A stretch of 64,000 nucleotides of DNA, taken from NCBI GenBank assembly GCA_016937995.1, contig JAFGVM010000016.1, forward strand, positions 1 through 64,000. The letters run 5' to 3'. The position numbers and the translations under genes are program-made. Positions 1-64,000 of the stretch are shown here, piece by piece. The notes below the pieces were generated by a model. The model saw only the letters and a program-made list of their open reading frames with translations. It was not told the DNA's origin and searched no databases. The DNA is from Candidatus Delongbacteria bacterium (GTDB lineage Bacteria > UBA4055). Position 1 is the stretch's first letter. Every line of letters begins with the position of its first letter.

Positions 1-978
1 AATATCCATATACTGATCAGTTCCGACAACACAACCGAGCATCGGGTCCTGTGATCCGTAAGTGGATGTTACACTGTTCAGATACTGTGATTTTAAAGCT
101 GCCCAATCCCCTACAAGCTGAACATAAAGTATATTTGGATTTGCATCGTATTCATCCTGAATGTCCCCTGATACATATAGATCAGTTCCATAATTCACCT
201 GAAGGGTATTGACTTTGTAACCCATTTCCTCTTTCCACTGAATATATGGCTGTAAAGCTGTAAGTCCACCGTATGAAGAAGTATATACTAAAAGGATTTC
301 ACCAAGTTCTCCAACGTCCATTACTTTCGATTCATTGTAGTTCAGGAACATACCCTTGTACATACCGTTCATTTCTGAAACCACTGTCGATGATTTTTTC
401 AACAACGGATTCACAGGTTTAGTATCATTATCTGTGAGTATAACAGTGATATTTTTGTACACTCTTAAAGTTTGAGTTGCTGCATTGTACTGGAAAGGAT
501 GTGTAATTACACTTGTTCCTCTTACATCTCTCATGATGAAAGGCTCTGTTCCTTCTACAATATTTCCGGGATACCATGAATCTGTCACAGATTCTTTTGC
601 TATCTCATAAGGTATTTTGCTTATATCCATGCTTCTTGACATAATACCTCTTGAAGGTAACAATGGGTGATCAAGCTTGATCTCAACATATTTGCCTGCA
701 TCATAATCCAATGTCACGTTCTTTTCATTTGATAACTGAACTGATTTTGTGAATCTAGGTAATTCAGCATAACCTAATTCATTGGTCCTTACCCCACCTT
801 CAAAATCTATTCTGGTGAATGTTTGACCATCTGCTTTAACTTCACTTAGGCTGTATGAATCAACAGTGATGTCAAGCTTCATCTGGTCACTTGATACCCT
901 CGTATAATTCACGTCATAGCTGTTCGCCAGTAATGAAACTATCATCACTAAGAACAGTAGGACTGTACTTTTTTTCAT
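1..978 (-). CDS. Gingipain-like C25 peptidase, N-terminal part (runs off window)
   Basis: The reverse strand is open from the ATG at 978 to the window edge (326 codons, no stop). The first ~18 residues are a signal peptide (MKKSTVLLFLVMIVSLLANS). Residues ~20-220 resemble the propeptide of family C25 cysteine peptidases. From ~residue 228 the start of the Rossmann-like C25 domain follows, with ILLVYTSSYGGLTALQPYI, a WKEEMGYKV segment and an LYVQLVGDW strand. The catalytic His/Cys lie beyond the window, so activity cannot be judged. A GGGGAG ribosome site precedes the ATG, and a good promoter lies ~130 bases upstream. C25 proteins are usually secreted proteases, in many FCB bacteria through the type IX system; whether this one has a sorting domain cannot be seen. 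Confidence 0.85.
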   Translation of the reverse strand, partial: MKKSTVLLFLVMIVSLLANSYDVNYTRVSSDQMKLDITVDSYSLSEVKADGQTFTRIDFEGGVRTNELGYAELPRFTKSVQLSNEKNVTLDYDAGKYVEIKLDHPLLPSRGIMSRSMDISKIPYEIAKESVTDSWYPGNIVEGTEPFIMRDVRGTSVITHPFQYNAATQTLRVYKNITVILTDNDTKPVNPLLKKSSTVVSEMNGMYKGMFLNYNESKVMDVGELGEILLVYTSSYGGLTALQPYIQWKEEMGYKVNTLQVNYGTDLYVSGDIQDEYDANPNILYVQLVGDWAALKSQYLNSVTSTYGSQDPMLGCVVGTDQYMDI

Positions 979-1107
979 AAAACTCTCCCCTTTTTACATT
1001 AGTCTATAAGTATTTCACATTCCCTTCAACAGTGGTAAGTCCTACAATATTTTGGATATACAAATTCGTCTCCCGCAAGTTATCAGGCCTACCTTGAGTC
1101 GTTTAAT

Positions 1108-1136
1108 AAAATATCCAATAATGTAAAAGTTGTCAA
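1108..1136 (-). promoter_or_regulatory. Sigma70-type promoter for the C25 peptidase gene
   Basis: On the reverse strand TTGACA (1136-1131) is followed after 17 bases by TATTTT (1113-1108), a near-consensus pair. It implies an untranslated leader of roughly 120 bases before the ATG at 978. The leader contains a GC-richer stretch around 1065-1100 that I cannot assign to a known riboswitch. Confidence 0.6.
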
Positions 1137-1220
1137 TAGAAAAATAAAATATGATTAATATCCTAACCATCTTGGTAAAAAAGGTATTTTTGCACCTTGC
1201 AAAAACCTCACATAAATTTC

Positions 1221-1249
1221 TTGACTAAGATTTATCCATCTGTTATATT
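1221..1249 (+). promoter_or_regulatory. Sigma70-type promoter for acpP
   Basis: TTGACT (1221-1226), a 17-base spacer and TATATT (1244-1249) stand about 45 bases before the acpP start. With the reverse promoter at 1108-1136, the 314-base gap between the two divergent genes holds two promoters and no gene that I can see. Confidence 0.65.
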
Positions 1250-1292
1250 TCATCATCGGTAAATAATTGAACAAAACATTAAGGAGAAAAAA

Positions 1293-1529
1293 ATGTCTAT
1301 CGAACAAAAAGTAAATGAGATCATCATGGACGAATTAGGTGTTGACGAAGCAAGTGTTGTACCTGAAGCTTCTTTTATAAACGACTTGGGTGCTGACTCT
1401 TTGGCAACTGTAGAACTTGTAATGAAGTTTGAAGATGAATTTGACATAAAGATTGAAGAAGATGAAGCTGAAAAGATCACAACTGTTGGTTCAGCTATCG
1501 ATTTCATAAAGCAAAAACTTGGTGAATAA
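1293..1529 (+). CDS. acpP: Acyl carrier protein
   Basis: A 78-residue acidic protein carrying growing acyl chains in type II fatty acid synthesis in the cytoplasm. The phosphopantetheine attachment motif GADSLATVE is present, with the serine at residue 36, exactly as in E. coli AcpP. Length and the acidic helix II are canonical. The ATG follows an AAGGAG ribosome site at good spacing. The gene heads the common block acpP-fabF-rnc. A hairpin terminator lies between it and fabF, which would allow more carrier protein than FabF to be made. Confidence 0.97.
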
Positions 1530-1558
1530 TCCTTTTTCAAAACGTGAATATTATTATC

Positions 1559-1588
1559 AGGGGAAATATACAATTTCCCTTGTTTTTT
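1559..1588 (+). terminator. Intrinsic terminator/attenuator after acpP
   Basis: An AGGGGAAAT stem pairs with ATTTCCCTT across a 5-base loop, followed by a T-rich tail. It stands between acpP and fabF, so it probably lowers, rather than stops, transcription into fabF and rnc. Confidence 0.65.
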
Positions 1589-1639
1589 ATTAGTTAATAT
1601 GCTGCTGGTTGTGTAAAAATAAATATTGGGACATAAATT

Positions 1640-2881
1640 ATGAAAAGAAGGGTTGTTGTTACTGGAATGGGAGTTGTTTCCGTATTGGGATATGATGTGG
1701 AAAAATTCTATCAAAATTTACTTGATGGAAAGAGCGGTATATCAAGAATTGAAAGATGGGATACAACCGAACATACAGTAAAAATTGCAGGTGAGATCAA
1801 AGACTTTGACCCGGCTGAACATTTTGAAAGCAATGAAGCTAAAAGACTGGATAGATTCACTCAATATGCTTTGGTGGCGGCAAAAAGTGCTATCGAGGAC
1901 TCCAAAATCGACCTTAATAAAATAGATAACGATAGATTTGGAGTTATCACAGGCAGTGGAATAGGTGGAATGGAAACTTATCAGGACAACCATAAGAAAT
2001 TGCTTGAAAGAGGTCCGCGAAGAGTTAGTCCTTTATTTATTCCAATGATGATCCCAGATATTGCTGCAGGTAGAATATCCATGAAGTGGGACCTGAGAGG
2101 TCCGAATTATACAACAGTTTCCGCTTGTGCTTCATCCGGACATGCCATTGGAAATGCCTACAGAACTATTCAATATGGTGATGCTGATATTATGATCGCT
2201 GGTGGATCTGAAGCTGTTATTACCGATCTGGCCATAGCTGGATTTTCAAACATGAAAGCACTATCAACAAGAAATGATGAACCTGAAAAAGCAAGTAGAC
2301 CTTTTGATAATGACAGGGATGGATTTGTCATGGGTGAAGGGGCCGGTATGCTCGTTCTGGAAGAATACGAGCATGCTGTAAAAAGGGGAGCAAAGATCTA
2401 TGCCGAGATCGCAGGTATTGGATTCTCAGGTGATGCCAAAGACATTGTTGCGCCCGATCCTGAGGGTGGCGGTGCTAAAAGAGCTATGCTTGCGGCAGTG
2501 AAAGATGCTGGTATTAAACCTGAGGACATAGATCATATCAATACTCATGGAACTTCAACACCAACCGGTGATATCCCTGAAACCATCGGCATCAAATCCG
2601 CATTCGGTGAACATGCATACAAAATAGCCATCAACTCAACTAAATCAATGATCGGACACTTACTAGGTGGAGCAGGAGCAGTTGAACTTATTGGAACTAT
2701 AAAAGCTGTTCAAACTGACACAGTCCACCCTACTATAAATCTGGATACTCCTGACCCGTTGTGTGATCTCAATTACACTCCGAATAAATTCATTCAGAGA
2801 AAAGTTGATTACGCACTAAGCAATACATTCGGTTTCGGTGGACACAACTCATCTATATTGGTAAAAAAATTTAAAGGTTAA
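1640..2881 (+). CDS. fabF: 3-oxoacyl-ACP synthase II
   Basis: Beta-ketoacyl-ACP synthase (KAS II) that condenses malonyl-ACP with acyl-ACP in fatty acid elongation. At 413 residues it has the usual length. The catalytic triad sits at the same numbers as in E. coli FabF: Cys163 in VSACASSGH, His303 in NTHGTSTPTGD and His340 in SMIGHLLGG. The C-terminal FGFGGHN motif is also present. It follows acpP, its substrate carrier, and its stop lies two bases before the rnc start, so the two are probably cotranscribed and coupled. Confidence 0.97.
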   Translation: MKRRVVVTGMGVVSVLGYDVEKFYQNLLDGKSGISRIERWDTTEHTVKIAGEIKDFDPAEHFESNEAKRLDRFTQYALVAAKSAIEDSKIDLNKIDNDRFGVITGSGIGGMETYQDNHKKLLERGPRRVSPLFIPMMIPDIAAGRISMKWDLRGPNYTTVSACASSGHAIGNAYRTIQYGDADIMIAGGSEAVITDLAIAGFSNMKALSTRNDEPEKASRPFDNDRDGFVMGEGAGMLVLEEYEHAVKRGAKIYAEIAGIGFSGDAKDIVAPDPEGGGAKRAMLAAVKDAGIKPEDIDHINTHGTSTPTGDIPETIGIKSAFGEHAYKIAINSTKSMIGHLLGGAGAVELIGTIKAVQTDTVHPTINLDTPDPLCDLNYTPNKFIQRKVDYALSNTFGFGGHNSSILVKKFKG

Positions 2882-2883
2882 AC

Positions 2884-3627
2884 TTGTTCGAAAAGTTTTT
2901 TTCAAAAAGTAAAGATGGAAGTAACGATCCGCTGATAAGGGATAATCTCAGCGGACTCGAAAGTAAAATATCGTACTCATTTAAGAATAAAGACCTGTTG
3001 TATAGATCACTTATGCACAGGTCTTTTCTTTCCATGAACAACATGGACAGGAACGAATCTAATGAAAGGTTGGAGTTCCTTGGTGATTCGGCTTTGAATT
3101 TCATTGTTGTTAAGTTTCTTTGCAAAACATATCCTGATCTTGATGAGGGTGAATTAAGTAAGATGAAATCAATCATCGTATCCGGTGAAAATCTTTCTAC
3201 AATAGCCAGAGAGTTACAGTTGGGAGATCATGTTCTGTTAAGCGATTATGAAGAGAAAGCGGGAGGAAGAGATAAATCTTCGATACTTGAAGATACATTT
3301 GAAGCTATAATCGGAGCTGTGTATCTTGACAGTGGTATCAATAAAGTTCAGGAGATAGTAAGTTCTCTGATCTTGAACAGCATTGATAAGGCTTTTGAAA
3401 ATTCTCTTACAAGAAATTATAAATCTGAACTTCTCGAATATGTTCAATCAATGGGCCTTGAACCTCCAACATACGAAGTTGTGAATGAGGAAGGACCCGA
3501 ACACGAGAAAATATTCACAATAAAGGCAATTGTGGACGGTAAAGAAATCGCTCAAGGTTCTGCATCTTCTAAAAAAAAGGCTGAACAGGAGGCAAGTAAA
3601 AATGCATTGGACAATCTCAATACGTAG
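2884..3627 (+). CDS. rnc: Ribonuclease III
   Basis: Endonuclease that cuts double-stranded RNA in rRNA and mRNA maturation. The signature ERLEFLGDS is at 61-69, and the metal-binding acidic residues Glu64, Asp68, Asp137 and Glu140 (EDTFEAIIG) are all present. A double-stranded-RNA-binding domain fills ~178-247 and ends with the usual SSKKKAEQEAS helix. Start is a TTG two bases after the fabF stop; I see no better ATG, and the protein reads in frame with the family from there. The short N-terminal extension (~25 residues) before the catalytic domain is common in this family. Confidence 0.95.
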   Translation: MFEKFFSKSKDGSNDPLIRDNLSGLESKISYSFKNKDLLYRSLMHRSFLSMNNMDRNESNERLEFLGDSALNFIVVKFLCKTYPDLDEGELSKMKSIIVSGENLSTIARELQLGDHVLLSDYEEKAGGRDKSSILEDTFEAIIGAVYLDSGINKVQEIVSSLILNSIDKAFENSLTRNYKSELLEYVQSMGLEPPTYEVVNEEGPEHEKIFTIKAIVDGKEIAQGSASSKKKAEQEASKNALDNLNT

Positions 3628-3730
3628 TCCAATAAATAAAAAAAAGACTTGCCTTAACCGTAAATTTTATGCAAATTAAGTTCTAATTAAAATATTTCTA
3701 AAAAAAATAACCTTTATGGAGGATTTATAA

Positions 3731-5926
3731 ATGAAGAAGTTGACTATATTCTTTTTCTCGCTGTTGCTACTGTTGACTATGTTCTTTCAAACGGGATGCT
3801 CTTCTGATACACCAACAGATGAAACAGATCCTATCGTGATCGATATTAAAGTTACAAATCTGGGTCATCAGACAGTTGGGATCGATAGTTTTGATACTCA
3901 GACATCTTTTACTGTAATAGTTCAGCTTACCGGATTAACAGAAAATTATTCGCAGATAAATTTTTATCTCGGCACGGATACTAATCCTGTCGAAGAGGTG
4001 ACTAGAGCAACAATTTCTACACTTGCTGAACAACAGAGCTTAGATGCTACCATAACTCAGGATATAAGTACTCTCGGTCTTAGTGAAGGTCCTATTGATT
4101 TAAGAATTGAAGCTATCGGTACTAACTTTGCTGTTGACGAGGTCATAATACCTATTTACCTGAATCTTCCGGATGAGAACAGTGAATGGATCGATATTGC
4201 TTTAATAAGTCCTGAAAATCCTAGCGAATACGATATTGGAGATATGATAGAAATGCAGATCCATGTTCAGGGTAATAGCACAATGTTCAAATCATTCGAG
4301 GCTTATTTTGAAATGGACCCTGATCCAATTTTTCAGACAACTACATTCGATGACACACTCTACTTTTCGTTCGAAACTGAAGATCTTGCTATCGGTGATT
4401 ACGCGATCAATTTCAATGTTACTGATATTTATGATGTCGTTAAGCAAAAGAGTTTAAATTTCAGACTTAACGAGTTCATTCCAACGTTCGAGGTGGTGGA
4501 TAACAACGGTGTAGGTTACGAATTAAAATCCATGGTCCAAACTTATGATGGCGGCTATGTTACTGTGGCATCTGATTCACTGCTCGGTACAAGAATAGTG
4601 AAATATATTTACAATAAAGAGCTTGAGCAGGTTGATGTTTTATGGGAAGAAAACATAAGAGCTGAAGTTGGAGTTGCTGAAAGTGTTTGCGAGGATAAGG
4701 ATTATAATGGTGGTGTGATCATTGCGGGTTGGAGAATAAGTGATATTGATGGTCTGAAAGACACCTGGGTAAGAAAGGTTAGCTCTGATGACGGAAGTTT
4801 GATCTGGAATAAGCATTACGGTTATAACGGGATCGATGACGGTGCAACTGTAATTAAAAAATCAGTTGACGATGGTTATATAATTGGTGGTTACACTTAC
4901 AACTATTATCATGCCGATGGGTTGGATGGCGGATATACAGAATTCGTAATTCCTGGTGAAAACGAATTTGATGTAGACAGTGTAACGTATAACTGGGATA
5001 CTGGTTATGACGTCAGACTATTGAAGATCTATAGTAACGGCAACGAGATCTGGGGACATAATCATAGCTACGATTCACATAGAAGATGGCATGATATTTC
5101 ATCACATAGTTTATGGTGGGATGGATATCTTATCGCTTGGTGGGTAAGGACAATGGGTGATCAATACATCACTGACTTATTCGCAAAAGATGATGGTACA
5201 TATATCGTTACAGGATGGAATAATGCCCGTTTATATATCTATGATGGATCTGATGATAGGGATATGTACTATGCCCATCTTGATAATACAGGAGGTTTTC
5301 TTGAAACTATGACTTGGTCAGAAATGACTGGTTTTGACATAAGTCATCCATCTAGAACAGATGATTTCTGGGGATTCTACGATGTTCCAGGTGTATACGA
5401 TAGATTAAATAACAGTCTTTATCGTGCCAATCATTTAGGAACTGTTACAGAGGATGAGATCGGTTATGGAATAGTTGAATCATTTAAGGGTTACACTGGA
5501 GATGTTGTACTGGCCGGAGAAACTTATGAGATCGACGACGATCCTGTAACTAAAAGTAAATTCCATGATGGCTGGGTAGTTGAATTCACTATCAATGGTG
5601 ATGAGGACGGTGCTTTGTGGGAATATAGTTTTGGTGAAGCAGAAGTTGAAGATAAGGCTTATGGGATCGACCAGACAAAAGATGATGGATACATTGTTAC
5701 AGGTTATACTACTATAGGATCTGATAAAGCAACATGGACATACAAACTCAATACTGAGCTGTTGGTAGTATGGTCAAAGAAATTCGATGTTGCAGGTGAC
5801 GATTGGGGTATGAAAGCAATTCAAACTAGAGATGGTGGATACATCACAGGTGGTAATGTTAACCCTGGTGGTGGTTTAAGAGCTAGGTTGATAAAAATCA
5901 ATAAATTGGGGCAGTTTAACGAATAA
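3731..5926 (+). CDS. Large secreted lipoprotein with beta-propeller-like repeats
   Basis: The N-terminus is a lipoprotein signal with the lipid-accepting Cys at residue 23 (FFQTGCSS). Residues ~25-250 form two Ig-like beta modules ending in a WIDI...FDDTLYFSF region. From ~260 onward there are degenerate repeats of the form 'DDGYIVTGYT...D.WTYKLN...VVW.K', a pattern found in secreted FCB proteins and likely to fold as a propeller; I count at least four, the clearest at the C-terminus. Function is unknown; a surface adhesin or binding protein is plausible. The N-terminal half has a damaged paralogue at 13631-14347. A good ribosome site (GGAGG) precedes the ATG. The gene stands alone and ends at a strong shared terminator. 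Confidence 0.75.
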   Translation: MKKLTIFFFSLLLLLTMFFQTGCSSDTPTDETDPIVIDIKVTNLGHQTVGIDSFDTQTSFTVIVQLTGLTENYSQINFYLGTDTNPVEEVTRATISTLAEQQSLDATITQDISTLGLSEGPIDLRIEAIGTNFAVDEVIIPIYLNLPDENSEWIDIALISPENPSEYDIGDMIEMQIHVQGNSTMFKSFEAYFEMDPDPIFQTTTFDDTLYFSFETEDLAIGDYAINFNVTDIYDVVKQKSLNFRLNEFIPTFEVVDNNGVGYELKSMVQTYDGGYVTVASDSLLGTRIVKYIYNKELEQVDVLWEENIRAEVGVAESVCEDKDYNGGVIIAGWRISDIDGLKDTWVRKVSSDDGSLIWNKHYGYNGIDDGATVIKKSVDDGYIIGGYTYNYYHADGLDGGYTEFVIPGENEFDVDSVTYNWDTGYDVRLLKIYSNGNEIWGHNHSYDSHRRWHDISSHSLWWDGYLIAWWVRTMGDQYITDLFAKDDGTYIVTGWNNARLYIYDGSDDRDMYYAHLDNTGGFLETMTWSEMTGFDISHPSRTDDFWGFYDVPGVYDRLNNSLYRANHLGTVTEDEIGYGIVESFKGYTGDVVLAGETYEIDDDPVTKSKFHDGWVVEFTINGDEDGALWEYSFGEAEVEDKAYGIDQTKDDGYIVTGYTTIGSDKATWTYKLNTELLVVWSKKFDVAGDDWGMKAIQTRDGGYITGGNVNPGGGLRARLIKINKLGQFNE

Positions 5927-5939
5927 ATATATTGTTATG

Positions 5940-5972
5940 AAAAAAAGGGAAGCTAGAAGCTTCCCTTTTTTT
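5940..5972. terminator. Bidirectional terminator between convergent genes
   Basis: An A-run, an 8-bp stem GGGAAGCT/AGCTTCCC with a 3-base loop, and a T-run work in both directions. It separates the lipoprotein gene from the convergent DUF554 gene. Confidence 0.85.
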
Positions 5973-5985
5973 ATGGTTTAAATAT

Positions 5986-6669
5986 TTACTTTATGTAATA
6001 AACCAGAACAGCTATGAACAATAGGCTCGGAACTAAGTTAAGTATCTTAAGTTTTTTTATCTCAAGGATATTTATTCCCAATCCGATGAGAATGATCCCT
6101 CCGACTGCAGAGATCTCATTTATCATCAGTTCAGTGAACATTCCCTCCAGTAATCCTGCAAATAATGTTAATCCTCCCTGGTATATCATCAGCGGTACGA
6201 CAGAGAACAATACCCCTAAACCAAGCGACGATGCCAGGGCAATTGATGCAAATCCGTCCATTAAAGATTTTGTTAAGAGCAGATCTGAAACACCACCCAT
6301 TCCTTCTTCAATAGCACCAAGAATTGTCATTGAACCCATACAGAACAGCATAAATGCTGTTACAAGCCCTTCAGTGAACTTATCATTCTTTGTTCTTATC
6401 TTACTTTTGACCTTATCACCCAGAAATTCAATTCTTGCTTCAAGTTTAAGCAGTTCACCCGTGATCGCACCCAAGACAAGACTGAAGACCATCAATAGAA
6501 TATTATTAGTTTTTAAAGCCATCGAAAAACCAAGAAAAAGAGTAAAAAGACCGATTCCCTGAAATACGGTCTTAATGATCCTCTCAGGCAGCTTATTATG
6601 AATGATCAATCCAATTATACTGCCTGATATAACTGCAGCAACATTAACAATTGTTCCCTGTATAAGCAT
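5986..6669 (-). CDS. DUF554 membrane protein (YqgA/YdfK-like)
   Basis: An inner-membrane protein of 227 residues with six to seven hydrophobic segments. The N-terminus (GTIVNVAAVISGSIIGL), the GITGELLKLE-like segment (here GAITGELLKLE, ~residues 68-78) and the EGMGG loop are typical of DUF554, and the length fits. Family function is not established; transport has been suggested. It lies downstream of, and in line with, the DUF2164 gene (18-base gap), so they may share a transcript. Confidence 0.85.
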   Translation of the reverse strand: MLIQGTIVNVAAVISGSIIGLIIHNKLPERIIKTVFQGIGLFTLFLGFSMALKTNNILLMVFSLVLGAITGELLKLEARIEFLGDKVKSKIRTKNDKFTEGLVTAFMLFCMGSMTILGAIEEGMGGVSDLLLTKSLMDGFASIALASSLGLGVLFSVVPLMIYQGGLTLFAGLLEGMFTELMINEISAVGGIILIGLGINILEIKKLKILNLVPSLLFIAVLVYYIK

Positions 6670-6687
6670 TTGATTTCAACCTGTTAT

Positions 6688-6939
6688 TTATTTCAAAAGC
6701 ATGTATGAATCAATATCTATCTCGTTGTGCTTTGATTCATAGTATTCTTTGGTGTCATTGACAGCTTTATTATAGATCACTTTTCCAAAAGAGCTCATTA
6801 TGTGATCAAAAAGTGAATCTGCACCTATATTACCTATCTCAACATCAAGCTCATTTTTACAGAATTCTCTCAGGTTCTCAATTATATCAACTTTATTATC
6901 TTCTGAAATATTTATTTCAAATTTTTCTTTTTCTCTCAT
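6688..6939 (-). CDS. DUF2164 family small protein
   Basis: An 83-residue soluble protein. The middle matches the DUF2164 pattern: an 'ELDVEIGNIGADSLFDHI' segment followed by 'GKVIYNKAVNDTKEYY', which in the family reads E.d.IGn.aAe.LldF...iGp.iYNqav.Da. Function is unknown. It starts four bases after the stop of the upstream beta-propeller lipoprotein gene, so the two are very likely cotranscribed. Confidence 0.75.
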   Translation of the reverse strand: MREKEKFEINISEDNKVDIIENLREFCKNELDVEIGNIGADSLFDHIMSSFGKVIYNKAVNDTKEYYESKHNEIDIDSYMLLK

Positions 6940-6943
6940 AATA

Positions 6944-8047
6944 TTAATATGTATATATGTTTAGTTTAGACTTACCGTTTACCAGCTCATATATCTTATC
7001 TCCCAGGAAATATATTTTGGAATCGAACCTGCTGACAAAATCCTCTCCGGTCAATCCCTGAATTTTTGATCTGCTGATGAAAGAGTCATCTTTATACATG
7101 TCAATTATAAAATCATTTTGATTTGTACTGTCCCTTTCAATTGAAGGACAAACGATAAGCCTGTTGTATTTATCATAGAATAGATCGTTGATTGATTTTT
7201 TATAAGATTTATTCTCGGTCATAAGGTTTCCGTTAGCACGTAAATTCATGGTTTTGATCTTATCCTGTTCGTAATGATTATATTCTATTTTTGAATAATC
7301 GTGCGATATTTTATGGATCTTTTTCCCTTCAAGATCAAATACATCAATAGCATATTTATCCTCATTGTTCTCAGCAACATAGATCTTTCCACCGCCCGAT
7401 GTAAATTTAGAGATCGATTCAAAGTACTTGATATTATAAGGATCAAATTCAATTTGATAATCCCTCAGAACTGCAATTTCTTCGAATTTTTTATTCATAA
7501 GAGCAAGATTATGCCTAAAAAGCAGTTGACCCTTCCTGTTGTCCTCAACATTATGCATATAACCGACAATTTTATCATCTGAGACTGAACGGAGTATCTC
7601 CCCTATCACACCTTTAAAAAGTCCTTCATTTCTATAATCAAAAGTTTCAATATAATTACCCTTATCATCAAACTTAACTATCTTTTTGTTTGGAAATGAT
7701 TTTACATATACAGTATCCTCAATGATCACAAGATCAAGACTTAGAAATTGCCCGGGTTCTTTGCCTAAACTTCCAAATGAAGTAATGAAATCACCGGTAT
7801 CATTGAATTTCAGGATCTTTCCTTTTCTTGAATTCAGTAAATAAATATTTCCATCGCTGTCAATATCCATGTCTTCGATCTCACTGAAAGTTCTGGTCGA
7901 ATCTTCTGTATCGACATCTCCGGATATAGAAAATAAAATATCCAGAGCCAGAGTATCCGGTTTGTAATTAGGATTTTTTTTGCTGCAGCTTATTGTGTAT
8001 AATAACAAAAAACTCAACGCAACAGGGAAGTACTTTTGAAATTTCAT
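6944..8047 (-). CDS. 6-bladed beta-propeller lipoprotein (NHL-like)
   Basis: A lipoprotein of 367 residues: hydrophobic signal, then the lipidated Cys at residue 21 (LYTISCSKK). The mature part has NHL-type blades, seen as 'DMDIDSDGNIYLLNSRKGK' (~64-82) followed by 'FGSLGKEPGQF', the usual propeller turn. Such proteins are common in Bacteroidota-like genomes as '6-bladed beta-propeller' proteins of unknown function facing the periplasm or outer membrane. The operon continues into the DUF2164 gene. The upstream gene at 8059 runs the same way with an 11-base gap, so 8556 to 5986 may be one transcript. Confidence 0.75.
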   Translation of the reverse strand: MKFQKYFPVALSFLLLYTISCSKKNPNYKPDTLALDILFSISGDVDTEDSTRTFSEIEDMDIDSDGNIYLLNSRKGKILKFNDTGDFITSFGSLGKEPGQFLSLDLVIIEDTVYVKSFPNKKIVKFDDKGNYIETFDYRNEGLFKGVIGEILRSVSDDKIVGYMHNVEDNRKGQLLFRHNLALMNKKFEEIAVLRDYQIEFDPYNIKYFESISKFTSGGGKIYVAENNEDKYAIDVFDLEGKKIHKISHDYSKIEYNHYEQDKIKTMNLRANGNLMTENKSYKKSINDLFYDKYNRLIVCPSIERDSTNQNDFIIDMYKDDSFISRSKIQGLTGEDFVSRFDSKIYFLGDKIYELVNGKSKLNIYTY

Positions 8048-8058
8048 ATTTTATTACC

Positions 8059-8556
8059 CTACTTCTTATTCATTATTATTTCTGAACTTTCTTTGATCTT
8101 TTTCCAGTCAAAGTCTTTGCTCAACTTAAGAGCTTCCTCAGGTTTCATATTCTCAAAGCTGAACATTAGAAATCCACCATCGGTCTCACTTTTACCAAGA
8201 TCTACGATTATCGCCCCTGCATTTTCTTCTTTATCATAAGCCTGATAAGCATCCATTCCATTTATCTTATCAGTCTGATAGATTCCTTCCTCATTTTCCA
8301 CGTTCATTTGAGGCATTTGACCTGTCACCAAAGTGTTGGTGCCAATGATAACCGTAACCAGAAACTCTTTATCACCGTTAGTATATTCTCTCACAGCATT
8401 GACCATTTTCATACCACCCATGTCCATACTCATACCTTCAGCCTCACCTGCTTCCCAGCCTTTGATATCCACCAGTTCTTTCTTCAATGCTTCAGATTGA
8501 TCTGCAAAAACTATGGTTGCCATAAGCATTAAAATTAAAACTATCATCTTTTTCAT
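8059..8556 (-). CDS. Exported protein of unknown function
   Basis: 165 residues with a cleavable signal peptide ending near residue 18 (MATIVFADQ). The mature protein is acidic and has a methionine-rich run at about 42-52 (GMSMDMGGMKM), which could bind copper or silver, but this is only a suggestion. I do not recognise the family. An AGGAGG-type site lies before the ATG. It is the first gene of a probable operon with the propeller lipoprotein. Confidence 0.6.
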   Translation of the reverse strand: MKKMIVLILMLMATIVFADQSEALKKELVDIKGWEAGEAEGMSMDMGGMKMVNAVREYTNGDKEFLVTVIIGTNTLVTGQMPQMNVENEEGIYQTDKINGMDAYQAYDKEENAGAIIVDLGKSETDGGFLMFSFENMKPEEALKLSKDFDWKKIKESSEIIMNKK

Positions 8557-8580
8557 CTTATATCCCTCCTTTTTTAAAAG

Positions 8581-8605
8581 AGGGGACGACTGGTAGGCGT
8601 CCCCT
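8581..8605. repeat. Dispersed hairpin, TGTAGGGG...CCCCTCTTTT family
   Basis: Stem AGGGGACG/CGTCCCCT. The same unit, with conserved outer bases (TGTAGGGG and CCCCTCTTTTAAAA) but a different inner stem, occurs at 11345-11369, 29734-29758 and 35529-35551, and related forms at 15981-16073 and 26445-26508. It sits in the gap between genes and can act as a terminator. Confidence 0.7.
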
Positions 8606-8619
8606 ACAATTGTTCATTA

Positions 8620-9165
8620 TTAATTATTAATTAATTTTCTAAACTCATCATCAAGTATGTCCATCATTACATCATCATATTCCTTACCGTACATTAAAAT
8701 TGAATTCCTTCTACGACCGATTTCTTTGAATCCACATTTTCTGTAGGATGCCATCGCTCTTTCGTTAAAAGAAAATACTTTAAGCATAATGTTTCTAAAA
8801 TTCAGATGGTCGAAACCATATTTCATCAACTGCTTCATAGCATCGGTTCCATAGCCCCTGTCCCAGAAATCCTTATTTCCAATGAATATTCCGATCTCAG
8901 CATTTCGGCTTATCGTATCTATCTTATGAAATCCACAATTCCCAATTAAAGTATCTGTTTCTTTGTCTATTATGGCATAATTATGTTCCCTGGATAATTT
9001 TTCAAGATATTCTCTTTCAGTATTCAAAGCAATCACTCCTCTTGACGCACCAAGGTTAGAAGTGATCTCAAGATCGTTCAACCATTCAGTATATTGCTCA
9101 TGATCATCAATATTTATCGGTGAAAGATAGCACTTTTCTCCAACCAGCTTTTTGAAATATCTCAT
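8620..9165 (-). CDS. GNAT N-acetyltransferase (RimJ/RimL type)
   Basis: Transfers an acetyl group from acetyl-CoA to an amine, in this subgroup often the N-terminus of a ribosomal protein or a small molecule. The pattern 'LSPINIDDHEQYTEWLND', the acetyl-CoA loop region 'DRGYGTDAMKQLMKYGFD' and 'SFNERAMASYRKCGFKEIG' are typical. I place the start at the ATG at 9165, which follows an AAAGGAAC ribosome site and gives the usual N-terminus; a longer reading from 9210 lacks such a site. Substrate unknown. Confidence 0.85.
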   Translation of the reverse strand: MRYFKKLVGEKCYLSPINIDDHEQYTEWLNDLEITSNLGASRGVIALNTEREYLEKLSREHNYAIIDKETDTLIGNCGFHKIDTISRNAEIGIFIGNKDFWDRGYGTDAMKQLMKYGFDHLNFRNIMLKVFSFNERAMASYRKCGFKEIGRRRNSILMYGKEYDDVMMDILDDEFRKLINN

Positions 9166-9274
9166 ATTTGTTCCTTTTTTATACTTTTTATAATCCGATA
9201 AAATAAACAATTATTTGCTTTAAATCTATTCAATAATAATTTACTTTATAATCAAAATTATACGGAGTACTTAA

Positions 9275-10351
9275 ATGAAGATCATAGGATTGATCGTAAC
9301 TTTGATTTTTATCTCTAATTTATCTGGGCTTGATAATTTATTAAAAAAATCAGACCTCAGAGTTCCCAAGATCGATTATGAGCCAAGAACTTATATTTGC
9401 CTTCACACAACTGAAAAAATTAATATTGATGGAAAAGGATCAGAAAAAGTCTGGATAAATGCTCAATGGACCGATCTGTTCGTTGATATTGAAGGTGATC
9501 TAAAACCAAAACCTGAGTTTGATACTAAGGTTAAGATGCTTTGGGATGATAACTTTATGTATTTCTATGCTGAAATGGTGGAACCTCATCTGTGGGCGAC
9601 TTTAACTGAAAGAGATGCTGTGATCTATCATGATAATGATTTTGAGATATTCATTGATCCTGACGGAGATACTCATAACTATTATGAGCTCGAATTCAAT
9701 CTGTTTGGAACTCTATGGGATCTATTACTTACGAAACCTTACCGTGACGGTGGTCATGCAATTGATGCATGGGATGTCAGAGATATTAAGTATGCTTTAA
9801 ATTTAGACGGAACTTTGAACGATCCGTCTGACATTGATAAAGGTTGGTCTATTGAAGTTGCAATTCCATGGAACGTTCTTGAGGAGGCAGCAGGTCATGG
9901 TGGGCCACCTGTGAATGGAGAGTATTGGAAAGTTAATTTTTCAAGAGTTCAGTGGGACACAGAGATCATTGATGGTAAATACATAAAGAAGAATGATCCG
10001 GAACATAACTGGGTCTGGTCTCCTCAGGGATTGATCGCTATGCATTTCCCTGAGATGTGGGGGATCGTGGATTTTAGAATAGAAAATTTAAAACGACACG
10101 CAACTTTCAAGCTTTACGAAAATGAAAAATGGATACTGAGACAGCTTTATTACGGAATGAAATATTACAAAGATAAAAACAAAGTTTACCCGCAGAATTT
10201 GACTGAGCTGTATTCTTTCATGGGGATTGGAGAATTAGAAGTAATCCCTGAATTGAAACTTACTCAATCCATGTTTGAAATAACTTTATCATCAGAAGAA
10301 AATACGAAATGGCACATTAATAATAACGGTAAATTATGGATGGGCAAATAA
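9275..10351 (+). CDS. Secreted CBM9-like carbohydrate-binding protein
   Basis: Signal peptide of ~18 residues, then a family 9-like carbohydrate-binding module filling ~45-270. Its pattern is 'INIDGKGSEKVWINAQWTD', 'KMLWDDNFMYFYAEM', 'DNDFEIFIDPDGDTHNYYE' and 'GWSIEVAIPW', the usual order in CBM9 domains, which bind glycan ends. The C-terminal ~80 residues are not recognised. It overlaps the next gene (GHL10-like glycosidase) by one base in TAATG, so the two are translationally coupled. It is the first gene of the sugar region, which suggests it binds the polysaccharide or cell-surface glycan that the cluster handles. Confidence 0.8.
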   Translation: MKIIGLIVTLIFISNLSGLDNLLKKSDLRVPKIDYEPRTYICLHTTEKINIDGKGSEKVWINAQWTDLFVDIEGDLKPKPEFDTKVKMLWDDNFMYFYAEMVEPHLWATLTERDAVIYHDNDFEIFIDPDGDTHNYYELEFNLFGTLWDLLLTKPYRDGGHAIDAWDVRDIKYALNLDGTLNDPSDIDKGWSIEVAIPWNVLEEAAGHGGPPVNGEYWKVNFSRVQWDTEIIDGKYIKKNDPEHNWVWSPQGLIAMHFPEMWGIVDFRIENLKRHATFKLYENEKWILRQLYYGMKYYKDKNKVYPQNLTELYSFMGIGELEVIPELKLTQSMFEITLSSEENTKWHINNNGKLWMGK

Positions 10352-11331
10352 TGAAAATATATACGTGGGTTCATGAAGATAAGACAAAATCAAAAGAACA
10401 GTGGAAAGATCATTTCAGTTTTTTGAAAGAAGGTGGCTTTGATACTGTATTCCTTGGTGGAAATATTGAATTTATAAAAGAAATAGCCCCAATTGCAAAA
10501 GAAATTGGGCTTGAAATTCAAGCATGGTTCTGGACTTTGAATGTAAATAATGATGAATTAGTTCAAAAAGAACATCCTGAATGGTTCAATGTTAGCAGAC
10601 TTGGGCAAAGCTCTCTGACCGACCCACCATATGTAGATTATTACAAATGGTTATGTCCTTCCAGACCTGAAGTTACTGAATATATCACTGAAAATATACT
10701 GAAAATACTGGAAATTGATTCTATCTCAGGTATTCATTTGGACTATGTAAGACATCCTGATCAGTATTTACCTGAAGGATTACTTAAAAATTATGATCTG
10801 GAAGATATCTATTATCCTGAATTTGACTTCTGTTACTGCGAAACCTGCAGAGAAAAATTTTTAAAAGAGACAGGAATAGATATTAAGTCTGAATCGCACA
10901 TAGAACATGATGATGACTGGTTCGAATTCAGATTAAGATCTGTGATCGATCTTGTAAATCATATCTCTGAAAAAGTTCGTGAAAAGAACAAAAAGATCAC
11001 TGCTGCAGTTTTCCCTACTCCTGATATGGCTTCAATAATGGTAAGACAGGACTGGGCAAGATGGAATATTGACGGTGCTTTTCCGATGCTGTATAATAAA
11101 TTTTATAATGAGGATACTATCTGGATCGGAGACTCTTTAGAAGAATGTATTGAAGATACGAACGGGGAAATTTCCATTTCTGCAGGTTTGTATCTTCCGG
11201 AAATGAAATTATCTGATTTCGCAGACGCTTTAAAATATTCTATCAATTCAGGAGTAGCTGGAATTTCTTTATTCCCAAGCGATAAAATAACTAAAGAACA
11301 TTTAGAAGTAAGAAAAACAATTAATAATTAA
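10351..11331 (+). CDS. GHL10-like putative glycosidase
   Basis: A TIM-barrel protein of 326 residues resembling the GHL10/DUF187 group of putative glycosidases. Seen are 'WTLNVNNDELVQKEHPEWF', 'CPSRPEVTEYITENILKIL', 'GIHLDYVRHP' (the strand-4 motif with a likely catalytic Asp) and a CxxC-bearing loop 'CYCETCREKFLKETG'. I chose the ATG at 10351, which overlaps the preceding stop as TAATG and follows GGATGGGC; an ATG at 10336 has no ribosome site. There is no signal peptide, so it probably acts in the cytoplasm, unlike its CBM9 neighbour. Substrate unknown. Confidence 0.75.
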   Translation: MKIYTWVHEDKTKSKEQWKDHFSFLKEGGFDTVFLGGNIEFIKEIAPIAKEIGLEIQAWFWTLNVNNDELVQKEHPEWFNVSRLGQSSLTDPPYVDYYKWLCPSRPEVTEYITENILKILEIDSISGIHLDYVRHPDQYLPEGLLKNYDLEDIYYPEFDFCYCETCREKFLKETGIDIKSESHIEHDDDWFEFRLRSVIDLVNHISEKVREKNKKITAAVFPTPDMASIMVRQDWARWNIDGAFPMLYNKFYNEDTIWIGDSLEECIEDTNGEISISAGLYLPEMKLSDFADALKYSINSGVAGISLFPSDKITKEHLEVRKTINN

Positions 11332-11344
11332 TAATGGAAAATGT

Positions 11345-11369
11345 AGGGGAGGGTTTCTAACCCTCCCCT
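11345..11369. repeat. Dispersed hairpin, TGTAGGGG family
   Basis: Stem AGGGGAGGGTT/AACCCTCCCCT with a 3-base loop, flanked by TGT and CTTTTAAAA. It lies between the GHL10-like gene and the kinase gene and may terminate the former. Confidence 0.75.
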
Positions 11370-11377
11370 CTTTTAAA

Positions 11378-12487
11378 ATGGACAAAACTATGAACAAACA
11401 ACTCTTAATACAAACAGCTGAAAAATTCTCCACAGCATCAAACTCCAAAGAAATCCTTATAGGATTCGATGGTTTCATTGATAATATTCTAAGACCGGTG
11501 AAAGCGAGAAAAGATCATGAGAATTTTACTCCGATCGATGATATAATTACTTTTTCTGACAGGATCAGAAGTGCATCAGGTAAAAGCACGAACATCGAGA
11601 TAGTAAAAGAAAGATCAAGTATGGGTGGGAATGGACCTATCATGGCAAATTCTTTGATCGAACTGGGAAATACTATGAATTTTATCGGTTCTCTTGGAAA
11701 TAATGAAATTTTACAGATATTCAGACCTTTTAGCGATAAATGCAACAATGTATTATCATTCTCAGATCCGGGAATAACTGATGCTTTTGAAATGAATGAC
11801 GGAAAAGTAATGTTCAATTACCCTCAAAGTATACTTAACATCAGCTGGGAAATGATCTTAGAAAAAGTCGGTATTAACACTCTCAGAGAAAACATAGAAA
11901 GATCAACTTACCTGGCTTTAGTCAACTGGACTATGATACCAATGATGAACGGGATCTTTAAAGGTCTACTAGAAATACTCTCAGAAACTGCTGAAAGGAA
12001 AACAATTTATATTGATCTCACTGACCCGAGAAAAAGATCAAGGGAAGACTTAAAAGAATGCTTAGATCTTTTGATGCAAATTAATGAGTTTGCAGATGTG
12101 ATACTCGGACTTAATGAAAGTGAAGCATGTCAAGTGGCTGAAGTTGTTGAAGTGAATACAGAATATCAAGATATCAAAGAACTCGCTGAGAATATTCTTA
12201 CTGCAATTAAGATCAAAGCTATTGTCATTCATAGTATCAAGCAGGCATCTGTTGCCACAGAAGAAAATTCTTTCATAGTTGATGGACCTTATACTCCAAA
12301 TCCTAAACTTTCCACTGGAGCAGGTGATATCTTCAATGCAGGTTTCTATGGAGGGTATATGACAGGATTAAAACTTGATGAATGTCTTATCACAGGTGTC
12401 TGCAATTCCGGATTCTATGTCCGCAACGAACGACCGGCAACAAAGAATGAACTCATTGAGTTCATTAAAAAAATTATAACGATTTAA
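11378..12487 (+). CDS. PfkB/ribokinase-family sugar kinase
   Basis: ATP-dependent kinase of the PfkB fold; it phosphorylates a sugar or nucleoside alcohol. The signature [10 protein letters not shown] is at ~314-323, with the catalytic base Asp317. The N-terminal [10 protein letters not shown] and [17 protein letters not shown] segments are the substrate-side motifs. At 369 residues it is slightly longer than most. The substrate cannot be read from the sequence; in this cluster a hexose is likely. Neither ATG (11378 or 11390) has a strong ribosome site, so the start is uncertain by four residues. Confidence 0.8.
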
Positions 12488-12493
12488 AGAACA

Positions 12494-12568
12494 GTCATTG
12501 CGAACACAATGTGTGTGGCAATCTAGACCACATATAGATTGCTTCGTCATTTTATTCCTCGCAATGAC
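12494..12568. repeat. Dispersed palindrome with GTCATTGCGA ends
   Basis: A 75-base imperfect palindrome: outer GTCATTGCGA/TCGCAATGAC and inner GGCAATCTA/TAGATTGC. Copies or parts recur at 21312-21389, 21703-21788, 21801-21839 and 29686-29721. It fills the gap between the kinase and GH130 genes. Such elements are usually non-coding mobile or structural repeats. Confidence 0.75.
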
Positions 12569-12581
12569 AAAAGGAGAATAC

Positions 12582-13550
12582 ATGGCAGAAATAATATCAA
12601 ATCCATTACCAAATATCCCCTGGGAAGAAAAACCACAAAACTACAACGGACAGGTATGGCGTTACAGTCAAAACCCAATAATCCCGAGAGATCTTTTAAA
12701 AAAATCTAACAGTATCTTCAATAGTGCGGCTGTCCCTTTCAAAGATGGATTTGCTGGAGTGTTTCGTTGCGACAACAGACAGAGACAGATGAGAATACAT
12801 ACAGGATTTTCAAAGAACGGGATTGACTGGAGTATCGAAGAAGAACCTATCAAATTCATCTCAAATGACCCGGAGATCGGAAAATTTGAATATGCTTATG
12901 ATCCCAGAGTAACTAAGATAGAAGACAAATATTATGTGACCTGGTGTAACGGATATCACGGACCGACTATCGGAGTTGCATGGACTACAGATTTTAAAGA
13001 ATATCATCAGCTTGAAAATGCTTTTTTACCATATAACAGAAATGGTGTTTTATTCCCAAAGAAGATCAATGGAAACTATGCAATGGTGTCACGCCCAAGT
13101 GATACTGGGCATACTGCTTTCGGAGATATTTTCTACAGTGAAAGTCCTGATCTTGTTTACTGGGGGAAACACAGGCACGTAATGTCACCGATCAGAGATG
13201 GATGGCAAAGTACAAAGATCGGTCCCGGACCTGTTCCAATCGAAACTTCTGAAGGCTGGTTAATGATCTATCACGGAGTTCTTACATCATGCAACGGATT
13301 TGTATATCATATGGGTGTTGCTTTACTTGATCTTAACGAACCATGGAAAGTAATAAAACGATCAAAAAAATACATCTTAGCACCTTGGGAAATCTATGAA
13401 TGTGTGGGAGATGTACCTAACGTTGTTTTCCCTTGTGCTGCTTTAACTGACTCTGAAACAGGCAGGATCGCGATCTATTACGGATGTGCTGATACCGTCA
13501 CAGGACTAGCTTTCACAACTGTTGATGAATTAATGAATGCGATGGAATAA
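12582..13550 (+). CDS. GH130 beta-mannoside phosphorylase-like enzyme
   Basis: A GH130 five-bladed propeller of 322 residues. Enzymes of this family phosphorolyse beta-mannosides, releasing mannose 1-phosphate. Visible motifs are '[19 protein letters not shown]', the catalytic-type Asp107 in [17 protein letters not shown], '[19 protein letters not shown]', and '[11 protein letters not shown]...IYYGCADT' near the C-terminus. The exact substrate (mannosyl-glucose, manno-oligosaccharide or mannosyl-GlcNAc) cannot be told. Start chosen at the ATG at 12582, behind AAAGGAG; an in-frame reading from 12498 lies inside the palindromic repeat and is rejected. Together with GH38 and the ABC importer it points to mannoside use. 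Confidence 0.88.
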
Positions 13551-13630
13551 CTTTTTTGTATTGCAAATACATTTACAAATTATTAAGTTGTTAAATAACA
13601 TACACTATCGATAAAAATATTGGAGCATAA

Positions 13631-14347
13631 ATGAAGATAAGAGCTTTAATCTTAATAATTATAGTTGGATTACTTAACTTTGGGTGTACGGATACTGATT
13701 CTGATCCAACTCAACCTCTTGATATTTGAATCATTGTTCTACAACCTTGTGAAAGTGATACTTTTTTGACTGAAACTAATTTTACTGTAGTTACCCAACT
13801 ATCTGGAAGTACTTCAAATTATTCTCGTATTAATTATTATCTTGGTAAAGATAGTATTCCTGTTGTTGTTATTGATAATGATGAACTCGATTCCTTGGTA
13901 GAAGATTCTCAATTTACTGTTACAGTAAATACTATTGGTTATGTTGAAGGGGATTATGACCTTATCGTTGAAACTATTGCAACAGACCAAACTACAGAAA
14001 CTGTTACAGTACCAATATATCTAATATTACCTTATCATCCACCCCTATGGATTGATTTTGATATCCTAACACCTGATGATAGTTCAGAGTTCACTGTTGG
14101 GGACACGATAAATTTTGAAGTTGCGATAATGGGTTATGCGACAAGCTTTATACAATTTGAAGCTTTTATAGATTCATCTAATGTTCCATTCTATGAGACA
14201 CCAACTTTTGATGATTCTTTAATATTTAATTGTCTTACTGACAGTTTATCTGTAGGAATTCATAGCATTAAATTTGAATTAAAGGACATATATTCTGATA
14301 TAAGAGAAAAAAGGTTTAACTTTAGCCTTATTGACAGTATTAAATAA
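13631..14347 (+). pseudogene. Broken paralogue of the 3731-5926 lipoprotein
   Basis: From the ATG at 13631 a lipoprotein signal is encoded with the Cys at codon 19 (LLNFGCTDTD), followed by an in-frame TGA at 13727-13729 (codon 33). After the stop the same frame stays open to 14347. It is clearly homologous to residues ~40-250 of the large lipoprotein at 3731-5926: compare 'TNFTVVTQLSGSTSNYSRIN' here with 'TSFTVIVQLTGLTENYSQIN' there, and the shared 'TFDDSLIF/TFDDTLYF'. The C-terminal propeller part is missing. I call it a decayed, truncated copy. TGA is a normal stop in this genome, so readthrough is unlikely. A TTG at 13766 could start a fragment without a signal peptide. Confidence 0.75.
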
Positions 14348-14458
14348 AAATTCAAGACTGATCAAAAACGAGTTATTCAAGGAGAATTCTGATTTTGAGA
14401 TCTGGAGCTTAGATGACCTAAGTGACAGAATCATAAATCGGTATTCGACGCAGAAGAA

Positions 14459-14502
14459 CGAAGTTTTTCAGCAGTCGAAAGACGAAGTTTTTCAGCAGTC
14501 GA
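14459..14502. repeat. Two-copy tandem repeat
   Basis: The 20-mer CGAAGTTTTTCAGCAGTCGA occurs at 14459-14478 and again at 14483-14502 (period 24). It lies between the broken lipoprotein gene and the convergent SEFIR gene and shows no coding sense. Confidence 0.8.
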
Positions 14503-15918
14503 CTACGGCATTGTGCACATGTCTTTGAAATTAAGCAATGCATATGGATCAATTTTAAACCCATCCCACTCAGGTACATATATCTCCTCATTCTCCATTG
14601 ATTCTAATACAGCTTCAAGTTCCATTTTCTTAACAACACCTAGTATTTTTTTGATCGTATCAAAATAATGCCTTGATTCACACCTAGAGAAAATATCAAA
14701 TGGTCTGTCTGGAAAGGTCATATGTACAAGTGACTCCGGGAACCATCCCTGCTGATGTCCGAATCTTAGAGATTGTACACAGTTCACTATGTATAGTATA
14801 AAATCGGTCTGAAGTACTTCATTAAAAGTGACATAATCCGATCTTGAGTGTTTCATCAAAATATCTGCATGAAGGGATTTCCTCCCCAGTTTCAACCTTT
14901 CGTTTCTGTAGACAAAACTGCTTAAATGATTATGGAATATCTCAAATCCCTGAAGTTGTTCAAACCCGAGATTATCTTTTTCGATATAATATCTGTCCTG
15001 GATCAGATCTTCAATGAGATCATATCTGTCATGTTTCATTAATGCTGCGATACAATATAAGAACAATTCATGGATAAAAAATTTAAATATATCCAGACCG
15101 CATGGATGTTTATATTCGTAACCTTCCGGGAAAACCAGATATTTAGTTAAAGACTGAAAGAAATCATGCATTCTTTTGCCAATGAAATCATCGAACATAT
15201 ACTGCCCTATCATATATACAAGCTCAACAAATTCATTCTTATATATAAAATACTCATCACCCGAGCTGAATATCTTTTCATCATATTCTTCATCATTTTC
15301 ATCAAGATCTATCCTGAATTTTTCAAGGTTCTTTGAAAATACATTAAAATATTCTGTTACTAGTCCAATAGCATTCGGACGTCCCTCTTTGATTGCCTTT
15401 TTTGCTGAGATATAAAGATCCGTCGTTTCAAGAGAGAATTTCTCATCTTCACTGAAACTTAAAGCCTCTCCGAAATTGGGTTTCACATAAATAGGTCTGT
15501 CATGGATCCAACGTAAAAGCTTTTCCATGTTTTTGCTGAAAGTACCCTCGTCTGACAGATCTATGTACGATCTAAGTTTATAAAATTCAGGGATATATGG
15601 GTTGCCGTATTCATCCTTCTCAGAGAAAACAACTATGAATTTATTATTGTCAATTTTATTATAAAGCTCTTCAGAGATAATTTGAGCACCTTTGTCAGTT
15701 AAATATCTTTTACTGCAGATTATTAAAACTTTGTCTGTTTCAACATCCGTAACAGAATCTTCAATAAATACTTTGGCATCATCACTTTCTTTCAGATCGT
15801 ATTTATCAAATATAACATCCACATTTGAATCAACCAGTTTTTCAGCCAGTGCCTCTACCCAGTTATCATGCTTGGGTGTTTCCCAGTTGTATGAAATGAA
15901 TACTTTCGGTCTTATCAT
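14503..15918 (-). CDS. SEFIR-domain protein, putative immune effector
   Basis: The N-terminal ~140 residues are a SEFIR domain (TIR superfamily): 'PKVFISYNWETPKHDNWV', 'VDVIFDKYDLKESDDAKVF' and 'DKVLIICSKRYLTDKG' match the box 1, box 2 and strand D regions. Residues ~160-471 are mostly helical and not recognised. SEFIR and TIR proteins in bacteria can be NAD-degrading effectors in anti-phage defence; here this is inference, since I cannot confirm the catalytic Glu. The gene stands alone, without a visible sensor partner, next to a pseudogene and repeats, which suggests a mobile defence cargo. GGAG precedes the ATG at good distance. Confidence 0.8.
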   Translation of the reverse strand: MIRPKVFISYNWETPKHDNWVEALAEKLVDSNVDVIFDKYDLKESDDAKVFIEDSVTDVETDKVLIICSKRYLTDKGAQIISEELYNKIDNNKFIVVFSEKDEYGNPYIPEFYKLRSYIDLSDEGTFSKNMEKLLRWIHDRPIYVKPNFGEALSFSEDEKFSLETTDLYISAKKAIKEGRPNAIGLVTEYFNVFSKNLEKFRIDLDENDEEYDEKIFSSGDEYFIYKNEFVELVYMIGQYMFDDFIGKRMHDFFQSLTKYLVFPEGYEYKHPCGLDIFKFFIHELFLYCIAALMKHDRYDLIEDLIQDRYYIEKDNLGFEQLQGFEIFHNHLSSFVYRNERLKLGRKSLHADILMKHSRSDYVTFNEVLQTDFILYIVNCVQSLRFGHQQGWFPESLVHMTFPDRPFDIFSRCESRHYFDTIKKILGVVKKMELEAVLESMENEEIYVPEWDGFKIDPYALLNFKDMCTMP

Positions 15919-15980
15919 TTAATTTCTCCAGTATAAACTTTTTACATTTTTAAAATATAAAGATAATAAACACTGTTAGC

Positions 15981-16073
15981 AAGGGCAGGGGCGAATAATA
16001 ATTCGCCCGTTTTTTGTGTATCATTTAAATAAAATTGTTACAAAGGGCATATTGTGATACGCCCCTGCCCCTT
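15981..16073. repeat. Composite palindromic element of ~93 bp
   Basis: The ends AAGGGCAGGGGC (15981-15992) and GCCCCTGCCCCTT (16061-16073) are inverted repeats with one bulged base. Inside is a hairpin GGGCG.../...CGCCC with a T-run (terminator-like) and an unrelated AT-rich middle. It looks like a small non-autonomous element of the GGGG-hairpin family. Its end touches the stop codon of the MFS gene. Confidence 0.6.
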
Positions 16074-17355
16074 ATCTATGATTCGGATATTTTTTCATTG
16101 AATAGAACATGTAGAATATCGATATGAAAATAAAAACTGCTGCAAGCATGAATGTATTGAAATAACCTATATACAGATATATACCTACTCCTATCAGAGG
16201 AGCAAATGCCCCCCTTACTCCAGTCAGAGTAATATGGATCGACTGATATGTGCTCACATCATCATTGATGCAGAAATATGCACTTCCTATATTCCACAAA
16301 AGAAGCATCATAGCAAAAAATACAGCTAAAAATGTATGTGCGATCAAAAGAGAATAATAAAATGTCATATTCATTAAATTAAAATTTGCCGACCAGTATT
16401 CTGTGATACCGAGAAAAATCAAAAATAGCATAAGGGACAGAAATGTAAAGATCGCAAACTTTCTCGGATCTGTTTTTCCTATGTATCTTCCCATGAACGG
16501 TAGTATTATGAGCGATAATAAAGTAGCCTGATTTTTATAGAATGCTACTGATGAATAGTTCAGATGAAGAACATCTTCAAAAAATATCGTCATAACAGGC
16601 CATGCTATCATGAAAGACAAACCATAGAACATGAACCCTACTTCAAAATCTCTGTATGGTTTATTCTGCTTAATCACTGATGTCATACTTGAAATAGATC
16701 CTGCCAGGCTTTTCATCATTGTCGTTTTGTTCTCAGCAGGTTTATCTCTATATGGTATCCTCAGAAAAATATATCCGCCTATTATGCTCAGTATCGCAGT
16801 AACAGGATAAATGTATCTGAAAGAATAATTGTCGAAGTCCAGTAATGATCCAATGATGAAAACAGTAGCAACAACGGTTAATTTGTTGATAGTTGCAACC
16901 CGGCTGTAAATATCCCCGAAATTTTTCTCGGAATAACTTTGTCTCAGGATCATGTTCATTAAAGGCATCATCAAAGGTTTTGTGAGTGAATAGGCAAGAT
17001 ATATACCTATGAAAAAATAATGGAAGAATATCTCACCCTTAGTTGCGGAAGTAAAGAATATCAGTAGAAACAGCGGAAGTTTTGTTGCCCAGATCGAGAT
17101 CCTGTAAAGTTTCTTTTTATCATCTGTTCTTTTTATCAGCTGGTTGAATATAACAGAGAAAAGCATTACGATCAGGCTCACCTGTAAGATCACACCCACA
17201 AGAACTGATGGTCCGTCAAGACTTTTAATGAATACAAATTCATTTAAGGATATCGCACCCACAGAAAATGCTTCAAATATCTCTGCCCAGAGATGCAACT
17301 TGAATGCTACTTTTTCCCTTCTGTAAAGACCTATTGTACTCAGCAAACCTGCCAA
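16072..17355 (-). CDS. MFS-type transporter
   Basis: 427 residues with about twelve hydrophobic segments, a central cytoplasmic loop near 205-225 and no large soluble domain, as in major facilitator transporters. The FGDIYSRVATINKLT segment and the MKSLAGSISSMTSVIKQNK loop fit the fold, but I see no substrate-specific motif. The TTG start at 17355 follows ACGGAG at normal spacing. Its place between the SEFIR gene and the ABC importer does not settle its cargo; sugar or drug export are both possible. Confidence 0.75.
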   Translation of the reverse strand: MAGLLSTIGLYRREKVAFKLHLWAEIFEAFSVGAISLNEFVFIKSLDGPSVLVGVILQVSLIVMLFSVIFNQLIKRTDDKKKLYRISIWATKLPLFLLIFFTSATKGEIFFHYFFIGIYLAYSLTKPLMMPLMNMILRQSYSEKNFGDIYSRVATINKLTVVATVFIIGSLLDFDNYSFRYIYPVTAILSIIGGYIFLRIPYRDKPAENKTTMMKSLAGSISSMTSVIKQNKPYRDFEVGFMFYGLSFMIAWPVMTIFFEDVLHLNYSSVAFYKNQATLLSLIILPFMGRYIGKTDPRKFAIFTFLSLMLFLIFLGITEYWSANFNLMNMTFYYSLLIAHTFLAVFFAMMLLLWNIGSAYFCINDDVSTYQSIHITLTGVRGAFAPLIGVGIYLYIGYFNTFMLAAVFIFISIFYMFYSMKKYPNHR

Positions 17356-17450
17356 TTCTACTCCGTAAATGATTACGCATAAATATAATCAAAATATCAA
17401 AATTGGCAACATTAAGTTAGAAGTCAGAAATTAGAAATTAGAGGATAATA

Positions 17451-17500
17451 ATTATCCCAACGGGATACAAACCCTATAACCACAGGTTTAAACCTGTGGA
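17451..17500. repeat. Dispersed 50-bp repeat, copy 1 (CCACAGGTT hairpin)
   Basis: Contains ATCCCAACGGGAT and the hairpin CCACAGGTTTAAACCTGTGG. A second, direct copy is at 18773-18822. The two copies bracket the ABC ATPase gene. The rest of 17356-17651 is AT-rich, with another repeat fragment near 17525-17565 and no gene that I can see. Confidence 0.75.
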
Positions 17501-17619
17501 ACAACCCCTATATCAAGTCCGAGTATGACAACCTTCGTGTCTACGTGCCTTTGTGAGAACCCTAAAATTCTTTTTTATTATACTTGAAATTCCTATACAA
17601 TTTCCTTTATTCTTAGTAT

Positions 17620-17643
17620 GTGAAATTTCACGAAATAATTTCG
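17620..17643 (+). promoter_or_regulatory. Two overlapping palindromes before the ABC operon
   Basis: GTGAAATTTCAC (17620-17631) and CGAAATAATTTCG (17631-17643) share one base and end eight bases before the ATPase start. Perfect short palindromes in this place are typical of operators, but no regulator gene is nearby, so the role is a guess. Confidence 0.35.
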
Positions 17644-17651
17644 GGTAAAAT

Positions 17652-18728
17652 ATGGCTAAGGTAACTTTAAAAGATGTGATGAAAATATACGACGGTGGAA
17701 ATATCGCCGTAAAGGATTTTAATCTTGAGATCAAAGATAAGGAATTCATGGTTTTCGTTGGTCCTTCAGGTTGTGGAAAATCGACAACTCTGAGAATGAT
17801 CGCAGGACTCGAAGAGATCACTGAGGGAGATATTTATATCGGTGACAGAGTGGTCAATGATGTGCTTCCGAAGGATAGGGATATTGCAATGGTATTTCAG
17901 AACTATGCTTTGTATCCTCAGATGACAGTATTCGAAAATATGGCATTCGGTCTTAAACTGAGAAAATATTCAAAGAAAGATATAATTGATTCTGTTCAGA
18001 AAGCTGCTGAGATACTTGGGATCGAAGAGCTGTTGAAAAGGAGACCGAAAGCTTTATCTGGTGGTCAGAGGCAGAGAGTTGCTGTTGGTAGAGCTATTGT
18101 AAGAAAACCTAAGGTGTTTCTTTTTGATGAACCGTTATCCAACCTTGATGCAAAGCTCAGAACTCAGATGAGAACCGAGATCAAAAGACTTCATAACAGA
18201 CTTGATGCTACAATGGTTTATGTTACACACGACCAGACAGAAGCTATGACAATGGGTGACCGTATAGTTGTAATGAAGGATGGACTTATTCAGCAGGTCG
18301 ATGATCCTTTGACTTTATATAATAAACCTGTAAATAAATTCGTGGCAGGATTTATCGGTATGCCTCAGATGAATTTCTTTGATGGTATTTATGAAAATTC
18401 TGTATTCAAAAGTAAAGATGGTATCAATATTGAACTAGGAAATAAAAAAATAGAGAACGGAAAAAATATCATTCTGGGCATTAGACCTGAGGACATTGGA
18501 TCACTTACAGCAAGACAGAATGAAAATAATCCTGTTATCAAAGGAAAGATCGAAGTAATTGAACCTCTCGGTTCAGAAACATACTTGTACATTTCCTGTG
18601 GAGATCATGAGATCATTTCCAGGATCGAATCAGGTGTTGATCATTATGCGATCGGAGATAAAGTCTCATTCCCGGTGAATATAAACAAAGCACATATCTT
18701 TGACGGTGAAACAGAAAAAAGGATATAA
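17652..18728 (+). CDS. ABC sugar importer ATPase (MsmK/UgpC/MalK-like)
   Basis: ATPase subunit of a carbohydrate uptake-1 ABC transporter. All nucleotide motifs are present: Walker A GPSGCGKS (37-44), Q-loop Gln83, signature LSGGQ (135-139), Walker B VFLFDEP with Glu160, and switch His in VTHDQTEAM. The C-terminal ~120 residues are the TOBE-type regulatory domain typical of MalK relatives. Length (358) is normal. It precedes the SBP-permease fusion and the MalG-type permease, though repeats separate the genes, so they may not form one uninterrupted transcript. Confidence 0.93.
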   Translation: MAKVTLKDVMKIYDGGNIAVKDFNLEIKDKEFMVFVGPSGCGKSTTLRMIAGLEEITEGDIYIGDRVVNDVLPKDRDIAMVFQNYALYPQMTVFENMAFGLKLRKYSKKDIIDSVQKAAEILGIEELLKRRPKALSGGQRQRVAVGRAIVRKPKVFLFDEPLSNLDAKLRTQMRTEIKRLHNRLDATMVYVTHDQTEAMTMGDRIVVMKDGLIQQVDDPLTLYNKPVNKFVAGFIGMPQMNFFDGIYENSVFKSKDGINIELGNKKIENGKNIILGIRPEDIGSLTARQNENNPVIKGKIEVIEPLGSETYLYISCGDHEIISRIESGVDHYAIGDKVSFPVNINKAHIFDGETEKRI

Positions 18729-18772
18729 TCTCTCACGGAGCCACAGAGAACACAAAGAAAAATTGAGGGTTT

Positions 18773-18822
18773 ATTATCCTAACGGGATATAACCCCCATA
18801 ACCACAGGTTTCAACCTGTGGA
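18773..18822. repeat. Dispersed 50-bp repeat, copy 2 (CCACAGGTT hairpin)
   Basis: Direct copy of 17451-17500 with a few changes (CCACAGGTTTCAACCTGTGG hairpin). It lies between the ATPase gene and the SBP-permease gene. Just before it (18730-18760) is a CTCACGGAGCCACAGAG repeat fragment that recurs reversed at 25304-25330. Confidence 0.75.
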
Positions 18823-18843
18823 GAAACAGTAAGGAACACAGGA

Positions 18844-21297
18844 ATGCGTTCCACAGTGAAAATAAATATGAAAAAACACTTAAACATATTACTCCTCCTT
18901 ATCTTAACAGCGAACATCTTCGCTGAAGACAATATCATCTTAAAAGTTTTCAAACTGCCAGACCCAAAGAGTAATGAAGCTTTTAACAGAGCTGATATGG
19001 CAGTTATCGAAGCATTCAAGCAGAAATATCCTGAGATTGAACTCAGATCATACTCAGGTATCGAACTTGAGAATATGGAACTCGATGCAGGTCCATTAAT
19101 GGCAATTGCAGGTGGTGTATCCCCTGACATTATTTATGTAAATTTCAGACAATCAGCTACATATATCGAAAATGATTTCCTTTATCCACTGGATGAGTTC
19201 ATAGAAAACATTTCAGAGGAAGAATTGAACGGCAGGATAGCAAAACCTGTCTGGCCAGTAGTAAAGAGGAAGAAAACAGGTGACAAAGATAAGCATGTCT
19301 GGTGCATGCCTTATGAAACTCTTGTCCGTGTAATGCTTTACAGGAAAGATCTTTTCTATAAAGTAGGCCTTGACCCTGAACAGCCTCCTAAAGACTGGAA
19401 CGAACTGCTTCAGTATTCCAAGAGAATGACGATCCCTGAAGAAGGTACTTACGGACTATATTTAGCTTCAGGACCTCAGGCTGCTTACGACTGGATTACT
19501 TATCTCTGGAGTGCAGGAGGAGATGCCGTAGTTCAGGATCCTGATACAGATGAATGGTATGCTTCATTCAATGGCCGTCCTGCTATTGATGCGATGAAAT
19601 TCTACCTTGAACTTATTACTACGAAGTGGAAAGACAGTGAGGGTAACCATCAGCAGGGATTTGTAATAAGAGAAGGTAACTGGGGAAATCTCAGGGATGA
19701 TGGCAAGCTCGGTATCCTGATGGGATATATGGATGACAAAAGGCTCGGTGGTGAACTTGACCCTAATCTCTGGGGAATTGCTCCTCCACCAAAGGGTCCA
19801 ACCGGTCTTAGAGGTTCAGAGATCAACTGTAGAATGATGGGAATTTTCTCTGGTGCAGGAATTTCCAACAATGGCGGTCTCGGTGATAGAGATCCTGAAA
19901 AAGTCAGGGATGCAGCATGGAAATATATCCGTTTCTACGACAGTGATGAAGCGAGAAAGATCAGACTTGAAGTCATGATCAACGCAGGATACGGTAGAAT
20001 GCAGAATCCTCTTTATCTGAGAAAATATGGCTATGAAGAATATTTAAAATATACTCCACCTGACTGGCTTGCAACATTTGAAGAAGCTATTGAAAACGGT
20101 AAACCTGAACCATACGGAAAAAATTGTCAGAAGATATATGAGTTCATGACCTACCCGATCGAAAAATGTATTTCACTGGAAGAGAAAGGTCAGCTTGGAG
20201 ATACAGTCGAAGAAAAGGAGAAGAATATTTCTCAGATATTCGATGCTGCTGTTGAAAGAACTAATCAGAAAATGATAGGAAGGATCACTCCTGATGAAAG
20301 AAATTTCAGGAACAGAGTTGCAGTTTTCGTAGCAATATTCATTTTCATATTCTTTTCTATTGTTCTCTATAGGGTCTGGAAAATATTTACACCTGATATG
20401 ATAATTAAGACCCGTAAAAAGAATAATAAGATCATTTTCATTGCAACTTTATTACTTCTTCCGGCTCTGGGATCAATAATTCTATGGAAATACGTACCTA
20501 TGATCATGGGTACTTTTATTGCATTTCAGAATTATAGCATAGTTGGAAATTCTGAGTGGGTCGGTCTTGCTAACTTTGCAGATGTTCTCTTTGATCCTGT
20601 CTGGTGGTCAGCTCTTGGAAAAACATTTTACTACATGTTCTTATCTCTTGTCTTAGGGTTTGTTCCACCGATATTCCTCGCTATCTTCCTACAGGAAGTC
20701 TCTCACGGAAAAATGTTCTATAGGATAATTTATTATATGCCTGCAGTGATCAGCGGAGTTATCGTTATCTATCTCTGGAAACTTCTATATGATCCTTCTG
20801 ATGCCGGTGGATTGAATCAGATACTGCTTTCACTGGGGTTTGAAAAAAGCAGATGGCTGAAAGAGGAATCTCTTGCAATGATATTAACCATTCTTCCTTC
20901 TATCTGGGCCGGATTAGGACCGGGTTCTCTACTATATCTTGCTGCACTGAAAGGAATCCCCGATGATGTCTATGAAGCTGCTGATATTGACGGAGCTGGT
21001 TTCTTTCATAAACTCAGACATATAGTTTATCCTGCTCTTAAGTCATTGATACTGATCCAATTCATAGCTGCTTTCATTGCTGCGACACAGCAAAGTGAAT
21101 TCATCCTCGTAATGACTTTCGGTGGACCGAATGAGGCAACGAAAGTTGCAGATCTGCTGATATTCGAAAAAGCTTATTTATACTTAAACTTTGGAATAGC
21201 AACAACAATGGCCTGGATGCTGGGATTACTGTTAATGTTCGTAACAGTGTTCCAGATAAGGAAACTATCAAACATGGAGTTCAAAGCGAACAGGTAG
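18844..21297 (+). CDS. Fusion of sugar-binding protein and MalF-type permease
   Basis: 817 residues. A signal peptide is followed by a family 1 extracellular sugar-binding domain (~35-480; 'AGGVSPDIIYVNFRQSATYI', 'MPYETLVRVMLYRKDLF', 'DWNELLQYSKRM'). A transmembrane segment at ~500-520 and a short linker lead to a six-segment MalF-type permease (~530-817) with the EAA loop EAADIDGAGFFHKLRHIVYP. In most importers these are separate proteins; here the binding protein is tethered to the channel. An AAGGA site precedes the ATG at 18844; an internal ATG at 18868 would also give a good signal peptide. Partners: ATPase upstream, MalG-type permease downstream. Confidence 0.9.
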   Translation: MRSTVKINMKKHLNILLLLILTANIFAEDNIILKVFKLPDPKSNEAFNRADMAVIEAFKQKYPEIELRSYSGIELENMELDAGPLMAIAGGVSPDIIYVNFRQSATYIENDFLYPLDEFIENISEEELNGRIAKPVWPVVKRKKTGDKDKHVWCMPYETLVRVMLYRKDLFYKVGLDPEQPPKDWNELLQYSKRMTIPEEGTYGLYLASGPQAAYDWITYLWSAGGDAVVQDPDTDEWYASFNGRPAIDAMKFYLELITTKWKDSEGNHQQGFVIREGNWGNLRDDGKLGILMGYMDDKRLGGELDPNLWGIAPPPKGPTGLRGSEINCRMMGIFSGAGISNNGGLGDRDPEKVRDAAWKYIRFYDSDEARKIRLEVMINAGYGRMQNPLYLRKYGYEEYLKYTPPDWLATFEEAIENGKPEPYGKNCQKIYEFMTYPIEKCISLEEKGQLGDTVEEKEKNISQIFDAAVERTNQKMIGRITPDERNFRNRVAVFVAIFIFIFFSIVLYRVWKIFTPDMIIKTRKKNNKIIFIATLLLLPALGSIILWKYVPMIMGTFIAFQNYSIVGNSEWVGLANFADVLFDPVWWSALGKTFYYMFLSLVLGFVPPIFLAIFLQEVSHGKMFYRIIYYMPAVISGVIVIYLWKLLYDPSDAGGLNQILLSLGFEKSRWLKEESLAMILTILPSIWAGLGPGSLLYLAALKGIPDDVYEAADIDGAGFFHKLRHIVYPALKSLILIQFIAAFIAATQQSEFILVMTFGGPNEATKVADLLIFEKAYLYLNFGIATTMAWMLGLLLMFVTVFQIRKLSNMEFKANR

Positions 21298-21311
21298 ACG
21301 TGTTAAATTAT

Positions 21312-21389
21312 GTCATTGCGAGGAAGGAACTGACGAAGCAATCTAAAAAAAGTGAGATTACCACAGCTTTTTCAAAGCTTCGTAATGAC
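21312..21389. repeat. Dispersed palindrome with GTCATTGCGA ends
   Basis: Starts GTCATTGCGAGGAAGGAACT and ends TTCGTAATGAC; member of the family described at 12494-12568. It lies directly upstream of the GIY-YIG relic. Confidence 0.7.
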
Positions 21390-21400
21390 AAGGTGTAAAA

Positions 21401-21694
21401 ATGGAATAAAAAGTATTCAGTATATACATTATGACGAACCAAAAGAATAAAACCTTATATACTGGTGTAACAAGTGATTTAAAGAAAAGAATTTATGAAC
21501 ATAAAAATAAAATTCACAACAACAGTTTCACTGCGAAATACAACATAAATAAACTGGTTTATTACGAAACAACTAACGATCCCACTTCAGCGATAACGAG
21601 GGAGAAACAAATAAAAGCTGGTAATAGACAAAAGAAATTAGATTTAATCAACGAATTTAATCCAGAATGGAAAGATTTATATGAGGATATCTAA
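21401..21694 (+). pseudogene. Small GIY-YIG nuclease with a nonsense codon at position 3
   Basis: From the ATG at 21401, with an AAGGTG ribosome site, the frame reads Met-Glu-stop (TAA at 21407-21409), then KVFSIYIMTNQKNKTLYTGV, the usual start of single-domain GIY-YIG proteins. One base change, TAA to AAA, would restore the typical N-terminus. A start at the internal ATG at 21431 gives 87 residues but loses the first half (SIY) of the GIY...YIG signature; the second half (YTGVT), Arg in KKRIYEHK and Glu in TREKQIK remain. The gene lies between two GTCATTGCGA palindromes, in the middle of an importer operon, as a later insertion would. Confidence 0.65.
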
Positions 21695-21702
21695 AATAAT
21701 CT

Positions 21703-21839
21703 GTCATTGCGATGAATGAAATGAAGAAGAAATCTAGATTAGGAAATTAGAAATTAGGTTGCCACACACCAATGGTGTTCGCAATGACTCAATAAAAAGA
21801 AGATTGCCACGGATTTTTGAAAAAAATCCTCGCAATGAC
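21703..21839. repeat. One full and one partial GTCATTGCGA palindrome
   Basis: Full unit 21703-21788 (GTCATTGCGA...TTCGCAATGAC) and a second, shorter hairpin 21801-21839 (AGATTGCCACGGATTT...AAATCCTCGCAATGAC). The shorter one is the reverse complement form of the unit at 29686-29721. Confidence 0.7.
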
Positions 21840-21856
21840 AAATAACGGAAAAACAA

Positions 21857-24142
21857 ATGCCAATTATAGGAAAAGTAGGTAACCGATCGTTCAAGGTTAA
21901 ATTCCTGAACACCAGTATTCATACGATACTGCTCATCGGTAGTATCACTATGATATACCCTTTCCTTATTATGCTATCCGCATCTTTTAAAAGTAACGTA
22001 GATTCAAAATATTTCGATATAATCCCGAAGTATTTCCATGACGATCAGATGCTTTATAAAAAGTACACTGAATCCCGTTTCAATGAAGAAGTACTCCAGT
22101 TTACAGCTCAATATAAGAACAAATATTTTTCATTCGATTATTTGCAGTTCCCTGAAAATGAGAATTCTACACTAAACAATGACTGGAAAGAATTCCTAAA
22201 AGAGAACGAGCAGAATTATGATGAATTTGACTATGCGATCTCAGAACAGTTCTCAAGAGGGGTTTATACCCGAAATGAACGTGCTTTCAGGGATAAAATG
22301 ACAGATGAATTTGATGGTGATCTTGAAAAATTCAATACAAGATATGGAATTTCATCACCAACCTGGGAAGATGTCAGAGAAGAATCTAAAGATATCCTTT
22401 CAAGAAAATTTACCTCTGAGAAAGTCGGCATGATGGTAGCCTATGATAAATTCAGAACTGAACTTGAAGATTGGCATAAGATATATCTTTCATTGGACGG
22501 ACATTTTATAAGCAATGAACTTATTCCTGCGTATAGGAACAAACTTGATCTGCTGAATAAAGAACTTGGAACAGATTATACTTCCTGGGATAATATCGTA
22601 CTTTCAAAGACTTTGCCTGATGGTAAGCTGAAAGATCACTGGATACATTATGTTAAGAAAAATCTGAATGTTCACCATATCCTTTTAGACAGTCTCGGTC
22701 TTGAGAACTACAGAAGTTACCTTAAAGAAAAGTATGTCACTGTGAAAATGCTTAACGATACCTGGCAAACAGATTTTTCTACTTACGATGAGATTTCTGC
22801 TGAGAATGCATACACACATGGATCTTCCCTGCTGGATTATATTTTCTTCATAGAAAACCAGGCTCAACCTGAGAATCTAAAGATCTCAAGTATTGAATTT
22901 GATTTCAGAGATTGGTTACAGAATAAGTACCCGGATATTTCCAATGTAAATACAAAATATTCAAATGGATTTAAAGCATTCTCTGAAATAAAACTAAGTT
23001 CTGTTTATCCTGAAAGTAACTTGATGCTTCAGAATGACTGGAATTTATTCATCCGAAGTATTGATGATCTATCATCTCTGGAACTTTCAATGTCATGTCA
23101 GTATGAATACCTTGAATTTCTGAAGATAAAATTCCATAGAGCTGGAAAGTTAGACCTGCAGCAACTGAATAATTCTCTCGGTACGAACTACGATAAAGAG
23201 ATAAATATTTATCCTGCAAAGAAACTTCCTGCAAATGAAAAACAGGCTAAATACTGGAATGAATTCGTAAGAAACTATGTAAATCCGAAATTTATTACGG
23301 TCACTAAAGATCTAAACTCAAGCTGGCAGAAATATCTCACTGAAAAACATGGTGACATTGAGACTCTGAATGAAACTTACAACTTGAAATTCAAAAACTT
23401 TGAAAACATCAGCATAGACTTTCAATACCTTGACTATCATATCTTCAAAGAGCATAAGAGTGACATCTTCTGGGAATTTGTAAAACGGAACTATGTGATG
23501 ATCATTGATGCGATGCTTTTTAACGGTCGGGCGATAGTAAATACCCTCATCTATTGTCTTCTTGCAATTCTGACTGCTGTTATCGTAAATCCACTTGCAG
23601 CGTATGCTATGAGCCGTTTTAAACTGAAAGCAAATTATAAGATAATACTTGTTCTAATGCTTACAATGGCATTTCCTCCAATGGTAATGGGAATACCAAA
23701 TTTCCTTATCCTGAAGAATATGAGTTTGCTCAACACTTTCTGGGCACTTATTCTACCCGGAGCAGCTGATGGATATTTTATATTCCTGCTGAAAGGATTT
23801 TTCGATTCTCTTCCGAAAGAGCTTTTCGAGTCTGCTACCGTTGACGGTGCCGGAGAAGTCAAGATCTTCACAAAGATAGCAATGTCCCTTTCAAAGCCTA
23901 TCATGGCTGTTATTGCACTTGGAGCTTTCAATGCAGCTTACAGGAATTTTATGTTCGCATTCATTGTCTGTCAGGATCAGAGCATGTGGACTATGATGGT
24001 GCATATTTATCAGATAACTCAGAGAAGTTCATCAGGCGTAGGTTATGCTGCACTTGTTATAGCTGCAATACCAACATTTGCAGTATTTATCTTCTTCCAG
24101 AATATTATAATTAAAGGAATTGTTGTTCCAACGGAAAAATAA
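21857..24142 (+). CDS. MalG-type permease with a large repeat insert
   Basis: 761 residues, against ~280 for a normal MalG permease. TM1 is at ~22-43; residues ~50-550 are a hydrophilic insert; the remaining five membrane segments (~555-755) carry the EAA loop ESATVDGAGEVKIFTKIA. The insert lies in the first extracytoplasmic loop. It holds about six repeats of the form 'Y..YL..KY..I..LN..Y...F..F..I', for example residues ~142-175, 225-250, 284-315, 348-380, 416-450 and 488-521, each preceded by a W..F-type helix (e.g. 391-403 and 465-475). The motif resembles helical segments of GH42 beta-galactosidases; glycan contact is a guess. It completes the importer with the two upstream genes. Confidence 0.88.
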   Translation: MPIIGKVGNRSFKVKFLNTSIHTILLIGSITMIYPFLIMLSASFKSNVDSKYFDIIPKYFHDDQMLYKKYTESRFNEEVLQFTAQYKNKYFSFDYLQFPENENSTLNNDWKEFLKENEQNYDEFDYAISEQFSRGVYTRNERAFRDKMTDEFDGDLEKFNTRYGISSPTWEDVREESKDILSRKFTSEKVGMMVAYDKFRTELEDWHKIYLSLDGHFISNELIPAYRNKLDLLNKELGTDYTSWDNIVLSKTLPDGKLKDHWIHYVKKNLNVHHILLDSLGLENYRSYLKEKYVTVKMLNDTWQTDFSTYDEISAENAYTHGSSLLDYIFFIENQAQPENLKISSIEFDFRDWLQNKYPDISNVNTKYSNGFKAFSEIKLSSVYPESNLMLQNDWNLFIRSIDDLSSLELSMSCQYEYLEFLKIKFHRAGKLDLQQLNNSLGTNYDKEINIYPAKKLPANEKQAKYWNEFVRNYVNPKFITVTKDLNSSWQKYLTEKHGDIETLNETYNLKFKNFENISIDFQYLDYHIFKEHKSDIFWEFVKRNYVMIIDAMLFNGRAIVNTLIYCLLAILTAVIVNPLAAYAMSRFKLKANYKIILVLMLTMAFPPMVMGIPNFLILKNMSLLNTFWALILPGAADGYFIFLLKGFFDSLPKELFESATVDGAGEVKIFTKIAMSLSKPIMAVIALGAFNAAYRNFMFAFIVCQDQSMWTMMVHIYQITQRSSSGVGYAALVIAAIPTFAVFIFFQNIIIKGIVVPTEK

Positions 24143-24149
24143 ATTTTCA

Positions 24150-24308
24150 TTACTCCCAATTTTTCGGATTATCAATTATATATTGCCTGATATTGTTCAA
24201 TTCTTTTTCGGTACGAATTACCCTTTCAAAATAATTACGTTGCCTTATTGTGATTTTGTTTTGTTGATTATTTGTGTTTTTAACCCAATTCGCATTACCT
24301 CTCAATTC
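24150..24308 (-). pseudogene. Remnant of a Y1 (IS200/REP-type) transposase C-terminus
   Basis: The 324-base gap between the permease and FISUMP genes is not empty. On the reverse strand 52 codons read into 'RQRNYFERVIRTEKELNNI' and 'RQYIIDNPKNWE' before a TAA at 24152-24150. This is the C-terminal signature of Y1 transposases of the REP-associated group (Y.EH.IR...EL..I..YI..NP..W). The N-terminal catalytic part is absent. Its first ~30 bases are an exact inverted copy of part of the FISUMP gene at 25001-25030. Confidence 0.6.
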
Positions 24309-24371
24309 TAATTTCTAACTTCTAATTTAACAAAACAAAAGGTCAAATAATGAACCTTTGATGGAAATACC

Positions 24372-24428
24372 TAATTTTTCTAAAAATTTTCTTAGGCAAT
24401 CACTTTATTCATTATTAAATTAATTATC
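24372..24428. repeat. 57-bp direct repeat, copy 1
   Basis: Matches 25333-25389 at 53 of 57 positions. Each copy stands 38 bases before the start of a gene (FISUMP gene here, aldolase gene there), includes a hairpin (AATTTTTCTAAAAATT) and is AT-rich, so it may carry promoter signals. Confidence 0.85.
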
Positions 24429-24466
24429 TGTACATTAAAATAAAAAATATCAAATCGGAGGATAGA

Positions 24467-25234
24467 ATGAACATCAGTTTAAAAACTGCAATAAGATCAA
24501 TTGTGTCTCTATTGATTTTTTCGGTAGCTTCAACTTTGTTTTCTCAGGAAATTCTAACGATCAAGAAGAAAGATAATACTACCCTTAATATCCCTACTTC
24601 GGATATTGTCAGCCTCACTTTTTCCGGGTCTAAACAGATCATAGACGATAATTCCATAGTGGATGTAGATGGAAATGTATATAATACCGTTAAGATCGGG
24701 ATGCAGACATGGACCGGAAGGAATCTTGAGACAACAAAATTCAAGAACGGGGATCCGATCCCGATAGCTGGTTCCGAGGCTGAATGGGCAAATGCTGCGA
24801 AAACAGGAAAACCTGCCTGGTGCTATTATTTGGATGATTCTGAGAACGGTATTAAATACGGAAAATTATACAATTGGTATGCTGTGAATGATAAACGAGG
24901 ATTAGCTCCTGAAGGATGGAGAGTTTCTTCAGCAAGTGACTGGGATGAAATAAAAAAGTTTTTGAAAAATATTCCAGGTGCTAAATTAAAAGAGAAAGGC
25001 AATGCGAATTGGGTTAAAAACACAAATAATGTTACAAACGAAACTGGTTTTACCGCTCTTCCCGGTGGTGTAAGAACAGATAATGGTAAATTTAGCGGCT
25101 TAGGATCAGTTGGAGTGTGGTGGACTTCTGATATTATAGGTCTGCGTATTGCAATATGGGATTATAATTCGTCAGTTCAACAAATGAAACAGAACAAAGG
25201 TTACGGATATTCTGTAAGATTAGTTAAAGAATAA
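24467..25234 (+). CDS. Exported FISUMP-domain protein
   Basis: 255 residues: a signal peptide (cleavage near SQE, ~27), a short 'TSDIVSLTFSG' lead-in typical of such proteins, and a FISUMP domain from ~66: 'DVDGNVYNTVKIGMQTWTG', 'NLETTKFKNGDPIP', 'KLYNWYAVND', 'APEGWRVSSASDWDEI', ending in GYSVRLVKE. The fold is related to the C-type-lectin/FGE fold. Role unknown; surface or secreted binding is likely. AGGAGG-type site (CGGAGG) before the ATG. It sits between two 57-bp direct repeats, which suggests insertion upstream of the aldolase gene. Confidence 0.85.
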   Translation: MNISLKTAIRSIVSLLIFSVASTLFSQEILTIKKKDNTTLNIPTSDIVSLTFSGSKQIIDDNSIVDVDGNVYNTVKIGMQTWTGRNLETTKFKNGDPIPIAGSEAEWANAAKTGKPAWCYYLDDSENGIKYGKLYNWYAVNDKRGLAPEGWRVSSASDWDEIKKFLKNIPGAKLKEKGNANWVKNTNNVTNETGFTALPGGVRTDNGKFSGLGSVGVWWTSDIIGLRIAIWDYNSSVQQMKQNKGYGYSVRLVKE

Positions 25235-25332
25235 TTTTTTGATTATTCGTGGTAAATGTTTTAATTCGTTGAGGGAAGACTTTAGAGCCTTCCCTTTCTG
25301 TTTCCTCCGTGACTCTGCGTCTCCGTGAGATA

Positions 25333-25389
25333 TAATTTTTCTAAAAATTTTCTTAGGTAATCCCTATATTCATCATTAAATTAATTATC
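25333..25389. repeat. 57-bp direct repeat, copy 2
   Basis: Second copy of 24372-24428, upstream of the aldolase gene. Right before it, 25304-25330 is a reversed CTCACGGAG-type dispersed repeat. Confidence 0.85.
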
Positions 25390-25426
25390 CCAAATATAAA
25401 TATTTAAAATAAATAAGGAGATTCTC

Positions 25427-26437
25427 ATGACAGTAAGTTACAAAGAACTCGGACTTGTGAACACCAAAAAAATGTTCAAGAGAGCAATGGATGGTGGCTA
25501 CGCAGTACCTGCCTACAACTTTAACAATATGGAGCAAATTCAGGCAATCATTACAGCTTGTTTAGAAACTCAGTCACCTGTTATTTTACAGGTTTCAAGT
25601 GGTGCTCGTAAATATGCTGACCAAACAATGTTAACATACATGGGGCAAGGCGCAGTTGAAATGATGAAGCGTATGGCGGTTGAAAAAGGATTAAATGAAA
25701 TTCCGATCGCTCTGCACTTAGATCATGGTGATACTTTAGAATTATGTAAGAGTTGTATCGAATCAGGTTTTTCATCTGTCATGATAGATGCATCACATCA
25801 TTCATTTGAAGAAAATATCCGCATCACAAAAGAAGTTGTTGATTATGCACATCAGTATGATGTAACGGTTGAAGGAGAGTTAGGTGTATTAGCCGGTGTT
25901 GAAGATGATGTTGTCGCTGAAAAATCATCCTACACAAAGCCGGAAGAAGTTATTGAGTTCGTTGAAAGAACAGGCGTTGATTCATTAGCGATTTCCATAG
26001 GAACATCACATGGTGCTAATAAATTTACACCCGAACAATGTACAAAAAATGACGATGGAACATTCACTCCACCACCACTGCGTTTTGATATTTTAGAAGC
26101 AATTCAAGAAAAACTTCCAAGCTTTAACATCGTTCTTCATGGATCATCTTCTGTTCCACAAGAAGCTGTTAAGATCATTAATGAAAACGGTGGAGCATTA
26201 AAAGACGCAATTGGTATTCCTGAAGAGCAGTTACGTACTGCGACAAAATATAATGTTTGTAAAGTTAACATCGACTCTGATGGTCGTTTATGGATGACAG
26301 CAGCTATCCGTAAGCATTTGACTGATAATCCTGGTCACTTTGACCCGCGTCAATATCTTAAACCAGCTCGTCAAGCATTGATTGATATGTACAAGCACAA
26401 GAACCGTAACGTACTGGGCTCTGCGGATCGTTATTAA
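25427..26437 (+). CDS. fba: Class II fructose-bisphosphate aldolase
   Basis: Zinc-dependent aldolase of 336 residues that splits fructose 1,6-bisphosphate in glycolysis. The motif ALHLDHGDTLE holds the catalytic Asp99 and zinc ligand His100; the other zinc ligands are His195 (GTSHGANKF) and His238 (VLHGSSSVP), and Glu149/Glu151 lie in VEGELG. An AAGGAG site precedes the ATG. Eleven of its 13 arginine codons are CGN, whereas neighbours use mostly AGA/AGG. This could reflect high expression or a different origin. A tagatose-type or other bisphosphate substrate cannot be excluded. Confidence 0.93.
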   Translation: MTVSYKELGLVNTKKMFKRAMDGGYAVPAYNFNNMEQIQAIITACLETQSPVILQVSSGARKYADQTMLTYMGQGAVEMMKRMAVEKGLNEIPIALHLDHGDTLELCKSCIESGFSSVMIDASHHSFEENIRITKEVVDYAHQYDVTVEGELGVLAGVEDDVVAEKSSYTKPEEVIEFVERTGVDSLAISIGTSHGANKFTPEQCTKNDDGTFTPPPLRFDILEAIQEKLPSFNIVLHGSSSVPQEAVKIINENGGALKDAIGIPEEQLRTATKYNVCKVNIDSDGRLWMTAAIRKHLTDNPGHFDPRQYLKPARQALIDMYKHKNRNVLGSADRY

Positions 26438-26444
26438 TCATATT

Positions 26445-26471
26445 TGTAGGGGAAGGCTCCCACGCCTTCCC
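26445..26471. repeat. Dispersed hairpin, TGTAGGGG family
   Basis: TGTAGGGGAAGGC pairs with GCCTTCCC. It lies directly after the aldolase stop and is followed by a second hairpin that looks like the true terminator. Confidence 0.65.
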
Positions 26472-26481
26472 GGAATCGTAG

Positions 26482-26508
26482 GGGCGTAATTTATTACGCC
26501 CTTTTTTT
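26482..26508 (+). terminator. Intrinsic terminator after fba
   Basis: Stem GGGCGTAAT/ATTACGCCC with a 2-base loop and a run of T. The preceding GTAG marks it as a member of the same hairpin family. Confidence 0.85.
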
Positions 26509-26583
26509 ATTGTTTTTTCATTGTAAATTGTCCATTGTCCATTGTAAATTTCTTTAAATGCAATCAAACCTGAGGGAATCATC

Positions 26584-29500
26584 ATGTACGACAAAATATA
26601 TACTGAAAGAATTAAGCAGTTCATGAACAGACTGGCTAAATTAAAATACAATGATCCAGTTCCTTTGAACGCTGAATATATACATCATAAAGATACTCCT
26701 ATTCCCTATGAAAAAGCTCTGAAAGCTAAATATAAATCTATTAAAGTTGGAGCAAAATGGGGTGACCTGTGGGGTTGTGCATGGTTCAAGTTTACTGGAA
26801 AGGTCCCTGATGAATTTATCGGAAAAGAAGTCGCTGTCCTTATCAATCTTGACGGTGAAGGTTGTGTATTCAAAAATGGTGAACCTGAGCAGGCATTGAC
26901 CAATAGAAATGCCTGGTATATAAACTCAGGAAAATACTTCTACCCTATCACGGATAAAGCAAAAAAAGGTCAAAAAGTTGAGCTAATGGTCGAAGCAGGA
27001 GCTAACGGACTTTTCGGTTCTCAGGATGACAATATCTTTAAATTGAAGCAGGCGGAAATAGTAACTGTTGACAGGAAGGTCTATCAACTTGAAATAGATA
27101 TGATAGTCCTATTCGAACTGATGAAAAAACTACCCGATAACACTCCAAGAAAGAAGAAGCTTCTAAAGGGTTTGAATGATATAATGAATATCTGGAACAA
27201 TGGTGAAGGGATCGATGAAGCACTTAATATTACTAAGAAACTTCTGTCAAAGAAAGCAAATCAAAGTGCGATAACTGCTTATTCGATCGGACATGCTCAT
27301 ATCGACCTTGCGTGGTTATGGCCAGTCAGAGAATCCCGCAGAAAAGCCGGAAGAACTTTCTCGACTGCATTGAAGCTCATGAATGAATATCCTGAGTATG
27401 TTTTCGGTTCATCTCAACCTCAGATGTATGAATGGGTGAAAGATGATTATCCTAAGCTGTATAGTAAGATCAGGAAAGCTGTGAAAGATAACAGATGGGA
27501 AGTTCAGGGAGCAATGTGGGCTGAACCTGATATGAATATTCCATCGGGTGAATCTCTGGTAAGACAATGTTTATACGGAAAAAAATTCTTTAAGGAAGAA
27601 TTCGGTATCGATGTAAGGAATCTCTGGCTACCTGATGTTTTCGGATATTCAGCAGCTTTACCTCAGATACTACGAAAAAGTGGCGTAGATGTTTTCATGA
27701 CCCAGAAGATATCCTGGAACGAAACAAATAAATTCCCTCATCATACTTTCTACTGGGAAGGTATCGACGGGACTGATATACTGACTCATTTTCTACCTAC
27801 TAATAACTACAATTTATCGAATTATCCGAAAGAGATGATTGAAAGTGAAGAAAGATATGCACAGTCTGATGTTTCTGATGAATTTTTGAACCTGTACGGT
27901 ATCGGAGACGGTGGTGGCGGTCCTTCAAGAATCCATATCGAAATGGGAAAAAGACAGCAGAACCTTGAAGGAGTACCAAAGTTCAAATTCTCTTTTGCTG
28001 AAGATTTCTTTAAAAAAATATCTAAGATACCTAAGAAGGATCTTCCTGAATGGACTGGAGAATTATATCTTGAGCTTCATAGGGGAACTTACACAACTCA
28101 GGGTAAGATGAAGAAATACAATAGAGATATGGAAATAGCTCTGCATGACCTTGAATTCCTTGGTACAATGATCAAGAAATATCCTAAAGAAACGATCGAT
28201 CAGATATGGAAAGATACTCTTCTTAATCAATTCCATGATATTCTACCGGGTTCATCGATAGAATGGGTTTACAAGGATGCTCATGAATTATCTGAGAAGA
28301 ACTTCGGTCTTATTGAGCAGGTTTTTGAAAGCTTCTTCAGTGAACTCTTCGATATCAGGTATGATGATAATTTGATCGGAAACTACATTGCTTTTAATGC
28401 TCTCAGCTGGGATAAAGAAGAACTGATTAAGTACCCTCTTGACGGAGAAGGAAATTATACTATTACAGATTGCTACGGTAAAAATATTTCATGGATAATA
28501 AATCATGGTCATATTGAGTTCTTTGTAAAGATACCTTCAATGGGTTATACGACTTTTACAATTTCCAAAGCTGATAAAGTTATAAAACAGAACCATACCG
28601 GAAAAGCAGGATTAACTATCACTGAAACTGGTGTGGAACTTGAAAATAAATTTATTAAAGTAACAATTGATGAATCAGGGATCATAACTTCTATCTACGA
28701 CAAAGAAAAAGACTTCGAGATGGTTAAATTTGCCAACAAACTTCTTCTCTGGGAAGATCTTCCAATTAACTGGGAAGCTTGGGATGTTAACCATTATTAC
28801 AAAGAAACAAAGCCGGAACAGGCCCAGAGAAGCAGTATAAGTATAATTGGTGACAGTGGTCATCAGGTAGGGATAGAACAAGTTCTTACGATAGGTAATT
28901 CTACAATAATTCAAAGCATTACAATTGAATCAGGATCTAAAGAAATTTGGATAGACAATCAGGTAGACTGGAATGAAGAGAAAAAATTCCTTAAGGTCCA
29001 TGCTGACACGAATATTCATTCTGATTTTGCGAACTATGAGATACAGTTCGGTAAGCTTAAAAGACCTACTCATTTTAATACTTCATGGGATGCTGCAAGA
29101 TTCGAAGTTCCCGCTCAGAGGTATGCTGACCTTTCTCAACCTGATATGGGTATTGCAATACTGAACGATTGTAAGTACGGGCATATCATCAATGGAACAA
29201 ATATTGAACTTTCTCTGCTGAGAAGTACAAAGATGCCTGATGAAAAAGCAGATATTGGAGTTCACAGTTTCACTTACTCATATTATCCGCATAATAAAGA
29301 CTTAGAGCACTCAGATGTACTTCAAAAAGCTCATGAGTTGAACGATCCAAATATCGTTATTCCTATTAAGAAACTTCCGAAAGTTAAAGAAAGGTCAATG
29401 TTCAAAATTGACTCTCAGAGTGTAAAGATCGATTCTGTGAAAAGAAGTGAGGACGGAAAAGGTATTATTTTAAGACTCTATGAGACTATGGGTATGAATG

Positions 29501-29646
29501 ATAACATACTTTTAGTGTTTGATAAGAACTATGATGTCACTGAAACAAATTTGATCGAAGAAAAGATAATAGATCTTAAGAAGAAAACTGGTTCTATTGA
29601 ATTAAAGTTTACACCGTTTGAAATTAAAACGCTGTATTTGGGATAA
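26584..29646 (+). CDS. GH38 alpha-mannosidase
   Basis: A 1020-residue class II alpha-mannosidase. The zinc-site motif GHAHIDLAWLWP lies at 236-247 (His239, Asp241); the nucleophile Asp351 is in WLPDVFGYSAALPQ. The N-terminal ~220 residues are the usual beta-rich lead domain, and beyond ~620 follow the C-terminal beta-sandwich domains. No signal peptide, so it works in the cytoplasm on imported mannosides. GAGGGA stands before the ATG. With GH130 and the ABC importer it supports alpha- and beta-mannoside use by this region. Bond specificity cannot be read from sequence alone. Confidence 0.93.
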   Translation: MYDKIYTERIKQFMNRLAKLKYNDPVPLNAEYIHHKDTPIPYEKALKAKYKSIKVGAKWGDLWGCAWFKFTGKVPDEFIGKEVAVLINLDGEGCVFKNGEPEQALTNRNAWYINSGKYFYPITDKAKKGQKVELMVEAGANGLFGSQDDNIFKLKQAEIVTVDRKVYQLEIDMIVLFELMKKLPDNTPRKKKLLKGLNDIMNIWNNGEGIDEALNITKKLLSKKANQSAITAYSIGHAHIDLAWLWPVRESRRKAGRTFSTALKLMNEYPEYVFGSSQPQMYEWVKDDYPKLYSKIRKAVKDNRWEVQGAMWAEPDMNIPSGESLVRQCLYGKKFFKEEFGIDVRNLWLPDVFGYSAALPQILRKSGVDVFMTQKISWNETNKFPHHTFYWEGIDGTDILTHFLPTNNYNLSNYPKEMIESEERYAQSDVSDEFLNLYGIGDGGGGPSRIHIEMGKRQQNLEGVPKFKFSFAEDFFKKISKIPKKDLPEWTGELYLELHRGTYTTQGKMKKYNRDMEIALHDLEFLGTMIKKYPKETIDQIWKDTLLNQFHDILPGSSIEWVYKDAHELSEKNFGLIEQVFESFFSELFDIRYDDNLIGNYIAFNALSWDKEELIKYPLDGEGNYTITDCYGKNISWIINHGHIEFFVKIPSMGYTTFTISKADKVIKQNHTGKAGLTITETGVELENKFIKVTIDESGIITSIYDKEKDFEMVKFANKLLLWEDLPINWEAWDVNHYYKETKPEQAQRSSISIIGDSGHQVGIEQVLTIGNSTIIQSITIESGSKEIWIDNQVDWNEEKKFLKVHADTNIHSDFANYEIQFGKLKRPTHFNTSWDAARFEVPAQRYADLSQPDMGIAILNDCKYGHIINGTNIELSLLRSTKMPDEKADIGVHSFTYSYYPHNKDLEHSDVLQKAHELNDPNIVIPIKKLPKVKERSMFKIDSQSVKIDSVKRSEDGKGIILRLYETMGMNDNILLVFDKNYDVTETNLIEEKIIDLKKKTGSIELKFTPFEIKTLYLG

Positions 29647-29650
29647 ATAT

Positions 29651-29820
29651 GTCACACTGAGCGGAGTCGAAGTGCGACTTTCAAAGTCATTGCGAGGATT
29701 TAATTAAATCCGTGGCAATCTTGTTTTTAAAAGAGGGGACGATAAGAAATCGTCCCCTACAGTTTATTCCGGATGAACACATAGGTTCATCCCTACTTGG
29801 ATATTGGATATTCCGTGTTG
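29651..29820. repeat. Mosaic of four dispersed repeats
   Basis: In order: a GTCACACTGAGCGGAGTCGA unit (29651-29670 on), a GTCATTGCGA hairpin (29686-29721), a TGTAGGGG-type hairpin in reverse (29734-29760) and a GATGAAC...GGTTCATC hairpin with an ATTGGATATTCCGTGTTG tail (29767-29820). The last unit recurs at 39315-39368. The 212-base gap holds no gene. Confidence 0.7.
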
Positions 29821-29858
29821 TGCCTGTTCCGATTTATCGGAAGATATTCATTTATTAA

Positions 29859-30575
29859 TTAATCTTTAACGCATCTTACAGACACTCCCATTTCTTTATA
29901 AGGGAGTGTATATGTGTCACAGTTTATACTGTCGCAGTGTAAACTGTAATTGACAGGCCAATATTGCCCTCCGATATTCCAATAGGAACTTGTCCTGAAA
30001 ACACCCTGATTATATAAATTAATATAGTATATACCTAATTTCATTCCACCTGGAAGGCCGGTGAAACCGCTTTCATTATCTGCATCGCTATTTGATATCC
30101 AGTGAGCATTTCCTGATTCCTTTAATTTACTTCCTGCTATTTCTTCACCACCAAGCCAGTTTATCAAAATATCCCATTCCTCTTCAGTCGGAACATGCCA
30201 TCCTTCGGGAGCGATATTCCGATTATCTTTTACTGCATACCAATTATAAAGCAATCCGTAAACTTCAGCTAAATTTGGATCATTATTATAATAACAATAC
30301 GCACCATCTGTTGTATTGCTCCATTCGGTATTATCTGTCAGATTAGGAACAGGATCACCGTTCCGGTAATGTGTTACTTTCAGATTTTCAGCCATCCATA
30401 TCTGAGATCCTATCCCGATCGTAGCATAAACATTACCGTCAATATCCGTTACTGAACCGACTTCACCTGTATGATCGACAAAAGGATCAGGTTCAACTGT
30501 GATATCCTCATTTGTGCAATTTACAAGAAGAAGGATTATTATTGAAACAATGGTTATGTTAATAATATTCTTCAT
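29859..30575 (-). CDS. FISUMP-domain lipoprotein
   Basis: 238 residues. The lipoprotein signal ends at Cys20 (LLLVNCTNED). A FISUMP domain fills ~45-238: 'DIDGNVYATIGIGSQIWMA', 'NLKVTHYRNGDPVP', 'LYNWYAVKD', 'APEGWHVPTEEEWDIL', 'ESGFTGLPGG' and the end GVSVRCVKD. I start at the ATG at 30575, behind CAGGAAC and 14 bases after the upstream stop; an ATG at 30599 would overlap the upstream gene. It is a paralogue of the protein at 24467-25234 in the domain but is lipid-anchored. Probably cotranscribed with the barrel-like protein upstream. Confidence 0.85.
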   Translation of the reverse strand: MKNIINITIVSIIILLLVNCTNEDITVEPDPFVDHTGEVGSVTDIDGNVYATIGIGSQIWMAENLKVTHYRNGDPVPNLTDNTEWSNTTDGAYCYYNNDPNLAEVYGLLYNWYAVKDNRNIAPEGWHVPTEEEWDILINWLGGEEIAGSKLKESGNAHWISNSDADNESGFTGLPGGMKLGIYYINLYNQGVFRTSSYWNIGGQYWPVNYSLHCDSINCDTYTLPYKEMGVSVRCVKD

Positions 30576-30589
30576 ATTTTGTTCCTGTT

Positions 30590-31696
30590 TTAATACCATA
30601 CCGCACCTATACCGATACTGATCAGTAAAGGGGTATCATCTGTTTCAGGAAGAAAAAATCCATTAATTGAGAAATGTGCTTCCTGAGCAAGATGATCCGA
30701 CAGATCACCGAAATCACCCCAGTCTAAGGTCCATTGAATACCCATTGGATTAAAAGTACTAGTTAAATCACCTTCATAATACTCTTCTTCGATCTCCATA
30801 CGGCTTCTAGATAATGTAAAATTTGGCTTCCAGTATAATCCAAGCATAATACCTTTCCATTCAGATTCTGATAAGAATTTTCCAATACCAAAAGTATAGC
30901 CAATATTGGGTGATAATTCTATTGTTATTTGAGTAATATTTGCTTCAGTATTATAAGTTGTCATTGTGCCATAATCAAACCATGGCATTTCAATGCTACC
31001 ATAAGTTTGGTTTCCTGTAAATGAAAATTTAATTGAGAAAGCATTCCAGGAATTCTTATTTCCTTCATAACTTGGAGGAGATAGAAATTTTAAAGCACCA
31101 GACATAGATATACCAAAACCATTCATTTTGAATTGTGTATCTGAATCGCTGCTAATTCCCATATTGTCCATTTGCATACTGGCATAAGTATAATTAACAG
31201 ACAAACTTTTTTGCAATAGCATTCCCCCATCTTCAAGCCAGCATCTTCTCTTTGCATCTGATTCTAAGGTCTGATAATAGTCAACACTGACTTCTCCTGT
31301 TTTTTTATCAAGATCAATAGTTGGTTTATTTCCAGTGTTTTCCTGCTGGATCTCTTTAATGTATTCCTCTTCTTTAGGGCTTATTACTTCTTCCTTATAT
31401 TTAAAACCATCCATCATTGATTTACTTTCTTTCTTCATTATTTCAGGTTTTTCTTCAAACTTCTGAGCTGGATCTTTGGAAAATACTATTTCTTTAATTG
31501 AATCCCAGGTAATAATTCTCTTGTTATTTTCTTCATCTATAACTTCAGCGAATTTACCGATCTCATACTTTTCAACGGAACATTTTAGTATCTCTCCGTT
31601 CTTATAGAATATTGTAGCTTTTTCAAGAGAAAAAGCCGTAAAAACGAATAAAAATATTGATGCCAACAAACAACTTCTAAATTGCAGGATCTTCAT
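30590..31696 (-). CDS. Exported protein, probable outer-membrane beta-barrel
   Basis: 368 residues. Signal peptide (to about residue 23, TAFSLEK), then a small domain 'TIFYKNGEILKCSVEKYEIG' of the kind that starts many FCB envelope proteins, an acidic linker (~85-130), and from ~155 alternating hydrophobic strands that end in a C-terminal aromatic (AVWY), as in outer-membrane barrels. No family name recognised. It lies upstream of the FISUMP lipoprotein gene with a 14-base gap, so they may act together at the outer membrane. Confidence 0.6.
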   Translation of the reverse strand: MKILQFRSCLLASIFLFVFTAFSLEKATIFYKNGEILKCSVEKYEIGKFAEVIDEENNKRIITWDSIKEIVFSKDPAQKFEEKPEIMKKESKSMMDGFKYKEEVISPKEEEYIKEIQQENTGNKPTIDLDKKTGEVSVDYYQTLESDAKRRCWLEDGGMLLQKSLSVNYTYASMQMDNMGISSDSDTQFKMNGFGISMSGALKFLSPPSYEGNKNSWNAFSIKFSFTGNQTYGSIEMPWFDYGTMTTYNTEANITQITIELSPNIGYTFGIGKFLSESEWKGIMLGLYWKPNFTLSRSRMEIEEEYYEGDLTSTFNPMGIQWTLDWGDFGDLSDHLAQEAHFSINGFFLPETDDTPLLISIGIGAVWY

Positions 31697-31887
31697 ACTT
31701 TTCCTCTCATTATATATTTTATATTCTGTAAAAGTAATCTATCCTAAATTAATGAATTGTCAAGCGGAATTATCGAATTGTATAACTGATCTGCGATATT
31801 AAGTTTAATACAACGTATAAAATTAATTTGACATATTACTCGTCTACTATCATCTTCCTGTAAAATAATATTGAGAGAGCGCATCCT

Positions 31888-32421
31888 ATGAAAATAATCA
31901 AAAAAGAAAAAGTTTACTCAGGAAAATATTCAGATATGAATATTACTTACTTTGAAGATAAATTCGGGAATAAGAAAGCCTGGGAGTTCCTTGAGAGGAC
32001 CAATGATACCGAAGCAGTCGTTATCAATGCATACCACAAAGATAAAGTAATACTTGTAAAACAGTACAAGTTTCCTATAAAAAAATATTCTATTGAATTT
32101 CCTGCCGGATTGATAGACAAAGGTGAAACTCCAGAAAGTACCGCTGTCAGAGAATTACTGGAAGAAACCGGATATAAAGGTAAAGTAACACAGATATCCC
32201 CTCCTCTATGTACATCCGCTGGTATAACAAGTGAAATCATTTATATGGTCGATATGGAAATAACCTCTGAGCAAGGAAAACAGATACTGGATGAAACTGA
32301 GGAAATTGAAGTCCTTGAATTTGATAAAGTTAATTTAAAGCAACAATTGCTTGATTATATAGAAGAACATCCTGATTGTTCAATAGATGCAAGGGTGTGG
32401 GCTGCTTATTTTGAAGGATAA
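31888..32421 (+). CDS. Nudix hydrolase, ADP-ribose pyrophosphatase type
   Basis: 177 residues. The Nudix box GX5EX7REUXEEXGU is complete at 74-96 (GLIDKGE...VRELLEETGY). The upstream 'KQYKFPIKKYSIEFPAGLI' is typical of ADP-ribose/NDP-sugar pyrophosphatases. It would hydrolyse ADP-ribose to AMP and ribose 5-phosphate in the cytoplasm. The gene stands alone; the start ATG at 31888 follows a weak GAGAGAG site. Exact substrate is not certain. Confidence 0.88.
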   Translation: MKIIKKEKVYSGKYSDMNITYFEDKFGNKKAWEFLERTNDTEAVVINAYHKDKVILVKQYKFPIKKYSIEFPAGLIDKGETPESTAVRELLEETGYKGKVTQISPPLCTSAGITSEIIYMVDMEITSEQGKQILDETEEIEVLEFDKVNLKQQLLDYIEEHPDCSIDARVWAAYFEG

Positions 32422-32500
32422 AATAAACATAATGCCGTAGGCATGAACCTATTCTAACACGGTACTTCAGTGCCGTGCATCCCACCCCCTAATTAACTCT

Positions 32501-33010
32501 AAAGTCCCTTAGGGACGACCTACAACATTATATATTTTCTTCCTTATACTTTATTTCGTATTTCTCAGGAAATTCTATATATTCTTCCTTAAATGTTATT
32601 TTTTTGTTATGCGACTTCTGATTCTTAATATATTCTTTTACTCTAATAACTTGAGATTGAGAACAAGAAAATGCACCATATCCGTACTGCCAACTAAATT
32701 TTGTTTTATACCAACCTTTATCGTTAATAAATTTTGAAGATACTGCTTTTATTTCTTGCATGAACTTAGAGATCGAATAAGTAGAATGTAATGCCACCAA
32801 TAAATGAACATGATCTGAAACATTATTAATTGATAAAGTATTACATTTCCTTTCTTTAGCTAAACCGGATATATATTTATGTAATTCTTCATCATACTTT
32901 TCATTGAGGATTTTATCTCTGTTCTTTGTTGAAAATATACAATGGAGATAATTTTGTGTGTATGAGTTAGACATGATCTCTCTTTTAGGTCGTCCCGAGG
33001 GGACTTTGGT
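32501..33010 (-). mobile_element. REP-flanked Y1 transposase unit (RAYT-like)
   Basis: The ends are inverted repeats: AAAGTCCCTTAGGGACGACC (32501-32520 on) and GGTCGTCCCGAGGGGACTTT (32989-33008), 20 of 22 positions alike including the adjoining TA. Each end is itself a hairpin (GTCCC TTA GGGAC and GTCCC GAG GGGAC). Between them lies one Y1 transposase gene. This is the layout of a REP-associated tyrosine transposase with its two REP hairpins. Further small hairpins lie at 32434-32446 and 32458-32477. Confidence 0.7.
32528..32974 (-). CDS. Y1 transposase (IS200/REP-associated)
   Basis: 148 residues, the normal size. The HUH metal motif is HVH at 55-57 (NNVSDHVHLLVAL), and the catalytic Tyr115 is in VKEYIKNQ. 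An N-terminal 'YLHCIFSTKNRDKIL' strand is typical of the family. It nicks single-stranded DNA at hairpin ends and moves such elements. I take the ATG at 32974, behind AAGAGAG; a longer reading starting at 33031 would run through the REP end. No TnpB is present. Confidence 0.9.
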   Translation of the reverse strand: MSNSYTQNYLHCIFSTKNRDKILNEKYDEELHKYISGLAKERKCNTLSINNVSDHVHLLVALHSTYSISKFMQEIKAVSSKFINDKGWYKTKFSWQYGYGAFSCSQSQVIRVKEYIKNQKSHNKKITFKEEYIEFPEKYEIKYKEENI

Positions 33011-33294
33011 GTTTAATTTTTTTCTTCTCACGGGGTTGAAACCACGTGTTATATTAGCTCGTCCTTACAGGACTTTTTTCTTATATTTCTCTTTTTCCTA
33101 CTTTTGCTCGCTACGGAATGGAAAACGGAATGTAACTATGAGAGACGGACAACGAGGTTCGTTTATATTTGCCATACCCTTTTGTGAACATGGGGTTTCA
33201 ACCCCTTGCAAACTTCTTTTTTCTTTTGGCAAAAGAAAAAGAAGCAAAAAAGAAAAGTGTAAAAGCGTAAAAGTGCAAAGTGTAAGCGCTTACG
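33011..33294. other. Repeat-rich gap between transposase and caspase/FGE gene
   Basis: Holds the hairpin GGGGTTTCAACCCC (33192-33205), an imperfect 14-15-bp inverted repeat of CTTCTTTT.../...AAAAGAAG type (33213-33244) that may end the caspase gene, and a 12-bp perfect palindrome GTAAGCGCTTAC (33282-33293) directly behind its stop codon. I see no gene. Confidence 0.5.
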
Positions 33295-35505
33295 CTAATA
33301 AGTCCTTGCAATACGAAACCCGAAGCCGTCGTACGCGTGGTCTGGGGCGTGGTAGTTGCGGTCTGAAACTTCGCAGTAGAGGTCGTAGGAGTACCACGAC
33401 CCGCCCCGGAGAACACGGGTCGAGCCCTCAGTGTACCAGTCCCAGCACCATTCCCACACATTTCCGCTCATATCATATATTCCAAGTTCGTTCGGCTGTT
33501 TTGTAGCAACAGAATGAGTTTCACTTCCTGAATTACTACTATACCATGCCACATCGCTAACATTGTCACTGCCTGAATATGTGTATCCTCTGCTCTGATT
33601 TCCGCCTTTTGCCGCATACTCCCATTCTGATTCTTTAGGCAAACGGTAGCCATTTGCTTTGAAATTACAGGATATGTTATCTCCGCTTCCGCTGTAACAC
33701 TTCTGCAGACCTTCCATTTCACTCAGTTTGTTGCAGAATTCGACTGCTTCGTACCAGTTCACTTGTTCTACAGGTTTATTGTCGCCTTTGAAGTTGCTCG
33801 GATTGTTACCCATCACAGCTTCCCATTGCGCCTGTGTTACTTCGGTTTTTCCGATGTAAAAATCGCCGACAGTCACGCTGTGAACAGGCTTCTCGTCGCT
33901 TTCCGTTCCGCCTTCTACAAATACGAGATCCCCCAGAACTGAAGATCGTACCTTAGGAATAAACAGCATTTTATATTTAGAAGCTAGCTTCTCATCTTTC
34001 TGGATCTTTGCATAATCTTCCCACTTTTTCTTGAATCCGGCAAGGTATTTCTGTTTCAATTCTTCACTTAGCGGTGAAGCGTTCATTTCCTCTATATCTT
34101 TGATATCTTTTTCAAACTGCGGTTTGAGTTTATCAAGTTCCGCCTGCTTATTTGTCTTGGCTTCTTTAATTTTCTGATATACAGGTTCAAGGAGCGGCAG
34201 CAGTTTCTGTTTGACTTCGGAGTATTTTACAGAATTGACCTCGTTTCTCAGTCTTTCCAATTTTTCATGCTTAACGAAAATGTCTTCCGTCCTGTCAAGC
34301 TCATCTATTGCCTTATTATACTTGGCTTTCAACTCATTATAGACTCTTTCCTTATCTTTTGCCTCTCTTGCTTTTCTTTCTTCCGCTTCTTTTGCAGCTT
34401 TTATCTCCTCTTCCTGAGCCATTGCAAGTTTCCAGCTTGAAAGGTCTGTGTCGTCAACTTTTATGGTTTTATCCTGTATGACTTTTGGCTGATATACCGG
34501 AAGATTTTCTTTCAGATACTCTTTATTCTCATTGAATTTCTTTATTTTTGCAAGTTCGGCCTCAGAATCGTACTGGAAGATAGGTTTTGCGCCTTCTTTC
34601 TTTTGTTCTGCGACTACCTTTTCGGCATTGTATCTGAAGAGCATGAAAGGTTCATACGAAATTCCGCCTTCGGTCTGATATACGGGATTCATTGAGGGTA
34701 ATCCTTGAGTTTTTGTGTAGTCTCCGAGCCTGTTGTCTGCAAATTGAACAAGGTCTTCGATCGTTATTATTCCATCTTTGGAGAAATCAATGTCCATGGC
34801 TGAATTGGGTGAATCGTTGAGGTAGGTCATGTAGTATGTAAAAGCTCCTCTGCCTTTGTCCTTTCTTTCGAATGACTGCTGGCCTTCAGAAGCTGCGTAA
34901 ATTGTTTTCACTATGGTTTTGTCGGATTTCTTTGATTGAGCAACGAGTTCTGTGTCTATAGTTGAATTTACTTTTATACCTTTGCCTGTGTTGAGCTTTG
35001 AAGCTATTTTTTTATTGGCACCCTTGCCTTCCTTTTTGATAAAGTTCCTGCAGGCATCAACGATCATAACCACTTCAGAAGGGCTATTTTCCTTTAATAT
35101 CTGCTTTATTTCCTCAACTGAAATACTTCCGTATTTTTCGGGATTATCAATATTCCCGTCCGCTCCAAGCAGATAGTTCTTACCGTCACTTCCGCCGATC
35201 CCATGACCTGAAAAGAAGAAAACAACTTCGTCGCCTTTCTGGATTCCTCTTGCGAAAGCGGTGACATTTGAGAATAGATCCGAGGCTGTGAGCAGTTCTC
35301 CGTAGCCTGCGTCTTTTAACGCCCAGATATGATCGTCCTGAAATCCGCCCTGCATTAAAAGGTCTTTCATTGCGTCAACATCGCCGTGACAGGCTTCGAG
35401 TGAGGCAAATGCCTTGTAGTTCTGTACTCCGACAAGCATTGCTGTCCGTTTCGCGGATAGGCTAATAATAAATGCTAATATTAGGATGGAAAATATTTTA
35501 TTCAT
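33295..35505 (-). CDS. Exported caspase-like peptidase with FGE-type C-terminal domain
   Basis: 736 residues. Signal peptide (~1-18), then a C14 caspase-like domain (~19-290) with catalytic-type His101 (VFFFSGHGIGG) and Cys152 (MIVDACRNF). A charged, coiled-coil-rich middle (~330-500) leads to a formylglycine-generating-enzyme-fold domain (~510-736: 'VEGGTESDEKPVHSVTVGDF', 'NGYRLPKESEWEYAAKGG', 'GIYDMSGNVWEWCWDW'). The tail VLRGGSW...GFGFRIARTY has an unusual base composition and looks like a retroelement-diversified ligand site. I start at the ATG at 35505, behind GAGGA. Next upstream is a DUF4143 ATPase, then a DUF4384 protein, a domain often linked to caspases. Target unknown. Confidence 0.87.
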   Translation of the reverse strand: MNKIFSILILAFIISLSAKRTAMLVGVQNYKAFASLEACHGDVDAMKDLLMQGGFQDDHIWALKDAGYGELLTASDLFSNVTAFARGIQKGDEVVFFFSGHGIGGSDGKNYLLGADGNIDNPEKYGSISVEEIKQILKENSPSEVVMIVDACRNFIKKEGKGANKKIASKLNTGKGIKVNSTIDTELVAQSKKSDKTIVKTIYAASEGQQSFERKDKGRGAFTYYMTYLNDSPNSAMDIDFSKDGIITIEDLVQFADNRLGDYTKTQGLPSMNPVYQTEGGISYEPFMLFRYNAEKVVAEQKKEGAKPIFQYDSEAELAKIKKFNENKEYLKENLPVYQPKVIQDKTIKVDDTDLSSWKLAMAQEEEIKAAKEAEERKAREAKDKERVYNELKAKYNKAIDELDRTEDIFVKHEKLERLRNEVNSVKYSEVKQKLLPLLEPVYQKIKEAKTNKQAELDKLKPQFEKDIKDIEEMNASPLSEELKQKYLAGFKKKWEDYAKIQKDEKLASKYKMLFIPKVRSSVLGDLVFVEGGTESDEKPVHSVTVGDFYIGKTEVTQAQWEAVMGNNPSNFKGDNKPVEQVNWYEAVEFCNKLSEMEGLQKCYSGSGDNISCNFKANGYRLPKESEWEYAAKGGNQSRGYTYSGSDNVSDVAWYSSNSGSETHSVATKQPNELGIYDMSGNVWEWCWDWYTEGSTRVLRGGSWYSYDLYCEVSDRNYHAPDHAYDGFGFRIARTY
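33313..33393 (-). other. Candidate DGR variable region in the FGE domain
   Basis: Reading from 33393 down, 19 of 25 codons end in C (e.g. TAC TCC TAC GAC CTC TAC, then GAC CGC AAC TAC CAC GCC). G+C over 33301-33420 is 72 of 120 bases (60%) in a genome that looks about one-third G+C. This is what adenine-to-any-base change of AAC codons gives in variable regions of diversity-generating retroelements, and the FGE fold ending in GFR-I/L-A is a known target type. No template repeat or reverse transcriptase is in the window. Confidence 0.65.
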
Positions 35506-35528
35506 ATAAACATTCCTCAATTAGTTTT

Positions 35529-35551
35529 GGGGACGAAAAGAATTCGTCCCC
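35529..35551. repeat. Dispersed hairpin, TGTAGGGG family
   Basis: Stem GGGGACGAA/TTCGTCCCC, followed by CTACAT. It stands in the 50-base gap between the DUF4143 ATPase gene and the caspase/FGE gene and may separate their transcripts. Confidence 0.75.
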
Positions 35552-35555
35552 TACA

Positions 35556-36857
35556 TTATTCATAACTTAACAGAAAACGCCAAGCAGGTATCACATTTAT
35601 CTTACCATTTTCTACTAATATTTCTTCATCATCATTTTTTGTAACTATTGTACCAGACTTCAAATTCAATTCATTCATAGCCTCTACAAGAGCATTGACC
35701 TCTCTTTTACGGGTATTTTCATCGGTCATTGTTTCACATACTTGTATCAATTCTTTGCTTCGATCTTGTCTAAGAATAATAAAATCTACTTCTTTTCCAT
35801 TTTTAGTCTTATAATAAAAAATATCCGTCGTTAATCTGCGAAGTGCGTTAAAAACAATATTTTCAAGTAAATGACCCGAATTAACCAAAATATTCGAACT
35901 CACTGATCTGATCATAGAATGATCAATGCAGTATATCTTTTTAGGATTTGCATTCGATCTTGAAATTGAAGCATCAAACATTCTTATAGTAAAAAGAAAA
36001 TAAGCATCTTCAAACCATAAAAGATAATCACTGACAGTTGATTTTTGCACCTTATGACCGAGTGATTTAAGATATCCTGTAAGGTTATTTAAAGAATACA
36101 GAGAACCGATATTATCCATTAGCCTGTGAGCAAGATCTAAAACCGATTTAGGATGAAATACATCATAACGTTCAATTAGATCACGAAATAAGACAGCATT
36201 AAAATATTCCTGATGTATCTTGATCCTCAATGAATCTTCAAGACCGGTTGTCTCTGGAAAACTACCCTCTCTAAAATAGTTATCAAAAGCCTTCTGCACG
36301 GTCAGTCTTTTTTTTGTTGTAAAAGCACCTTCTTGATCTATTCTGTTATATTTCAGAAATTCACTGAATGAAAACGGAAATATTTCCCACGAAACAGACC
36401 TGCCCCGCATCTGAGATGCAATTTCTTTGGAAAGCATCTTTGCAGACGAGCCGGTTATATATACTTCACAGTTTTCAGTACGAAGTATACGTTCAACGAA
36501 AGATTCCCATCCGTTTAATAACTGTATCTCATCAAAAAAACAATATACTTTCTCTGAATTTTTCTTTTCAGGAAATAACGAATAATACGCTTCGGTAATT
36601 ATATTGAGTTCAGTATGCTGTAAAGGATAGAGTCTATCATCGAAAAAGTTAAGATATAAAATATTCTCTTTCTTAACTCCTTTCTTAAGCAACTTATCAA
36701 TGATCTGGAACATCAGTGTAGATTTACCACTTCTGCGAACGCCTATACAAATTGTTGCTTTACCGGAAATCGTTGAAATATTCATATCTCTAGAAACACC
36801 ACAATTAAGTTTTGAATCTTGGAAGTTCAATATGATTTCTTTCAATGCACCAAGCAC
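35556..36857 (-). CDS. AAA_14/DUF4143 ATPase
   Basis: 433 residues. N-terminal P-loop ATPase with Walker A GVRRSGKS (39-46), Walker B VYCFFDEIQ and sensor region VYITGSSAKML; the C-terminal half is the DUF4143 domain, including a nuclease-like 'GKEVDFIILRQ' strand. The GTG start at 36857 follows TAGGAG. This family is widespread, often as many paralogues in one genome, and its role is unclear; some members are thought to be transposon-related or toxin-like. Shares strand and position with the caspase/FGE gene, but a hairpin lies between. Confidence 0.88.
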   Translation of the reverse strand: MLGALKEIILNFQDSKLNCGVSRDMNISTISGKATICIGVRRSGKSTLMFQIIDKLLKKGVKKENILYLNFFDDRLYPLQHTELNIITEAYYSLFPEKKNSEKVYCFFDEIQLLNGWESFVERILRTENCEVYITGSSAKMLSKEIASQMRGRSVSWEIFPFSFSEFLKYNRIDQEGAFTTKKRLTVQKAFDNYFREGSFPETTGLEDSLRIKIHQEYFNAVLFRDLIERYDVFHPKSVLDLAHRLMDNIGSLYSLNNLTGYLKSLGHKVQKSTVSDYLLWFEDAYFLFTIRMFDASISRSNANPKKIYCIDHSMIRSVSSNILVNSGHLLENIVFNALRRLTTDIFYYKTKNGKEVDFIILRQDRSKELIQVCETMTDENTRKREVNALVEAMNELNLKSGTIVTKNDDEEILVENGKINVIPAWRFLLSYE

Positions 36858-36993
36858 TGCAAGCTCCTAGTCGGAATTATTTCAGACCGCTTTTTGCCGT
36901 TATCGGTCAATAAACTTACCAGTTTAAAATTCTAAAGTCAAGAAATTAATCCACTTTTTAATTTTTGGGGTATTGTAATCTGCCTTCATTACT

Positions 36994-37051
36994 ACAAGGC
37001 ACTTAAATACCTTGTTCATGATAACTGAACAAGGTGTCTTTAACCCCTTGT
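36994..37051. repeat. Two hairpins of the ACAAGG...CCTTGT family
   Basis: ACAAGG/CCTTGT pairs at 36994-37015 and AACAAGG/CCTTG at 37028-37051. A related perfect 22-bp palindrome lies at 38061-38082. They fill part of the gap upstream of the ATPase gene and the end of the DUF4384 gene. Confidence 0.6.
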
Positions 37052-37053
37052 AT

Positions 37054-37908
37054 TTACTTACTCGTAATGATCTCTATCTCTTCTTCACAGAACTCAGCGG
37101 CGTTACTCATAGATTTTTTCTTCTTATTGATCTTAATACCACGGGTCTTAACACCTGTATCTTTGTAACTATCTTCTATCACATAAACACTTTCTGCATC
37201 CTGTGTTGTACTTGTACCGAGTTCATCTGTACTGGCATAAACAACAATCTTCTCAGTACCGAATGGAGGTGCTACAGTAAGTTCATATCTATCCTTTCCG
37301 GACGGAAGTCCATAAACTGTTCCACCGTTGAAATAGTTATCTTTTCTAAATGGGTTCGGAAGTAATTGAATCTGAGTACCATCAACCTGTAAATATACAA
37401 CTTTAGCATAGAAAGGTTTATTCCCCTTGATATAAAGTTTTATATTTTCATTTTCTTTGTACTTTTGATCTTTCTTATCACACCATGCTTTTATCATCAA
37501 AGGTGCATTGGGGTCATCCATAATTCCTGTACTGGAATACATCTTTTCAAGTTTCTCTGTCTTTGGTGTGACTTCAACTTTTAGAGTAATTTTGAAAGAT
37601 TCACCCATAATTGGATCCTGAAACCATTCTGATTTAAGCTCTTCAAGAATTCTGACCACCGCCTGAGAATATGCTTCCATCAGATCTGCTTCAGTAACGT
37701 AATTCTTAACAACAGTCTCTGATTTCACATAAGTACCTGCAACTTCTGAAGCCATTTTCTTTGCGTTTGTCTTAGCTTCTTCAATAGTCTCTTTTCTGGA
37801 TTTATCATCCCCCATTGTTGCTTTACCCTCAACCTCAATAATGATCGACTGAGCTGAGAACAAAGTGATCAGAAAAGTTAGCATACAAAATAAAAATATC
37901 TTTTTCAT
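37054..37908 (-). CDS. Exported DUF4384 protein
   Basis: 284 residues with a signal peptide (~1-19, LFSAQSI). Residues ~25-115 resemble the LPP20/flagellar-T N-terminal type domain ('RKETIEEAKTNAKKMASEVA'). Residues ~140-235 fit DUF4384: 'YKENENIKLYIKGNKPFY', 'AKVVYLQVDGTQIQLLPNPF' and 'DRYELTVAPPFGTEKIVVYA'. DUF4384 is often found in or beside exported caspase-like proteins, and such a protein is encoded two genes away. A joint envelope system is plausible but unproven. Confidence 0.75.
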   Translation of the reverse strand: MKKIFLFCMLTFLITLFSAQSIIIEVEGKATMGDDKSRKETIEEAKTNAKKMASEVAGTYVKSETVVKNYVTEADLMEAYSQAVVRILEELKSEWFQDPIMGESFKITLKVEVTPKTEKLEKMYSSTGIMDDPNAPLMIKAWCDKKDQKYKENENIKLYIKGNKPFYAKVVYLQVDGTQIQLLPNPFRKDNYFNGGTVYGLPSGKDRYELTVAPPFGTEKIVVYASTDELGTSTTQDAESVYVIEDSYKDTGVKTRGIKINKKKKSMSNAAEFCEEEIEIITSK

Positions 37909-38060
37909 ATTATTTCCTTCAATATTTTATTTTTTTACTTTTGGGTAAAAAATAGGTTTTGTTTGATGTTTTATCAATAAAAAAATTGTTTCTGGATCAA
38001 TCTTTTGATTTTCTGCACTTAACAAAATTTTGGTTATCTGTCAAAACCTTCCTAGTTGCA

Positions 38061-38178
38061 ACAAGGGGATATATCCCCTTGTTCGGTATACCGATGCTAC
38101 TACTACACCTGGATTCCTCCCGATTTATCGGGAAGAATGACGGATTATAAAGGGAACGGTTTGAAACCCTCCCCTACG
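38061..38178. repeat. Hairpin cluster between DUF4384 and ltaE genes
   Basis: A perfect 22-bp palindrome starting ACAAGGGGAT (38061-38082), the hairpin TCCCGATTTATCGGGA (38117-38132) and a degenerate GGGAACGGTTT/AAACCCTCCCCTAC unit (38152-38175). The 272-base gap has no gene. Confidence 0.65.
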
Positions 38179-38180
38179 TA

Positions 38181-39194
38181 TTATTGGTAATACTCTTTAA
38201 AAGCTTCGATTACTTTCTCAATATCATCTTCCGTTATATCTAAATGTGTAACCAAGCGAATACTTCCATATCCACCAATGAGAATACCTTTTTCCTTCAT
38301 GAAATTTTGCAGTTCGATAAATTCATTCTCATCAACATCAACGAACATCATATTAGTCTGAACTTCTGAGATCTTACTTTGTAACTCAGGGATATTATTC
38401 AATCCATCAGAGAGGATCTTTGCATTTTCATGATCTATTGCTAATCTCTGAACATTATTTTGAAGTGCATAGATCCCCGCTTCTGCAAGAAGACCTGCCT
38501 GCCTCATACCTCCACCAAGCATTTTTCTCCATCTACGGGCTTTTTGAATAAGTTCTTTTGAACCACACAGCAGTGAACCTACCGGTGCTCCAAGACCCTT
38601 TGAAAGACAGATGGATATCGAATCAAAATATTTTGTAATTTCTTTAATATCAACATTTAACTTTACTGCAGCATTAAATACTCTAGCTCCGTCAAGATGA
38701 AGTTTTAGGTTATATTTATCGACCAACTCTCTGGATGCTTTAAAGTATTCTAAAGGTAGAACTTTACCATTATTAGTATTCTCAAGGCAGAATAATTTAG
38801 ACTTAGCAAAGTGATAATCATCGGGTTTGATCTTATCTTCTGCTTTTTTCAGATCAATAGTACCATCTTCTTCAAATTCGATCGGTTGAGGTACAATAGA
38901 ACCCAGAACAGCAGCTCCACCACCTTCATGGATATAAGTATGAGCTCCCTGCCCGACAATATACTCTTCTCCCCTTTCACAGTGAGATAACAAAGCCATC
39001 AGGTTAGTCTGAGTTCCACTTGGTGCAAAGATAGCATTCTCTGTTACAAGCATTTCTGCTGCAAGTTTTTCTAATTTATTTACAGTTGGATCCTCACCAT
39101 AAACATCATCCCCGACTTCCGCTTCGAACATTACTTTTTTCATCTCTAAGGATGGTTTTGTAACTGTATCACTTCTAAGATCTATTATTTTCAT
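38181..39194 (-). CDS. ltaE: Low-specificity L-threonine aldolase
   Basis: PLP enzyme of 337 residues that splits L-threonine or allo-threonine to glycine and acetaldehyde. Typical are the start 'DLRSDTVTKPSLEMKKVM', 'GDDVYGEDPTVNKLE', stacking His85 (GAHTYIHEGGG), Asp168 (LHLDGAR) and the PLP lysine Lys199 (SICLSKGLGAPVGS). Length and order match E. coli LtaE. A single gene between repeat clusters; GGAAG stands before the ATG. Confidence 0.95.
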   Translation of the reverse strand: MKIIDLRSDTVTKPSLEMKKVMFEAEVGDDVYGEDPTVNKLEKLAAEMLVTENAIFAPSGTQTNLMALLSHCERGEEYIVGQGAHTYIHEGGGAAVLGSIVPQPIEFEEDGTIDLKKAEDKIKPDDYHFAKSKLFCLENTNNGKVLPLEYFKASRELVDKYNLKLHLDGARVFNAAVKLNVDIKEITKYFDSISICLSKGLGAPVGSLLCGSKELIQKARRWRKMLGGGMRQAGLLAEAGIYALQNNVQRLAIDHENAKILSDGLNNIPELQSKISEVQTNMMFVDVDENEFIELQNFMKEKGILIGGYGSIRLVTHLDITEDDIEKVIEAFKEYYQ

Positions 39195-39235
39195 ATAAAC
39201 TTCCTTTTTATGTGTTCAATATGTTGAACCTTTAT

Positions 39236-39368
39236 GTCTTTGTCATCCTCGGACTTGATCCGGGGATCCATTTGTAATCAGAGACGCCCTGTAGGTCGTC
39301 TTTACGGAAATCCATTCCAGATGAACGTATGGGTTCATCCTTACTTCATCATTGGATTTTCCGTGTTG
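39236..39368. repeat. Mosaic of dispersed repeats upstream of ltaE
   Basis: Contains a GGACTTGATCCGGGGATCC unit (39248-39270 region), a TGTAGGTCGTC fragment like the REP end at 32985-32995, and a GATGAAC...GGTTCATC hairpin with ATTGGATTTTCCGTGTTG tail (39315-39368) that matches 29767-29820. Confidence 0.65.
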
Positions 39369-39380
39369 GTTATTGGAAAT

Positions 39381-40064
39381 TCATTTTTTTACAAATATTG
39401 AACGAAATACCAGTCGTATAAACCTTACTGTATCCCTAAAAACACTGATCGAACTATGAGCACCTTCGTAAAGAGCAGAGATTGGAATACTTTCAATTCT
39501 ATAACCCTTTCTTCCAGCTTTTATCAATATCTCAGACTCCATTTCAAATTTATCCGATTCAAGTTCTATATTCTTTACAACTTCTGTCTTTATCAATCTG
39601 TAACCGGACTGACTATCTGGGATCTTACACTTTGCAAGTTGAGAAACGATGAATGAAGTTGTCCTGTTTGAAAACACTCTTTCAATAGGCATTGTAGTAG
39701 TATTTCCAAGTCTGTCACCCACAATGATATCAGCATTAGTATCATGATATTTTATTATAAACTCAGGTATAAATTTTACATCATGCTGCAAGTCAGAATC
39801 TATGGTCAGGAAAAACTCAATGTTATTCTCGATCATGTATTTAAAGCCCTGCTTTAAAGCATAACCTTTTCCACCATTCTTCTTGTACGAAATCAATGTA
39901 ACTTCATTATCGTTGCAGATCTTCACAGTGTTATCTTTTGAACCATCATCAACAACAACGACCTTGCAAAGAAGGTCCATTTCAGCAAACTTATGAAAAA
40001 GGTCACCTATATATCTCTCAGAATTATAAGCTGGGATGAGTATTTTGAAGTTCATATCTTTCAT
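39381..40064 (-). CDS. GT2 glycosyltransferase, polyprenyl-phosphate type
   Basis: 227 residues with the GT-A fold: 'ILIPAYNSERYIGDLF', VVVVDDGSKDNT and the metal motif FLTIDSDLQHD. It resembles dolichol/undecaprenyl-phosphate sugar transferases that load a lipid carrier. It lacks C-terminal membrane segments. Divergent from it is a flippase-like membrane protein, a common pairing in lipid-linked glycan synthesis. The start may be 40064 or the ATG at 40055; neither has a clear ribosome site. Confidence 0.87.
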   Translation of the reverse strand: MKDMNFKILIPAYNSERYIGDLFHKFAEMDLLCKVVVVDDGSKDNTVKICNDNEVTLISYKKNGGKGYALKQGFKYMIENNIEFFLTIDSDLQHDVKFIPEFIIKYHDTNADIIVGDRLGNTTTMPIERVFSNRTTSFIVSQLAKCKIPDSQSGYRLIKTEVVKNIELESDKFEMESEILIKAGRKGYRIESIPISALYEGAHSSISVFRDTVRFIRLVFRSIFVKK

Positions 40065-40252
40065 AGGTTCTAAATTTATCCATAAAGGTTATAAATATCA
40101 AAGAAAATTAATAGTAATAAATCTTACACTTAAAACAAAACTTCCTCAAATAACGATCTTTCCATAATAATATCTTGGATTTTATCGGTTTAAGTAAGTA
40201 TCTTTATACAGTGTAGAAAGAACAAAACAAATTAAATGATAGTTTACCAACC

Positions 40253-41170
40253 ATGAATTTACTGAGAAACAAGATATTTATCCGTATAACAAAACTGACC
40301 CTTTTGGTTATCGTGCTTTTCTTTGTAGTTAAAAATATTATTGACAATTTCTCAAACATTAAAGAGATCAATATCTCGGATTTAAATTATGGTTTCATAT
40401 TACCGGCATTGATAGTTTCCGTAATTTCAATGTTCATCCCGGTATTCGCATGGAAATATTTACTGGGAACCCTTGGTAGCGATCTCAAACTTTCAAAAGC
40501 TGTTCGTATTTGGTTCATTTCAAACCTCGGAAGATATATCCCCGGGAAAGTCTGGCAAATATCTGGATTGATCGTTCTAAGCAACAAAGAAGGTGTTGCA
40601 AAAAAAGTATCTTCTACAAGCGTGATTTACTCTCAGATCGTAGCAAATTTAACAGGATTGTTTCTGGGAAGTCTGCTAATGTCTCAAGATCACAACAATC
40701 CTGAATATTATGCATACCCCTGGTTCGCATATAATATTATAGGAATTGCGGTCATCCTGATGGTTCTTCCTTATTTCATAAATAATTTTATTGATTATGC
40801 ATTAAAATTACTTAAGAAACCTAAAAACGAATTCAAGATCGGTTATCTTAATTTCTCTATATACACATCAATGCAATTTATGAACTGGTTGATAATGGGC
40901 TTATCATTTGTTATTTTTGTAAATATATTTACAGAATTATCAGTCATTCAGCACCCAGTCTCATTGTTCATATTACCGATCAGTTGGACAGCTGGTTTGT
41001 TGGCGATATTTGCACCAGGAGGGATAGGTGTAAGAGAAGGAATAATGACATTTTATCTGCTAATGTTTATTGATCCTGCCTATGCTGCTGTGATCCCTTG
41101 GATATACAGAATTTGGTTAACCTTCTTTGAAATGCTTTTGGCGGGAGTATTTTACTTTGCAGAGAAATAA
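40253..41170 (+). CDS. Flippase-like membrane protein (LPG synthase TM / UPF0104)
   Basis: 305 residues with seven to eight membrane segments. The 'NLGRYIPGKVWQISG' segment (~91-105) and the C-terminal 'APGGIGVREGIMTFYLLM' are hallmarks of the lysylphosphatidylglycerol-synthase-type membrane domain, also found in AglD-like glycolipid proteins. Without the soluble synthase domain it probably moves or handles a lipid-linked sugar. Divergently arranged with a GT2 gene that may make that lipid. Confidence 0.85.
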   Translation: MNLLRNKIFIRITKLTLLVIVLFFVVKNIIDNFSNIKEINISDLNYGFILPALIVSVISMFIPVFAWKYLLGTLGSDLKLSKAVRIWFISNLGRYIPGKVWQISGLIVLSNKEGVAKKVSSTSVIYSQIVANLTGLFLGSLLMSQDHNNPEYYAYPWFAYNIIGIAVILMVLPYFINNFIDYALKLLKKPKNEFKIGYLNFSIYTSMQFMNWLIMGLSFVIFVNIFTELSVIQHPVSLFILPISWTAGLLAIFAPGGIGVREGIMTFYLLMFIDPAYAAVIPWIYRIWLTFFEMLLAGVFYFAEK

Positions 41171-41246
41171 GTTCCAAATGCAACAAAATAATTGAACTTA
41201 TTATAGCTAATTAAGTTAAATGTATAAAATTAAAGGACAGGTTGAT

Positions 41247-41822
41247 ATGGCAGTTCTATCATTACTAACAGACGAAGAATTAATATTCAAGTTCCAGAAG
41301 GGAAATGAAGCGGCATATAATGAGATCGTTGACAGATACAAAAACAAGCTGTTGAACCATATATTTTATTATACCAAGAACAAGGAATCTGCAGAGGATA
41401 TAGTTCAAGATGCCTTTATCAGAGTTTATCTTAACAAAGATAAATACAAAGAGATAGCAAAAGTATCTACCTGGATCTACACAATAGCAATCAACCTTGC
41501 AAAAACGTTTCTTGCTAAAGAAAAGAAGAAAAATCAGTTTTCAATTACAGGTAAAGACGGAGAGGGTGATTTTGAGATCCCTGATATTAAAGCATCTACA
41601 GACAAAGATATTTTAAGAGGTGAGTTAAGTGAGATCATTACCGAGTCCATTGATGATCTAGACGATAAATTTAAAGAAATAATTATATTAAGAGATGTTG
41701 ATGAGATGAGCTATGATGAGATCGCTCAGGTACTTAATATTCCTGAGGGAACTGTTAAATCAAGATTGAATAGAGCAAGGCTGAATCTCAGGGAAGTTTT
41801 AGAAGAATATGTAAAATCTTAA
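41247..41822 (+). CDS. ECF-type RNA polymerase sigma factor
   Basis: 191 residues of the RpoE/SigW group. Region 2: 'NEIVDRYKNKLLNHIFYYT', 'AEDIVQDAFIRVYLN' and 'KVSTWIYTIAINLAKTFLAK'; region 4: 'DEMSYDEIAQVLNIPEGTVK' with SRLNRARLNLRE. I take the ATG at 41247, behind AGGACAGG; an earlier ATG at 41220 lacks a site. The next gene encodes a zinc-finger-type anti-sigma factor, so the pair forms a standard envelope-responsive switch. The regulon is not evident. Confidence 0.93.
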   Translation: MAVLSLLTDEELIFKFQKGNEAAYNEIVDRYKNKLLNHIFYYTKNKESAEDIVQDAFIRVYLNKDKYKEIAKVSTWIYTIAINLAKTFLAKEKKKNQFSITGKDGEGDFEIPDIKASTDKDILRGELSEIITESIDDLDDKFKEIIILRDVDEMSYDEIAQVLNIPEGTVKSRLNRARLNLREVLEEYVKS

Positions 41823-41905
41823 AAACCTTGAAAATAATTTGAACTTTATATGGATCAACAAAGTTTAAGAATTGAAAATCAAAGTTATTCGGAGAAAAAC
41901 AGAAA

Positions 41906-42409
41906 ATGGAAAACTGCAACAAAATAGAAAAAATGGTTATCGACGGAACTATTACTACAGATATCGCTTACGAACTAAGTACTGAACTGCAGGATCACAT
42001 TAAAAATTGTGATAACTGTAAGAGATTTGTTGATGATGTGACCAAAGCAATGCACGCCTTATCAGGTGTAAAGAAATTAACCGTTTCCGATGACTTTGAT
42101 CAACAGCTGCAAATAAAATTAGCTCACCACAGGAAACACACCTCCATAACAAAACAAAATAATGTATCGATCTTCACGAGAATGACTTATTACGTAGCAG
42201 GTATTGCAGCTGTTCTACTAGGATTCATTTACATCAGCAATATGGGTATTATCGACAACAAAGGCATTAGTTTAGATCAAAAAATTAATGTGGCTGATAA
42301 AATGGAAGATAGTTCTATCATTAACGAAGATTCATTGAAAAACCTGCAGGAAAGTGTTATTAACGACGAGGAACTGCGTAACAGAGTTAGTACTGACGAA
42401 GATCAATAA
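41906..42409 (+). CDS. Zinc-binding membrane anti-sigma factor
   Basis: 167 residues. The N-terminus has the ZAS pattern His31-x3-Cys35-x2-Cys38 (QDHIKNCDNCKRF); a single membrane span lies at ~94-113 (YYVAGIAAVLLGFIYI), with a short acidic periplasmic part behind it. It should hold the ECF sigma factor of the preceding gene inactive at the inner membrane. GGAG precedes the ATG. A strong terminator follows the gene. Confidence 0.88.
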   Translation: MENCNKIEKMVIDGTITTDIAYELSTELQDHIKNCDNCKRFVDDVTKAMHALSGVKKLTVSDDFDQQLQIKLAHHRKHTSITKQNNVSIFTRMTYYVAGIAAVLLGFIYISNMGIIDNKGISLDQKINVADKMEDSSIINEDSLKNLQESVINDEELRNRVSTDEDQ

Positions 42410-42430
42410 TGGTACATTCTTCACCAGATC

Positions 42431-42460
42431 AAAGAGCGATAATTTATCGCTCTTTTTTTT
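42431..42460 (+). terminator. Intrinsic terminator after the sigma/anti-sigma pair
   Basis: Stem GAGCGATA/TATCGCTC with a 3-base loop and eight Ts behind it. Confidence 0.9.
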
Positions 42461-42481
42461 ATTTGTACTGCATTAATCAAT

Positions 42482-42510
42482 TTGCATAATACGTTTATAT
42501 AATATATATT
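42482..42510 (+). promoter_or_regulatory. Sigma70-type promoter before the rlmH operon
   Basis: TTGCAT (42482-42487), a 17-base spacer and TATATT (42505-42510), about 35 bases before the start of the small gene at 42546. The -10 box equals that of the acpP promoter. Confidence 0.5.
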
Positions 42511-42545
42511 TCAGCACAGTAAAATAACGAAACAAAAGGCAACAA

Positions 42546-42722
42546 ATGATAATAAACAAGCTTTTACCGATCGTGGACAACTCAAGATCTTTACCATCTT
42601 TCTATATAGCTAAGAACTTAAAAAAAGACGAACTTGATGACATTATAACTTTATATGAGTATTTGCTCAACCCGAAAAACAATCATTCAAAAGAAGATAA
42701 GAGAGTAAAAAGGATCAATTGA
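42546..42722 (+). CDS. Small 58-residue protein upstream of rlmH
   Basis: ATG at 42546, TGA at 42720-42722. The protein begins MIINKLLPIVDNSRSLPSFY and has an acidic helix (DELDDIITLYEYLL) and a basic end. Its stop overlaps the TTG start of rlmH in the sequence TTGA, which suggests coupled translation. Family not recognised. The only support is the promoter ahead, the neat overlap and the absence of any other reading. It could also be a leader that controls rlmH translation. Confidence 0.55.
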   Translation: MIINKLLPIVDNSRSLPSFYIAKNLKKDELDDIITLYEYLLNPKNNHSKEDKRVKRIN

Positions 42723-43168
42723 AGATTTTATTTTTAGGTATAGGTAAAACAAAGCATAAATACCTTATGCAAGGTATTGAAAGGTATATGAAATTATTAT
42801 CACCTTTCGTAAAAATAGAAGAAATGTATCTGAAAGAGGAAAATAAAGATCCGATCAATTCTGAAAGTGAGAAATTGATCAAAGCTGTTCCTTCAGACTA
42901 TTATAAAATTCTCCTCGATATTGATGGAAAAACTATTGGATCTGAAGATCTTGCACAACTGATCAATGACAAAAGGAATTCTTCAGTTCAGGGTATTGCA
43001 TTTATTATTGGTGGTTCAGACGGATTTAATGACAATCTTAGAAATTTTGTTGATCAGAGGATATCATTCTCAGGATTTACTATGACCCATCAGATGATCA
43101 GATTATTTCTTATTGAACAGATCTATAGATCATTCATGATAATTACAAATAGAAAATATCATAAATAA
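42719..43168 (+). CDS. rlmH: 23S rRNA pseudouridine-1915 N3-methyltransferase
   Basis: SPOUT-class methyltransferase acting on 23S rRNA in the 70S ribosome. 149 residues (usual ~155). The knot motifs AFIIGGSDGF (~98-107) and 'MTHQMIRLFLIEQIYRSFMI' are present, and the C-terminus NRKYHK is the family's conserved tail. TTG start shared with the stop of the preceding small gene. Likely cotranscribed with the TPR-like membrane protein downstream. Confidence 0.94.
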   Translation: MKILFLGIGKTKHKYLMQGIERYMKLLSPFVKIEEMYLKEENKDPINSESEKLIKAVPSDYYKILLDIDGKTIGSEDLAQLINDKRNSSVQGIAFIIGGSDGFNDNLRNFVDQRISFSGFTMTHQMIRLFLIEQIYRSFMIITNRKYHK

Positions 43169-43183
43169 ACCGGACAGGATATA

Positions 43184-43921
43184 ATGAGGAACATATTAAT
43201 TTCAATTATAGTGACTGTGCTCATAACAGCAGGTGTGAATTATTTACTGGAAAATCTTGGATTTTCTATTCTAATAGCTATAATTGTTAGTTTGATCACA
43301 TTTTTCATATTGACAAAAAAAACTATGAAAGAGCTTGAATTATTGAACGAAAAAGCTCAAAAAGCAATATATAGCCAAAAGATCGATCGGGCGATAAGAA
43401 TATATGAGAGCGGTCTTGAGCTGAGAAAGAAAAGTCCCTTCATAGTTGGTCAGATCTACGGTATGATAGGAATGTTATATTTTATGAGCCGTGATAATAA
43501 AAATGCAAAACCTAACTTGATTAAAGCTTCTTCATTGAACTGGGTTTCAAAAGGTATGCTTGGGGTTATTTACATGAATGAAAAGAATCAGGAAGATATG
43601 GAAAAAGTATTCAGGAACATGGTCTCAGCCGGTAAGAAAGAGGGATTAGCCTGGGCACTATATGCATACTGCTTGGACAGGATCAATAGAAGAGAAGATG
43701 CTATAAAGATCCTTGAGGAAGGTAATAAAAAACTTAAAGAAATTGACGATAGAATTAAATCTAATATTTTAGAATTAAGAAATGGACGCAGAATGAGAAT
43801 GAAGGGATTTGGAGATCAGTGGTATCAGTTCCTGCTGGAAAATCCACCAAAAAAACGTATGATGCAACAGTCCAGCCCTTCTCAGGGTAAATTCAAAAAG
43901 AACGCTCTTTATAAAGGATAA
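43184..43921 (+). CDS. Membrane protein with TPR-like helical repeats
   Basis: 245 residues: two hydrophobic segments at ~4-22 and 28-44, then a cytoplasmic or periplasmic helical part (~50-200) with degenerate TPR-type pairs ('AIYSQKIDRAIRIYESGLEL', 'GMIGMLYFMSRDNKNAKPNL', 'INRREDAIKILEEGNKKLKE') and a basic end. No specific family recognised; protein-protein contact is likely. It starts 15 bases after rlmH. Confidence 0.65.
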   Translation: MRNILISIIVTVLITAGVNYLLENLGFSILIAIIVSLITFFILTKKTMKELELLNEKAQKAIYSQKIDRAIRIYESGLELRKKSPFIVGQIYGMIGMLYFMSRDNKNAKPNLIKASSLNWVSKGMLGVIYMNEKNQEDMEKVFRNMVSAGKKEGLAWALYAYCLDRINRREDAIKILEEGNKKLKEIDDRIKSNILELRNGRRMRMKGFGDQWYQFLLENPPKKRMMQQSSPSQGKFKKNALYKG

Positions 43922-43972
43922 TAACACCTGTAACTGTAGGTTTCTGCCTACCGCAAAAGATGGAGGTTGATA

Positions 43973-44686
43973 ATGAGACTCGGAGTAAATGTTGATCATA
44001 TAGCAACTATCAGAGAAGCCAGAAAAACTTTTGAACCTGATCCAGTTGCTGCTGCTATCCTTGCTGACCTTGCCGGTGCCCACGGTATTGTATCTCATCT
44101 TAGAGAAGATCGAAGACATATTCATGATACTGACCTCAGAAGATTGAGAGAAACTATCAATAGTTTCCTGAACATGGAAATGGGTGCAACTGATGAGATG
44201 GTAAAGATCGCAATTAAAACAAAACCAGATATGGTAACTCTTGTTCCTGAAAAAAGAGAGGAATTAACCACTGAAGGCGGGCTTGATGTCATTAATCAAA
44301 AGGATCATCTTAAAGATGTTGTATTCCGATTGAAAGAAGCGGATATAAAAGTTTCCATTTTCATTGATCCTGATATACAGCAGATAAAAGAATGTTCCAG
44401 GATTGATGCTGATTATATTGAAATACATACCGGACATTATGCAAATGCACAAACTGACAGTGATCTTGTTGAGGAACTGGAAAGGATCAAAGAAGCTGCT
44501 ATATATGGTGAAAAATTAGGCTTAGGTATAAGTGCCGGTCATGGATTAAATTATCATAATGTAAAAGAAATTGTAGCTATTGAAGAGATCGAAGAATTGA
44601 ATATCGGACATTCAATTATAGCCAGAGCGAGTCTGGTAGGTATGGAAAAAGCTGTCAAAGATATGTTAAAATTAATGGAAAGATAA
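43973..44686 (+). CDS. pdxJ: Pyridoxine 5'-phosphate synthase
   Basis: TIM-barrel enzyme that forms pyridoxine phosphate from deoxyxylulose phosphate and aminoacetone phosphate in vitamin B6 synthesis. 237 residues. Signature segments: 'RLGVNVDHIATIREARKTFE', GAHGIVSHLREDRRHI, 'TLVPEKREELTTEGGLD', EIHTGHYA and GISAGHGLNY. I start at the ATG at 43973, seven bases behind GGAGG; a TTG at 43967 is less likely. A bidirectional terminator follows. Confidence 0.96.
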   Translation: MRLGVNVDHIATIREARKTFEPDPVAAAILADLAGAHGIVSHLREDRRHIHDTDLRRLRETINSFLNMEMGATDEMVKIAIKTKPDMVTLVPEKREELTTEGGLDVINQKDHLKDVVFRLKEADIKVSIFIDPDIQQIKECSRIDADYIEIHTGHYANAQTDSDLVEELERIKEAAIYGEKLGLGISAGHGLNYHNVKEIVAIEEIEELNIGHSIIARASLVGMEKAVKDMLKLMER

Positions 44687-44694
44687 GATTTAAT

Positions 44695-44726
44695 ACCGGG
44701 TATGTTTATCTACATACCCGGTTTTA
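44695..44726. terminator. Bidirectional terminator after pdxJ
   Basis: Stem ACCGGGTATGT/ACATACCCGGT with a 6-base loop and T-rich flank. It separates pdxJ from the convergent nuclease gene. Confidence 0.9.
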
Positions 44727-44730
44727 TATT

Positions 44731-45549
44731 TCATCGCCAGCCAACAAGAACCCTGTTCACACGTGATTCGAAATTATCTTCAAGACCATCTTCCAGTTCA
44801 GAGAAAAAATCTATCCCTGTGGCCTTTTCCACACTGTCAATACTGACAATGTATTCTTCCAGATTATAACTGCTGTTATCCTGATAGATCACAAAAGAAT
44901 TTGATATGAAACTATTCCCGTCATTTATAATAATGATCTTATAAAATGCATCAGGTATCTCAATCTTTTCTTTTATAAATGTGCTCTGATCATCATATAT
45001 CGTTCCTGCCAGAACCCACGATTCCCCATACTTTTCAGTCCATTTTCTCACTGCATTCTCAAGATTCAACCATGTTTTTCTGTTAAAATCAGGTTTCTGT
45101 GGAGCAATATTCGTTAAATAACAGGATTCTGATTCACATTGCAGATCTCTTCCCCTCATATCTGCCTGAGCTGCCAAATGACCTCTGTCATAGCCCGAAT
45201 TTGTATAATCTGAAGTTCTAACCCTGCTCCTGTCTTCAATAGTTGGATCTGATTTAAATTTCCTCTTATCTAAAAATTTTTTACCTGAAATATATTCTTT
45301 TGTGATATGGTAACTTACCCAGTCAGGATTTTTACGCTTTTCGTTATACCCGAGAACAAGACCTTTATATCTGTATATCTTATCATTTGAACTAACTGGA
45401 TAACCCCAGATTATATGTTCATTCTCTACTCCCGGAATAGGAAATTCACCACTGAGAGCTTTACTCATCTCTTTCTTGTAAACAATAAAATACCACAATG
45501 CGAAAGCAAGTATGAAAGCAAAGAATAAAGTTGTTTTGTTAATTTTCAT
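44731..45549 (-). CDS. Membrane-anchored DNA/RNA non-specific endonuclease
   Basis: 272 residues. An N-terminal hydrophobic segment (~8-24) serves as signal or anchor. The nuclease domain (~45-265) has the DRGHLA motif at 121-126 with general base His124 and the 'NIAPQKPDFNRKTWLNLE' helix with the metal-binding Asn. Such enzymes of the NucA/EndoG group degrade DNA and RNA in the periplasm or outside the cell, usually for nutrients. It stands 15 bases from glnA, on the same strand. Confidence 0.9.
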   Translation of the reverse strand: MKINKTTLFFAFILAFALWYFIVYKKEMSKALSGEFPIPGVENEHIIWGYPVSSNDKIYRYKGLVLGYNEKRKNPDWVSYHITKEYISGKKFLDKRKFKSDPTIEDRSRVRTSDYTNSGYDRGHLAAQADMRGRDLQCESESCYLTNIAPQKPDFNRKTWLNLENAVRKWTEKYGESWVLAGTIYDDQSTFIKEKIEIPDAFYKIIIINDGNSFISNSFVIYQDNSSYNLEEYIVSIDSVEKATGIDFFSELEDGLEDNFESRVNRVLVGWR

Positions 45550-45564
45550 AAAATTATTTTATTA

Positions 45565-46887
45565 CTAATACAGTGTTATATAATTGTCTATTTCCCACTT
45601 ATGTACCTGGGAAGAATATTTTTGCCATTCTTTCTCTTTTGCATCAATGAACTGCTTTGCAATATGCTTACCAAGACCATCAAGTATTACAGGATCTCTT
45701 TTTAAGTAATGTAATGCCTGGCTAAGGGTTGCTGGAAGTTTGCCGATCTTAAATTTTTCTTTCTCCTTTTCTGAAAAATCAAAAATATTTCCAACTACAG
45801 CATCAGGTGGATTGATCTTATTTTTGATACCGTCTAAACCTGCTTTCAAACAAGCTGCGATCGCGAGATAAGGATTTGCTGATGGATCAGGAACTCTGAA
45901 CTCAATTCTTGTAGAACTGCCTCTTTTATCAGGTATCCTGATCAAAGGACTTCTATTCTTTAACGACCATGCAATATTTACCGGGGCTTCATATCCGGGC
46001 AGTAATCTTTTATACGAATTTACAAGAGGATTTGTAATTGCAACAATAGCTTTAGCATGTTCAAGAATACCACCGATATAGTATAACGCTGTCTGGCTTA
46101 ACTGATATTTACGTTTTGGATCATAAAAAGCATTCTTACCATTCTTGAATAATGATTGGTTCAAGTGCATCCCCGAACCATTGATTCCATAAACAGGCTT
46201 AGGCAGAAAAGTAGCTAATAAACCGAACTGTTTAGCTACTTTTCGTACAATAAAGGTAAATGCTGTAATATTATCAGCTGTTTTGAGAGCACAGTCATAT
46301 TTAAAATCAATTTCATGCTGACCGGCAGCTACTTCGTGATGTGAAGCTTCAATTTCGAATCCAAGGTTTTGTAATAATATAACTATTTCTTTTCTTACAT
46401 CATCACCTTTATCTAATGGAGCAAGATCAAAATATCCTGCGTTATCGTGTATATCTAAAGATGTCTCCCCTTTCTCATCTAAGTTGAAGAGAAAAAATTC
46501 AGGTTCAGGTCCAACATACATTTCAAATCCCATATCTTTTGCCTCACGAACAACTTTTTTCAAAGCATATCTTGGACAACCCTCAAATGGTCTCTCATCA
46601 GTAGTGTATACGTCACAAAGCAACCTTGCAGTTTTATTCCGGTCACCACCCCATGGAAAAATAAAGAAAGTGCTCGGATCAGGTTTTAATAACATATCGG
46701 ATTCTTCGATCCTTGTAAAACCGTCAATTGAAGAACCATCAAACATTATTTCACCGTTCAAAGCTTTTTGGAACTGACTTTTTGGTACTTCTACATTTTT
46801 TTGAATACCAAGTATATCAATGAATTGCAGTCTTAAAAATTCTACATTTTCTTTTGACAATTTTTCTAATACCTGTTTTTTGTTCAT
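45565..46887 (-). CDS. glnA: Glutamine synthetase type I (alpha subgroup)
   Basis: 440 residues; makes glutamine from glutamate and ammonia. 'MFDGSSIDGFTRIEESDM', GPEPEFF (126-132), 'PVYGINGSGMHLNQS' and NPLVNSYKRLLPGYEAP are the usual active-site segments. Where adenylylated forms carry a Tyr there is Phe369 (GNIFDFSEKE), and the length and the end DNYITLY match the GSI-alpha (Bacillus-like) type, so control by adenylylation is unlikely; feedback control is inference. AAGGAG precedes the ATG. Confidence 0.96.
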   Translation of the reverse strand: MNKKQVLEKLSKENVEFLRLQFIDILGIQKNVEVPKSQFQKALNGEIMFDGSSIDGFTRIEESDMLLKPDPSTFFIFPWGGDRNKTARLLCDVYTTDERPFEGCPRYALKKVVREAKDMGFEMYVGPEPEFFLFNLDEKGETSLDIHDNAGYFDLAPLDKGDDVRKEIVILLQNLGFEIEASHHEVAAGQHEIDFKYDCALKTADNITAFTFIVRKVAKQFGLLATFLPKPVYGINGSGMHLNQSLFKNGKNAFYDPKRKYQLSQTALYYIGGILEHAKAIVAITNPLVNSYKRLLPGYEAPVNIAWSLKNRSPLIRIPDKRGSSTRIEFRVPDPSANPYLAIAACLKAGLDGIKNKINPPDAVVGNIFDFSEKEKEKFKIGKLPATLSQALHYLKRDPVILDGLGKHIAKQFIDAKEKEWQKYSSQVHKWEIDNYITLY

Positions 46888-46899
46888 GATCAGCTCCTT

Positions 46900-48030
46900 T
46901 TATATAATTTTCATTAATTCATATACAAATATTTTCATCCATTTTCTTCCTGACTGATAAGATTGGATCCTGTCTGAATTTACTTTAATTATCTTAAAAT
47001 TATGGTCAGCGATATTTTTTTCAAAATTTTCGATAGCTTTTTCCCCGCTGTTATCTGAGAATCCAAGTAATATTCTCCCGTTATCCTTTAGATGATCACC
47101 TGACTGTAACAGGAATTCAACCAACAAAGTTTGATCTTTATCATTTAAAGCTAGTTCACTTCTATTATTTGCACGTGCATCGATCCATGGTGGATTAAAT
47201 ACTATCAAATCGAAATTCTTATCAATGTTGTTGAAAAGATAACCCGGATTAAGATTAATTAATTTATTTTTCCCTTCTTTATCATCTTGTAATTTTCTAA
47301 GATTTAGTTCTGAAGATGCAATAGATTCCGGCAAAATGTCAGTAAAATATATTTCCGATCTAACCAGTTGATCATATAAAATATATGATAATACACCTGA
47401 ACCACAACCCATATCAAGAACCGATAGATTACATTTTTTTGAAACTCCGGATATAGATTTTTTAAAAAGATTATAGGTTTCCTGAGATTTTGGAAGAAGA
47501 ACATTTATTCCGGTTCTAAATTCATTTCCAACCGCTTCTACAAATATACTTTCTGAGAGTTTATTTTGTAGGTCACGATAGAACTTAAATGGGATAATAA
47601 AATTTTTATCATTATGCTTAATTGTAGAACCGCAAAAATAAATCAGGTCATTGATCTCTGTTCCATCATCGTAAGTGATGATCTTTTCATTTTTACCGAC
47701 TATCAGAATATGATTCAAGACATTCTTCTTTTTTGTTTCGAAGAGATATTTCTTATTCCTGTTGTTGTCTTTTGATTTTATTTCTGATCTTTGATCGTGA
47801 GAAATAAACTCATCTATCTTTCTTTCTACAAAATCATATAATTTTATTATGTCTTTTTGAGAGGCTTGTTCAATTAATATAAAATGTCCGTTCTTAATTT
47901 CTTTCGAAATTTTGTTCAAATTTTGAATACTTTTATCATTATATATCTTGAGTGAAGTAGAGTCACTGATGAATTCTTTAAATAGATCAGGTACAATTAT
48001 CTCTTTGCCGTTTTTTAGAGAAACAATCAC
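46900..48030 (-). CDS. Class I methyltransferase with NPPW motif
   Basis: 376 residues. The SAM-binding motif VLDMGCGSGVLSY lies at 204-216 and the catalytic-type NPPW at 279-282 (LIVFNPPWIDAR), as in HemK/RlmG-like N-methyltransferases acting on glutamine or a base. The N-terminal ~190 residues are not recognised; the layout, N-terminal domain plus C-terminal methyltransferase, is like RlmG/RsmC. Target unknown. It is followed by glnA after 12 bases and may share its transcript. Confidence 0.75.
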   Translation of the reverse strand: MIVSLKNGKEIIVPDLFKEFISDSTSLKIYNDKSIQNLNKISKEIKNGHFILIEQASQKDIIKLYDFVERKIDEFISHDQRSEIKSKDNNRNKKYLFETKKKNVLNHILIVGKNEKIITYDDGTEINDLIYFCGSTIKHNDKNFIIPFKFYRDLQNKLSESIFVEAVGNEFRTGINVLLPKSQETYNLFKKSISGVSKKCNLSVLDMGCGSGVLSYILYDQLVRSEIYFTDILPESIASSELNLRKLQDDKEGKNKLINLNPGYLFNNIDKNFDLIVFNPPWIDARANNRSELALNDKDQTLLVEFLLQSGDHLKDNGRILLGFSDNSGEKAIENFEKNIADHNFKIIKVNSDRIQSYQSGRKWMKIFVYELMKII

Positions 48031-48113
48031 CTTAATTTTCTTGTTGAATATTAATCCTTAATCATCAAAATATAAACATTTTCAAAAATGAAAACAATAC
48101 AAATAAACTTCTT

Positions 48114-48641
48114 TTATTTCTTGTACTTGATCACTCCTTCAATCAAAAGTATTTCACCGAAATAAATTCGGTGATAATCATTTGCATTATAATTTTCATC
48201 TATTTTATTGTCTAAAAAATTCTTTGGTCTAATATCATCCCAATAGATCTTTTTACATTCTATGATCAATTCTGCTTCATCAAATCCTGGAGAAGATATT
48301 TTTTTCGAAGAAATGACTGTAAGTTCAGATTTGTTGATTTTATTTTCGTCTTTTCCACTCACAGTTCCAAGATATTTAAGTTTGTCATTATACTTATCAG
48401 GAAAAGCTGTTAATGTAAATGAATCATATTTTTCCATGTATTTAAAAGTATGTCTTGTAGGTCTTACTACGACCTGAACGAATGGTTTGTTCCACATAAC
48501 CCCGATGCTTCCCCATCCCACTGTCATAGTATTATAATCTGCGGATTCATAACTCCCTGATGTTAGCAGCATCCATTTCTTTGACCATAATTTTATAAGA
48601 TCTGAATTGAAATCATTCGGCTCAATTATAATTCTTTCCAT
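48114..48641 (-). CDS. Flavin reductase-like, FMN-binding split-barrel protein
   Basis: 175 residues. 'KKWMLLTSGSYESADYNTMT', 'VGWGSIGVMWNKPFVQVVVR' and 'PTRHTFKYMEKYDSFTLTAF' match the FMN-binding split barrel of flavin reductase-like proteins. Substrate unknown. The ATG at 48641 lies six bases behind GGAG, so I prefer it to the GTG at 48653. Confidence 0.85.
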   Translation of the reverse strand: MERIIIEPNDFNSDLIKLWSKKWMLLTSGSYESADYNTMTVGWGSIGVMWNKPFVQVVVRPTRHTFKYMEKYDSFTLTAFPDKYNDKLKYLGTVSGKDENKINKSELTVISSKKISSPGFDEAELIIECKKIYWDDIRPKNFLDNKIDENYNANDYHRIYFGEILLIEGVIKYKK

Positions 48642-48725
48642 TTTCATCTCCACTTTTTATATTATACAAAATATAGTAAGAAGTTGAGGTAAAGTAAACG
48701 ATATATAACATAAATGGGATCACAG

Positions 48726-49163
48726 ATGAAAATTATAGCTCAGAGAGTATCAACTTCAAAAGTAATAGTTAATGGTGTAATAATTTCAGATTTAGGATAC
48801 GGTCTTCTTTTATATGTTGGATTTTCAAAAACTGATACCATGAAAGATGTTGAATTCCTGGCCGATAGAATATTAAATCTCAGAATTTTTGAAGATGAGA
48901 CAGGTAAAATGAACTTATCAGTAAATGAAGTAAATGGTCAAATAAATATTATTTCTCAATTCACATTATATGCAGATACAAAAAAAGGAAGAAGACCTGG
49001 ATTTTCTGATGCAATGGAACCTGAAAAAGCAAAAGAACTTTATGAATATTTTATCAAATTATTAAAATTTTCCAAGCTGATTGTGGGTGAGGGTTCTTTC
49101 GGTGATTTTATGAAAATAGAATCTACAAACGAAGGTCCCGCTACTTTTATACTTGAAAAATAA
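48726..49163 (+). CDS. dtd: D-aminoacyl-tRNA deacylase
   Basis: 145 residues. Removes D-amino acids (and glycine) wrongly attached to tRNA. The active-site motifs SQFTLYA and 'GRRPGFSDAMEP', and the C-terminal NEGPATFILEK, in place of the usual N-x-GPVT, are present. The natural start MKIIAQRV is at 48726; an ATG at 48714 adds four residues without a better site. It is divergent from the flavin reductase gene. Confidence 0.94.
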   Translation: MKIIAQRVSTSKVIVNGVIISDLGYGLLLYVGFSKTDTMKDVEFLADRILNLRIFEDETGKMNLSVNEVNGQINIISQFTLYADTKKGRRPGFSDAMEPEKAKELYEYFIKLLKFSKLIVGEGSFGDFMKIESTNEGPATFILEK

Positions 49164-49283
49164 AATTGATTTTAATTTTCGGAATATCTTAATAATTTTT
49201 TAGTCTATTGACTTTAAGATATCCATCGATTATCTTTTTAATAAATTTGATGCAGTATAAAAATGAATAGATAGGAATCAATC

Positions 49284-49919
49284 ATGATATTTGATGCAAT
49301 ATTAATTATCCTTTTATATATGTCCTTAAAAAAAGCCGGTGAAAAAGGATGTACTGATGATTTAAACTTTTCTTTAGCATTTTTAATTTCTGTACGCTTT
49401 GCTGGTTCTTTTTATACTACACTGAGTGGTATTTTACAAAATTTTATCACAGCTTCTGAAAATATAACAATTTATGCTTCATATGTGATCTTATTAGCTG
49501 TTGTTTTGTATTTTTATAATATCATTTTAGGCAAAAATATTATTGAATTCGGGAAAAAAATTCCAAAAAAAACCGGAACTTTATTAACTTATATTTTTTC
49601 TGTATTCAAAACAGTTATCATTTATTCAGTGATATTCTCGTTCCTGTATACTATTCCTCTTATACAATCTATAAAAGAGAAAAATCCCATCCTTATTAAA
49701 CCTTTTTCATACCAACTGACTTATGGTGTGATCGGACATAATAGTGAACAGGTTCTGAGTAGATTAAGAACAAATCTTCTTGAGTTAAATCTTGGTTTTT
49801 TTGAAAAACAAAAGGAAATTCATAAAAAAGGAGCCAATAAATCTTTAGATGCAGTTAAACACCATCAGGATTTAAAAGATTTTGTTAAAGATGATGATAA
49901 AAAGGAAAAAGAAGAATAA
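49284..49919 (+). CDS. CvpA-like membrane protein
   Basis: 211 residues with four hydrophobic segments in the first ~145 and a charged tail. The start 'MIFDAILIILLYMSLKKAGEKGCTDD' layout, then a glycine-poor second helix, resembles CvpA/colicin V production proteins, but the match is weak by eye. The role of CvpA in other bacteria is in envelope homeostasis. Its stop lies one base before the end of the convergent histidine kinase gene. Confidence 0.55.
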   Translation: MIFDAILIILLYMSLKKAGEKGCTDDLNFSLAFLISVRFAGSFYTTLSGILQNFITASENITIYASYVILLAVVLYFYNIILGKNIIEFGKKIPKKTGTLLTYIFSVFKTVIIYSVIFSFLYTIPLIQSIKEKNPILIKPFSYQLTYGVIGHNSEQVLSRLRTNLLELNLGFFEKQKEIHKKGANKSLDAVKHHQDLKDFVKDDDKKEKEE

Positions 49920-49920
49920 T

Positions 49921-52209
49921 TTAGAATTTTAAAGGTATTGAAATTGTAAACTTACTACCCTTACCATATTTACTTTCAATCCATATCTTCCCATTATGTT
50001 TTTTTACAAATTCTTCACAAAGTAACAAACCTATTCCCGTACCTTTTTCATTCGATGTGCCCATAGTTACAAAATGCTTATCCATTGAAAACAATTTCTT
50101 TTGATCTTTTTTCTTTATTCCAACTCCATCATCATGTACAGAGATAGTTGTACCCTGTTTATTCTTTGAAGATGAAATTGTTATATTACCGTCTTTATTA
50201 GTGAATTTTATAGAATTTGTTATCAAATTTCGCAATACAGTTCTAATCATATTTTTATCAGCATATATTCCGAGATTTTTTTTCATTTTGATCTTCATTG
50301 AAATATTTTTCATTTTCGCGCTTTGATTCAACAATAAAAATGTGGACTCAACAATTTCATATAAATTGAAATTTACGGGTTGAAACTGTTTTTTCCCACT
50401 TTGACTTCTTGACCATTCAAGTAAATTCTCTATTAGCTTTAAAATATGTTTTGACGATAATCTTATAGTACTGATATATTCTACTCTTTTGGTCTCGGAT
50501 AATTCTTTATAATAACTGGCTAGAATTTCCGATGTAGTATATAGTATTGAAAAAGGATTTTTTAGATCATGTGCTAAAATATTAAAAAACCTGTCTTTTG
50601 AAGCATTTATTCTTTGCAATTCCTTTCTGGAATCCCTCAATTTCTCATTTGATTCTATCAGTTGAATATTTTTCAATTTATATATTTCATTTTCTTTTTC
50701 TTTTTTCTCATTTTCATGTTTTAAGTACATATTAAATATCTCATTTTGCTTTTGAATATTTAATATTTCGTCATGAATATTTATAAATTTTTTATAACAT
50801 TCTAACGATTTTTTGTATTTTCTCTGATCAGAATATATTTGGGACATTAGTTCATAATCATCCTGCAATACGTCTTTATGATCATATTTTTTAGCAATAT
50901 TAAAACTCTTTTTTGAATACTCTTCTGCGTGTTTATAATCGTTTATTGTAAAATATAGTTTCGCTATGTTTATATAGGTTGTTGACAAACTTTTCTTTTC
51001 ACCAAGTTCTTCAATTATTTTCATTGATTTATGCAGATGTTCTAAAGCTTTATCATGATCATTTAGTTTAAGATAAAGCATTCCAATACTTTTAAGAGTT
51101 TCAGCAACTCCAGTTCTATCAGCATCTTTAGTCCTAATATTTAAAGATTTTTTGTAATAATCCAAAGCCTTTTTAAAATCTTTCTTATTTTGATAAATAT
51201 TCCCAAGGTTGTTATAAGAATCAGATATCCCTCTTCTGCTATTCATTTTTATTCTAAGATCGATTGCATTGCTTTCATACTCAAGAGCTTTATCGTAATC
51301 TACAAGTTTATTAAACACGCTCCCAATATTACTTAGCGAATTGGCAATAGTAAGCAAATTATTAGATCTCTCTTTAATTTTGAGAGATTTAAACTGATAT
51401 TTAAGAGCTTCAGAGTATAGTGCCATATCATAGTAAACTAATCCCAGATTATTTAAAACAAATGAAGATTCTTTGATTAATTTTAAATCTTCAAATATCT
51501 TTAAAGCTTGATGACCAGTCTCCAATGCTTTCTTGAATTCACCTTTCTTATGATAAACAACCATCAAATTATTTAAAGATGAACAAATCGATTTTTTAGA
51601 TTCTTTATTCTTTTTTTTCAATTCGAAAGAATCATTCAGATATTTCAAAGCTTTTTTGTATTCACTTTGATAATAATAATTTAGACCGATCCTATTTAAA
51701 GTTTGGGTTATTCCTTTGGATAATTTAAGCTCTTCTCGAATTTTAAGAGCTTTTTTTAAGTATTTCATACTATCATTGTAATTTTCAATGGAAGCATAAG
51801 AATAGCCTATCGAATGATATAATATCGACAATACTCTCTTGTTACTTTTAGGTGTGATCTTTAAAGCTTGTAGAAAATAATCCAATGCCGATAAGAAATC
51901 ATATTGCTCAATCTTAAGTAAACCAAGATTCTTAAGCAACCCAGGTTCTTTTAGTTTAAGGTCTTCTTTTTTAATAATATTTAAAGCTTTAATATAATGT
52001 TTTTCTGCTTCAGCATAATTTTTCTGCTCAAAATAAATGCCACCATAATTTATCAATGACACAGCTTCATCGTGCTTATTTTTATTTTGAATACTTAATT
52101 TTAAAGTATTTTGAATTTCTTGAATTGATTTATCATACTTATGTTCAAAATAATTTTCTTGAGTATCAAATTTATTTTTGTTTTTCAAATTCATAATCTG
52201 ATCTATCAA
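49921..52209 (-). CDS. TPR-repeat sensor histidine kinase
   Basis: 762 residues with no membrane segment. About eleven TPR units fill ~45-480 ('SYNNLGNIYQNKKDFKKALD' is the clearest), a coiled coil follows (~485-540), then HisKA with His547 (FFNILAHDLKNPF), N-box Asn661/Asn665 (RNLITNSIKF), and ATP motifs DDGVG (693-697) and GTGIG (723-727). It should autophosphorylate in answer to a protein ligand of the TPRs; no receiver domain or response regulator gene is nearby. The TTG start at 52209 overlaps the stop of the GGDEF gene (TTGA); an ATG at 52194 is the alternative. Confidence 0.9.
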   Translation of the reverse strand: MIDQIMNLKNKNKFDTQENYFEHKYDKSIQEIQNTLKLSIQNKNKHDEAVSLINYGGIYFEQKNYAEAEKHYIKALNIIKKEDLKLKEPGLLKNLGLLKIEQYDFLSALDYFLQALKITPKSNKRVLSILYHSIGYSYASIENYNDSMKYLKKALKIREELKLSKGITQTLNRIGLNYYYQSEYKKALKYLNDSFELKKKNKESKKSICSSLNNLMVVYHKKGEFKKALETGHQALKIFEDLKLIKESSFVLNNLGLVYYDMALYSEALKYQFKSLKIKERSNNLLTIANSLSNIGSVFNKLVDYDKALEYESNAIDLRIKMNSRRGISDSYNNLGNIYQNKKDFKKALDYYKKSLNIRTKDADRTGVAETLKSIGMLYLKLNDHDKALEHLHKSMKIIEELGEKKSLSTTYINIAKLYFTINDYKHAEEYSKKSFNIAKKYDHKDVLQDDYELMSQIYSDQRKYKKSLECYKKFINIHDEILNIQKQNEIFNMYLKHENEKKEKENEIYKLKNIQLIESNEKLRDSRKELQRINASKDRFFNILAHDLKNPFSILYTTSEILASYYKELSETKRVEYISTIRLSSKHILKLIENLLEWSRSQSGKKQFQPVNFNLYEIVESTFLLLNQSAKMKNISMKIKMKKNLGIYADKNMIRTVLRNLITNSIKFTNKDGNITISSSKNKQGTTISVHDDGVGIKKKDQKKLFSMDKHFVTMGTSNEKGTGIGLLLCEEFVKKHNGKIWIESKYGKGSKFTISIPLKF

Positions 52210-53900
52210 ATATCTTCACTGGATTTTACACAATTCTTACCTGTGTTCTTTCCATAATACAATGCTTCGTCTGCCTTATTAATACTATAATCGATGTCCA
52301 TGATCCTGTCGTAGACATGTACTCCGAATGTCATTGTTATCTTCAACTTAATATCACGATAATAAAATATCTCATTCTCAATTTTTTTTCTTATTTTTTC
52401 TGCTACCAGCATTCCACCTTCAAGACTTGTTTTTGGCATGAGGAAAATAAATTCTTCTCCACCCCAGCGACCTATATTATCCTGCTTTCTTAAAACTGAT
52501 CTCATCAAATTGGCTAAATTAACCAGTACAAAATCTCCGCAGTCATGTCCGTAGTTATCGTTGAACCCTTTAAAATTATCTATATCAGATATCATTACTA
52601 CAAATGACTCATTACTTCTTTCATATTTAAGGGCTTCATATTTTATTTTATCCAAAATATCTCTACGGTTCGATAATCTTGTCAAAGGATCTGTTCTGGC
52701 CAAAATATCCAGTTTTAAATAAGCTTCAGTAAGCTCTTTATTCTTTTTGTTTATTGTATCGTTAGCTCTTGTTAGATCCTTAATATATTTTGCAAGCTCA
52801 ACATTTTTTAATCTATAAATTTCAGCTTCTTTTTCCTTTTGTTCAGAAATATATTTTGACTGTATTTCCGCTATATTACCTGATAATTCACCATAAACTG
52901 ATTCATTGATTTTTGAATATTCTTTTAAACTCTCATAAGCTTTTTTATATTCTTTCATTTGTGAGTACAACTCAGCAAATATTTCATAACTTTCCTGTAT
53001 AACATCTTTGGAACCTATTTCTTTAGATTGCTCTAAAGCTATCTTTAGATATTTTTCGGCTTTTTTATAATCTTTAAGTTTCATATATGTTCTGGCTGTT
53101 TCATTAGAAGTATTAGCATGGTTATACTTCATATTCAGATCTTCAGAAATTTTTAAAGCTTTCAAAAAATTTTCCAAAGCAGTTTTATTGTCACCTTTAT
53201 CTCTATAGATTATACCAAGATTATTATAAATTGAAGTATGTTCCTTTATATTATCGGTCTTGTCATACAATTCCTTTGCTTTGAAATAATAATCTAATGC
53301 TTTATCATAATCTAGCAAAGCGGAGAATAGATTGCCTATATTATTGTATGATTTAGCTATAGCAACATCATCTTTCAATTGTTTTCTGATCTTAAGTGAT
53401 CTTTGATAGTGCTCAAGTGCTTTATTATAGTTTTTTAGTCTGTAGTAAATATTACCGATAGTGTTGAGAGAATCAGATATTCCCTTTTTATCACTGATCT
53501 CTTCTCTGATTTTCAACGACTTTAGATAGTACTCCAAAGCTTGATCATAATTACTCAATCTGAAATTAACTTCACCGATATGGTTAAGAAAATTAGCCTG
53601 TTTTTTATCGTTTTTATTATTTTTAGATAATTCCAAACCCGTTTGATAATATATCAGAGCTTTATCATACTCACTTTTTTCTCGGTATATATCACCTATC
53701 TTAACATAGATATCTGACTTTTTTACTTTGGTCAATATTTTATGACTAAGTTCAAGTGCCTGAAGATTATAATCAAGACATTTATCAAGTGAAATATTCT
53801 GATAAATATCTGCAAGCTTATTTAGTATATCATATTTTTCTTTGCCTGAAGTTTTGCTTAAAAATTCCTCCAGCTCAGTAACTTCTTTCATACTGTTCAC
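52206..53900 (-). CDS. TPR-repeat diguanylate cyclase (GGDEF)
   Basis: 564 residues, cytoplasmic. About seven TPR units (~25-335), a coiled coil (~340-395), then a GGDEF domain with Asp439 (ISDIDNFKGFND), the active-site motif GGEEF (480-484) and the inhibitory site RxxD at 471-474 (RKQDNIGRWGG). It should make cyclic di-GMP and be subject to product inhibition. It ends in TGA, sharing bases with the start of the TPR kinase, so the two are made together. Their TPR arrays and the 'EKEAEIYRLKN' linker are alike, pointing to duplication with exchange of output domain. Confidence 0.92.
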   Translation of the reverse strand: MNSMKEVTELEEFLSKTSGKEKYDILNKLADIYQNISLDKCLDYNLQALELSHKILTKVKKSDIYVKIGDIYREKSEYDKALIYYQTGLELSKNNKNDKKQANFLNHIGEVNFRLSNYDQALEYYLKSLKIREEISDKKGISDSLNTIGNIYYRLKNYNKALEHYQRSLKIRKQLKDDVAIAKSYNNIGNLFSALLDYDKALDYYFKAKELYDKTDNIKEHTSIYNNLGIIYRDKGDNKTALENFLKALKISEDLNMKYNHANTSNETARTYMKLKDYKKAEKYLKIALEQSKEIGSKDVIQESYEIFAELYSQMKEYKKAYESLKEYSKINESVYGELSGNIAEIQSKYISEQKEKEAEIYRLKNVELAKYIKDLTRANDTINKKNKELTEAYLKLDILARTDPLTRLSNRRDILDKIKYEALKYERSNESFVVMISDIDNFKGFNDNYGHDCGDFVLVNLANLMRSVLRKQDNIGRWGGEEFIFLMPKTSLEGGMLVAEKIRKKIENEIFYYRDIKLKITMTFGVHVYDRIMDIDYSINKADEALYYGKNTGKNCVKSSEDI

Positions 53901-53936
53901 CTCTGCAATATTCTTTTAATATTTTTGAATACAATA

Positions 53937-55067
53937 TTAATTTTTTACCAGCCAGTCCTCTGATTTTTTAAGTATGTCCTTGGTAAGAGAGTACTTTCCA
54001 TCTATTTCGTGATAATCTACACTTATACCACTTTTTTGTAAGCCCTCTTTTAATTTTATGCATTGTTCCTGATCAATAAATTGATCGTCTGAACTGTTTG
54101 CAATAAATAATTTAAGATTTTTAACTTTATTCAATTCATCCTGAGTAATATTGTCAATATCATACTTGGTTCCAAATGCTATTAACCCATCAACTAACTT
54201 AGGATATTTTAAAGCAACATTGAATCCTACTGTAGTTCCCTGATGTAGTCCAAGTAGATAAACATTGTTAACTTTGTTATTACTTTTAATCTCCTGAATG
54301 ATCGAAACAAGATAATCCTCGCTTATCTTATTTGATCTATCGAGTATGCTTTCTGTTTGATCTTCAATCTCCCATCTAAATTCCTTTGCAAGACCGATCT
54401 GAACTGGAAAAGGAGCTTGTGGAACTGCGAAGACGAACTCAGGTAAATAAAAATATTTCCATATTTTCACGAACTGGTCATGACTTCCTGCATAACCATG
54501 CAATCCAATAACAAGATCATACTTTTTATCAGGATGGAAATCTAAAGGCTTTACGAGTCGATAACTCATAATATTCTTCGATTCAATGTGATATATTTCT
54601 CCCAGATTTTTTATCATTTGACCGATACTATCAATTGCAGTATCGAAAATTTCAGTACCTCTAACTTTATCAAAATCTGCATCGTTTTTAATATATTTAA
54701 AATCTACGAAACCAAGTTCCACGGCTTTATATAAAAATTTGGCCGATAATTTTGGTTTACCCATCAGACCATAAGTACATGAAAGGTTGTAAGTGGATAT
54801 AATATCGAAAACATTGTGACTCAACATATACAAATAGTACTGTGCAGCTTTTTCATAATTTTTTTCCCAATATGCTTCATCAGCAGTGATCATGTAGTCT
54901 CTCAAATTTTCATTTAGAAAATCCCCAACATCTTCAGATAGTGGGTCAATTTTATCGGGACTTGACCAATCTTTTATTGAAACAACTTTCTGCTCACTGA
55001 CTTTTGTTCTCTCGCATGATATTAACAATAATATTGTAGTTACGATAAGCAATATTCTCATCTTCAT
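53937..55067 (-). CDS. Alpha/beta-hydrolase-like lipoprotein, probably inactive
   Basis: 376 residues. Lipoprotein signal with Cys18 (ILLLISCERT); a short TPR-like helical stretch (~60-120); then a phospholipase/carboxylesterase-type alpha/beta-hydrolase domain from ~180 ('YDLVIGLHGYAGSHDQFVKI', 'FVFAVPQAPF'). The nucleophile elbow reads GLHQG at 273-277, with His275 where the family has Ser, and the usual catalytic His near the C-terminus is replaced (EIDGKYSL). The Asp loop (SSDDQFI) remains. It is most likely a binding protein and not an esterase. It lies 36 bases upstream of the GGDEF gene, so it may share its transcript. Confidence 0.75.
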   Translation of the reverse strand: MKMRILLIVTTILLLISCERTKVSEQKVVSIKDWSSPDKIDPLSEDVGDFLNENLRDYMITADEAYWEKNYEKAAQYYLYMLSHNVFDIISTYNLSCTYGLMGKPKLSAKFLYKAVELGFVDFKYIKNDADFDKVRGTEIFDTAIDSIGQMIKNLGEIYHIESKNIMSYRLVKPLDFHPDKKYDLVIGLHGYAGSHDQFVKIWKYFYLPEFVFAVPQAPFPVQIGLAKEFRWEIEDQTESILDRSNKISEDYLVSIIQEIKSNNKVNNVYLLGLHQGTTVGFNVALKYPKLVDGLIAFGTKYDIDNITQDELNKVKNLKLFIANSSDDQFIDQEQCIKLKEGLQKSGISVDYHEIDGKYSLTKDILKKSEDWLVKN

Positions 55068-55206
55068 TTTTCACCACCATTATTAGTTTTAATATTTTAA
55101 TTTTATTTTATACCTGTCAACCTAACTTCTATTACAAAATACTCAACTTGTACACCATTGTCAAACTAATAAATATTTCAATTCACTATTTTGCATTGCA
55201 ATTTTT

Positions 55207-56493
55207 CTAAAGAATTAATGTCAATTCTTCTTCTATATTTCTAACATTTTTATCATGATCTTCATAAACCATTTTTATAGTTAAATCACTTCTTTCGTAG
55301 TAGTAGTTTTTCCTGTCGTTAAAAATAGTCTCGAGATCTTCTTTCAAGTTGTTTGAATAAAGTAACGGTCTTTTATCCTTCTGATTCAATTCAGAGTTAT
55401 ACATTCTTGTTAGGTCTTCTGTAGGCATATGAAGGTTAATAACGATAAAATTATCATTTAATATTTTTTTTACATCTTCCGTTAAAACACTTCCAGCTCC
55501 AAATGCAACTAAACTATCTTTCAAGTTTACAAATTTTTTTATTACTTCCTTCTCCATTTCTCTGAATTTATTTTCCCCGCTTTTTTTAAAGATCTCTTTA
55601 ATTTTTGTTTGAGTATCAAGTTCTATTAAATTATCGGTATCATAAAATTTTTTATTCAACTTCTTCGCAAGAATTTCTCCATAAAATGATTTACCCACTC
55701 CCGGCATTCCGATAAAAGCAATATTTGAATGTTTTATTGTATTTTGCTCTGTACTACTTTTCATCAATGAATAATTTGGTGATTTATCAAAAAATTTTTC
55801 AAATGTTTTTGATGCTTGTTTAACCAGCCAATCATGACCATCTATATATCTGGATGAAATTATTGATAATTTATTCAGATCATAATTTGCATCAATTATT
55901 ATCGAATTTTTTAACGAATCTTTGAAGTCGATATCAAAACTTTTCACCGCAATAACTACAAGATAAGCATCGTGCTGATCACTTATAAAATCTTTGAACA
56001 TAATATGATTGCAATTGAACTTCTTTGATAAATCAAGTGATTTCGAATCGGTTCTATTAGTTGAATAAATTATTGCACCGAGCATTTTTAATGCATATAT
56101 GGCTGCTTTGGCAGCACCTCCTGAACCAACAACTATGCATTTTCTATTTTTAACATCTAAACCACTTTTAATTATCGTATGCTCAACTCCATAAACATCC
56201 GTATTGAATCCATATAAATGCTCTCCCTTTCTGACAATAGTGTTCACCGCATTTATTTCATTTGCAACATTATCGATCTTATCGAGAAATGGCAATACTG
56301 TTTCTTTAAATGGAGAAGTAATATTTGCACCGGAAAGTTCATATTGATCGAATATTTGAATTATTTCTGAAGCAGAATTTACCCTAACAGGTTTGTATGT
56401 ATTATCCTGCTTATATTCTTGAAATATATAATTGAATATCTGTGGACTTTTGCTGTGAGATACTGGATTTCCAAAAATTGCATATTTCTTCAT
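55207..56493 (-). CDS. aroE/aroK: Shikimate dehydrogenase-shikimate kinase fusion
   Basis: 428 residues joining two steps of aromatic amino acid synthesis. Residues 1-~245 are AroE: 'FGNPVSHSKSPQIFNYIF', Lys63 (SPFKET), Asp99 (GFNTDV) and the NADP loop VVGSGGAAKAAIYALK. Residues ~255-428 are AroK: Walker A GMPGVGKS (262-269), DTDNLIEL, EKEVIKKF and an FGAGSVL turn. The order AroE-AroK in one chain keeps shikimate near the kinase. AroE is a little degenerate in its last helix. A single gene, 106 bases after pyrC. Confidence 0.93.
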   Translation of the reverse strand: MKKYAIFGNPVSHSKSPQIFNYIFQEYKQDNTYKPVRVNSASEIIQIFDQYELSGANITSPFKETVLPFLDKIDNVANEINAVNTIVRKGEHLYGFNTDVYGVEHTIIKSGLDVKNRKCIVVGSGGAAKAAIYALKMLGAIIYSTNRTDSKSLDLSKKFNCNHIMFKDFISDQHDAYLVVIAVKSFDIDFKDSLKNSIIIDANYDLNKLSIISSRYIDGHDWLVKQASKTFEKFFDKSPNYSLMKSSTEQNTIKHSNIAFIGMPGVGKSFYGEILAKKLNKKFYDTDNLIELDTQTKIKEIFKKSGENKFREMEKEVIKKFVNLKDSLVAFGAGSVLTEDVKKILNDNFIVINLHMPTEDLTRMYNSELNQKDKRPLLYSNNLKEDLETIFNDRKNYYYERSDLTIKMVYEDHDKNVRNIEEELTLIL

Positions 56494-56599
56494 TTACCAG
56501 CTCCATTGAACTAACTTATCATCTCACTGTTTATGATTCAAAATATTATTCTAAATACTTTATATCTGAACTAATAATCGAGCAAATTTTTGTCTATTT

Positions 56600-57916
56600 T
56601 CACCTTCTATAAATTTTTGAGTTATTAATAACACAATGAACAAGACCATTTAATTTTTCATCGTGATAACAGGTATTTATCGATTTTGACTGTAATTTTC
56701 TTCTGTCAACTTTCCATTCAGACTTATTGTCAAATATAGTTAATTCTGCTGTTTTGCCCTCACTTAGAATATCTTGATCCAAATTTAATATTTTTCTTGG
56801 ATTAATAGTTATTTTTTTGAGAAAATCCATTAAAGATAAAACATTGGTTTTTACCAGGTATTTAATGCCAACAGAAAACAATGTTTCTATTCCAAGAACA
56901 CCAAAAGGAGCAAAATCAAATTCAACATTTTTCTTTTCTGGGGTGTGCGGGGCATGATCAGAAGCTATAACATCAATTGTACCATCTTTTAACCCTAACA
57001 ATATTTCATCAATATCTTCTTTTGTTCTGAGAGGGGGGTTCATTTTAAAATCAGTTGAGAAAGTTTTTACCTTTTCATCAGTTAATGAAAAATGATGAGG
57101 GGTAACCTCTGAAGTTACTTTAAGTCCTTCCAGTTTGGCAGCTCTTATCAATTTAACACTTTCCTTTGCACTTATATGCTGAAAATGTGTGATCCCGTCA
57201 ACGTATCTGGCTATTTCAATATCTCTTGCGATCATTGAGCTTTCGGCAATATTAGGAATTCCGGCCATACCCAACTCTGTTGAAGATAAAGATTCATTCA
57301 TTACACCATCTAAGAAGCTTTTATCCTCTTCATGAACAAGTATCGGTACTTTAAACATACTCGCATACTGGAGGGCACCTTTCATTGCCTCACCACTTTG
57401 TATTCCATCACCATCATCACTAAATGCCAATACACCATTATTGATAAGTTCAGTCATCTCAACAAGTGTTTTCCCTTTCCTTTCAGAAGTAACAGCAGGT
57501 ATTTGATGTACCTTAACTAAAAGATCTTCAGTTCTCCTGCAAATATCGTTGTAAACAAAGATATTATCAACACATGGAGAAGTATTCGGCATTGTTGCAA
57601 TTCTCGTAAAACCCCCACTCATTGCTGCATTTGTTCCAGTAATAAAATTTTCAGCCTGCTCATAACCAGGTTCTCTAAGATGAACATGCATATCCATAAA
57701 ACCCGGGCTTATAAATTTATCTTTCGCGTCTATAATCAAGTCAGTTTCAGTAGTGGGAATAGACTCTTTTATTTCAGAAATTATTCCGTTCACTATTTTG
57801 ATATCGCTAGAATATTCTTTTCCTTTATATGGATCTATAATAGTTCCGTTAATTATCACGCAATTTTCTGGTAATTCCTCGAAATTACTTTTGTTGAGTA
57901 AAATATTATTTATCAT
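56600..57916 (-). CDS. pyrC: Dihydroorotase (class I)
   Basis: 438 residues; ring closure of carbamoyl-aspartate in pyrimidine synthesis. Metal ligands His77 and His79 (DMHVHLREPG), His195 (ILVHEED) and His247, and Asp320 in ASDHAPHT. 'GFTRIATMPNTSP' is also typical. The length and DMHVHLREPG form are of the class I, PyrC/PyrX-like group, and the substrate Arg81 is kept. Its ATG overlaps the pyrB stop by four bases (ATGA). Confidence 0.95.
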   Translation of the reverse strand: MINNILLNKSNFEELPENCVIINGTIIDPYKGKEYSSDIKIVNGIISEIKESIPTTETDLIIDAKDKFISPGFMDMHVHLREPGYEQAENFITGTNAAMSGGFTRIATMPNTSPCVDNIFVYNDICRRTEDLLVKVHQIPAVTSERKGKTLVEMTELINNGVLAFSDDGDGIQSGEAMKGALQYASMFKVPILVHEEDKSFLDGVMNESLSSTELGMAGIPNIAESSMIARDIEIARYVDGITHFQHISAKESVKLIRAAKLEGLKVTSEVTPHHFSLTDEKVKTFSTDFKMNPPLRTKEDIDEILLGLKDGTIDVIASDHAPHTPEKKNVEFDFAPFGVLGIETLFSVGIKYLVKTNVLSLMDFLKKITINPRKILNLDQDILSEGKTAELTIFDNKSEWKVDRRKLQSKSINTCYHDEKLNGLVHCVINNSKIYRR

Positions 57917-58866
57917 TTTATCCCTCCGATGTTAGCGCTTAAAAGATATAGTATGGCCATTCGTGATGCCACTCCATTAAGAACCTGCTCTAAAATAACC
58001 TGATGATCACCATCTGCTACATCATCATCAATTTCAACACCTCTGTTCATTGGTCCCGGATGAAGAATTAAAATATCATTATTAGCCTTAGCTAATTTTT
58101 CGTTAGTTATTCCCCAGAAATTATGATATTCTCTGAGAGAAGGGAAAGAAGGACCAACATGTCTTTCAAGTTGTATCCTCAATATGTTCATAACATCAGA
58201 ATTCTGTATAGCTTCTTCTAAATCATAAGTTACCTCAACTCCCAGCTTTTCAATATCTTTAGGGATCAAAGTTGCCGGACCGCATAATTGAACTTTTGCA
58301 CCATATAATTTAAGAGCATGAATGTTTGACATGGCAACTCTTGAGTGAACTATATCTCCAACCAATGTTACTCTTTTCCCCTTAAGGTCAGGGATTTTTT
58401 CAGTAATTGTCATTAGGTCTAAAATTGCCTGGGTCGGATGTTCATGAGCTCCATCCCCAGCGTTAATAATAATTGAGTCCAGATTATCCAAAAGCATTTT
58501 ATGAGCACCAGGTGTACTATGCCTCATAACAACCATGTCTATCTTCATTGCCTCAATATTTCTGGCAGTGTCAATCAATGTTTCACCTTTTTTCAATGAG
58601 GATGAGGAAGCGGCAAAATTAACAACATCAGCTGACAATCTTTTTTCAGCCATTTCAAATGACAGTTTTGTTCTTGTTGAATTTTCAAAAAACATATTTA
58701 CTACTGTTATGCCTTTTAGTGCTGCAACTTTTTTGTTCGGTGTATCAAGGATTTGTTTAAAGCTTGCAGAAGTTTTAAGAATCAGCTCAAGATCTTCTCT
58801 ACACATTCCATTTATTCCGAGTAAATGCTTGATCTTAAGCAAATCTTTTGTTTTAATATTGTCCAT
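57913..58866 (-). CDS. pyrB: Aspartate carbamoyltransferase catalytic chain
   Basis: 317 residues. Carbamoyl-phosphate loop STRTKLSFE (63-71), 'SSSSLKKGETLIDTARNIEA' (the 80s loop), HPTQ (143-146) and a LHPGPMNRGVE aspartate-binding end. No regulatory chain (pyrI) is nearby, as in Bacillus-like forms. It lies between pyrR and pyrC; an intrinsic terminator stands between pyrR and pyrB. Confidence 0.96.
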   Translation of the reverse strand: MDNIKTKDLLKIKHLLGINGMCREDLELILKTSASFKQILDTPNKKVAALKGITVVNMFFENSTRTKLSFEMAEKRLSADVVNFAASSSSLKKGETLIDTARNIEAMKIDMVVMRHSTPGAHKMLLDNLDSIIINAGDGAHEHPTQAILDLMTITEKIPDLKGKRVTLVGDIVHSRVAMSNIHALKLYGAKVQLCGPATLIPKDIEKLGVEVTYDLEEAIQNSDVMNILRIQLERHVGPSFPSLREYHNFWGITNEKLAKANNDILILHPGPMNRGVEIDDDVADGDHQVILEQVLNGVASRMAILYLLSANIGGIK

Positions 58867-58924
58867 TACTCCCTCATTTAGGTATTTTAAATTATATTTA
58901 GCAAGTTACTATCAGTTTTCATGC

Positions 58925-58949
58925 AAAAAAAAAGTGATACGATATCACT
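58925..58949 (-). terminator. Terminator/attenuator between pyrR and pyrB
   Basis: Stem AGTGATA/TATCACT with a 3-base loop, followed on the reverse strand by eight to nine Ts. The stem begins at the pyrR stop codon. In other bacteria PyrR governs such terminators in its own operon; I do not see a clear PyrR-binding anti-antiterminator loop here, so PyrR control is only inferred. Confidence 0.8.
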
Positions 58950-59496
58950 AATTTTTTTCAATTAAATAAACAGAATCTTCTTTGTCAATTTCTGACAATT
59001 TAACTCTGATCTCTTGAGTAGGGAGTGTTTTTACTACTTCACCTACATAATCAGGTTTTACAGGAAGCTCTCTTAACCCTCTGTCTATCAGAGCTGCAAA
59101 TTGAATTATTTTTGGTCTTCCTCTATCCATCAGTGCATTTATCGCGGCTAAAATGCTTCTCCCGGTAAATACAACATCATCAACGAGGATTATTTTTTTA
59201 TCATCAATAGAAAAAGGCATATCGTCTATAGAAATGTTCGGGACCTTCAAATTTATTCTAAAATCATCTCTATATAAGGTTGCATCTAGCACACCAGTCT
59301 CTATTTCGATATTTTCGCTACTGTTGATTTCTTCAATTATCCTGTTAGCCAGAAATTCTCCTCTTGTTTTTAAACCAACAATTACAAGTTTATATATTCC
59401 TTTGTAGTCTGCAATAATTTCAGAAGAAATCCTTTTAATAACCTTATGAAGTTTGTCATCATCCATTATAGTATGGATTATATTTTCTTTTGTCAT
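58948..59496 (-). CDS. pyrR: PyrR, pyrimidine operon regulator / uracil phosphoribosyltransferase
   Basis: 182 residues. PRPP-binding loop KIILVDDVVFTGRSI (101-115), 'VIVGLKTRGEFLANRI' and 'LDATLYRDDFR' match PyrR. In Gram-positive bacteria and several other groups it binds pyr mRNA in a UMP-dependent way and also makes UMP from uracil. It leads pyrB and pyrC and follows the Hsp70 gene by 33 bases, with AAGGGA before its ATG. Confidence 0.95.
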   Translation of the reverse strand: MTKENIIHTIMDDDKLHKVIKRISSEIIADYKGIYKLVIVGLKTRGEFLANRIIEEINSSENIEIETGVLDATLYRDDFRINLKVPNISIDDMPFSIDDKKIILVDDVVFTGRSILAAINALMDRGRPKIIQFAALIDRGLRELPVKPDYVGEVVKTLPTQEIRVKLSEIDKEDSVYLIEKN

Positions 59497-59529
59497 TCAA
59501 TTATCCCTTAATTTACTATTCTCAAAAAA

Positions 59530-62292
59530 TTAATCGATCCAATCCAACAAAGAATCATCAGCTGAATCTTCTACTGTTTCTTCTTTGCTTTTTGTTTCTT
59601 TACTTTTCTCAGGTTCTATATCGCTCCACTGATCATTTTCATCAACTAAGATTTTTTTACTGTCAGTGTTTGAAAATAATTCATTTACATCATCTTCAGT
59701 GAAAGAATCCTCTTCATCAGCTGACTGGTTTATTTGAACACTACTATTCTCTTTATCTGATTCCTTTATACGTATTATATCCTCATCTGTTAAATATTCA
59801 CTTCTGTCAATAATAAATTCAGACTTACCTATTTCATCAAGATCGTCATCAAATGACTGACTTTCCTGAATAGATGAATCCTCCATTGAAATATTTTCAA
59901 AATCGTCATCATCTATTTTATTTTCAAAGGCATTCTCTATTTCCTCTTCGGTTTTTGAATCAACTTCTTCATCTTCTTCGATCTTTGATTCAGTCGGAGA
60001 TAAATTTTCAAATATATCCTCTTCAGTATCATCAGAATTAACTTCTGTTAATTCCTCTTTTATTTCTACAGGTTCATCTGCAATAATTTCTTTTTCTTCT
60101 TCAACAGCTGATTCGGTCGGAGATAAATTTTCAAAGATATCCTCATCTGTGCTGTCAGTATCTTCAACTACTTTTTCTTCAGGTTCTTCTTCTTTTATTT
60201 CTTTTTCTTCTTCAACGATTTGCTCTTTCTCTTCTTCTATACCTTGGATATTTTCATTTTCATCTTCTATATCCGACTCTGTGGAAGAAATTTCTGATAA
60301 AACCGTTTTTGTTTCTTCATCAAACTCTTCAATATATGAATTAACCTTCTCTTCATCTGTCAGTTGCTCTTCTTCTATTTCGGATTTATCAGGCAAATTG
60401 TTTAGATCATTGTCTTCACTGGCTCTTTTTTCTGCAGATTCAAGAACTTCCATTTCTCTTTCAAGAAATTCTTTATTATCATCATCTTCATCAAATGATT
60501 CATCATTTGACTCTGTTCCAAGCTCTTTTGCAAGATCTTTGCTGCTAACTGACTCCATTTCAGATCTTTCAAGGATGTCTTCCGCATCCTCCTGCACCCT
60601 GTCTACCCTAAATACTTCACTCTTATCTATTGTTTCGCTTACCTGAGATTTCTTAGAATCAAATACATCGTTAACCATATTTGTTCCATCATCTTCACTT
60701 AAATTGTTTTCACTGGATAAAACATCGTCATAGTTACCATCAGCGAAAGAATTTGTTGCAAGATATTCTCTTCTTCTCGGGAACATATTATTAATTTGAC
60801 CTGCTTTCTGTCTTACCTGATCTCCGGAAAGTTCTCCTTCCCTGCTGATCTTTATTGCACTCTTTTTACCGGTATCAGGATCTTTTGCAGTAGCATGAAT
60901 AATGCCATTCACATCATATTCATAATTGAAAATGATCGGTTGTCCTGCGTCTTTAGGCGGAAAATTCAGCACAGTTGTCCCGATTACTGTACAAAATTCA
61001 GGATCCGGATCTTCACCCTGGATCACTATCATTTTAACTTGACTCTGCTTAGGTATTGAAGTATAAAATATCTGGCTTTTTCTCACCGGTATTTTACTAT
61101 TCTTTGGTATGATTACGGCATTTCTTTTGTTATCGAACTCATCCAAAGTAATCGCACCAAAACTATGCGCAGTAACATCTGAAATATTAATTGCTCCATA
61201 CTTCATACGGACCATCGCATTGACTTCCTGGTCACTTTCATCTTTTGCTGACAGAATACCAGCTTGAATAGCAGCTCCAAGGGCAACTGCTTCGTCTGGA
61301 TTTATCTGTTGTGAAGGCTTTTTACCTGTAACTCTGGTGATCATATCATGGACTGCCGGCATCCTGGTTGAACCACCGACCAGAAGAATCTGATCAATAT
61401 TTTCCCATTCAAGATCAGCATCGGTCATTACTGCATTTATCAATAACTCTGTTCTTGTTACATAGTCGGCAACTAAGTCGGAGAATAATTTTCTTGTTAT
61501 GGTTAATTTTGTTGATTTTCCTGTAGCAGACAAATAAACCGTTGTACTAATTTTTGAAGAAAGTACTTTTTTTGCATTTTCTGCTTTCAATCTCAGATCC
61601 TGTTTTAACACTGGATCAGCAAATAGGTCAATATCGTACTGCTGTTTAAATTTTTCGTTTAAGTATATCATCAGTTTTTCATCGAAGTTGTCTCCACCCA
61701 ACTGACGGTCACCGTCACTCGCGATCACATCAAACACACCTTCGTTCAACTGCATGATAGTTACATCAAAAGTTCCACCACCAAGATCATATACTAATAT
61801 TTTTTGCTCTAATTTTTTGTCCAGACCGTATGTTAGAGCCGCTGCAGTTGGCTCATTAATGATCTGTAAAACATTTACTCCTGAAACTTTTCCGGCATCT
61901 ATTGTAGCTTTTCTCTGCTTATCATTGAAATAAGCAGGAACAGTAATAACAACATCGGTAATAGTTTCATTAAGAAAGCTCTCAGCATCATCAACCAGCT
62001 TTCTCAGGATCATTGCAGAAATATCTTCCGGAGTATAGTCTGTTCCTTTGTTGGAAAAATGAAAATCAGAAGAGCCAATATGAGCTTTTATAGACGAAAT
62101 CGTTTTATCCGGTTCTGCAACTGACGACTGCTTTGCAATACTGCCTACAATAATTTGATCATCATCAAATAAGACGACCGAAGGTGTTATTCTCTCTCCT
62201 TCTTTGTTAGGAATAATTTCAGCTTTTCCAAATTCGTTGACCATTGCTATTGCAGAATTTGTTGTTCCCAGATCTATTCCGATCAATTTCAT
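59530..62292 (-). CDS. Hsp70 (DnaK-like) with a long acidic tail
   Basis: 920 residues against ~630 in DnaK. ATPase domain 1-~365 with GIDLGTTNS (5-13), VYDLGGGTFDVT (168-179) and LLVGGSTRMPAV (303-314). A beta-type substrate domain (~375-485) is present, but the helical lid is not recognisable; instead residues ~510-920 are very acidic and low in complexity, with a twice-used 'EDIFENLSPTES' motif about 40 residues apart (~717 and ~757). It is a paralogue with a special role and not the general DnaK. It follows a J-like/TPR gene and a GrpE-like gene. GGAGG precedes the ATG. Confidence 0.9.
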   Translation of the reverse strand: MKLIGIDLGTTNSAIAMVNEFGKAEIIPNKEGERITPSVVLFDDDQIIVGSIAKQSSVAEPDKTISSIKAHIGSSDFHFSNKGTDYTPEDISAMILRKLVDDAESFLNETITDVVITVPAYFNDKQRKATIDAGKVSGVNVLQIINEPTAAALTYGLDKKLEQKILVYDLGGGTFDVTIMQLNEGVFDVIASDGDRQLGGDNFDEKLMIYLNEKFKQQYDIDLFADPVLKQDLRLKAENAKKVLSSKISTTVYLSATGKSTKLTITRKLFSDLVADYVTRTELLINAVMTDADLEWENIDQILLVGGSTRMPAVHDMITRVTGKKPSQQINPDEAVALGAAIQAGILSAKDESDQEVNAMVRMKYGAINISDVTAHSFGAITLDEFDNKRNAVIIPKNSKIPVRKSQIFYTSIPKQSQVKMIVIQGEDPDPEFCTVIGTTVLNFPPKDAGQPIIFNYEYDVNGIIHATAKDPDTGKKSAIKISREGELSGDQVRQKAGQINNMFPRRREYLATNSFADGNYDDVLSSENNLSEDDGTNMVNDVFDSKKSQVSETIDKSEVFRVDRVQEDAEDILERSEMESVSSKDLAKELGTESNDESFDEDDDNKEFLEREMEVLESAEKRASEDNDLNNLPDKSEIEEEQLTDEEKVNSYIEEFDEETKTVLSEISSTESDIEDENENIQGIEEEKEQIVEEEKEIKEEEPEEKVVEDTDSTDEDIFENLSPTESAVEEEKEIIADEPVEIKEELTEVNSDDTEEDIFENLSPTESKIEEDEEVDSKTEEEIENAFENKIDDDDFENISMEDSSIQESQSFDDDLDEIGKSEFIIDRSEYLTDEDIIRIKESDKENSSVQINQSADEEDSFTEDDVNELFSNTDSKKILVDENDQWSDIEPEKSKETKSKEETVEDSADDSLLDWID

Positions 62293-62381
62293 TTAATTCC
62301 TCCAAAATAAGTGCTGATGAATATAATTTTACTCAATGAGTGCTTTTGTAATACTGAACTGTGATTAATTATATGCCTGAT

Positions 62382-62918
62382 TTATTTTTTTATCAATTTT
62401 CTTCTAGCTTGAGAAATAATAGCCAGCATCTCTTCAGCTTCATATCTCATTTTAATATTTGGAGAATTAATCCTGGTTCTCCATTTTCTAAATTCAGCAT
62501 TTATACGTTCTTTGATCTCTTCTTCACTTGAATCAGAATCCATCCTTAAAGCTTTAAAATAAAACCTGTCATCCCGCTCTTCGGTGGATCTTATATTCAA
62601 TAAATTAGTGCTTTCTTTTTCAAGAGTTTTGTTTACTGCCTGGTCTTTTTTCTTCTGTTTTTCGGCAGCTTCCTGCTTAATATGTTCAATCCTTTTATTT
62701 ACGACTTTTAAATTGTGTTGGGCATCAGTATTTTCAGGATCATAATATAACGCTTTTTCAAAGAATTTTTTACTATTTTCATAATCTTCTCTTTTATAGT
62801 AAGCAACAGCTTGGTCATAGTGAACCTTACTTTTCTTTTTTTTAATATCATCTAGATGTGATGTTTTATTTTTCTTCGATGATATTTTATCAGTTATTTT
62901 TGAAAACAAAGATGTCAT
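62382..62918 (-). CDS. TPR protein with a J-like domain lacking HPD
   Basis: 178 residues: basic N-terminus, one to two TPR units (~32-75, 'YDQAVAYYKREDYENSKKFF'), a coiled coil (~75-105) and a C-terminal domain (~118-178) that reads like a J domain: 'FYFKALRMDSDSSEEEIKER', then FRKWRTRINSP where HPD would be, and an 'EAEEMLAIISQARRKL' last helix. J proteins stimulate Hsp70 ATPase through HPD, so this one probably binds Hsp70 without standard stimulation. It starts eight bases after the GrpE-like gene and lies before the Hsp70 gene. Confidence 0.75.
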   Translation of the reverse strand: MTSLFSKITDKISSKKNKTSHLDDIKKKKSKVHYDQAVAYYKREDYENSKKFFEKALYYDPENTDAQHNLKVVNKRIEHIKQEAAEKQKKKDQAVNKTLEKESTNLLNIRSTEERDDRFYFKALRMDSDSSEEEIKERINAEFRKWRTRINSPNIKMRYEAEEMLAIISQARRKLIKK

Positions 62919-62925
62919 TTGATAC

Positions 62926-63747
62926 CTAATTTGCAGAATGTTTATAGATCTGAACTATCTCAGGCCTGATCACTGATTCTCCCTTCACGAATCCTTCTTT
63001 AAGAACTTTCTTAATAGTATTATCCCTCTCGATTTCGTCTGTCCCAATTTTTTCGACAGCATTACTTTTTTCAGCATTAAATTTATCACCTTCCTTACTC
63101 TTCTCCACCGGAACTACATCATTTCTGTATAGGATTTCAAGTAGTTCATCTCTAAAAGTCATCATACTTTCAGAATGGGTATGATCTTCACTTGATCCAA
63201 AATGATCGATATCAGTACTTATACGGTCATATAGCAATAAAAGGTCGTGAAGAAAAGGTTTCATTGCCGAATCAACAAAATTTCTTTTGTATGAATCCAA
63301 CTGTGAATATAATTCTTCAAAAGCTTTCTCTTTAACTTCGTCAGCATTGATCTTTTCTTTAAAAAGATCTGACACCCTGTTTATTCCCTCTTCTGTTTCA
63401 AATTTGAACAACAAGATATTATTCTGCATTTTCTGAAGTGACTGTAAAATCTCATTCTTATTACTGAATAACATTTCATTGATATTGAGCATTTTATCTT
63501 CGATCTTTTTTATTCTTACATCAAGATCTTCCTTGATCTCATCCATCTGCGAATTTAATCTATCACTTTGCTCAATTATATCTTCCTTTACTCCTTCTTC
63601 GTCACTGTCTATCAAATTATCATCTGAGTAAAGTCCAGAGTCATTCAACTCTTCAATGATATCATCGAAATAATAATCTGAATTAAAAATTTCAGATTTC
63701 ATATCTCTAAGCTCATTTTTACTAAATTCTTTTTCACTTTGTATCAT
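62926..63747 (-). CDS. GrpE-like nucleotide exchange factor
   Basis: 273 residues. An acidic N-terminal part (~1-70), a long coiled coil (~70-165, 'DVRIKKIEDKMLNINEML'), then a GrpE-type end: 'LYSQLDSYKRNFVDSAMKPF', 'HDLLLLYDRI', GDKFNAEKSNAVEK and 'LKEGFVKGESVIRPEIVQIY' match the GrpE helix and beta wing (G..FDP..H.A; GY...RV.RPA.V.V). It is longer and more divergent than housekeeping GrpE, fitting a dedicated exchange factor of the Hsp70 encoded two genes further on. Confidence 0.75.
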   Translation of the reverse strand: MIQSEKEFSKNELRDMKSEIFNSDYYFDDIIEELNDSGLYSDDNLIDSDEEGVKEDIIEQSDRLNSQMDEIKEDLDVRIKKIEDKMLNINEMLFSNKNEILQSLQKMQNNILLFKFETEEGINRVSDLFKEKINADEVKEKAFEELYSQLDSYKRNFVDSAMKPFLHDLLLLYDRISTDIDHFGSSEDHTHSESMMTFRDELLEILYRNDVVPVEKSKEGDKFNAEKSNAVEKIGTDEIERDNTIKKVLKEGFVKGESVIRPEIVQIYKHSAN

Positions 63748-63772
63748 TTTAGATCCTTGGTAGACTTAATGT

Positions 63773-64000
63773 TTATTGTGAATTGGATATCACTCTAAAT
63801 TCGATCCTTCTATTTTTTGCTCTTCCTTCTTTACTTTTGTTTGAAGCGACCGGTATTTCTTCTCCAAAACCTACTGCTTTGATCTGAGAACTGGAAATGT
63901 TCAGTTCTGTTATTAGATAATTGTATACCGATTCAGCTCTTTTTTGAGAAAGGTTCAAGTTATATGCGGCACTTCCCTGACTGTCAGTATGACCTTCTAT
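63773..64000 (-). CDS. OmpA-domain protein, C-terminal end (runs off window)
   Basis: The reverse strand is open from the window edge to a TAA at 63775-63773 (75 residues seen). The visible part is the peptidoglycan-binding OmpA C-terminal domain: EGHTDSQGSAAYNLNLSQKR, then AESVYNYLI, 'IKAVGFGEEIPVASN' and the basic 'GRAKNRRIEFRV' end. The start is beyond the window. It is the first gene seen of a run leading to the GrpE-like, J-like and Hsp70 genes, with 25 bases to the next start, so it may be part of that operon. Confidence 0.9.
   Translation of the reverse strand: MEGHTDSQGSAAYNLNLSQKRAESVYNYLITELNISSSQIKAVGFGEEIPVASNKSKEGRAKNRRIEFRVISNSQ

Follow-up and report, generated by a model that had tools for sequence, protein, structure and literature searches.

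A predicted exported caspase–FGE protein as a probable remote target of a chromosomal DGR in an uncultured Delongbacteria lineage

The question raised by this locus is why a gene for a protein that appears to join a caspase domain to an FGE domain should end in a short GC-rich tract, and whether, as a first-pass annotation had proposed for positions 33301–33420 of the window (the whole stretch of 64,000 nucleotides that we analysed), this tract is the variable region of a diversity-generating retroelement (DGR). The tract stands out as had been described, being exactly 60% G+C in an AT-rich region where 120-bp stretches of the window average 34.4% (sd 5.8), and a value of 58% or more is reached within the 64 kb only by 33292–33474. 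When we counted the codon list by hand we also obtained the number given earlier, with a final C in 19 of the 25 codons in coding order from 33393.

The tract belongs to an open frame on the minus strand which can be started at a TTG (741 aa) or, better and more likely, at the ATG at 35505 (736 aa), and both of the domains that had been claimed for the product were found by Pfam. The features of the gene and its product are as follows:

33295–35520, minus strand: target gene for the caspase–FGE protein, with predicted export (open frame; Pfam Peptidase_C14 E=5e-18, FGE-sulfatase E=2e-43).
35452–35505, minus strand: predicted signal peptide MNKIFSILILAFIISLSA without a lipobox Cys (from the sequence and the hydrophobic N-terminus ending A-KR in orthologs).
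34828–35451, minus strand: caspase (Peptidase_C14) domain, residues 24–231 (Pfam), with His106 in SGHG and Cys157 in DACR.
33967–34437, minus strand: long helical, coiled-coil-like linker (helices 357–475 and 481–513, pLDDT mostly 70–87).
33304–33915, minus strand: FGE / C-type-lectin domain (Pfam FGE-sulfatase, residues 536–739; model pLDDT 93.5; structural match TvpA 2y3c).
33306–33418, minus strand: variable repeat (VR), homologous to the template repeat at G000:C40:10193–10305(-), from the adenine comparison given below.
33306–33405, minus strand: VR core, in which the differences from the template lie solely at template adenines.

Used as a query against its own genome (G000, a draft of 2.75 Mb in 99 contigs which is 97% complete), the tract matched itself and two partial copies, at C13:110–289 and C40:10193–10309, and contig C40 also carries the genes of a DGR:

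C40:10193–10305, minus strand: template repeat (TR), frame GGSWNNNDNNCKVSNRNNNNPDNKNNNNGFR, mostly AAC codons.
C40:9551–9895, same strand as the TR and downstream of it: bAvd gene (NF033474, 111 bits with a cut-off of 80).
C40:8473–9561, same strand as the TR and downstream of it: reverse transcriptase (RT) gene (RVT_1 E=1.6e-29).

A near-copy of the tract with AAC codons had been suggested as the thing to look for, and in the TR, which sits about 0.3 kb upstream of avd, these codons stand exactly at the NNC positions of the VR. The Avd assignment has further scores behind it (bAvd 75.5, above 40, and a PHROG match to 'Avd protein of DGR'), and the RT carries the DGR-type motifs LPIGNLTSQ (IGNLTSQ) and YMDD; it is the only RVT_1 gene found across the genome, and the relatives that it matched in a wider collection of genome contigs are all distant (26–30% identity). 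A genome with neither RT nor template repeat had been named as the outcome that would speak against a DGR, and this one holds one RVT_1 gene, an Avd gene and a TR.

The C13 copy is the VR (C13:125–237) of a second FGE protein, which is predicted to be exported, has an FGE tip with no caspase domain, and is the DGR's cis target. The end of C13 overlaps that of C40 by 31 bases, and we infer from this that the two contigs are adjacent, in an orientation that gives the order target–VR–TR–avd–RT, while the TR and the window target lie on separate draft contigs. A TR search of the genome at E<=10 found no third VR. We note that HEPN and nucleotidyltransferase genes, a toxin–antitoxin-like pair, lie right behind the DGR RT at L010 (G000:C40) 7733–8403, and that similar small nucleotidyltransferase genes were seen by eye beside DGR parts in the related genome G003, at L099 (G003:C8) 578–883 and 5393–6089.

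The argument is carried by the comparison of VR with TR. Along 113 bases, 22 of the 42 TR adenines are changed in the window VR, compared with 3 of the 71 remaining bases (Fisher p=3.9e-9). These three differences are all at the 5' edge (33406–33411), and over the 100 bases of the core the counts are 22 of 42 adenines and none of 58 other bases. The cis VR on C13 has changes at 24 of 42 adenines and at none of the 71 other bases. This is the adenine-directed change of AAC template codons which had been anticipated from the codon pattern, and the proposed variable region stands, with its limits refined from 33301–33420 to 33306–33418 and an adenine-limited core of 33306–33405. As the window VR differs from the C40 TR at adenines, we consider that the tract is very probably the VR of a remote (trans) target of this chromosomal DGR, with the VR evidence coming from one consensus assembly. 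The TR allows 20 variable residues, and so approximately 10^22 proteins; 15 of these residues have AAC codons, from which a stop is unreachable.

With 11 FGE genes, the genome is rich in such domains, which would suit an ordinary FGE domain whose GC-rich tip arose by codon bias, horizontal origin or chance and which has no link to a DGR. We give this reading almost no weight, as the AAC-codon near-copy, RT and Avd are found within the same genome, the core differences are all at template adenines, and the NNC pattern is missing from the other FGE tips that were read. Third-position C makes up 62–66% in the tips of the two targets compared with 16–19% in three other FGE paralogs (three non-target paralogs were taken for this scoring, the rest not fitting the search pattern and being left unscored). 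Chance and codon bias as the source of the GC-rich tip are ruled out by the template repeat together with these paralog tips.

A phage origin of the caspase gene and its DGR is very improbable, and it was rejected on the neighbouring genes and the viral contig scans. DGRs do occur in phages, and there are distant RT and FGE relatives in viral contigs; against this, the nearest RT found in the viral contigs has 38% identity, the genes seen by eye beside the DGR are diaminopimelate-epimerase-like and oxidoreductase-like on C40 and elongation-factor-P-like and kinase genes on C13, and the caspase part had no match in the viral contigs.

A remote target leaves the question of how the gene came to be separate from the cassette, and here the 3' flank of the gene is informative:

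33282–33293, no strand assigned: 12-bp palindrome GTAAGCGCTTAC, found once in the window (0 expected).
33210–33297, minus strand: spacer common to the window gene and the cis target (C13:33–116), 89% identity.
33145–33182, minus strand: possible vestige of a spacer–TR junction (tentative, about 38 bp), resembling the C40 bases running into the TR start.
32528–33031, minus strand: gene for an IS200-like Y1 transposase, on the far side of the possible TR vestige (Pfam Y1_Tnp E=3e-28).

The palindrome had been noticed earlier and is present after the stop, but the suggestion that it is a DGR hairpin is unsupported, since the cis target does not keep it and has at this site a 3-bp deletion and no stable hairpin. 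The spacer holds an AT-rich inverted repeat (CTTCTTTTTCTTTT/AAAAG.AAAAAAGAAG) which is further downstream than the palindrome and is present at C13 too. The segment at 33145–33182 is collinear with the spacer and has a local score of 38 against C40, where none of 3088 control segments scored above their maximum of 29; with an earlier and laxer scoring the result was weaker, as 1000 shuffles gave two scores as high and 1980 window segments gave one. This flank suggests that the window gene may once have been in its own cassette, or may have received its 3' flank from one. The IS200-like element has a single copy in the genome at the DNA level, which leaves its ends and any part in the loss of the TR conjectural. 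We also note that a segment of some 28 bp containing GGGGTTGAAACCCC, in the 33185–33212 region of the window, recurs at C30, C56:182610, C50 and C67.

These observations also bear on whether the gene could be a fossil target, with a VR written by a DGR in the past, a remote gene no longer reached and its own cassette lost. The possible vestigial TR junction suggests decay at the locus, the palindrome is no conserved hairpin, leftover remote targets are found in Treponema denticola (PMC4891356), and the VR is read from a single consensus genome. We consider a fossil unlikely nonetheless, as none of the 58 non-adenine bases of the core differ, synonymous sites included, and the RT, Avd and TR are intact. 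A suggestive contrast is provided by a related genome (G008) to which no RT, Avd or TR was assigned and whose VR-like tips are 3–9 non-adenine bases away from the nearest foreign TR.

Further analysis of relatives covered 13 genomes of one family of the same phylum. Long caspase–FGE orthologs with 67–80% identity were found in three other genera, represented by G003 (two copies), G007 and G008, with the G007 ortholog running off the contig end just before the VR, and DGR-type RTs were found in G000, G001 and G003. We compared VRs and TRs across genomes using gapless 93-base blocks, in which the window VR has no differences at 54 non-adenine sites from its own TR compared with 16–28 non-adenine differences from the G003 and G001 TRs. 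The G003 C250 ortholog, which comes from another genus and is 77% identical to the window protein, matches its own, different TR (C8b), with differences at 1 of 61 non-adenine and 19 of 32 adenine sites, and differs from the G000 TR at 15 of 54 non-adenine sites. The VR/TR pair of G001 likewise differs at 17 of 30 adenines and at none of the 63 other sites.

On these alignments, the constant bases of the VR follow the resident template, in agreement with the DGR reading, and the most likely account of this tracking is that the targets were overwritten from their templates once the lineages had diverged. Transfer of a whole cassette between lineages is an alternative which we regard as weaker, because the C250 copy and the G008 C39 copy have the same pyrimidine-synthesis-like genes in their vicinity, as read by eye.

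Not all of the relatives fit a present-day template. The other G003 ortholog (C86, 742 aa) is not put forward as a current target, as no compared TR fits it well (16–27 non-adenine mismatches). G003 also has a second, shorter caspase–FGE protein (524 aa) with a VR-like tip at L099:1111–2685 (G003:C8), for which the fit to the nearest TR is moderate (10 of 61 non-adenine sites mismatched), and a truncated caspase copy without an FGE domain lies close by at L099:6086–6997 (G003:C8). In G008, VR-like NNC tips are present on four FGE genes (L103, L104 and L105), two of which are near-tandem on C51 and have an N-terminal repeat part in common. Neither RT nor Avd was found in this genome (97% complete), and the sole match of the TR search was inside a VR-like tip, so that the tip differences may be due to decay or to an unseen template. 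HRDC genes are present in G001 and G003, and one adjoins a G003 ortholog.

We turned to structure for the likely role of the protein. An FGE domain model built from a 36-sequence alignment of family members found as its best solved match TvpA (2y3c; Z 32.3, rmsd 1.3 over 213 residues, 46% identity), and BPP-1 Mtd also matches (Z 15). In the sequence alignment, the window VR segment falls on the C-terminal RVLRGGSW...GFRLA segment of TvpA. The closest match of the domain is therefore a DGR variable protein and not a catalytic FGE, which agrees with the earlier suggestion that the tip is a C-type lectin of the type that DGRs target. The full-length structure model is poor (pLDDT 48) and was used for the helical linker alone. 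The Peptidase_C14 score is 66.2 bits (above 21.4 in Pfam), and the SGHG (His) and DACR (Cys) motifs are kept in the five long caspase–FGE proteins and in the shorter one. Export of the target protein is predicted from the N-terminal sequence.

While the TR, Avd, RT and two VRs are read directly from sequence, the copying steps proposed here are taken from established DGR biology. The RT with Avd would copy the TR RNA with errors at adenines, and the cDNA would replace the 3'-terminal VR of the caspase–FGE gene in trans, with homing through the shared 3' block CGGGTTTCGTATTGCAA plus upstream homology. The signal peptide would export the protein and the C-type-lectin tip would bind variable ligands outside the cytoplasm, with the helical stalk connecting it to a caspase-type protease whose His–Cys pair is intact.

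The function that we favour, giving it about an even chance, is that of a variable sensor coupled to proteolysis. A fuller version, which is plausible though we stop short of calling it probable, is that this lineage keeps exported sensor-proteases, in which one polypeptide has a caspase and a DGR-diversified tip, the tip being rewritten in trans by the currently resident template. The product would be a variable receptor, secreted or periplasmic, that carries its own protease. Alternatively, the protein may be a DGR target in which the caspase is not a regulated effector and serves as a structural or processing module of a surface or periplasmic binder or adhesin, a reading we think possible but somewhat doubtful. 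It would agree with the cis target on C13 and two of the G008 VR-tipped proteins, which are exported-type FGE tips (export being predicted) without a caspase domain, and with a global survey in which most cellular DGR target clusters combine binding or adhesion domains with a signal peptide or TM domain (PMC8144416). However, all five long members keep the entire caspase domain with its His and Cys motifs, and the second, shorter caspase–FGE architecture also bears a VR-like tip.

The target can be compared with several known systems. The TvpA-type DGR of T. denticola also has an FGE-type C-type-lectin tip and several exported targets per genome, including remote ones (PMC4891356), though the accessory gene there is HRDC and here is bAvd, most of the targets there are predicted lipoproteins, and a caspase domain is not mentioned in that paper. 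Cyanobacterial DGRs have dispersed remote targets and orthocaspase–CLec variable proteins with a C-terminal VR, which are mostly predicted to be cytosolic (PMC7517822); here, in contrast, a protein of an uncultured lineage has a predicted signal peptide and carries a TvpA-like FGE tip on a long helical stalk. Among multicellular bacteria, Thiohalocapsa PB-PSB1 has been described as having trans diversification as well as protease-linked putative antigen sensors that a DGR diversifies (PMC10907252), and both this system and the conflict systems of Kaur et al. (PMC7159879) have diversified FGE/CLec tips, some in trans, protease-type effectors and IS-shaped loci. They differ from the present case in that the sensor and caspase here are one polypeptide with predicted export, and we saw no STAND, MoxR or vWA partner beside the window gene. 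The Bordetella phage BPP-1 DGR shares the adenine-specific TR-to-VR difference, bAvd and CLec fold, and differs in that the DGR here is chromosomal with a trans target and has no conserved GC-rich hairpin after the VR (PMC3240598).

Remote targets and caspase–CLec targets are thus already known, and what is added is an unusual caspase–FGE target with predicted export that is kept in several genera. This comparison covers the open-licence literature, in which we found no papers linking DGRs with Delongbacteria, and an earlier report of the same architecture is possible. The locus appears to provide a caspase-type protein, apparently exported, with a recognition tip open to targeted hypermutation, so that the cell could vary what a caspase-like protein recognises, and with it an uncultured lineage joins the DGR users that link variable binding to protease domains, a combination for which the discussion has so far centred on cyanobacteria and other multicellular bacteria. 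The orthologs across genera are a natural comparison, as they carry their own template's constant bases and this makes trans retrohoming and template turnover testable by sequence.

Finally, we note the genes around the target. An AAA_14/DUF4143 ATPase gene lies directly upstream (window 35556–36857), and an ATPase gene of similar look, read by eye, lies upstream of a G003 ortholog (L102:2976–4166). DUF4384 is frequent in the vicinity of caspase-type proteins, and a DUF4384 protein with a signal-like N-terminus is encoded two genes upstream (window 37054–37908). A Fib_succ_major protein with a lipoprotein-like N-terminus is encoded at 29859–30599 in the window.
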